This document shows positions 1 to 24,835 of a DNA stretch of 24,835 nucleotides, in pieces. A program made the position numbers and the translations under genes. Numbering within the stretch: the stretch's first letter is position 1; every line of letters begins with the position of its first letter. This DNA comes from a virus, in the IMG/VR virus record IMGVR_UViG_3300025891_000008, positions 1-24,835 of that record. One strand, written 5' to 3'. The notes under the pieces are model-generated. The model was given only the letters and a program-made list of their open reading frames with translations. It was not told the DNA's origin and searched no databases.

Positions 1-2
1 AG

Positions 3-19
3 ATACCCCCGAGGGGTAT
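3..19. repeat. Short perfect inverted repeat at left edge
   Basis: ATACCCC at 3-9 and GGGGTAT at 13-19 form a 7-bp perfect hairpin with a CGA loop, 15 bases before the first gene. No T-run follows, so it is not a convincing terminator. Its place just upstream of the packaging genes makes a terminase-recognition or control role possible, but nothing here proves it. Confidence 0.4.
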
Positions 20-33
20 GAGGGGGGTGTGCC

Positions 34-249
34 GTGGCAAGGATCGACCGCCTGCGCGCCCTCGCCGACCTGCTCGAGGAGTCCATCACCGAGGCGTCGA
101 TCGGTGTGCGCGCGCAGATCGCAGCCCAGTACCGAGCGACCCTCGCGGACATTGACGAGCTCGAGAAGGCATTGGCGCCGGCCACCCCGAAGGGGTCCGG
201 CCTGGACGAGGTGACGGCCCGGCGGGCTGCCCGACAGATGGGGGCGTGA
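34..249 (+). CDS. Small protein before the large terminase; small terminase subunit candidate
   Basis: A 71-residue predicted helical, charged protein starting at a GTG preceded by the purine run AGGGGGG (about 21-27). It has a long amphipathic stretch (residues 1-48), then a Pro/Gly linker and a basic tail ending in TARRAARQ. From general knowledge, short helical proteins with a C-terminal RRAAR-like tail often sit at this position in actinophage genomes, and small terminase subunits that bind packaging DNA are encoded immediately upstream of the large subunit. No DNA-binding motif can be assigned by eye, so the terminase role is inferred from position and shape only. It is four bases from the next gene, implying co-transcription with the packaging operon. 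Confidence 0.6.
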   Translation: MARIDRLRALADLLEESITEASIGVRAQIAAQYRATLADIDELEKALAPATPKGSGLDEVTARRAARQMGA

Positions 250-252
250 GAG

Positions 253-474
253 ATGCCGTTCCCCACGATCGTGATCGCAGCGCACGTCCGCGATGGGCGC
301 GACTGGGTCGCAGCCAACCGCCCTGAGTGCGTCGTCGTCGTGACTCCCCGCAGCCCTCACGGTGCGCGCGGATTCATCGGTGACTCTGTCGCGTGGACCC
401 GCGGCGCCCTCAGGCTCCCGGAGGAGACTCGCGAGCGGCTATGGGCCGAGGTCGCTCCCTGCTTCCTGACGTGA
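253..474 (+). CDS. Hypothetical 73-residue protein
   Basis: ATG start four bases after the previous stop. The protein opens with a beta-like strand (PTIVIAAHV), a polar helix, a second strand (CVVVVTPRS) and a C-terminal helix (LPEETRERLWAEV), a short alternating alpha/beta pattern reminiscent of a minimal nucleotide-binding fold but without a recognisable P-loop. I do not recognise the family. Its stop (472-474) overlaps the GTG start of the large terminase in a GTGA junction, so translation of the two is probably coupled. Function unknown; a packaging accessory role is suggested only by location. Confidence 0.55.
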   Translation: MPFPTIVIAAHVRDGRDWVAANRPECVVVVTPRSPHGARGFIGDSVAWTRGALRLPEETRERLWAEVAPCFLT

Positions 475-1997
475 CAACGCCCGCCGTGCTGCTCGGGAGG
501 CAGGAGCCGCGCGTCAGGCTTGAGCCGAAGCGTTCCGCCCGGTTCGACGACGGTGGCGATGCGTGCTTCTTGGCGTCGAGGTATGGCCTGACGCCGGACC
601 CGTGGCAGGCCATGGTGGTCGTCTCGTGGCTGGGTCGGTCGTCGTCGAACCGGCTGGCTGCCGGCCGGTGCGGCTTGGCTGTGCCGAGGCAGAACGGCAA
701 GAACGGCATCCTCGAGGTTGTCGAGCTGTTCAAGATCGTGGTGCAGGGTCGCAAGGTTCTGCACACGGCGCATGAGGTCAAGACGGCGCGCAAGGCGTTC
801 GTGCGGTTGCGGTCATTCTTCGAGAACGAGCGTCGCTGGCCTGAGCTCGCGGTGCTGGTGCGCGACATCCGGCAGACGAACGGCCAGGAGGCCATCGTCT
901 TGTCGAATGGCGGGTCGGTGGAGTTCGTTGCACGCTCGCGCGGGTCTGGCCGCGGCTTCACGGTTGACGATCTTGTACTCGATGAGGCTCAGGAGCTATC
1001 CGACGAGCAGTTGGAGGCGCTGCTGCCGACGATCTCTGCGGCGCCCTCAGGTGACCCGCAGATCATCATGACTGGCACGCCGCCGCCGCCGAATGCTGAC
1101 GGCGCCCCTTTCAAGCGGATGCGGGCGTCTGGCGCCAAGGGTAAGGATCACCGGCTGTCGTGGCATGAGTGGTCCCCTGATCGCGCACCCGTGACGACGA
1201 TGTGGCCCCCGACTGAACCCGCTGAGCGTGACGCGGTGCTGGCCGTGGCTGCGGCGACGAACCCGGCATTGGGCGATCGGGTGCACACGACCGTCGTTGA
1301 GGACGAGATGGCCGGCATGTCGTTCGCTGGATTCATGCGCGAGCGGTGCGGCGCGTGGGACTCGGACGCGCTCGGCGGTTTGATCGACTACCCGACATGG
1401 CTGGGCATGGCGGTCCCAGCGGAAGACGCTCCGACCGACGGCGTGCTCGCCTACGCGGTGAAGTTCTCGACAGACGGCCAGCGCATCGGTGCCGCCGTGG
1501 CGCTGCACTCGGACGAGGGCGTGACGCATGTCGAGGCGCTCGGTGTGAGCGCTATGGCGAACGGCACGTCGGACCTGGTCGCCTGGTTGGTCGAGCGATG
1601 GCACAAGGCATCCGTGATCCTCATCGACGGCAAGGCCGGATCGGGCGACCTACGCGCCCAGCTCGTCAAGGCAGGCGTGTCGGCCCGGCGGGTGCGCGTG
1701 GTGACGACAGACGAGGCGATCACGGCGCATGCCGGGATGCTGCGGGCGATCAACGAGCGCCAGGTCTCGCACTTCGCACAGCCGGGGCTCGATGATGCCG
1801 TGCGCGTCGCCGGTCATCGCAAGATCGGTACCGCCGGCGGGTGGGGATGGCGGGCGGTAACCCCCGACGGCGACGTGACCAGCCTTGACGCGGTGACGCT
1901 CGCACGGTTCGGAGCGGTGACAGCGAAGCGCAAGACCGGCGAAGGCCGGACCATGGGCAACCGCACGATGGCAGACCGAAAGGCGGTGGTCCGGTGA
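471..1997 (+). CDS. terL: Terminase large subunit
   Basis: DNA-packaging motor ATPase and nuclease. From the GTG at 471 (508 residues) the ATPase shows a Walker A variant VPRQNGKN at about 71-78, typical of phage terminases, a Walker B strand LVLDEAQ at about 168-174, and a coupling motif MTGTP near 200-204. The C-terminal RNase H-like nuclease region carries candidate acidic residues in FSTDGQ (about 335), LIDGKAGSGD (about 386) and SLDAVTL (about 473). I chose 471 because it makes a GTGA overlap with the upstream stop, the same junction used at its own 3' end, and the resulting N-terminus (TTPAVLLGRQEPR) looks like actinophage terminases. An ATG at 441 would add ten residues. It should translocate DNA through the portal encoded next. 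Confidence 0.93.
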   Translation: MTTPAVLLGRQEPRVRLEPKRSARFDDGGDACFLASRYGLTPDPWQAMVVVSWLGRSSSNRLAAGRCGLAVPRQNGKNGILEVVELFKIVVQGRKVLHTAHEVKTARKAFVRLRSFFENERRWPELAVLVRDIRQTNGQEAIVLSNGGSVEFVARSRGSGRGFTVDDLVLDEAQELSDEQLEALLPTISAAPSGDPQIIMTGTPPPPNADGAPFKRMRASGAKGKDHRLSWHEWSPDRAPVTTMWPPTEPAERDAVLAVAAATNPALGDRVHTTVVEDEMAGMSFAGFMRERCGAWDSDALGGLIDYPTWLGMAVPAEDAPTDGVLAYAVKFSTDGQRIGAAVALHSDEGVTHVEALGVSAMANGTSDLVAWLVERWHKASVILIDGKAGSGDLRAQLVKAGVSARRVRVVTTDEAITAHAGMLRAINERQVSHFAQPGLDDAVRVAGHRKIGTAGGWGWRAVTPDGDVTSLDAVTLARFGAVTAKRKTGEGRTMGNRTMADRKAVVR

Positions 1998-3406
1998 CTG
2001 AGCAGACCATTCGCCTCCCTGGTGTCGATGACGACACGAACGCGCTGCTGAAGGGCCTCCACGAGCAGCTCACCGACGCGACACCACGCAACGAGATGCT
2101 GTCGGCGTACTACGACATGCACCGTGCGGTGCGACAGGTGTCGAACGTCTTGCCGCCGATGTACCGGAGCCTCGCGCTGACGCTCGGGTGGACGGCGAAG
2201 GGTGTCGACGCGCTCAACCGGCGTTGCGTCCTGAGCGGGTTCTCCTGGCCCGACGGCGACATCGACGCGCTCGGTGCGCCCGCCGTGTGGGATGGCAACA
2301 TGCTCGGGTCCGAGGCGCGTCAGGGTGGGCTCGAGTCGCTGATCCACGGGCCGGCGTTCGTCGTGACGACCCGTGGCGGTGAGGGTGAGCCGGCGGCGCT
2401 GATCCACTTCAAGTCGGCCCTGGACGCGACCGGCACATGGAACGCTCGTGCCCGCCGCATGGACAACCTCCTGTCCATCACGGACCGCGACGACAAGGGC
2501 AACACGACCGGCCTCGTGCTGTACCAGGATGGCGTCACGCTGACGGCCACGAAGGACGGCGCGAAGTGGTCCGTCGACCAGCAGGACCACCCGTGGGGTG
2601 TCCCCGTCGACCCGATGGTCTACAAGCCCAGGCTGCGGCGTGCGTTCGGGTCCTCACGGATCTCCCGTGCTGCGCGGGGCTTGCAGGACGCTGCCGTGCG
2701 CGAGCTCCTGCGGCTCGAGGGTCACATGGACATCTACTCCTTCCCGGAGCTGTTGCTCCTGGGCGCTGACGAGTCGGTGTTCAAGGACGCCAATGGCAAC
2801 ATCAAGCCGGTATGGCAGGTGATGCTTGGCCGCATCAAGGGCATCCCCGACGACCAGGACCAGGACGAGCCGTCCCTGGCACGGGCTGACGTGAAGCAGT
2901 TTGCGGCGGCGTCCCCGGAGCCGCACCTGGCTGACCTGAACGCGCTGGCGAAGTTGTACGCGCGGGAGATGTCGCTGCCGGATACGTCGCTGGCGATCAC
3001 GGACGTCTCGAACCCGACGTCGGCCGAGTCCTATGACGCCTCGCAGTACGAGCTCATCGCCGAGGCTGAGGGCACAGTCGATGACTGGTCTCCGGCGCTG
3101 CGCCGCGCGTTCGCGCGTTCGCTTGCCATCGCGAACGACCTGTCCGAGATCCCGACCGAGTGGGCGTCGATCGCGCCGCGGTGGCGCAACCCCCGGTTCC
3201 TGTCTCGCGCCGCCGAGGCCGACGCTGGGACCAAGCAGCTCGCGGCCGTCCCGTGGCTTGCGGAGACGCGCGTGGGTCTGTCCCTGGTTGGCATGAGCGA
3301 GCAGCAGATCGACGACGCACTCGGTGAGCGTCAGCGGGCCGAGGGGCGGGCACGCATGGACGCGCTGATCGCCGGCGGGGTCGTTGCCAATGCCGTCGCA
3401 GGCTGA
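1994..3406 (+). CDS. Portal protein (SPP1 gp6-like type)
   Basis: A 470-residue protein in the invariant position between large terminase and head protease/MuF gene. It starts at a GTG overlapping the terminase stop (GTGA). The early part (residues about 30-75, with YYDMHRAVRQVSNVLPP and GWTAKGVDALNRRC) and the mixed alpha/beta body fit portals of the SPP1 gp6-like class, and the length is within the usual 400-520. Portals form the dodecameric ring at one capsid vertex through which DNA passes and to which the tail connector attaches. The C-terminus overlaps the next gene by 17 bases. Identification rests on synteny plus overall resemblance, not on a single diagnostic motif. Confidence 0.88.
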   Translation: MTEQTIRLPGVDDDTNALLKGLHEQLTDATPRNEMLSAYYDMHRAVRQVSNVLPPMYRSLALTLGWTAKGVDALNRRCVLSGFSWPDGDIDALGAPAVWDGNMLGSEARQGGLESLIHGPAFVVTTRGGEGEPAALIHFKSALDATGTWNARARRMDNLLSITDRDDKGNTTGLVLYQDGVTLTATKDGAKWSVDQQDHPWGVPVDPMVYKPRLRRAFGSSRISRAARGLQDAAVRELLRLEGHMDIYSFPELLLLGADESVFKDANGNIKPVWQVMLGRIKGIPDDQDQDEPSLARADVKQFAAASPEPHLADLNALAKLYAREMSLPDTSLAITDVSNPTSAESYDASQYELIAEAEGTVDDWSPALRRAFARSLAIANDLSEIPTEWASIAPRWRNPRFLSRAAEADAGTKQLAAVPWLAETRVGLSLVGMSEQQIDDALGERQRAEGRARMDALIAGGVVANAVAG

Positions 3407-4109
3407 CACCGAGCGTCTGCGGCTCGCGCAGGAGGGCGTGCGGGCGCTGCTGCTGCGCGACCTCGACGCGTTCTGGTCGTCGCTGAACCTGGGCGACGCG
3501 GCGCGTACCCGCGACGCTCTGCTGAAGTACGTGCCGCTGCTGGTGAAGCAGTACGGGGAGAGTGCCGCAGTTGTGGCTGCTGACTGGTACGACGAGGTTC
3601 GCGCCGCTGAGGCCATCCCGGGCAGGTTCCGCGCGTCGATGATGCCGTCGCCCTACCAGGACGCAACCGAGCCGACCGCCCGCCGTGCCGCCGGGGCGCT
3701 GTTCACGAGCAACCCGGGCGACGCCTTGACCTCCCTCGAGTCGGCCGTCGGCAAGTACGCGCTAGCCGCCGGGCGGTCGACGATCACGACGTCGTCCTCG
3801 CGTGACCCGCAGGCGTCCGGGTGGCACCGCGAGGTGCGCTCTGGCGGGTGCGACTTCTGCAAGATGCTCGCCGGCCGTGGGGGCGTCTACAAGGAAGCGA
3901 CGGTGCACTTCGCAGCGCACGGTCACTGCAACTGCACCGCCGTCCCGTCGTGGGACGCGAGCGCGCCTGAGGTCGACGTCGACATCTACAAGGCGTCGGA
4001 GCGCACCACGGCCCTGCGTAATCGGGCCGCCGCCGGCGATGCGAGCGCAGCGCAGCAGTTGGCTGACCACAACGCGCTGATCCACCGCGCCATCGATATG
4101 TACGCCTAA
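3390..4109 (+). CDS. MuF-like minor head protein / capsid maturation protease candidate
   Basis: A 239-residue protein starting at ATG 3390 inside the portal 3' end; an in-frame TTG at 3384 is a weaker alternative. After a helical N-terminal half it carries a compact Cys/His cluster: C154-x2-C157, then H173, H177, H179, C180-x-C182, followed by a VPSW motif. This C..C...H.H.C.C block is the hallmark of the Mu gpF-like (MuF) minor capsid domain found after portals in many actinophages, where it is often labelled capsid maturation protease. MuF proteins lie inside the procapsid bound to the portal. I see no clear serine-protease triad, so the protease label is family convention rather than demonstrated. 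Confidence 0.82.
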   Translation: MPSQADTERLRLAQEGVRALLLRDLDAFWSSLNLGDAARTRDALLKYVPLLVKQYGESAAVVAADWYDEVRAAEAIPGRFRASMMPSPYQDATEPTARRAAGALFTSNPGDALTSLESAVGKYALAAGRSTITTSSSRDPQASGWHREVRSGGCDFCKMLAGRGGVYKEATVHFAAHGHCNCTAVPSWDASAPEVDVDIYKASERTTALRNRAAAGDASAAQQLADHNALIHRAIDMYA

Positions 4110-4115
4110 GACTTC

Positions 4116-4133
4116 CCCGGCCGCACGGCCGGG
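4116..4133 (+). promoter_or_regulatory. Strong GC hairpin before the scaffold gene
   Basis: CCCGGCC at 4116-4122 and GGCCGGG at 4127-4133 make a perfect 7-bp stem with a GCAC loop in the 48-base gap between the MuF-like gene and the scaffold gene, one of the few gaps in the head operon. It lacks a T-run. It may act as an RNA-processing or attenuation point separating low-level portal/terminase expression from high-level scaffold/capsid expression. Confidence 0.5.
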
Positions 4134-4157
4134 AACTACCCGAAACGGGAGCACACC

Positions 4158-4649
4158 ATGTCCGACACCACCCCTGTCCCCACCGACGCCACACCCAAGC
4201 CCACTCCCCCTGCACAGGGTGACGAGGGCGAGCAGACGCCACCGGTCGAGATCGACTGGAAGACGAAGGCTCGGGAGTGGGAGCGCCGCGCGAAGGACAA
4301 CAAGACCGCCGCCGACGAACTGGCGACGATCAAGGAGTCGCAGAAGTCCGAGGCCGAGAAGGCCGGCGAGCGCCTGGCTGTGGCCGAGCGCAAGGCCGCT
4401 GAGGCTGAGGCGCGGGTCCTGCGCCGCGACGTCGCCATCGAGCACAAGCTCTCCAAGGGCGACGCCGAGTTGCTGGACACGATCACGAGCGAGGACGCCA
4501 TGCGCGCCCTCGCCGTGCGGCTCGGGGGGCAGGCAGCGGACGAGAAGAAGCACGGGAACCACGTTCCCCGTGAAGGCAATACCCCAGCCGCTGCGAAGTC
4601 GGGCGAGGGCCTCGAGGCCGTTCGCTCGCTGTTCGGCGGTAACCCCTGA
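4158..4649 (+). CDS. Capsid scaffolding protein
   Basis: A 163-residue, strongly charged protein directly upstream of the major capsid gene. Residues 1-32 are Pro/Thr-rich and disordered; about 32-95 is almost pure Glu/Lys/Ala/Arg and should form a long coiled coil; the C-terminal end has a basic patch (EKKHGNH) and a short amphipathic helix (LEAVRSLFGG). Disordered N-terminus, central coiled coil and basic C-terminal tail is the standard design of phage scaffolds, which bind the capsid protein and are removed on maturation. The ATG follows a GGGAG ribosome-binding site. Classification is by composition and position. Confidence 0.85.
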   Translation: MSDTTPVPTDATPKPTPPAQGDEGEQTPPVEIDWKTKAREWERRAKDNKTAADELATIKESQKSEAEKAGERLAVAERKAAEAEARVLRRDVAIEHKLSKGDAELLDTITSEDAMRALAVRLGGQAADEKKHGNHVPREGNTPAAAKSGEGLEAVRSLFGGNP

Positions 4650-4666
4650 CATGAGAGGAGACGGCC

Positions 4667-5581
4667 ATGGCCGTTCTCGGAACCAGCAACATCACCCTCC
4701 CCACCAACATCGCCAGCGGACTGTTCTCCAAGGCGTCCACCGGTTCGGTCGTCGCCCTGCTCGCGCAGGACGAGCCGCAGTCGTTCGGTTCGATCACCCA
4801 GCCGACGCTGACGACCCGGCCCCGCGCCGAGTACGTCGGTGAGGGCGCCAACAAGGCCGCCTCGACCGTCGGCTTCGGCACGAAGACCGTCACCCCGCAC
4901 AAGGTCCAGGTCACCCTCCGATTCAACGAGGAGGTTCTCTGGGCCGACGAGGACTACCAGCTCGGCATCCTCACGACCCTCGCGGACGAGTCGGGCCTTG
5001 CCCTGGCGCGTGCGCTCGACCTCGGCGTGTTCCACGGCATGAACCCGCTCACGGGTGCTGCGGTGGCGTCGATCGTCGTGGGTGACCGGATCGCGACGAC
5101 CACGAACCGTGTGGAGATCGTGACCGCAACCCTCACGACCCCGGACACCGTCATGGAGGCCGCAGCCGGCCTGATCATCGCGGACGGCTACACGCCGGAC
5201 GGGATCGCGTTCAACCCGGCCTACGCCTGGACGATCGCGACGAGCCGCTACACCGACGGGCGCAAGAAGTACCCGGAGATGGGCTTCGGGCTCAACGTGT
5301 CCTCGTTCGAGGGCCTGCGGGCCGCAGCGTCGACCACGGTGCCCGGAACCCCCGAGGGTGCGGACACCAACGTCAAGGCCATCGTCGGCGACTGGTCGCT
5401 GCTCAAGTGGGGCGTGCAGCGCCGCGTCCCGGTCGAGCTCATCAAGTACGGCGACCCGGACGGCCAGGGCGACCTCAAGCGCGCCAACCAGATCGCTCTC
5501 CGCTCGGAGATCGTCTACGGCTGGGGCGTCATGGACCTCGACGGCTTCTCCGTGGTCGAGGACGCGGTGGCGAACGTCTGA
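4667..5581 (+). CDS. Major capsid protein (HK97-fold type)
   Basis: A 304-residue protein with an excellent Shine-Dalgarno (GAGAGGAGA, about 4653-4661) as expected for the most abundant head protein. The N-terminal region has no obvious cleaved delta domain, consistent with a separate scaffold gene. The sequence shows features of HK97-fold capsids: a segment around residues 50-95 (PRAEYVGEGANKAAS then VTLRFNEEVLW) resembling the E-loop to spine transition, and a C-terminal strand-rich part (GDWSLLKWGVQRRVPVELIKYGDPD) typical of the P-domain/A-domain return in actinophage capsids. It follows the scaffold gene and its stop overlaps the next start (TGATG). Fold assignment is by resemblance and synteny. 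Confidence 0.9.
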   Translation: MAVLGTSNITLPTNIASGLFSKASTGSVVALLAQDEPQSFGSITQPTLTTRPRAEYVGEGANKAASTVGFGTKTVTPHKVQVTLRFNEEVLWADEDYQLGILTTLADESGLALARALDLGVFHGMNPLTGAAVASIVVGDRIATTTNRVEIVTATLTTPDTVMEAAAGLIIADGYTPDGIAFNPAYAWTIATSRYTDGRKKYPEMGFGLNVSSFEGLRAAASTTVPGTPEGADTNVKAIVGDWSLLKWGVQRRVPVELIKYGDPDGQGDLKRANQIALRSEIVYGWGVMDLDGFSVVEDAVANV

Positions 5582-5724
5582 TGATCCTGATCACATCGAG
5601 CGGGGTGAGCGTGAGCGTCACTGACGAGAAGGCCAAGCGCCTGGTCGCCAGCGGCGGTTACGCGATCCCTGCCCCACCGAAGGCACCGGTCAAGTCGCCG
5701 GCGCCGAAGCCCACCACCAAGTGA
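5581..5724 (+). CDS. Small 47-residue protein after the capsid gene
   Basis: A short frame whose ATG shares its A with the capsid stop (TGATG), so it is translationally coupled. Residues 1-30 form a compact strand-helix-strand unit (LITSSGVSVSVTDEKAKRLVASGGYAI) and the rest is a Pro/Lys tail ending in PAPKPTTK. Short proteins of this pattern are commonly found between capsid and head-tail adaptor genes in actinophages; the function is not known to me. A small capsid-associated or head-completion factor is possible. The conserved position and the coupled start argue that it is real. Confidence 0.72.
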   Translation: MILITSSGVSVSVTDEKAKRLVASGGYAIPAPPKAPVKSPAPKPTTK

Positions 5725-5740
5725 TGCGAGGGGGTGCCCC

Positions 5741-6220
5741 GTGCCTGCTGTGACTCTGGTACCTGCTGACCTGGAGCCGTTCGCGACGATCGATGTCGTG
5801 AAGGCTGCGGCGATGATCGAGGACGCCATGGCAATCGCAGCGCGGGTCGCCCCCTGCATCATCACCGCCGAGTTCACCTACGCTGCTGCCGCCAAGGCGA
5901 TCCTGCGCGGCGCCGTCATCCGATGGCACGAGGCCGGCAGTGGGGCGATGTCAGCCCAGTCGACGCAGATCGGCCCGTTCGGGCAGCAGCAGACGATGGA
6001 CACCCGCCAGACGCGCCGGAGCATGTTCTGGCCGTCCGAGATTGAGCAGTTGCAGGACTTGTGCAAGGGGCCTGAGCAGGGCGGCGCGTTCGACATCGAC
6101 ACGGTCTCGGCCGGCTCGGCGACGATCGTGCACGCCGACTCGTGCGCCCTGTTCTTCGGCGCACTGTACTGCTCATGCGGAGCGGTGCTGACTGGCCTCT
6201 ACCCGCTGTATGGGGGCTGA
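5741..6220 (+). CDS. Head-to-tail adaptor protein
   Basis: A 159-residue protein starting at GTG 5741 behind a GAGGGGG ribosome-binding site. It is largely helical: DLEPFATIDVVKAAAMIEDAMAIAARVAPCI, then a helix with ILRGAVIRWHEAGSG and a partly disordered GPFGQQQTMDTRQTRR segment before FWPSEIEQLQDL. This helical-bundle layout with a flexible Gln/Thr loop matches Gp15/Gp19-type adaptors that dock on the portal and start the connector. The segment after residue 125, including a small Cys cluster (DSCALFFGALYCSCGAV), is unusual for the family and may be an extension. Assignment rests on synteny and secondary-structure pattern. Confidence 0.75.
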   Translation: MPAVTLVPADLEPFATIDVVKAAAMIEDAMAIAARVAPCIITAEFTYAAAAKAILRGAVIRWHEAGSGAMSAQSTQIGPFGQQQTMDTRQTRRSMFWPSEIEQLQDLCKGPEQGGAFDIDTVSAGSATIVHADSCALFFGALYCSCGAVLTGLYPLYGG

Positions 6221-6221
6221 T

Positions 6222-6557
6222 GTGATCGGCGAGACCGTCACGCGCATCCGCACGGGCGCGTCCCCCGGCGTCGACCGCTACGACAACCCGCTCCCGGGTG
6301 TCGACGCGGACACGCCGCTCGACGGCGCAGCGTTCGACCCGGGCGGCTCGCTCGAGCCGGTCGAGGTGGGCCGTGCGCAGACCGTGACGACCCCGAAGGT
6401 GTACTTCTACCTCTCATCCCCGGACGTCGTGGCCACGGACCGCCTGCGGGTGCGCGGCCTGACGTATCAGGTGATCGGTCACCCGGCCGTGTGGGTGTCG
6501 CCGTTCACCACCCTGACCGCCGGTCTGGTCGTCGAGCTCGCACTCGTGGAGGGCTGA
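6222..6557 (+). CDS. Head-tail stopper / connector protein
   Basis: A 111-residue beta-rich protein. I place the start at GTG 6222 because the GGGGG at 6212-6216 is correctly spaced; an ATG at 6210 overlapping the previous gene would leave no binding site. Pattern: short strands, a Pro/Gly/Asp-rich loop (PGVDADTPLDGAAFDPGG) and a C-terminal strand series (DRLRVRGLTYQVIGHPAVWVSPF), where xLRVRGxxYxVxGxP is typical of SPP1 gp16-like stoppers, which plug the head after packaging. Next-door connector genes support the call. Confidence 0.75.
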   Translation: MIGETVTRIRTGASPGVDRYDNPLPGVDADTPLDGAAFDPGGSLEPVEVGRAQTVTTPKVYFYLSSPDVVATDRLRVRGLTYQVIGHPAVWVSPFTTLTAGLVVELALVEG

Positions 6558-6558
6558 C

Positions 6559-6738
6559 GTGGCCACGGAAGAGATCGTCCTCTGGCTGTTCGTGGCGGGC
6601 GAGCCGACTTTCGAGTGGTGCGACCGATGCCAGTTCTCCGAGATGGCTGTCGTCCCCATCACGATCTTGAGCGACCAGGGCGTGACTCCTGGCGGCACGT
6701 ATCGCCGGTGCCTGCGCTGCGACCCCCTGGAGGGCTGA
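6559..6738 (+). CDS. Small zinc-ribbon-like protein in the connector block
   Basis: A 59-residue frame, GTG start one base after the previous stop and ending one base before the next ATG, so it fits exactly between two connector genes. Cysteines are at C21-x2-C24 and C51-x2-C54, a CX2C-X26-CX2C arrangement typical of a zinc ribbon; an aromatic/hydrophobic N-terminal strand (IVLWLFVAG) precedes the first knuckle. I do not recognise a named family. It could be a structural zinc protein of the connector or a small regulator carried within the operon. Tight packing and paired cysteines argue that it is coding. Confidence 0.72.
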   Translation: MATEEIVLWLFVAGEPTFEWCDRCQFSEMAVVPITILSDQGVTPGGTYRRCLRCDPLEG

Positions 6739-6739
6739 C

Positions 6740-7021
6740 ATGGCGCGCACGAAGATCGTCCTCATCCACTCCGAGATCGAGGCCATGCTCAAGAGCGCCG
6801 GCGTGCGCGCTGTCCTCGTCGGCCCGGCTGACCGTGTGGAGGCCGCTGCGAAGGCGTCCGCCCCTGTGGTGACGGACGCCTACCACTCCTCGATCCACCG
6901 GGAGTCCGCCACGACGGACCGCGCGGTCGAACTGGTCGTGGCGGACGCGCCGCACGCCCGGGTCGTGGAGTCGCGCACCGGCAACCTGGCGCGCGCGCTC
7001 GGCTCCGTCGGGAGCGTCTGA
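6740..7021 (+). CDS. HK97 gp10-like head-tail connector (neck) protein
   Basis: A 93-residue protein between the stopper and tail terminator positions. It begins with an N-terminal helix (SEIEAMLKSAGVRAVLVGPADRVEAAAKASAP), then a strand/loop (YHSSIHRES..DRAVELVVADAPHARVVESRTGNLARAL). The sequence HARxVExRTGNL near the C-terminus is characteristic of the HK97 gp10-like family, where the paired form is usually HAxxVExGT. It starts two bases after the zinc-ribbon gene and its stop overlaps the next ATG (TGATG). It should act at the head-tail joint. Confidence 0.8.
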   Translation: MARTKIVLIHSEIEAMLKSAGVRAVLVGPADRVEAAAKASAPVVTDAYHSSIHRESATTDRAVELVVADAPHARVVESRTGNLARALGSVGSV

Positions 7022-7437
7022 TGGCCGGCGTGATCCATGCCGACCTCGAGGCGTTCCTCATCGGCAACCTGTCCGCGTCCCTGACCGCCCGCACGGAGTC
7101 GTTCACGACGTCGGTCAAGGTGTCCAACCATGTCCCGTCCGAGCAGCCCGGCGACCTGTGGCCCACGTCGAAGCGTCTCGTCGTGATCCGTGACGACGGC
7201 GGCCCTGCCCTCGGCGACGTGCGAGCCATCGCCCGCCTGGGCATCCGCGTGTGGGGCGCCAATGCGGGAGAGACGTCCGACCTGGCGAACCTCGTGTCCG
7301 CGCTCATCGGCTCGTCCGAGGGCGCCGGTCCGATCCGCCGTTCCGAAGCGAACCGTCCCTACGACGTCACCGAGGCGTCCACCCGTCCGTGCCAGTACTT
7401 CACTGCGGAGCTCGTCGTCCGCGGCGTTGGTCTCTAG
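7021..7437 (+). CDS. Tail terminator protein
   Basis: A 138-residue alpha/beta protein, the last of the connector block. N-terminal helix (DLEAFLIGNLSASL), a strand-loop (RLVVIRDDGGPALGDVRAIARLGIRVWGAN), then a helix (TSDLANLVSALIGS) and terminal strands (CQYFTAELVVRG). This is the usual fold order of lambda gpU / SPP1 gp17-like tail completion proteins, which cap the tail tube and bind the head. Its TAG stop (7435-7437) lies in a CTAG whose reverse complement is the stop codon of the leftward lipoprotein. The tail-tube gene is next on this strand after that insertion. Confidence 0.78.
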   Translation: MAGVIHADLEAFLIGNLSASLTARTESFTTSVKVSNHVPSEQPGDLWPTSKRLVVIRDDGGPALGDVRAIARLGIRVWGANAGETSDLANLVSALIGSSEGAGPIRRSEANRPYDVTEASTRPCQYFTAELVVRGVGL

Positions 7438-7862
7438 CCGAGGCACCCGATCGCGACCGCTACGGCGGGGTCCGTGCTGGCGATGGCGGCATCCGTGGTG
7501 GCCGAGTCGGGCCAGTCCGTGAACTCCTTGGCGAACCCGTCGACGGACATGGTGATACCGGAGTCGAGCCCGTTGGTCGCCCATACACCGGTCTGATCCT
7601 CGACCCCGGTTGCCGTGAAGCGCATGGCGACGAAGTAGACCTTGCCGTAGTCGGGTGACAGGTACACCTGACCGGTCACCGGCACCATTCCGGTGCCGTC
7701 GAGCGCCCCGGTGGCGATCCGGTCGAGCAGCGCTTGCGGCGCCTGGGTGCACTCGGCCGCCGGCGTCGTACTGGTCCCATGTGCCGGCGCATCGGTCTTG
7801 CCTCCACCCGCGCACCCGGCGAGCAGTCCGACGATCAGCAGCACCCCAGCAGTGGTCCTCAT
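7434..7862 (-). CDS. Secreted lipoprotein, putative moron 1
   Basis: A 142-residue leftward protein inside the rightward structural operon. N-terminus MRTT is followed by a hydrophobic core (AGVLLIVGLLAG) and a lipobox LLAGC with Cys17 as the lipid-modified residue, then a Gly/Thr/Pro linker and a small mature domain (about 35-142) with two cysteines. The lipobox predicts export and anchoring on the outer face of the cytoplasmic membrane. I prefer ATG 7862 over GTG 7868 because GGTGAG lies 5-6 bases upstream. Position and orientation indicate a moron, expressed from its own promoter in the lysogen. Superinfection exclusion is a known role for phage lipoproteins, but here it is inference. I do not recognise the mature domain. 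Confidence 0.8.
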   Translation of the reverse strand: MRTTAGVLLIVGLLAGCAGGGKTDAPAHGTSTTPAAECTQAPQALLDRIATGALDGTGMVPVTGQVYLSPDYGKVYFVAMRFTATGVEDQTGVWATNGLDSGITMSVDGFAKEFTDWPDSATTDAAIASTDPAVAVAIGCLG

Positions 7863-7955
7863 GGCCACTCACCGTACCCCGCCGCGCGCACGGCGGTAGC
7901 CATATCACCCCACCCGGCGGCCGTGCGCTGTCATCTCGACACGAAGGAGAACATC

Positions 7956-8486
7956 ATGACGCTCACTGCGACCAATGTGCGCACTGGCATCACGGGCGAG
8001 GTGTCCGTCGGCCTGCTGACCGCGACCCCTCCCGTGACCGCCGCCGAGGCCCTGACGGGCTACGACGGGCTCGGCTACGTCGGCCCCGACGGGGTCATCC
8101 CGAAGAGCGAGAAGACCGCGAAGGACCTCACCGCGTGGCAGAACAACGCCATCGTGCGAACCCTGATCACCGACGCGAAGCGGACCTACGAGTTCACGCT
8201 GTGGGAGACGAGCGTCGACACGATCGAGTTCGCCTACGGGACGACCGTCACGCAGACCATCACCGAGGGCACGTACACCATCGACCCATCCGCGACGGGC
8301 GGCAGCCGCAACTTCGTCGTCGACGTCATCGACGGCACGAACGCACACCGCGAGGCGTTCGTCGGCGAACTGACCTCGATGGAGGAGGCCGGATGGAAGA
8401 ACGGCGAGGCCGTCGCGTTCAAGTGCTCGGTCACCGTGTACGGCAACGTCGACGCGATGGACACGGCGCTCAAGTCCGCGGTCTGA
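7956..8486 (+). CDS. Major tail protein (tail tube)
   Basis: A 176-residue, mostly beta protein with a strong AAGGAG ribosome-binding site at 7944-7949, placed just before the tail chaperone genes. Starts with LTATNVRTGITGEVSVG; a longer same-frame extension upstream of 7956 has no ribosome-binding site and runs through the antisense of the lipoprotein, so I reject it. Residues about 45-140 include TAWQNNAIVRTLITDAKRTYEFTLWET, which resembles the beta-sandwich core of siphovirus tube subunits (TWQ...V.T..TD...TF...ET). A strong hairpin follows at 8492-8527. Assignment is by synteny and resemblance. Confidence 0.88.
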   Translation: MTLTATNVRTGITGEVSVGLLTATPPVTAAEALTGYDGLGYVGPDGVIPKSEKTAKDLTAWQNNAIVRTLITDAKRTYEFTLWETSVDTIEFAYGTTVTQTITEGTYTIDPSATGGSRNFVVDVIDGTNAHREAFVGELTSMEEAGWKNGEAVAFKCSVTVYGNVDAMDTALKSAV

Positions 8487-8491
8487 CAGCC

Positions 8492-8527
8492 ACCGGCCGG
8501 GGTGCCTGCGCGGATGCCCCGGTCGGT
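8492..8527 (+). terminator. Strong hairpin after the tail-tube gene
   Basis: ACCGGCCGGGG at 8492-8502 pairs with CCCCGGTCGGT at 8517-8527 (11 bp with one G-U wobble, 14-base loop) five bases after the major tail protein stop. There is no T-run, so it is more likely a partial terminator or RNA-stabilising hairpin that keeps tube-protein mRNA above the downstream tail genes. Confidence 0.5.
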
Positions 8528-8578
8528 GCTCAACCCCATCCGCGCTGACCTATCCGCGCACGACAGAAGGGCACGCGC

Positions 8579-8923
8579 ATGCCTCCCGCAGCACGCAAGA
8601 CCCCCCCACCCCGCAAGCCGCAGGACCACAAGCCGAAGGCGACCAAGCCGGACGGCTTCACGTTCGACCACGACGGCGTGACGTACACCCTGCCGCACCC
8701 GTCCGAGGCTCTCGCGAAGATCCCCGGCAAGGCGTTCCGCGACGCCATGCTCGGCGGGGAGATCGGCGAGTTGAAGTTCGCGCTGGTCTGCGTCGAGGCC
8801 GTTGATGCTGCCCCGGCCACGCTGGAAGCCCTCTACGCGAAGCCCACCGACGAGATGCTGACCATCCTCGGCAAGTGGATGGGTTCGGCCGACATGAGCG
8901 GGGCGACGCTCCCCCAATCCTGA
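8579..8923 (+). CDS. Tail assembly chaperone, short form (gpG-like)
   Basis: A 114-residue protein between tail tube and tape measure genes, with an AGAAGGG ribosome-binding site at about 8565-8571. The N-terminus is a basic Pro/Lys tail (about 1-24); a compact domain follows (FTFDHDGVTYTLPHPSEALAKIPGKAF...) and ends at TLPQS. In long-tailed phages this position holds the gpG chaperone, which with the frameshifted gpGT coats the tape measure during tail assembly. The next frame (-1) is open past the stop and joins at a C-run at 8911-8917, as expected for the pair. Confidence 0.85.
   Translation: MPPAARKTPPPRKPQDHKPKATKPDGFTFDHDGVTYTLPHPSEALAKIPGKAFRDAMLGGEIGELKFALVCVEAVDAAPATLEALYAKPTDEMLTILGKWMGSADMSGATLPQS
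8911..8917 (+). promoter_or_regulatory. Probable -1 frameshift site CCCCCAA
   Basis: In the gpG frame the codons here are CTC CCC CAA TCC TGA. Slipping back one base at the CCC codon keeps CCC pairing and continues into the open -1 frame (ILTLLDLIEE...). The frame direction (-1) and location six to twelve bases before the gpG stop agree with tail chaperone frameshifting. The heptamer does not follow the classical X-XXY-YYZ rule, because the second codon would re-pair poorly. Confidence 0.6.
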
Positions 8924-9339
8924 CGCTCCTCGATCTCATCGAGGAGCACCGCCCCGCGTTCGAGTATGACTGGCGCACCCGGTTCGGGTGTCGCTTCGAC
9001 GTCCCGGCCCAGATGTCCTGGGGCGAGGCATGGCGGCTGACGATGGAACTCGCCTCCGACCCGTCCTCCCATGTGGCGGCCGGGATCTACGGGTGGGACC
9101 ACGCGGTCTCCTACGAGTGGATGCTCGCCGCGAACGCCTACGACGCCTTCGTCTCGGCCAACTCTGACCCGAAGAAGTCACGGCCCGCACCGTACCCGCG
9201 GCCCTGGGATGAGAAGCCCAAGGCCATCGGGGCCGGGACGTCCATGTCGGTCGCCGAGTACCGGGCCCTGCGCGCGCGCATTGAGGCACCAGCCGGTCGG
9301 TCGCGTGACGCGCGCGGCCGGTTCACCACGTCCCCCTGA
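8914..9339 (+). CDS. Tail assembly chaperone, frameshift extension (gpT part of gpGT)
   Basis: The -1 frame extension of the tail chaperone: about 141 residues beginning near PILTLLDLIEEHRPAFEYDWRTRFG and ending SRDARGRFTTSP. Joined to the gpG part from 8579 it yields a fusion of about 253 residues. The motif YDWRTRFG.........SWGEAWRLTMELASDPSSH is typical of gpT-like segments in actinophages. An in-frame ATG at 8875 lies inside gpG without a suitable ribosome-binding site, so I treat the region as a frameshift product rather than an independent gene. The fusion should bind the tape measure and recruit tail tube subunits, and is not expected in the mature virion. Confidence 0.82.
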   Translation, partial: PILTLLDLIEEHRPAFEYDWRTRFGCRFDVPAQMSWGEAWRLTMELASDPSSHVAAGIYGWDHAVSYEWMLAANAYDAFVSANSDPKKSRPAPYPRPWDEKPKAIGAGTSMSVAEYRALRARIEAPAGRSRDARGRFTTSP

Positions 9340-9360
9340 CCGCACGCGAGAGGGGCTGAC

Positions 9361-11595
9361 ATGGCCGGACAGACGATCGCCGCCGCATACGTTGCCATCA
9401 TGCCGTCCTTCCGGGGCGGCGCGGCTGCGATCGGCAGGGAGATGGACGGTCCGCTCGCCGCCGCGGGCACGGCGGGCGGGAAGAAGTACGGCGGCGGCAT
9501 GCGCACGAGCATCGTCGGGATGGCGAAGTCCGTCTTTGCCCCGCTGCTCGCCATTGGCGCCACGGTCATGGTGGGGAAGTTCTTCTCCGGCGCGATCAAG
9601 GAAGCCTCCGGGCTGAACGAGTCGGTCAACGCCCTGAACGTGTCCTACGGGGGCGCGTCACAGGGTGTGCAGGCCCTCGGGAAGTCGGCCGCGCAGAACC
9701 TCGGCCTGTCGAACCTGGAGTTCAACAACCTCGCGGTGCGGTTCTCCTCGTTCTCCAAGACGATCGCTGGCGACGGTGGGGACGTCACAGGGACACTCGC
9801 AGACCTGACCGGGCGCGCGTCTGACTTCGCCTCGGTCATGAACCTCGACGTGAACGAGGCCGCGCAGCTGTTCCAGTCCGGGCTCGCCGGCGAGTCGGAG
9901 CCGCTACGCAAGTACGGCCTCGACATGTCCGCAGCGTCCGTCGAGGCATACGGCCTGGCGAACGGGCTCGCCGCGAACGGCAAGTCCCTGACGGAGTCGG
10001 AGAAGATCCAGGCGCGCTACGGGTATCTCATGGAGCAGACCTCGAACACGCAGGGTGACTTCGCGAACACCTCCGACCAGCTCGCGAACAAGCAGCGGAT
10101 CACCGCGGCCGAGTTCGACAACGTCAAGGCGCGCATCGGCACCGGGCTCCTCCCCATCATGTCGGCCCTCGTGGGCTTCGTCGGTGACACTCTCCTACCG
10201 GCGCTCGACAGCATGGGGTCATTCATCACCGGCACCGTCGTGCCGGCCGTCAAGGACTTCGCTGGGTTCATCACCGGCACCGTCGTGCCGGGCATACGGA
10301 GTTTCGCGAAGTGGGTCGGTGACAGCGCTGGCACGATCAAGATCGTTGCGGGCATCATCACCACCCTGCTCCTGCCCGTGTTCATCAGCATGGCGGTCGG
10401 CTGGGCGTATAGCGCCGCTGCCGCTATCGCATCTGGTACGCAGACGGCCGCGATCTGGCTCATGCTTCAAGGCGATGCCATCGCCTCGGCAGCGTCACAG
10501 TTCGCGTCGCACTACAGGGTCGTCGCCGGATGGGTGGCGTCCGCTGCTGCGGCCGTCGCCTCCGGTGCGCAGACGGTCGCGATCTGGGCCCTGTACAAGA
10601 TCGAGGCCGTGAAGGGTGCCGCGACCACGGTCGCGTCGCACGCCCGCATGGCGGGGGCGTGGCTGGCGTCGAAGGCTACGGCGGTCGCGTCGATGGCGAT
10701 CACGGTCGCGGCGATGGTCGTCGGGTGGGCCGTCATGGGTGTGCAGGCGCTCCTCGGTGCGGCGAAGATCGCCCTCGCGTGGCTCATCGCGCTAGGCCCG
10801 GTGGGCATCGTCATCGCCGCCGTGGTTGGTCTCGGCGTGCTGATCGCCCTGAACTTCGAGCGCATCAAGGGCTGGATCGGTGGCGCGTGGGAATGGATCA
10901 AGCGCGTCACGATCACCGCGTGGAACGCGATCGGCACCTTCCTTGCCGGCCTATGGACCTCGATCACGTCCACGCTCACGTCGGCATGGAACGGCATCGT
11001 CAGGTTCTTCTCCGCGATCCCCGGCCGTGTGGGCGCGTTCTTCACGATGGTCAAGGACAAGATCGTAGAAGTCTTCGGGTGGACGCCGCTAGGCCTCATC
11101 ATCGAGAACTGGGACGGGATCATGGCCTTCCTCGGGGGACTGCCGGCGAGCGTCGGGGGCGCTATCAGTGGACTGTGGGACGGGCTCTGGACGTCGTTCA
11201 AGGGCGCGTTGAACAACATCATCGGCGCGTGGAATGACTTCTCGATCACGATGGGTGGTGGGACGACGCCGTGGGGTGCCGAGTGGCCGTCATTCACCCT
11301 CAACACCCCGAACATCCCGTACCTCGCATCCGGTGCGCTGGTCACGAACCCGGCGCTTGCGATGCTCGGGGAGTCCGGGTCCGAGGCTGTTCTGCCGTTC
11401 TCGCGGGTGGATGAGTTCGCGGCGATGGTTGCCCGGCAGATGGGCCAGATGGACGCCGGGCCGGTCTCCGGGCGTGGCAGGGACCTCATCGACTACGACC
11501 GGCTCGCGCGGGCGATGGCGAACGTCAACCTGACGATGGACGGGCGCCGCGTGTCCCAGTCGGCTGACGCATGGATCGGGGCGAGCATCCGATGA
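9361..11595 (+). CDS. Tape measure protein
   Basis: The longest gene (744 residues), directly after the tail chaperones, with a GAGAGGGG ribosome-binding site. The N-terminal part (about 1-230) is Ala/Gly-rich with helical segments and the TMP-like start TIAAAYVAIMPSFRGGAAAIGREM. Residues about 300-500 are highly hydrophobic and contain a 15-residue repeat (FITGTVVP...) and a 43-residue repeat (AIASG/AVASG...), followed by LAWLIALGPVGIVIAAVVGLGVLIAL. The C-terminal end is strand-like, with ASGALVTNPALAMLGESGSEAVLP, a motif shared by many tape measures. At about 0.15 nm per residue the tail would be near 110 nm (inference). The stop overlaps the next ATG (ATGA). Confidence 0.93.
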   Translation: MAGQTIAAAYVAIMPSFRGGAAAIGREMDGPLAAAGTAGGKKYGGGMRTSIVGMAKSVFAPLLAIGATVMVGKFFSGAIKEASGLNESVNALNVSYGGASQGVQALGKSAAQNLGLSNLEFNNLAVRFSSFSKTIAGDGGDVTGTLADLTGRASDFASVMNLDVNEAAQLFQSGLAGESEPLRKYGLDMSAASVEAYGLANGLAANGKSLTESEKIQARYGYLMEQTSNTQGDFANTSDQLANKQRITAAEFDNVKARIGTGLLPIMSALVGFVGDTLLPALDSMGSFITGTVVPAVKDFAGFITGTVVPGIRSFAKWVGDSAGTIKIVAGIITTLLLPVFISMAVGWAYSAAAAIASGTQTAAIWLMLQGDAIASAASQFASHYRVVAGWVASAAAAVASGAQTVAIWALYKIEAVKGAATTVASHARMAGAWLASKATAVASMAITVAAMVVGWAVMGVQALLGAAKIALAWLIALGPVGIVIAAVVGLGVLIALNFERIKGWIGGAWEWIKRVTITAWNAIGTFLAGLWTSITSTLTSAWNGIVRFFSAIPGRVGAFFTMVKDKIVEVFGWTPLGLIIENWDGIMAFLGGLPASVGGAISGLWDGLWTSFKGALNNIIGAWNDFSITMGGGTTPWGAEWPSFTLNTPNIPYLASGALVTNPALAMLGESGSEAVLPFSRVDEFAAMVARQMGQMDAGPVSGRGRDLIDYDRLARAMANVNLTMDGRRVSQSADAWIGASIR
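10222..10291 (+). repeat. 45-bp direct repeat inside the tape measure gene
   Basis: The same 25 bases occur at 10222-10246 and 10267-10291, a 45-bp period that encodes a 15-residue repeat beginning FITGTVVP. The nucleotide identity exceeds what protein conservation requires, suggesting a recent duplication. Confidence 0.8.
10423..10713 (+). repeat. 43-residue repeats in the tape measure
   Basis: Units begin at 10423, 10552 and 10681, each 129 bases apart, starting AIASGTQT, AVASGAQT and AVASMAIT. The first two share SG.QT.AIW, VASH-type, and AGW(V/L)AS positions; the third is only the start of a unit. Duplicated hydrophobic segments of this kind can change tail length. Confidence 0.7.
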
Positions 11596-12440
11596 GGACG
11601 GTGACTGTCGGCGGCATCCTGCTCGACGAGGCGACCACGACGTCTGTCCGGGCCGTGGCGGATGTCGTCGGCTGGCTCGACGGCCCACCGGTGCGGTCGG
11701 GCTTGCAGGCCAAGGCGCAGCAGGACGGAGCCTGGGACGGGTCGGGCTCCAGGACCGAGCGCCCGCTCGAGGTCATCGGGTTCATCGAGGAGGCGACGGC
11801 TGCCGCTGCCGATGCGGCCCTGCGCGAGCTCACGGCGTTGCGTCCGCAGGCCGTCTACGAGGTCGTCGTCGACAACCCCGACGTCGGCGTGCTGTCGTGC
11901 CTGGCGCGGCTCGTGGGGAAGGTGACGTCGGAGTGGTCCGGCGATCGCGCGTTCGAGTACGCGATCCCCCTCGCGGCCCCCGACTCCCTGCTGTACGGTC
12001 CCGCGACTTACGGCTCGGCGTCCTTGGCGTCGGCGACCCCGGGTGCTGGCCGAATCTGGCCGCGTGTGTGGCCGACCGACTGGGGCATCCCGGAGGGTGT
12101 GACGCCCGGCGCGGTGTCGGTCCCGAACGCGGGCACGGCCGCGTACTGGCCGCGTCTGCGCATCGACGGCCCGGTCCTCAACCCGGTGGTCACTCTCATG
12201 GAGACGGGCGCGTGGGTGCGAATCAACGGGGCCATCTTGGCGGGTCAGTGGGTCGACATGGACATGGCGAACCGGCGGGTCCTGCTCCAGGGGCAGGTGT
12301 CGATCCGGCACTGGCCGGTGACGTTCTCGGGCAACTGGCTGGCGGTCCCCGTCGGCAGCGGGTCGATCACATGGACGGCCGACACGGCTGATCCTGCGGC
12401 ACTCCTGCACGTGTTCGGTCACGAAAGGGCGGTCTCATGA
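11592..12440 (+). CDS. Distal tail protein / minor tail protein
   Basis: A 282-residue protein following the tape measure with an ATGA overlap, the usual position of the distal tail (Dit) subunit that connects tube and tip. N-terminal part: TVGGILLDEATTTSVRAVADVVGWLDGPPVR, a strand-rich opening with a conserved-looking DGAWDGSGSR loop; the second half (residues about 170-282) is beta-rich (PRLRIDGPVLNPVVTLMETGAWVRINGAILAGQWVDMDMANRRVLL). Phage_tail/Dit proteins typically carry a 'DG..V.RP...NG..V..D...R.V' block like this one. It ends with an overlap into the next gene. Confidence 0.78.
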   Translation: MRTVTVGGILLDEATTTSVRAVADVVGWLDGPPVRSGLQAKAQQDGAWDGSGSRTERPLEVIGFIEEATAAAADAALRELTALRPQAVYEVVVDNPDVGVLSCLARLVGKVTSEWSGDRAFEYAIPLAAPDSLLYGPATYGSASLASATPGAGRIWPRVWPTDWGIPEGVTPGAVSVPNAGTAAYWPRLRIDGPVLNPVVTLMETGAWVRINGAILAGQWVDMDMANRRVLLQGQVSIRHWPVTFSGNWLAVPVGSGSITWTADTADPAALLHVFGHERAVS

Positions 12441-13324
12441 CCACGTTCCAGTACCTCGACGAGGGCAACTCTGAGGCCCAGGATCGCCTGGCGACGTCGT
12501 TCCTCCTGGCGCAGACGTCGACCGGGCTGGCGACGACCGGCGTGCTGTCGGGGCTGGTCGTGACGCAGACGACCACTGCGTCCGGCGCGGTGCTGGTGGC
12601 TGCCGGCGCGGCCCCGGTCCAGGCGTCGGTGGGCACGGGTGTGGCGCTGCTCGTCAACGACACGCAGGCGACCCTCGACGTGTTCACGGCGAACCCGATG
12701 GGCGCCCTGCCACGCAACGACATCGTGGTGTTCGACATGCTGACCAAGGCCATCATCGCGATCATCGGCACCCCGAACGCGACCCCGGACGACCCGACGG
12801 TCCCGGCCACGGCGTGCGCCCTGGCGCGGCTGCGGCACGCTGCGTCCGCGACGACGATCCCCACGGCGAAGATCGACGACCTGCGCGCGTTCACGGCCCT
12901 GCGGGGAACTAATCGTGTCGGTGCGTCCGTCAACCTGACCGACGGGTGGGTGACACAGGCAACCCGCACCCATACCGGGACGTGGAGCGTCGGCGAGAAC
13001 AGTGGCGGGTTCGTCGGCGCGCTGACCGGCAACACGACCCCGATCGTCATCCCCGCAGGCAAGGGTGGCCTGTACGCGGTGTCGCTTGGCCTGGCCAACT
13101 CGGCGGCCGCGACCGGGTGGGTCCAGGTTCAGATCGGCGGAACACTGCTGGCGGGCTCCACGAACTTCTACCGGGGGGGCTTGTCCACCGCTTCTTTCGC
13201 CGCTGGGGGCGTCGCAGCCATCCTGCCGCTGGCCGCTGGTTGCGCCTTGACGGTCATCACAGGTCTGACCGCTTCCGCCTATGGGGTCACCGCAACCCTG
13301 TCGTGCTACCGGATCGGCGACTAG
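12437..13324 (+). CDS. Minor tail protein with C-terminal jelly-roll-like domain
   Basis: A 295-residue protein with ATG overlapping the previous stop (ATGA). Residues 1-165 contain Thr/Ala/Val-rich strands (TTTASGAVLVAAGAAP, LVNDTQATLDVF, IVVFDMLTKAIIAIIG) reminiscent of baseplate/tail-tip proteins. The C-terminal part (about 195-295) shows a strand pattern with IPAGKGGLYAVSLGLA...QVQIGG...AAILPLAAGCALTVITG...SCYRIGD, closely resembling C1q/TNF-type trimeric jelly-roll domains seen in receptor-binding tail tips. Host binding is therefore a plausible but unproven function. Confidence 0.72.
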   Translation: MTTFQYLDEGNSEAQDRLATSFLLAQTSTGLATTGVLSGLVVTQTTTASGAVLVAAGAAPVQASVGTGVALLVNDTQATLDVFTANPMGALPRNDIVVFDMLTKAIIAIIGTPNATPDDPTVPATACALARLRHAASATTIPTAKIDDLRAFTALRGTNRVGASVNLTDGWVTQATRTHTGTWSVGENSGGFVGALTGNTTPIVIPAGKGGLYAVSLGLANSAAATGWVQVQIGGTLLAGSTNFYRGGLSTASFAAGGVAAILPLAAGCALTVITGLTASAYGVTATLSCYRIGD

Positions 13325-13328
13325 CCTG

Positions 13329-14489
13329 ATGTACGAGGTCTACGCGACACGCTGGGATGACGCCCATGTGGTCGAGGAGATCATTCCCGCCCGCGGCCTC
13401 GAGTTCACCCTGCCACTGTCCGACCACGGCGAGTGTTCGTTCAGCGCCACCGTCGAGCCGGGCCGTTCGTTCTGGCGCCCGGCCCTGTCGGCGGCAATGT
13501 CGGGCGTCCTGATCTGCCGGGACTCGGTGCCGGTGTGGTCGGGTCGGATGCTCGGCGAGTCGCAGACGGGCCCGCGCACGTTCGCGTTCACGTTCGCAGA
13601 GTGGGGCTCGGCGTTCGAGGCCGTCCCGGCCGTCCCGCTCGCACTGACGAACACCAACGACCACGAGCTGTTCCGTCGCATGATCTCCGACGCGCAGGCC
13701 ATCTCCGGCCAGAACTACCTCGTGCAGATGGGCTCGACGACGGGTGCGGCCCGGTCGGACCTGACGATCAACGCCTGGGACACGACGACCGTGGAGGAGG
13801 AGTTTCGGCGGCTCGGTGAGTCGGCTGGCGGCCCGGAGTGGTATGTCGCCGCGACCGGGACGTTCCAGAACCCGACCCGGACCCTGGTCCTGGGTGACCG
13901 GCTCGGGTCGACGGCCCCGTCCGCGGTCCTGGAGTACGTGGAGGACACGCAGGACTACGTACCCCCGGCCGCGCCCCCGGTGCTGACGATGCTCGGCAAC
14001 ATCTTCCCCACGGACGCCCGCCCGATCTTCGCTGGTGGGCGACGCGGTGGCAACGTGATCGCACACCCGGCACGACGGCAGATCCCCGGGATGACGGTAG
14101 CCAAAGCGGTCGGTGCGGGTGAGCAGGCCGCTCAGCTCCGCCGCTACGCCTACGCTACCGATCTCCTGGCGGCGGGTTACCCGCGGCGGACCCGCACGGC
14201 CCGGTACGAGGACGTGAGCAGGTCGGCGACGCTCCAGCGGCACGCCGACGCCGACCTCGCGGCAGCCCGGGGCATGACGACGGCGTACACGCTGACCACG
14301 TTCGAGGATGACCCGGACTGGACGGGCGTGGCCCGCGGGGACACGGTGCGAGTGATCCTGGACAGCGACGTGTATGCGGGTGTGCGCCCGCTGGTGTTCG
14401 AGGCGCGCCTGCTGGACCTGGCCGTGCTGGTGCCGGACGACGGCCCGGTGCGCGTCAACTGGACGATCGCCGATGTGAGGGGTGCCTGA
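13329..14489 (+). CDS. Minor tail protein, tail-hub type (ReqiPepy6 gp37-like)
   Basis: A 386-residue protein; ATG at 13329 follows the previous stop by four bases. The N-terminal half is beta-rich with a tail-hub style start (YEVYATRWDDAHVVEEIIPARGLEFTLPLSDHGECSFSATVEPG), then a middle segment (EEFRRLGESAGGPEWYV, residues about 155-175), and a C-terminal block (ADLAAARGMTTAYTLTTFEDDPDWTGVARGDTVRVILDSDVY). W-x-G-R-ML together with EWY and GD.VRV motifs is the pattern of hub/ReqiPepy6 gp37-like proteins that form the central tail tip of actinophages. It should hold the tip fibres and possibly the tape measure end. Confidence 0.72.
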   Translation: MYEVYATRWDDAHVVEEIIPARGLEFTLPLSDHGECSFSATVEPGRSFWRPALSAAMSGVLICRDSVPVWSGRMLGESQTGPRTFAFTFAEWGSAFEAVPAVPLALTNTNDHELFRRMISDAQAISGQNYLVQMGSTTGAARSDLTINAWDTTTVEEEFRRLGESAGGPEWYVAATGTFQNPTRTLVLGDRLGSTAPSAVLEYVEDTQDYVPPAAPPVLTMLGNIFPTDARPIFAGGRRGGNVIAHPARRQIPGMTVAKAVGAGEQAAQLRRYAYATDLLAAGYPRRTRTARYEDVSRSATLQRHADADLAAARGMTTAYTLTTFEDDPDWTGVARGDTVRVILDSDVYAGVRPLVFEARLLDLAVLVPDDGPVRVNWTIADVRGA

Positions 14490-15331
14490 TGGGTCGTCTG
14501 CCGGAGACGGGCCCGTCCCTGCGGCGGATCATCGAGCAGCAGAAGCGCCGGGCGACCCGTAATGAGAACGCCTCGCCGTACACCCGGTCGGGCATGTCGG
14601 TCACGGCTGAGGGTCGCGTCGAGGTCACGGGGCAGATGCAGTCCTGGGACTACGACGGCACGTCCCGGGCCGCACTCGGCACGACGGGGTGGATGCTCGG
14701 CCCGGACGACGGCGGGGCGTCACTCCTGGCGCTCAACGGTATCGACGTGTACGCCAGCCTGGCCGCGAGGGACGTGACGATCCTCGGGCTGATCGACGCC
14801 CTCGCCGCGCAGCAGGCGACATTGGACGCGCAGCAGGCGACGCTCGCAACGACCGTCACGGGGCTGAGCACCGCTCAGGCGACCCTGGCTGATCAGGTCG
14901 CGGACCTGGCATCGAGGGTCACCGTCACAACGTCAATCGCAACCTTCAACACGGGGTCGCTGCCGAATGACGCGCTGTTCCATGCGTATGGCGCTGGAAT
15001 CCCTATCACGATCAGCGTTCCGACTGGCAAACTCGTTGTAACGGTCGGGTGCGGGCAGGCTTCAATCACACCCGGCACAAGTGGGGCGGTAACCGCTGAG
15101 GCAACTTTCTCCCTCTCGAACGGGTCTCTCGTCTACGGAGACATCTCCGCTCGCGGATTTGCCGCCTACTCGAACTCGGCCAGCGGGGCGTCACTCACTG
15201 TCCAGCGAGCGTTGACGCTCGCGCCGGGAACCTACACGGTCACCGGGCAGATGCGGGCGTGGTCGTCTGGCTCGGCAGCCGGATCAGTGCAGTTTCAGCA
15301 GCCATACCTCACCGTCCAGGTGACGGGCTAA
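14489..15331 (+). CDS. Minor tail protein with coiled-coil stalk and beta-rich tip
   Basis: A 280-residue protein, ATG sharing a base with the upstream stop. A basic N-terminal helix (SLRRIIEQQKRRATRNENA) likely anchors it to the hub; residues about 95-150 form a heptad-like stalk with the repeated unit AQQATLDAQQATLA...STAQATLADQVADLASRV; the C-terminal 130 residues are Ser/Thr/Gly-rich strands ending YLTVQVTG. Stalk plus beta tip is the design of a trimeric receptor-binding fibre. Codon use in the C-terminal part (from about 14930) looks less G+C-biased than its neighbours, suggesting the tip was exchanged with another phage. Its TAA stop overlaps the leftward stop at 15328. Confidence 0.7.
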   Translation: MGRLPETGPSLRRIIEQQKRRATRNENASPYTRSGMSVTAEGRVEVTGQMQSWDYDGTSRAALGTTGWMLGPDDGGASLLALNGIDVYASLAARDVTILGLIDALAAQQATLDAQQATLATTVTGLSTAQATLADQVADLASRVTVTTSIATFNTGSLPNDALFHAYGAGIPITISVPTGKLVVTVGCGQASITPGTSGAVTAEATFSLSNGSLVYGDISARGFAAYSNSASGASLTVQRALTLAPGTYTVTGQMRAWSSGSAAGSVQFQQPYLTVQVTG

Positions 15332-15384
15332 GGGAGCGGCGGCGGAACGTAGAACACGCCCGGCGGCGGCTGAGGATTGGTCAT
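15328..15384 (-). CDS. 18-residue proline-rich micro-ORF
   Basis: Encodes MTNPQPPPGVFYVPPPLP. The ATG shares bases with the protease stop (ATGA), as in coupled phage genes, and its TAG stop overlaps the TAA stop of the rightward tail gene. The continuous junctions on both sides are why I list it. It is too short to support a function and could be coincidental. Confidence 0.35.
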   Translation of the reverse strand: MTNPQPPPGVFYVPPPLP

Positions 15385-16061
15385 GCGTCCGATCCTACGC
15401 TCGCTGCGACCAGCGCTTCGGCTGCCCTGGTGCTGGCGGCGCTGACGTCCTCGACGTACATCCGGTATTGCTCGTCACCGCTGGCGGCGGCCAAGACGGC
15501 GGCTATCGCGTCGGCCGCGGCCTCGTTGCCTGGGGTCACAGTCTCCTCATACCGGAACAGCGGATCGGTGAACGTAGCGCGCAACTCGGCCTCTTGTAGT
15601 CCTGCCCCGTAGACGATGGCGTGCCCGAACTCGTGACGGACGACGGATCGGATCGCCGCGCCCGGGTCGATTTTGTCGGCGTACTCGGCGTACTCGGCGT
15701 CGTTGGCCTCGATCTGGACAGATACGGCACCGGTCGCGTCCTGGTATGTCAGACCCCACCACGGGTCGTCGAGAACGTAGAAGCCCCACGTCACGTCGCA
15801 CACCGGCAGACCAAGGTCGCGCAGGTCGCGGATCTCGGTCCACGCGATGACGCTCACGGGCCAATCCAGGGCGACCTGACCGCTGCACACTTCGTCGCCA
15901 CCTCGGACTGGCGGCAGGGCAGCGGCCGAGTCGGGGGTGCTGTACCGACCCACCAGTCCGGGCCCTTCTGCGACCGCCGAGGCTACGACCGATCCGCTCA
16001 ACGCCCCAACGGCGGCGAGCATCACGCACGCCTTGGCGACGGAACGGAACATGCCGCCCAC
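15381..16061 (-). CDS. Secreted zinc metalloprotease-like protein, putative moron 2
   Basis: A 226-residue leftward protein between two rightward tail genes. Residues 1-31 form a signal peptide (basic start, hydrophobic core AACVMLAAVGALSG-like, cleavage near AVA|EG). The zinc motif is H143-E-F-G-H147, and E180 in NEAAAD is a good third ligand with the downstream Asp, the gluzincin pattern. C59 and C88 could form a disulfide. I chose GTG 16061 since GGAG lies four bases upstream; ATG 16052 is an alternative. The predicted place of action is outside the membrane or in the cell wall. Substrate unknown: cell-wall remodelling, entry exclusion and host fitness are all possible. Confidence 0.72.
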   Translation of the reverse strand: MGGMFRSVAKACVMLAAVGALSGSVVASAVAEGPGLVGRYSTPDSAAALPPVRGGDEVCSGQVALDWPVSVIAWTEIRDLRDLGLPVCDVTWGFYVLDDPWWGLTYQDATGAVSVQIEANDAEYAEYADKIDPGAAIRSVVRHEFGHAIVYGAGLQEAELRATFTDPLFRYEETVTPGNEAAADAIAAVLAAASGDEQYRMYVEDVSAASTRAAEALVAASVGSDA

Positions 16062-16121
16062 GGTACTCCCCCCTGACCCCCCGTCACGGGTCCCGCTGAC
16101 ATCTCACCCGGAGGAGGGCCC

Positions 16122-17129
16122 ATGACCACGTACCACTACGAGTCGATCGCGGTCTACGTCGCGCTCGGCGATGCCCTGCGTCTCGCCAGCGGGGCCCGCG
16201 TGTTCACGACCGACCCGACCACCGGGGCGCCCGTTGATGCCACCCAGGGCACCCGCGTCGCCCCCTACGTCGACGCCGACGCCAACGGGGACGTGTCGTT
16301 CACCGCCGAGTCGTGGCCCGTCCGCCTCACCGGCGGCACCGTCTACGAGGACGTGTGGCCCATCGACGCGGCGGGGCCTGACGACGCGACCGTGGCCGGG
16401 CTCGTGGACGCTGCGACCGCGACACGGGCGGCGCTCGACGGCCGGTACCTCACGAGCGTCCCGCCGCTTTTTGCCGACCCCAACGCGGACCGGCTCGTGT
16501 TCTGGGACGACTCTGCTGGTGCGTTCGCCCCGCTCACCGCGTCCACCGGTCTCACGCTCACCGGGACGGACCTGTCGGTTCGTGCCGCGACGGACGCGCT
16601 CATGGGCGGCGTCGAACTTGCCACGTCAGCGGAGACCGTCACCGGTACCGACGACACCCGGGCGACCACACCGGCCGGGGTCAAGGCAGCCATCGCCAAC
16701 GGTCCCGGCTCAATCATGGGCGCACCCACGACGGCCACTACCAACGGGACACCCACGACCGGCACCACGGTTACCCGCGACGCTGTCCTAGGCAACTACG
16801 CGTTCACCGCTGTCGCGGGTCACCGCTACCGGGCGATTATCGACGGGCTCCTGATGAACACCAGCGTCGCCTCCGACGTGGCCGTCGTGACCGTCCGCAA
16901 CGGCGGGGCCTCCACACCGACAGCGGCGAGCCCGGTTGTCGCATCGACCCAGACCTGGATTCCATCGGCCGGCGGCGCTGGCCAGATGGCGGCGCTGGCC
17001 GCCGGGACGTTCGTCCCCGGCGCGGGGACGGTAACCCTGAGTGCGTTCGTGGCCCGGGCCGCGGGCACGGGCGTCGAGACCCCGGCCGGGTCGCGCGAAC
17101 TGTACGCGGTCGATCTTGGCACCGCGTGA
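16122..17129 (+). CDS. Tail fibre-like minor tail protein
   Basis: A 335-residue protein with a strong GGAGGAGGG ribosome-binding site. N-terminal beta domain (about 1-90: YHYESIAVYVALGDALRLASGARVFTTD), then residues about 160-190 with GGVELATSAE..TGTDDTRA followed by TPAGVKAAI, the known repeat motif of phage tail fibre shafts. The C-terminal part (about 220-335) is beta-rich with HRYRAIIDGLL, VAVVTVRNGG and VTLSAFVARAAG, looking like a trimeric knob. It lies apart from the other tail genes because of the protease insertion, but its strand and composition fit the tail block. It should contact the host surface. Confidence 0.72.
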   Translation: MTTYHYESIAVYVALGDALRLASGARVFTTDPTTGAPVDATQGTRVAPYVDADANGDVSFTAESWPVRLTGGTVYEDVWPIDAAGPDDATVAGLVDAATATRAALDGRYLTSVPPLFADPNADRLVFWDDSAGAFAPLTASTGLTLTGTDLSVRAATDALMGGVELATSAETVTGTDDTRATTPAGVKAAIANGPGSIMGAPTTATTNGTPTTGTTVTRDAVLGNYAFTAVAGHRYRAIIDGLLMNTSVASDVAVVTVRNGGASTPTAASPVVASTQTWIPSAGGAGQMAALAAGTFVPGAGTVTLSAFVARAAGTGVETPAGSRELYAVDLGTA

Positions 17130-17179
17130 CCTACGCCCTGACCCCGCCCCAACCCGGACCGACCAGAAGGGTGCGCCCC

Positions 17180-17659
17180 ATGACCCGCAGCGCGAATCCG
17201 CCCGAATGGCCCCCGGTCCGGCACCCGTTCGAGGTCGCAGCGATAGTCGCCTTCCTCACCACGGGCATCCTCGGGCTGGCCGGTGCGGGTACGTTCACGC
17301 TCGCGCAGTTCCTCTCGGGTCCGCTCCTGATCGTGTGGCTCGTCGGCCTCGTCTTGTCTGCGTCTCTCGGTGGGGTGGCCGTCGTGGCTGCGACTCGCCG
17401 GCCGATCCTCTCTCTACTTTGCGAGCGACTGTTCCTCGTCGGCGTGGGCTCTTTCGCCACGCTCTACGTCGTCGCAGCCATTGCCCGAGATGGCCTCTGG
17501 AATCCTCCGTCGGTCATCCCAGGCACCGTCTCGACAGTTTTCTCGGTGGTCATGTTCACCGCCTATGCCGTTGGCGCGTTCTGGCGGTTGTGGCAGGTCC
17601 AGACGTACTTGCACTGGTGGTTCAAGCTCGCTGCCGACGCCAAGGGAGGGACGACCTGA
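17180..17659 (+). CDS. Four-helix membrane protein, lysis-region
   Basis: A 159-residue integral membrane protein. I place the start at ATG 17180, eight bases after AGAAGGG; a GTG at 17126 coupled to the tail-fibre stop has no ribosome-binding site of its own and would add a Pro-rich prefix. Predicted membrane helices at about 17-37, 45-70, 83-101 and 113-135. The location just before endolysin genes suggests a holin or antiholin-related role, but four helices and no typical holin motif keep this uncertain. Its stop overlaps the next start (TGATG). Confidence 0.65.
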   Translation: MTRSANPPEWPPVRHPFEVAAIVAFLTTGILGLAGAGTFTLAQFLSGPLLIVWLVGLVLSASLGGVAVVAATRRPILSLLCERLFLVGVGSFATLYVVAAIARDGLWNPPSVIPGTVSTVFSVVMFTAYAVGAFWRLWQVQTYLHWWFKLAADAKGGTT

Positions 17660-18012
17660 TGGAGTTCTTTACGACACCAGTCGGAACAACAATCCTCTCC
17701 CTTATTGTCGCCGCCGTCACGTCGGGCCTGATCCTGGGGTTGCTGCGTATCGGTCCCGACCGGCGCAAGATCGTCTCCGGGGCGAACCTCTTGGACGCGA
17801 ATGCTGCCGCCACCTTGACGGGTTCGGCGCTTGAGATGGTCACCAATGCGCAGCACGACGCGAGCGCAGCGCGCTCCGAGGCGAGTGCGGCACGGCAGTC
17901 AGCCGACCGCGCCTGGCGGAGAGTGCGCGTGCTGGAGAGGGCGATGAGCCTCGCGGGCGTCCCTGTCCCCCATGACGACGCCCCTGACCCCGCCAACGGC
18001 ATCGGAGGCTGA
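17659..18012 (+). CDS. Single-span membrane protein with coiled coil
   Basis: A 117-residue protein. N-terminal helix at about 8-29 (TTILSLIVAAVTSGLILGLLRI) is a membrane span; residues about 50-95 form an Ala-rich coiled coil (DASAARSEASAARQSADRAWRRVRVLE); the tail is Pro/Asp-rich. Small proteins with one N-terminal span plus coiled coil are common beside actinophage endolysin genes and are often called holin-like or left as membrane proteins; I cannot decide between these. The start is coupled to the preceding gene, and the next start lies two bases after this stop. Confidence 0.65.
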   Translation: MEFFTTPVGTTILSLIVAAVTSGLILGLLRIGPDRRKIVSGANLLDANAAATLTGSALEMVTNAQHDASAARSEASAARQSADRAWRRVRVLERAMSLAGVPVPHDDAPDPANGIGG

Positions 18013-18014
18013 CC

Positions 18015-18884
18015 GTGGCTACCGTCGTCAGCGGGCGCCTCGACACGGCGCTCCTCGTCAGCGTCGGTGGTGGGCAGGCGCTGCGCGCCGACGCCGCCGC
18101 AGCGTGGCTCGCCGTCGTGGCCGAGGTGCGCGCCCAGTTCGGGATCACCCTGAGCCTCACCGACTCCTACCGCCCCTACGCCGTGCAGGAGCGGATCTTC
18201 CGGGAGCGGTACACCACCGCCTACGTGACGGGCATCGACCCACGCCGGTGGCTCGGTCAGACGTGGTGGCGCCTACCCGGCAACTCTTCCGCCGCCGTGC
18301 CCGGGACCTCCAACCACGGGTGGGGTATGGCGATCGACGTCACCGGGCTCGGCGGGTTCAACGGGTCCACCTACGCGCATCTGGCTGCTGTTGCACCCGC
18401 CCATGGCTGGTCCAACTGGGCTGGACGCCAGATCGACGAGGCGTGGCACTGGGAGTACAGCCCCGCAGCCGACGCATTCCCGACACCCGCACCAGCACAG
18501 GAGGACGACATGCCGTACACCGAGGACCAGTTGCGACTCATCATCAGCGAGGAGGTCACGAAGCGTCTCGACGAGCGCCGCGCACGGGACCGCGCCGACA
18601 CGATGGAGCAGGCCGAGAAGGCGGTGGCGAGCAGGGTCGAGGACATCGCGACGCGCACCACGAAGGCGCTCCTCACCGCGGTCCTCGACGAGGGTGTGGG
18701 CACCCTGTCCCAGGCGGTCCGCGATACCCGTGTGATCGCCCGCCGCACCGAGGTCGCCGTCGCCGCCCTACCCGCTGCGATCGTTGCCGCCCTGCCATCC
18801 GGCGTCACTGGCAATCCATCACTCGAGCAGGTCGAGGCGGCTGTGAAGTCCGCCCTCGCCACGCTGCAACTCAAGTCCGTCTGA
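18015..18884 (+). CDS. Endolysin, M15-type peptidase with coiled-coil tail
   Basis: A 289-residue peptidoglycan hydrolase. The N-terminal peptidase domain (about 20-150) shows SYRPYAVQERIF (about 51-62), the zinc motif S-N-H101-GWGMAID108, and E142-AWH145 near WHWEY, matching M15 (VanY / L-Ala-D-Glu) carboxypeptidase residues: two His and one Asp for zinc and Glu as catalytic base. Residues about 166-289 are helical and charged, with no clear cell-wall-binding repeats. GTG start two bases after the upstream stop. A strong internal ribosome-binding site and ATG at 18510 divide the protein at the domain boundary. It should cut peptide stems of the host wall once released by the holin. Confidence 0.88.
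   Translation: MATVVSGRLDTALLVSVGGGQALRADAAAAWLAVVAEVRAQFGITLSLTDSYRPYAVQERIFRERYTTAYVTGIDPRRWLGQTWWRLPGNSSAAVPGTSNHGWGMAIDVTGLGGFNGSTYAHLAAVAPAHGWSNWAGRQIDEAWHWEYSPAADAFPTPAPAQEDDMPYTEDQLRLIISEEVTKRLDERRARDRADTMEQAEKAVASRVEDIATRTTKALLTAVLDEGVGTLSQAVRDTRVIARRTEVAVAALPAAIVAALPSGVTGNPSLEQVEAAVKSALATLQLKSV
18510..18884 (+). other. Probable internal translation start for endolysin C-terminal domain
   Basis: AGGAGG at 18499-18504 lies five bases before an in-frame ATG at 18510, exactly after the Pro-rich linker PTPAPAQEDD. Translation from here would give a 124-residue C-terminal domain alone (MPYTEDQLRLIISEEV...). Some phage endolysins are known to produce such a second product that joins the full-length enzyme. 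Confidence 0.6.
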
Positions 18885-18908
18885 CCCCCACCACAGAGAG
18901 GCATGACC

Positions 18909-19265
18909 GTGTCTGACATCCTCGTGCGCATCCAAGACGCACTCACCGCCGCCATCCGTACCGGTGCCGCAGGCATCGGCGCCTACGTCATCGCGTGGCT
19001 CATCGGCCTGGGAGTGACCATCCCCGACGGGTTCAACCTGGCCCTGACGGCAGTCCTCTTCGGTCTGATCCTCGCCGGATGGAACCTAGCCATCGGCCTG
19101 GCTGCGAGGTACATCCACCCGTGGTTCGGGTACCTGCTGATCGTGGCGAAGTCCCCGTCCTACGCCCCTGTCGTCGACGGTGCGACCGTGATCACCGACG
19201 TCGCCGAGGCCGAGGCCGACGTGCAGGCCGCGGGCAACGACCCCACCGGCTTCCCCTACGCCTGA
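18909..19265 (+). CDS. Holin candidate
   Basis: A 118-residue membrane protein just downstream of the endolysin. Two membrane helices, about 18-39 (TGAAGIGAYVIAWLIGLGVTI) and 42-69 (FNLALTAVLFGLILAGWNLAIGLAA), then HPWFGYLLIVA and a hydrophilic acidic tail (about 84-118). Size and hydropathy fit a class II-like actinophage holin. I chose GTG 18909 because AGAGAGG ends seven bases earlier; ATG 18903 would leave only one base of spacing. Holins open the membrane at the end of the cycle, letting endolysin reach the wall. The call is by position and hydropathy. Confidence 0.72.
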   Translation: MSDILVRIQDALTAAIRTGAAGIGAYVIAWLIGLGVTIPDGFNLALTAVLFGLILAGWNLAIGLAARYIHPWFGYLLIVAKSPSYAPVVDGATVITDVAEAEADVQAAGNDPTGFPYA

Positions 19266-19363
19266 TGCACGGCCACGACCCGGCGGACCCCGTCTGGTGG
19301 TGTCCGACGTGCGGCTCGATCTTTTCGTCCCGTGAGGACGCCGAGGACTGCTGCGACGACTGA
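19265..19363 (+). CDS. 32-residue cysteine motif protein
   Basis: Encodes a short protein with WWCPTCGSIF and a later CC pair (DCCDD), one zinc knuckle plus vicinal cysteines. Its ATG shares a base with the holin stop (TGATG), so it is translated by coupling. I do not recognise it. Cysteine-pair micro-proteins of this kind are often encoded near actinophage lysis genes. Confidence 0.55.
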   Translation: MHGHDPADPVWWCPTCGSIFSSREDAEDCCDD

Positions 19364-19391
19364 CCCCGTCCCGGCGCACGAGGGCCCGGAC

Positions 19392-19484
19392 GTGACCACG
19401 CTCCTGATCGAGCTCGCCCGCCTCCACGGCATCAGCGAGGCCGCCGAACGCAGCAACCACGGACTACCACCCGCCCCTGCCTGA
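19392..19484 (+). CDS. 30-residue micro-ORF before the terminator
   Basis: GTG start with GAGGG about eight bases upstream; encodes MTTLLIELARLHGISEAAERSNHG... with a helical first half. It is the last possible gene of the late operon, ending 26 bases before the terminator. Support is limited to the start context and location. Confidence 0.35.
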   Translation: MTTLLIELARLHGISEAAERSNHGLPPAPA

Positions 19485-19509
19485 CCCGGTAAGCGCTCGT
19501 CAGCACAAC

Positions 19510-19540
19510 GCCCCGTCTCCCTCACAAGGGGAGGCGGGGC
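19510..19540. terminator. Late-operon terminator
   Basis: GCCCCGTCTCCC pairs with GGGGAGGCGGGGC around a seven-base loop (about 12 bp with one G-U wobble), followed on the plus strand by GATTTCG. It separates the rightward lysis operon from the leftward operon ending at 19559. GCAC before and GTGC after the stem can extend pairing, so it may stop transcription from both sides. Confidence 0.8.
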
Positions 19541-19558
19541 GATTTCGTGCGTCCGGGG

Positions 19559-19813
19559 TCAGCGGGTGTGTCGCAGCGCGGCGCGTAGGCCCTCGCGGCG
19601 GAGCGCGTCGAAGCGTGCGTCGAGGTCGTCGGCGAGCCTGACCGCCATCGTGCGGAGCGGCCAGTCGACGTCCTCGCACGCCAGGCGGAACGCCATGCTC
19701 TCGGCCCTGTACGTACCGAGCACCATGTCCTGCCCGCGCTCGTCGAGGTCGGCGTCCTCCGGGTACTCGGTGAGCCACCGCTCCCACACCCGCTCACGCA
19801 TCGCCGCGTCCAT
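19559..19813 (-). CDS. Hypothetical acidic helical protein, RHH operon third gene
   Basis: An 84-residue protein, last of a three-gene leftward operon. The start ATG 19813 overlaps the RHH stop (TGATG on the minus strand) behind a GGAGGAGGAG ribosome-binding site. It is Arg/Asp/Glu-rich and entirely helical by pattern (RERVWERWLTEYPEDADLDERGQ..., then RLADDLDARFDALRREGL). I recognise no family. Overlap and adjacency to a small RHH protein make a toxin-antitoxin-like or autoregulated pair possible, but the sequence shows no nuclease or other toxin motif. Confidence 0.6.
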   Translation of the reverse strand: MDAAMRERVWERWLTEYPEDADLDERGQDMVLGTYRAESMAFRLACEDVDWPLRTMAVRLADDLDARFDALRREGLRAALRHTR

Positions 19814-19965
19814 CACGTCTCCTCCTCCGCGTACTCGGTCAGCGCCCGCCGCACGACGTCGGTCAGGGTCTCCCCACGCTCGACAGCGCGAGCCTTAGCC
19901 CGGGCGATCAGGGCCGGGTCCAGACGGAACGACGTGGTCGGGGTGCCGGGACGGTTCGGGGTCAC
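19813..19965 (-). CDS. Ribbon-helix-helix (RHH) DNA-binding protein
   Basis: A 50-residue protein: a short disordered start (TPNRPGTPT), a strand TSFRLDP (residues about 11-17), helix ALIARAKARAVERG (18-31), a turn, then helix TLTDVVRRALTEYAEEE. This strand-helix-helix spacing is the CopG/Arc-type RHH fold, used by antitoxins and small repressors that bind DNA as dimers through the strand. The GTG start overlaps the stop of the upstream gene (GTGA) and its stop overlaps the downstream start, so all three are coupled. Direct repeats just upstream of the operon are the obvious binding site. Confidence 0.78.
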   Translation of the reverse strand: MTPNRPGTPTTSFRLDPALIARAKARAVERGETLTDVVRRALTEYAEEET

Positions 19966-20141
19966 TGAGACGCGCCCGCCTCGATCCCGAGAGCAGCGCG
20001 GGCCTGAGCGACAACCTTGACAATCAGGCCGTCCACCATCTTCCGCTGCGCATCGGCGTCATAGGTCCCGACGCCGTCGTCCTGCGTGACCTCGATATCA
20101 CCGAGGTACCCCGCATCGATGCTGATCCGGACTCTGCTCAT
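19962..20141 (-). CDS. Hypothetical protein, first gene of the RHH operon
   Basis: A 59-residue protein. ATG 20141 has an excellent GAGAGGCGAG ribosome-binding site; a same-frame start at 20171 would run into the operator repeats, so I reject it. The N-terminal half is strand-like (SRVRISIDAGYLGDIEVTQDDG), the C-terminal half a helix (DAQRKMVDGLIVKVVAQARAALGIEAG). No family recognised. Leading a coupled operon with an RHH regulator suggests a partner protein rather than an independent gene. Confidence 0.65.
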   Translation of the reverse strand: MSRVRISIDAGYLGDIEVTQDDGVGTYDADAQRKMVDGLIVKVVAQARAALGIEAGASQ

Positions 20142-20159
20142 CGTCTCGCCTCTCGGTAG

Positions 20160-20193
20160 GTGTAGCGCCACCCTACGCCGTGTAGCGCCACCC
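20160..20193. promoter_or_regulatory. Duplicated operator-like repeat upstream of the RHH operon
   Basis: GTGTAGCGCCACCC occurs at 20160-20173 and 20180-20193, two helical turns apart (20 bp). Each copy contains the imperfect palindrome GTAGCGCCAC (8 of 10 positions symmetric). It lies directly upstream of the leftward operon start at 20141, as expected of an autoregulatory RHH operator. Confidence 0.7.
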
Positions 20194-20239
20194 GTCCAGC
20201 AGGCGCGCGTCGCTGACCTATAAGACTCAGTATCGGCAC

Positions 20240-20283
20240 TTGGCTACCCTCATGGCTCCCCAGCGCGTTTCATCGGCTCCCGT
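20240..20283. promoter_or_regulatory. attP left-arm integrase-site candidates
   Basis: TTGGCTACC (20240), ATGGCTCCC (20252) and a related ATCGGCTCCC (20272) resemble the tandem ATGGCTCCCAGT copies on the other side of the core. The first two are spaced 12 bp, the same period as the right-arm copies. They look like arm-type integrase binding sites. Confidence 0.5.
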
Positions 20284-20289
20284 GACGAA

Positions 20290-20324
20290 GGCCCTGTCCC
20301 TGCGAGTGTGCAGGTGGCGGGGCC
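20290..20324. terminator. Terminator-like hairpin beside the attP core
   Basis: A stem from 20290-20303 to 20310-20324 (14 bp with two G-U wobbles and one bulged T) flanked by ACGAA and TTCGT, which extend it. This is the form of many actinobacterial bidirectional terminators. On the minus strand it follows the tRNA-like 3' end by about 12 bases, so it may supply a terminator to the host tRNA gene after integration. Confidence 0.6.
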
Positions 20325-20336
20325 TATTCGTGTCGA

Positions 20337-20382
20337 GCCGCCTCGGGGAGTCGAACCCCGGACCTGTTCATTACGAGTGAAC
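20337..20382 (-). other. attP: attP core: 3' part of a tRNA-Thr(CGU) gene
   Basis: Read on the minus strand, 20382-20366 is an anticodon arm (stem GTTCA/TGAAC, loop CTCGTAA, anticodon CGT), then a five-base variable loop, a T-arm with stem CGGGG/CCCCG and loop TTCGACT (20360-20344), then the acceptor 3' strand AGGCGGC (20343-20337). The D-arm and 5' acceptor strand are absent upstream. A tRNA 3' segment next to an integrase is the classic attP core; recombination would rebuild the complete host tRNA-Thr gene. Confidence 0.85.
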
Positions 20383-20462
20383 AGATTAGGGTAGACTAGG
20401 AGCACGCGCAACGCTCTGACCTGCATGTTTGTCAGACGGGGCGTGACATTGCGAGACTAGGC

Positions 20463-20486
20463 ATGGCTCCCAGTATGGCTCCCAGT
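20463..20486. promoter_or_regulatory. attP right-arm tandem repeats
   Basis: ATGGCTCCCAGT occurs twice in tandem (20463-20474 and 20475-20486), between the tRNA-like core and the integrase start. Directly repeated 12-mers at this distance from the core fit integrase arm-type sites. The second copy ends just before the integrase ribosome-binding site, so integrase binding could also repress its own gene. Confidence 0.6.
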
Positions 20487-20497
20487 GGAGGTGCCTC

Positions 20498-21694
20498 ATG
20501 GCACGCAGACCGCACGGCACCGGCTCCGTCTACTACGACGGCACGCGAGGCAGGTACGTCGCCTCCTACGAGGCCGGCTGGACCGCCCGCGGAACCCGGC
20601 GTCGACACAAGGTCACCGGCCGCACCGAGCGCGAGGTGAAGGTCAAGCTCCGCGAGGCCATGCGGGCCGTCGAGACCGACGAGACGGCGACGTCCGCCAG
20701 GCCGACCGTCCGCACCTGGGCGAACCGCTGGCTCGAGATCACCCAGACCACCCACCGACCGACCACATGGGGCGCCAATCGTTCCGCCGTCACGCGGTGG
20801 ATCATCCCGGCCATCGGGCACCGTCGCCTCGACAGGCTCACCCCCGGCGACATCCGAGCCGTCTCTACCGCCATCCTCTCCGGCGGCGGGGCACCAGCCT
20901 CCGCGCGGCGCGTGCACGTCGTCCTCATCAAGATCCTGCGTGATGCCATGCTCGAAGGGCACGCCGTCCCGCCGCGTCTGTTCGAGATGAAGGCACCCGC
21001 GGCGGGGGAGAACGACCGTGACGCGATCCCGCTGCCCGACTCCATCGCCCTGCTCGCCGCAGCGAAGGGCACACCCGACGAGTCCCGGTGGTTCGCGGCG
21101 TTCCTCCAGGGCATACGCCCCGCCGAAGCTCTCGGGCTCACGTGGGACGCGATCGACCTCGACGCCGGCACGGTCGACATCTCCTGGCAGCTCAAGGCGC
21201 TTCCGTACAAGGTTGCGCACGACCGCAGCTCAGGCTTCCGTGTCCCGACCGGGTATGAGGCGCGCCAGATCCGCGGGGCCTGGCACCGGGTCCGGCCGAA
21301 GACCGCATCGGGGCAGCGCATCGTCATGCTCGCCCCAGCGCTGGCCGCATCGCTCGACCGCTGGCGCGAGGCGACCTCGCCGACCGGCCTCGTGTGGTCG
21401 CCTACGAAGGTCCGCACCGATGCCGCCGACCGGGCCGCGTTCTACGCACTCCAGGATGCCGCGGGGGTTCGCCACGAGTCCGGGCGCCGCTACCTCACCT
21501 ACGAAGCGAGACACACGTGCGCGTCCTTGCTCCGGGCGCTGGGGTTCGATGACCAGACCATCACCGCGATCATGGGCCACGCCTCGATCCTGTCCACGAA
21601 GGCGTACATCCACGTCGACCAGGCCCGCAAGCGCGAGGCCGTCGAGGCGCTCGCGGCGAGGCTCGGCCTCGGTGCGCCGCAGATCGAGGGCTAG
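20498..21694 (+). CDS. int: Tyrosine integrase
   Basis: A 398-residue site-specific recombinase. Residues 1-60 (HGTGSVYYDGTRGRYVASYEAG) form the three-strand arm-binding domain, about 70-165 the SAM-like core-binding domain, and 175-398 the catalytic domain. Catalytic residues: R207 in GIRPAEALGLTW, K268 in RPKTASGQR, R338 in YEARH, H361 in GHA and nucleophile Y370 in AYIHV. The first His of the usual HxxR box is Tyr335. Start at ATG 20498 with GGAGG at 20487-20491. It should recombine the adjacent tRNA-derived core with the host tRNA-Thr gene. The TAG stop sits in a CTAG shared with the leftward lipoprotein stop. Confidence 0.94.
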   Translation: MARRPHGTGSVYYDGTRGRYVASYEAGWTARGTRRRHKVTGRTEREVKVKLREAMRAVETDETATSARPTVRTWANRWLEITQTTHRPTTWGANRSAVTRWIIPAIGHRRLDRLTPGDIRAVSTAILSGGGAPASARRVHVVLIKILRDAMLEGHAVPPRLFEMKAPAAGENDRDAIPLPDSIALLAAAKGTPDESRWFAAFLQGIRPAEALGLTWDAIDLDAGTVDISWQLKALPYKVAHDRSSGFRVPTGYEARQIRGAWHRVRPKTASGQRIVMLAPALAASLDRWREATSPTGLVWSPTKVRTDAADRAAFYALQDAAGVRHESGRRYLTYEARHTCASLLRALGFDDQTITAIMGHASILSTKAYIHVDQARKREAVEALAARLGLGAPQIEG

Positions 21695-22188
21695 TCCAAC
21701 ACCGTCGGGATGGTGCCTAGCGTCAGGTCGAGCGGCGCGAAAGCCTCGGCTTCGGGATACCGGAGCGCGTCGCGGCTAGCGATCTCCAGGCCGTAGAACC
21801 CTGACCCCTTGGGCACGTCGTTGACCTCGAACGTGAACCCGCAGTACGCCTCGTTCAGCGCGTCCCCGCCGTCGATCAACTCCAGACCGGTCGAGACCAG
21901 TGCGCCCACGCCGATGACCGCTCCGGACGCGTCGAGCACCGCCACCTGGGCACCGTCTGCATGGTCCTCGTATCCCGTCTTGACGAGACACGTCCCGTGC
22001 TGAGCGTTGTTGCCAGCCCGCAGGTTGGCGGTGAAGTCGAGCTCGACCGCGACGGTACCCGCAACGGTGCCGGTGGCGACGCTCGGCGTTGGGCTGGGGC
22101 TAGATGCCGGAACGTCCTCGCCGCCCGTCCCGCACGCGGCCAGGAGCGAAACGGCGACCGCCACCGCCGCAGTAGAGATGCGCTTCAT
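21691..22188 (-). CDS. Secreted lipoprotein, putative moron 3
   Basis: A 165-residue leftward protein converging on the integrase. Signal sequence KRISTAAVAVAVSLLAAC with lipobox LLAAC and lipid-modified Cys19, then a Ser/Pro/Thr linker (about 20-35) and a beta-rich mature domain (about 40-165) with two cysteines (GTCLVKT and AYCGFTFEV). ATG 22188 has a clear AGGAGGAC ribosome-binding site six bases upstream, so the longer 178-residue frame is rejected. FxxTA...VKTGYEDHADGAQVAVLDASG looks like a small extracellular beta-sandwich. It lies next to the lysogeny genes, a typical spot for genes expressed in the lysogen. Role unknown; exclusion or host-envelope modification is possible. Confidence 0.8.
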   Translation of the reverse strand: MKRISTAAVAVAVSLLAACGTGGEDVPASSPSPTPSVATGTVAGTVAVELDFTANLRAGNNAQHGTCLVKTGYEDHADGAQVAVLDASGAVIGVGALVSTGLELIDGGDALNEAYCGFTFEVNDVPKGSGFYGLEIASRDALRYPEAEAFAPLDLTLGTIPTVLD

Positions 22189-22325
22189 GCTGTCCTCCTG
22201 TTGGTGTGTGCTGCGGCCTACGGCCACCTCGACCCTCGCTTGACATGGGCATCGACCGGGTGCCGGGGAGCGTCGCCTGCGCGTGTCTAGGGCATACCGT
22301 CCTTAAGCGCGACGGTCAGGCGTTG

Positions 22326-22353
22326 GCACTGTCACCGCAGCGTGTGACAGTGC
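22326..22353. promoter_or_regulatory. Perfect 10-bp inverted repeat (operator or hairpin)
   Basis: GCACTGTCAC (22326-22335) and GTGACAGTGC (22344-22353) are perfect inverted copies separated by eight bases, in the 237-base gap between the divergent lipoprotein (leftward) and the small gene at 22426. The 18-bp centre spacing fits a dimeric regulator. No T-run follows, so an operator is favoured over a terminator. Confidence 0.65.
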
Positions 22354-22394
22354 GTGCTAGGGGCGTGTGCGGCTGGGGCCGTGTAGGTACCTGA

Positions 22395-22416
22395 ACCCCT
22401 GGCGACCTCTAGGGGT
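22395..22416 (+). promoter_or_regulatory. Short inverted repeat before the 22426 start
   Basis: ACCCCT (22395-22400) and AGGGGT (22411-22416) flank ten bases just before the small gene. AGGGG at 22411-22415 may also serve as its ribosome-binding site, so pairing would hide it. Support is modest. Confidence 0.4.
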
Positions 22417-22425
22417 GCAGTCCAC

Positions 22426-22605
22426 ATGTCCGCATTCGAGCTTGCCCGGCGCTTCGGTATCCGCATCGTCGAGGTGGACGACCTGCCCATCCCGGTCATC
22501 TACCTCCGCAAGTACGGCATCGCCCTGGTGGACGCCGACCTCACTCCTGAGACTCGGGCGGCTGCGGCGGACTGGCTTCTAGGGGCGGTGGCGTCTCGGA
22601 TGTGA
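22426..22605 (+). CDS. 59-residue protein resembling the N-terminus of ImmA/IrrE-type proteins
   Basis: MSAFELARRFGIRIVEVDDLPI..., then YLRKYGIALVDADLTPETRAAAADWLLGA. This follows the start of ImmA-like metallopeptidases (ARR.GIRVVE..L....I.LD..LTPE.RRA.LAHELGH), but the HExxH is replaced by AADWLLGA, so no catalytic zinc site remains. It could be a non-catalytic ImmA-like anti-repressor that binds the repressor, or simply similar by chance. It converges with the repressor gene, overlapping its 3' end by 65 bases, an unusual arrangement. The ATG follows AGGGG at about ten bases. Confidence 0.5.
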   Translation: MSAFELARRFGIRIVEVDDLPIPVIYLRKYGIALVDADLTPETRAAAADWLLGAVASRM

Positions 22606-22993
22606 TCACGTCCTCTGCCTCTTCCCCGACTGTGCCCATGGCCGCGCTCGCCGCGGCCCGGTTGGTGGTGGCGGCGTTTCCATCGCCCCTCACCCCTCTC
22701 TCGGTCAGGCGCGCCTCGAGCTCGTCGAGTAGCGCGCGGTCGTTGTAGGCGATCAGGGGGCGGTCGGAGGCCATGGCGGTCCCGACCTTTCGCCAGTCGC
22801 CGCCGCTTGACGGCCACAGGGTGTGCACGGCCGCCGCGAGCCTGTCCTCACGGACGAGCACGCCGGCTTCGATGTGCGACCACGTCGCCGCGTTGACTTC
22901 CGCCGCGCGGTAGGCGGCGGACTTGGTGCGATAGCGCCGCTTGCGCTCGGCCTCGACCAGTGCGCCCAGCGTCGCCCGTTCTTCGTCAGTCAT
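22541..22993 (-). CDS. Immunity repressor candidate (HTH)
   Basis: A 150-residue leftward protein. Residues about 3-62 (TDEERATLGALVEAERKRRYRTKSAAYRAAEVNAATWSHIEAGVLVREDRL) read as a helix-turn-helix domain of the XRE-like type, with the recognition helix near AATWSHIEAG; residues about 75-150 are Asp/Glu/Pro/Ala-rich and possibly an oligomerisation or flexible tail. It is divergent from the Cro-like gene at 23170, with phased repeats between them, the usual layout of a lysogeny switch. Starts at ATG 22993 or GTG 22999. A TATAGA -10-like element at 23036-23031 would give a leader of about 25-30 bases. It should silence the rightward early genes. Confidence 0.75.
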   Translation of the reverse strand: MTDEERATLGALVEAERKRRYRTKSAAYRAAEVNAATWSHIEAGVLVREDRLAAAVHTLWPSSGGDWRKVGTAMASDRPLIAYNDRALLDELEARLTERGVRGDGNAATTNRAAASAAMGTVGEEAEDVITSETPPPLEASPPQPPESQE

Positions 22994-23010
22994 GCTCACC
23001 CCGGAAGCGT

Positions 23011-23050
23011 CTCAGAAACACCTAGGAACATCTATAGGCCCCTAGGAACA
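23011..23050 (-). promoter_or_regulatory. Left phased operator array with -10 element for the repressor
   Basis: On the minus strand, 10-base units run without gaps: TGTTCCTAGG at 23050-23041 and 23030-23021 (exact), a 7/10 match at 23020-23011, and at 23040-23031 a unit replaced by CCTATAGA, whose TATAGA (23036-23031) resembles a -10 box. Repressor binding here should cover the promoter of its own gene. Confidence 0.75.
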
Positions 23051-23122
23051 CATCCCACCACCGATGTGACCTGCGCGAATCCCATGGATGTGCTTCTGCA
23101 CGTCATCGACTTGCGTTCCTGA

Positions 23123-23162
23123 TGTTGCTAGGTGTTGCCAAGTGTTCCTAGGTGTGGTTAGG
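23123..23162 (+). promoter_or_regulatory. Right phased operator array before the Cro-like gene
   Basis: Four contiguous 10-base units end seven bases before the ATG at 23170. The third (23143-23152) is an exact TGTTCCTAGG; the others match 9/10 (23123), 7/10 (23133) and 7/10 (23153). The last overlaps the AGGTGA ribosome-binding site. It has the same orientation relative to its gene as the left array. Confidence 0.75.
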
Positions 23163-23169
23163 TGAGCAC

Positions 23170-23424
23170 ATGCCCACACCAACGACCATCGAGATCCACG
23201 GGCCAGCGATCCGCGAGATCCGCGTCCGCTCCGGCATGGGAGTCGCCGAGCTCGCAGCCGCGGTCGGCGTCAACCGCCCGTACATCGCCAAGATCGAGCT
23301 GGGCCACTCCCGCAAGGTGAGCCCCAAGGTCTTCAACGCGCTCATCGCAGCGCTCACCATCAACGACCGGCGTGCGATCATCGCGAACCCCTACGGCGCC
23401 GATGGCGTCGCCGAGGTGGCCTGA
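23170..23424 (+). CDS. Cro-like HTH DNA-binding protein
   Basis: An 84-residue protein. Residues about 12-60 (IREIRVRSGMGVAELAAAVGVNRPYIAKIELGHSRKVSPKVFNALIAAL) are a clear XRE helix-turn-helix with the turn at AVGVN and recognition helix RPYIAKIE. Starts at ATG 23170, with AGGTGA a few bases upstream lying inside the phased array. It is the first rightward gene past the repressor, and its product should turn the switch toward lytic growth or repress the repressor. Stop overlaps the next ATG (TGATG), so it leads the early operon. Confidence 0.82.
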   Translation: MPTPTTIEIHGPAIREIRVRSGMGVAELAAAVGVNRPYIAKIELGHSRKVSPKVFNALIAALTINDRRAIIANPYGADGVAEVA

Positions 23425-23639
23425 TGACCACCCCGATCGCCCCCGTCTCGTTCTCCTACGAGACCGCAGAGGCCGCTACCGGGATCTCCGCGCGCAACAT
23501 CCGCCGCGCTGTCGACGCCGGGGACATCACCGTGCGCTACCCGGTGATCGACGGCCGCCAGACGACCAAGCCCGTGATCCTCCGCGACGAGCTCTACGCG
23601 TGGATCGCCCGTGGCGCAACGGAGCGGAGGGCCTCATGA
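23424..23639 (+). CDS. Excisionase-like HTH protein
   Basis: A 71-residue protein with FSYETAEAATGISARNIRRAVDAGDITVRYPVIDGRQTTKPVILRDELYAWIARG, the helix-turn-helix-wing pattern of MerR/excisionase-type domains: a helix, GISARNIRRAVDAG (recognition helix), and a final hydrophobic D-ELYAWIAR. It starts at the base shared with the Cro-like stop. As an excisionase it would bend attP and direct the integrase towards excision; an early transcription regulator is the alternative. Its stop overlaps the next ATG (ATGA). Confidence 0.72.
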   Translation: MTTPIAPVSFSYETAEAATGISARNIRRAVDAGDITVRYPVIDGRQTTKPVILRDELYAWIARGATERRAS

Positions 23640-23941
23640 CCACCCTCGACCGTCCGCTCACCGGCCACCAGGTCGCAGACGCCCTGCGCACCCTGGCCGT
23701 GATGTTCGAGCACGGCGAGATCCCCACCCGCACCCACCCCACACAAGGCGTCCGGGTGTCGGTCCCGCTCGCTTCCGAGGCGTCGGTCCGTGAGGTCGCC
23801 GTGCGCTGCGGCGTCGAGGTCCGCGACGAGAGCGGGTGGGTGAGTTGTGCGGTCCCGCTCGGGACGGGCACACTGCCGGACTCCAACGTGGCCGCCTACT
23901 CGGGCGCCGTGCAGGTCGCGTTCTTCGCGGGTGCCTCATGA
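23636..23941 (+). CDS. Hypothetical early protein, 101 residues
   Basis: ATG overlaps the excisionase-like stop (ATGA). Contains a helix (GHQVADALRTLAVMFEHGEI), a strand RVSVPLA, then EVAVRCGVEVRD and a C-terminal beta stretch VQVAFFAGAS. No family recognised; the strand-loop pattern has no catalytic motif. Its last residues AFFAGA are repeated in the next gene at the DNA level. Likely an early function expressed after induction. Confidence 0.6.
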   Translation: MTTLDRPLTGHQVADALRTLAVMFEHGEIPTRTHPTQGVRVSVPLASEASVREVAVRCGVEVRDESGWVSCAVPLGTGTLPDSNVAAYSGAVQVAFFAGAS

Positions 23942-24264
23942 CCATCACCCTGTCGGCCGCGCTGTTCTACGCAGGCCAGCGCCAGGCCGCATCCGTCTCC
24001 CTGATCCGTGAGGGCATGGTCGTCGCGGCGAGGGTGCGCGTCCGCCAGCCGAGGCCGGGCGTCGCTCACGACCGGCTCGCCGCGTTCTTCGCGGGTGCCC
24101 GCCAGGTTGTGTCGGCCAAGACCGCCGCCGCGCATCACACCGAAGCCGTCGCCGACCGACACCCGAGCCTCCGGGGCGATCCCCTGTCCCCGGACGTGGT
24201 GGCGTTGGTCGAGCTGATCCGGCCCGCGGGTGTGGACCGTGGCCCGTGGGGCGGTGTCGCGTGA
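23938..24264 (+). CDS. Hypothetical early protein, 108 residues
   Basis: ATG at 23938 overlaps the previous stop. Begins TITLSAALFYAGQRQAASVSLIREGMVVAARVRV, then AAFFAGARQVVSAKTAAAHHTEAVADRHP, with a C-terminal LIRPAGVDRGPWGG. No function is evident. It shares the AFFAGA string with the preceding protein. Stop overlaps the next GTG start (GTGA). Confidence 0.6.
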   Translation: MTITLSAALFYAGQRQAASVSLIREGMVVAARVRVRQPRPGVAHDRLAAFFAGARQVVSAKTAAAHHTEAVADRHPSLRGDPLSPDVVALVELIRPAGVDRGPWGGVA

Positions 24265-24467
24265 GCCTCTACTCCTACAAGGCGTCCTGGGAGATCGACA
24301 CCCACGACTACCCGTTCTATGCGCTGGTCATGGCGACGATGCGCAGGGCGGACACGGACAATCTGGCTCTGCTGCAGAAGGCGTTCCCGTCGACGTGGAC
24401 TGAGTTGCAGGAGCGCTACAACGCGCCCGGCGGACTGCTCCCCGGCGAGATCGAGATCCCCCGATGA
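24261..24467 (+). CDS. Hypothetical early protein, 68 residues
   Basis: GTG start at 24261 in a GTGA overlap. SLYSYKASWEIDTHDYPFYALVMATMRRADTDNLALLQKAFPSTWTELQERYNAPGG resembles small actinophage early proteins of unknown function: two helices with aromatic residues. Its stop overlaps the next gene start (ATGA). No motif supports a specific role. Confidence 0.65.
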   Translation: MSLYSYKASWEIDTHDYPFYALVMATMRRADTDNLALLQKAFPSTWTELQERYNAPGGLLPGEIEIPR

Positions 24468-24835
24468 CCCCCGCCGTGCAGGACACCCTCGACTGGACCC
24501 CGCGCCCAGCGGACCCGACCCGCCCTCCGCGTGACACCACCGCGAACCTGCGGGCGGTCCACACGGACTGGCGGCCCTCCCGGGTCGAGGCCCGGCAGGT
24601 CATCCGCGTCGCGATCCACGAATGCGCACGCCGCAACAACGGCCGGGTGCACGTGAGCCTGTTCCGCCACCTGCTCACGCCTCTGGTGCCCCCGGCCGCG
24701 ATCGGTGCGGCAGTCGTCGGGTGGACCACCAAGGGCTACCTCGAGCTGACGGACGAGGTGCTGCCCATGGGCGGGACCGCCGGTAACGCGACGAAGCGGT
24801 CGCCGGTCCGCAGGCTCGTCACCGCCATCCCACCC
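24464..24835 (+). CDS. Early protein, truncated by window end
   Basis: ATG at 24464 overlaps the previous stop; the frame is open for 124 codons to the last base of the window, so only the N-terminal part is seen. Residues about 12-30 are a Pro/Asp/Thr linker; about 45-100 (EARQVIRVAIHECARRNNGRVHVSLFRHLL...AAVVGWTTKGYLEL) suggest a helical domain followed by a winged-helix-like strand pair. DNA binding is a guess from this pattern. It ends with basic residues (ATKRSPVRRL) and continues past the window. Confidence 0.65.
   Translation, partial: MTPAVQDTLDWTPRPADPTRPPRDTTANLRAVHTDWRPSRVEARQVIRVAIHECARRNNGRVHVSLFRHLLTPLVPPAAIGAAVVGWTTKGYLELTDEVLPMGGTAGNATKRSPVRRLVTAIPP

Follow-up and report, generated by a model that had tools for sequence, protein, structure and literature searches.

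A divergent repressor/Cro switch with asymmetric, 10-bp-phased candidate operator units in a phage of actinobacterial type

In phage 186, the Apl protein binds seven direct repeats, spaced 10–11 bp apart, between the promoters pR and pL (PMC7498355). Binding is cooperative and head to tail, and both promoters, which face each other, are regulated from this single group of repeats; Apl is, in addition, an excisionase that also uses att. More generally, Apl, Cox and Xis sites are typified by direct repeats spaced one helix turn apart (PMC7498355). Cluster A mycobacteriophages (L5, TipsytheTRex) carry more than 20 asymmetric 13-bp operators and stoperators, which are oriented with transcription, scattered through the genome and bound by a two-domain monomer (PMC9283540). 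Outside phages, the XRE-type regulator Rco of the conjugative plasmid pLS20 acts at divergent promoters with many short (8-bp), mostly co-oriented motifs; in the portion of that account consulted, the promoters overlap, a 75-bp spacer loops, and strict 10-bp phasing is not described (PMC4207663).

In lambda-type switches, genes for an HTH repressor, CI, and for the small Cro protein diverge, repeated dyad-symmetric sites overlap both promoters, and CI has a C-terminal oligomerisation and cleavage domain. Here, we describe a switch that would be lambda-type in its logic. It lies in the window, the whole stretch of DNA that was analysed, which is an entire IMG/VR record of 24,835 bases and may be a fragment only. 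The window derives from a high-GC temperate phage or prophage of actinobacterial type, with an SPP1-type portal, a VanY-type endolysin and a tyrosine integrase (20498–21694). About 170 bases of intergenic DNA separate its leftward repressor gene from its rightward Cro-like gene. To our knowledge, actinobacterial prophage switches are mostly uncharacterised.

The window shares with 186 Apl and P2-type Cox the direct repeats one helix turn apart in the switch region. However, its arrays lie inside two back-to-back promoters, the likely binders are an HTH_31/HTH_3 repressor and Cro rather than an excisionase, and units outside the switch were found neither in the window nor in any of nine related records. 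Like the Cluster A sites, the units are asymmetric and oriented with transcription in an actinobacterial setting, but they are 10 bp long, phased at 10 or 20 bp and confined to the switch, with one to three exact matches per record, and the modeled repressor has a single confident HTH domain (residues 1–79). Compared with lambda, the gene arrangement and the overlap of repeated sites with both promoters are the same, whereas the operators are direct repeats, the promoters appear leaderless and a CI-type C-terminal domain is not predicted. The switch thus departs in at least one tested defining feature from the lambda-type, Cluster A and Apl/Cox/Xis systems and is a variant of known phage switches. 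The statement in an earlier note on this DNA that no phage switch with this layout had been described was too strong, given the seven Apl repeats at 10–11 bp (PMC7498355).

Elsewhere in the window, three leftward genes (7434–7868, 15381–16061 and 21691–22227, all on the minus strand) lie in or beside the rightward structural operon. They encode predicted secreted proteins or lipoproteins, one of them with an HEFGH metalloprotease-like motif, and have no match in Pfam. These genes look like morons expressed from the prophage.

Phased units in the window and in related switches

The exact unit TGTTCCTAGG occurs three times in the window, on the minus strand from 23050 and 23030 and on the plus strand from 23143, always between the divergent genes and nowhere else in the 24.8-kb record; 200 dinucleotide shuffles gave a mean of 0.005 per shuffled window. 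The positions and match counts that the earlier note had given for the two arrays were all correct on recount (Table 1), and its picture of a divergent repressor/Cro switch with 10-bp-phased asymmetric units, each array directed toward its own gene, was borne out across 13 switches, the window included. The best four-unit array in the intergenic DNA matches at 33 of 40 positions with a period of 10, as against 18–21 of 40 for all other periods from 8 to 15. In the right array, self-identity at a lag of 10 over 30 bp is 22, above all shuffles (null maximum 19). The left array reaches 16, against a null 95% level of 17, and by this measure falls short of significance in the window by itself; what establishes it is the conserved spacing of its units in the 13 homologous switches. 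As direct repeats, the units are asymmetric, and the one palindromic part is the CCTAGG core of some of them. The cores of two left units (23021–23046, minus strand) can pair into a terminator-like stem-loop, which is probably incidental because it lies upstream of the presumed start on the repressor side.

Table 1. Features of the switch region, in order along the window. Hexamers and promoters are candidates; offsets and z-scores refer to the position-matrix test.
Feature	Coordinates	Strand	Description
Repressor gene	22541..22999	-	152 aa; HTH_31-like, weak match; homologues aligned; AF2 model
Putative P_rep -10	23006..23011	-	GACGCT, six bases before GTG 22999; position conserved, sequence weak
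Left unit 4	23011..23020	-	TGTTTCTGAG, 7/10; relatives mostly YGTKTCTG; offset +10, z=6.3
Left unit 3 (central unit)	23021..23030	-	TGTTCCTAGG, 10/10
Putative P_rep -35	23029..23034	-	TAGATG, 17 bp from the putative -10; kept in most of the 13 switches
Left position 2	23031..23040	-	degenerate GGCCTATAGA, 4/10; relatives mostly TGNNNGTAGA; offset -10, z=3.4
Left unit 1	23041..23050	-	TGTTCCTAGG, 10/10; offset -20, z=7.8
Central conserved block	23067..23105		from alignment; TGACCTGCGGAA...TTCCGCAGGTCA; dyad in some relatives
Extra upstream half-unit	23114..23119	+	CGTTCC; lies 29 bp upstream of the right central unit; out of 10-bp phase
Right unit 1	23123..23132	+	TGTTGCTAGG, 9/10; specific to the window
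Right unit 2	23133..23142	+	TGTTGCCAAG, 7/10; holds -35 TTGCCA (23135-23140); offset -10, z=4.4
Putative P_cro	23135..23163	+	TTGCCA-17 bp-TTAGGT, then 6 bases to ATG 23170
Right unit 3 (central unit)	23143..23152	+	TGTTCCTAGG, 10/10; within the 17-bp P_cro spacer
Right unit 4	23153..23162	+	TGTGGTTAGG, 7/10; overlaps -10 TTAGGT (23158-23163); offset +10, z=3.7
Cro-like gene	23170..23424	+	84 aa; Pfam HTH_3 5e-8; AF2 model
Small HTH_17/excisionase-like gene	23424..23639	+	71 aa; phrog_66 E=4e-4

Single window proteins used as queries gave few relatives or none, and alignments of three or more proteins found them; the switch family was recruited with alignments built from the few Cro-like and repressor homologues obtained first. 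The resulting comparison comprises 13 homologous switches, the window included, mostly from prophage contigs together with the Gordonia phage Lysidious. Three contigs of the family sit in genomes, two of which are named Nocardioides. One contig binned as Dehalococcoidia (L018, SCVR01000015.1) has a switch of this actinobacterial type and is probably misbinned.

In all 13 switches, left units stand at 0, +20 and +30 with exact spacing and read toward the repressor, and on the right a unit lies inside the promoter spacer. Because the layout recurs in a dozen related prophages, we take it to be real. The phase was examined with a leave-one-out position matrix (PWM) built from the central units and slid across every offset. 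On the left, the best offsets were -20 (z=7.8), +10 (6.3) and -10 (3.4), the best other offset reaching 2.5. On the right, they were -10 (4.4), +10 (3.7), +20 (3.2, at a position that runs into the start codon) and -20 (3.0, carried largely by the window), followed by -26 (2.7). The best-scoring offsets besides the anchor are multiples of ten on both sides, in 13 switches that are related by descent. Random spacing in related phages, the outcome that the earlier note had set against its own reading, was looked for, and the spacing was found to be exactly conserved instead. In its four-unit right array, the unit at 23123 is not shared by relatives and those at 23133 and 23153 double as the putative P_cro -35 and -10.

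The units are also confined to the switch beyond the window. In nine related records of 37–51 kb, TGTTCCTRNG has one to three matches per record, all in the switch, and the reversed control has 0 or 1. A two-unit pattern with gaps of 0–20 bp, scanned against the viral collection, gave at least seven pairs at a gap of 10, six of those listed being these switches; other gaps inspected among the matches listed fell in coding sequence or simple repeats. An AT-rich viral contig (L063, near base 4191–4210) repeats TGTTCCTGGG head to tail every 10 bp; this is probably a simple repeat with no relation to the switches. The literature was also searched for the motif, and among the matches listed all were unrelated.

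Distant homologues with altered units keep the 10- or 20-bp spacing. These are L008 (AGTGACTGGG, TGTTCCTGGG and TGTGACTGGC) and L039, L040 and L175, which have, as does Lysidious, TGTGACTGG or GGTTTCCTG units spaced 10 or 20 bp apart. An additional site accompanies each array: at P_rep it lies 20 bases upstream and in phase, and on the cro side a GTTCC lies about 26–29 bp upstream of the right central unit in most relatives, out of phase (23115 in the window). No further TGTTCC-type units were found in the central region between the arrays. Between the left central unit and the cro ATG, the switches have anything from about 113 to 128 bp; a rigid phasing between the two arrays was therefore rejected, and no fixed loop geometry is indicated.

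Promoter and start-codon geometry

All close relatives have TTGNNN (mostly TTGCCA), 17 bases, TTNNNT and six bases before the cro ATG, a gap that lengthens in distant homologues to eight bases in Lysidious and seven in L039 (7–8 in L039 and L008). On the repressor side, the likely -35 element in the homologues is TAGATG, and the likely -10, at a spacing of 17 bases, is a weak nACNNT hexamer. The distance from the repressor start to the central unit is 31–32 bases in all homologues (in L017, if the ATG at +31 is used), and because this distance is conserved GTG 22999 is most likely the start, rather than ATG 22993 as had been proposed in the earlier note. Putative core promoter and start codon keep a fixed geometry at both ends of the switch. 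Promoter hexamers placed directly before the start are the geometry of leaderless mRNAs, which are common in actinobacteria, and both promoters look leaderless. With hexamers and starts so placed, two adjacent units would fill the -35/-10 interval of each promoter.

The second left unit had been described as replaced by TATAGA, a -10-like element. TATAGA is private to the window, where a degenerate unit, GGCCTATAGA (4/10), occupies this position; relatives have GTAGATG, and for want of conservation TATAGA was rejected as the P_rep -10. Scanning with a generic sigma-70 model gave no promoter, because its threshold excludes the P_cro and P_rep hexamers.

Candidate binding proteins and alternative readings

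We give a probability of roughly 0.6 to the reading in which repressor and Cro share the arrays as operators in a lambda-like divergent switch, these operators consisting of asymmetric direct-repeat units of 10 bp and not of dyads. Here, the operator unit would be YGTKNCTRRG, with a further unit 20 bp upstream at P_rep and 26–29 bp upstream at P_cro. Repressor HTH protomers would bind the units head to tail, possibly cooperatively, and block RNA polymerase at P_cro, resulting in lysogeny; at a higher level, the repressor would also block RNA polymerase at P_rep and so regulate itself. The Cro-like protein would also recognise these units, with a preference of its own, and shut P_rep in lytic growth. 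Among the points against shared operators are that promoter hexamers overlap two of the right-hand units, that the upstream site on the cro side does not keep the phase, and that HTH_3 proteins as small as these usually occupy dyads as dimers.

The AF2 model of the repressor consists of its one confident HTH domain, a short helix and a disordered tail; it shows neither a second DNA-binding domain nor a CI-type C-terminal domain, and it leaves room for oligomerisation. For the Cro-like protein, a small HTH_3 fold resembling that of C-proteins and SinR is predicted. Its best segments are 62–85% identical in relatives and its recognition region is nearly invariant, the repressor being more variable. 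As both proteins change together with the unit in the distant homologues (Lysidious, L039, L040 and L175), the data choose neither as the binder. Other Gordonia phages failed as an arbiter for the same reason, and a repressor homologue lacking a Cro partner was not found among 346 genomes. We infer that the repressor binds the units, a role for which Cro fits equally well.

The most serious competitor to shared operators, though considerably less probable, has one regulator alone reading the TGTTCC units and the other reading the central block (ACA-N4-TGT or TTCCGCAGGTCA) as a dyad. The block is conserved between the arrays, forms a strong dyad in three relatives (L011, L012 and L014 only) and carries ACA-N4-TGT at -88 to -91 in 7 of 11 close switches. 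In addition, Lysidious keeps the units with a Cro-like protein that is 49% identical, and full-length tblastn with the window repressor has no phage match, so that the unit may follow Cro. Against this division of labour, the window and several relatives have the dyad in degenerate form only, and the arrays cover both promoters as shared operators should. An earlier ungapped dyad test of the block was negative. The central dyad was rejected as the main operator of the window (7/10 arm matches, no better than shuffles); the block is possibly a second operator.

The 10-bp period could instead be a by-product of promoter hexamers that happen to look like units, with one true operator unit per promoter, as right units 2 and 4 do contain TTGCCA (-35) and TTAGGT (-10). 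This is improbable: the left -20 and +10 units are exact, with the -20 unit explained by no hexamer, the GTG of right unit 4 (23154–23156) is conserved within the P_cro spacer, where bases are normally free, and Lysidious has a complete unit, AGTGACTAGC, in the place of right unit 4. Slightly less credit still goes to filament-like loading, in which the repressor would polymerise from the units along one face of the DNA. The head-to-tail, same-face phase is that of Xis, Cox and Apl (PMC7498355), but most relatives have just two contiguous conserved units per promoter, the central region adds none, and the repressor is modeled as a small HTH followed by a short helix and a disordered tail. Least probable of all is that a recombination directionality factor, the small HTH protein encoded at 23424–23639, has its binding sites in the arrays, in the manner of Apl in phage 186. 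Direct repeats spaced by one helical turn would suit such a protein (PMC7498355) and its excisionase-like gene follows cro in the window. However, units outside the switch are found neither in the window, which has a tyrosine integrase, nor in the nine related records; about half of the relatives keep the arrays although the gene that follows cro there is not Xis-like; and Lysidious keeps the units with a serine integrase. The 23424 protein was rejected on these grounds and is unlikely to be the binder.

A second unit in Gordonia phages

A different unit, GTTTGCC, is present on the repressor side as two copies with a spacing of exactly 20 bases in the Gordonia phages Clark, MichaelScott, Wocket, Fenry, Jalammah, KappaFarmDelta and Kuwabara, with a copy in the cro promoter region in Clark, MichaelScott and KappaFarmDelta; several of the seven are close kin, leaving roughly three independent cases. 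The pattern was sought and not seen in Moosehead, Howe, Suerte and Annalisa, which makes it a class and not a rule. A study of Gordonia phage repressors does not mention operators (PMC6426606).

The 20-bp spacing shared by unrelated units suggests a wider class. Tentatively, and at somewhat below even odds, its members would be actinobacteriophage switches whose repressor and Cro protomers, and not an excisionase, sit head to tail on one face of the DNA, on asymmetric 10-bp units inside leaderless promoters, with at least two specificities (TGTTCCTAGG and GTTTGCC) sharing the 20-bp geometry. If so, immunity specificity could change by a swap of units within a fixed frame. The switch would also be a compact example of XRE/HTH_3-type phage regulators acting at both promoters through helically phased asymmetric direct repeats, and the rule (10- or 20-bp phase, spacer-embedded unit, leaderless start) would find operators and predict immunity groups in actinobacterial prophages.

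Separately, Gordonia immunity repressors (including L008 1481–2242) share a near-identical C-terminal tail of about 33 residues while their other parts differ. This tail is possibly the target of an antirepressor encoded nearby, or a degradation tag.
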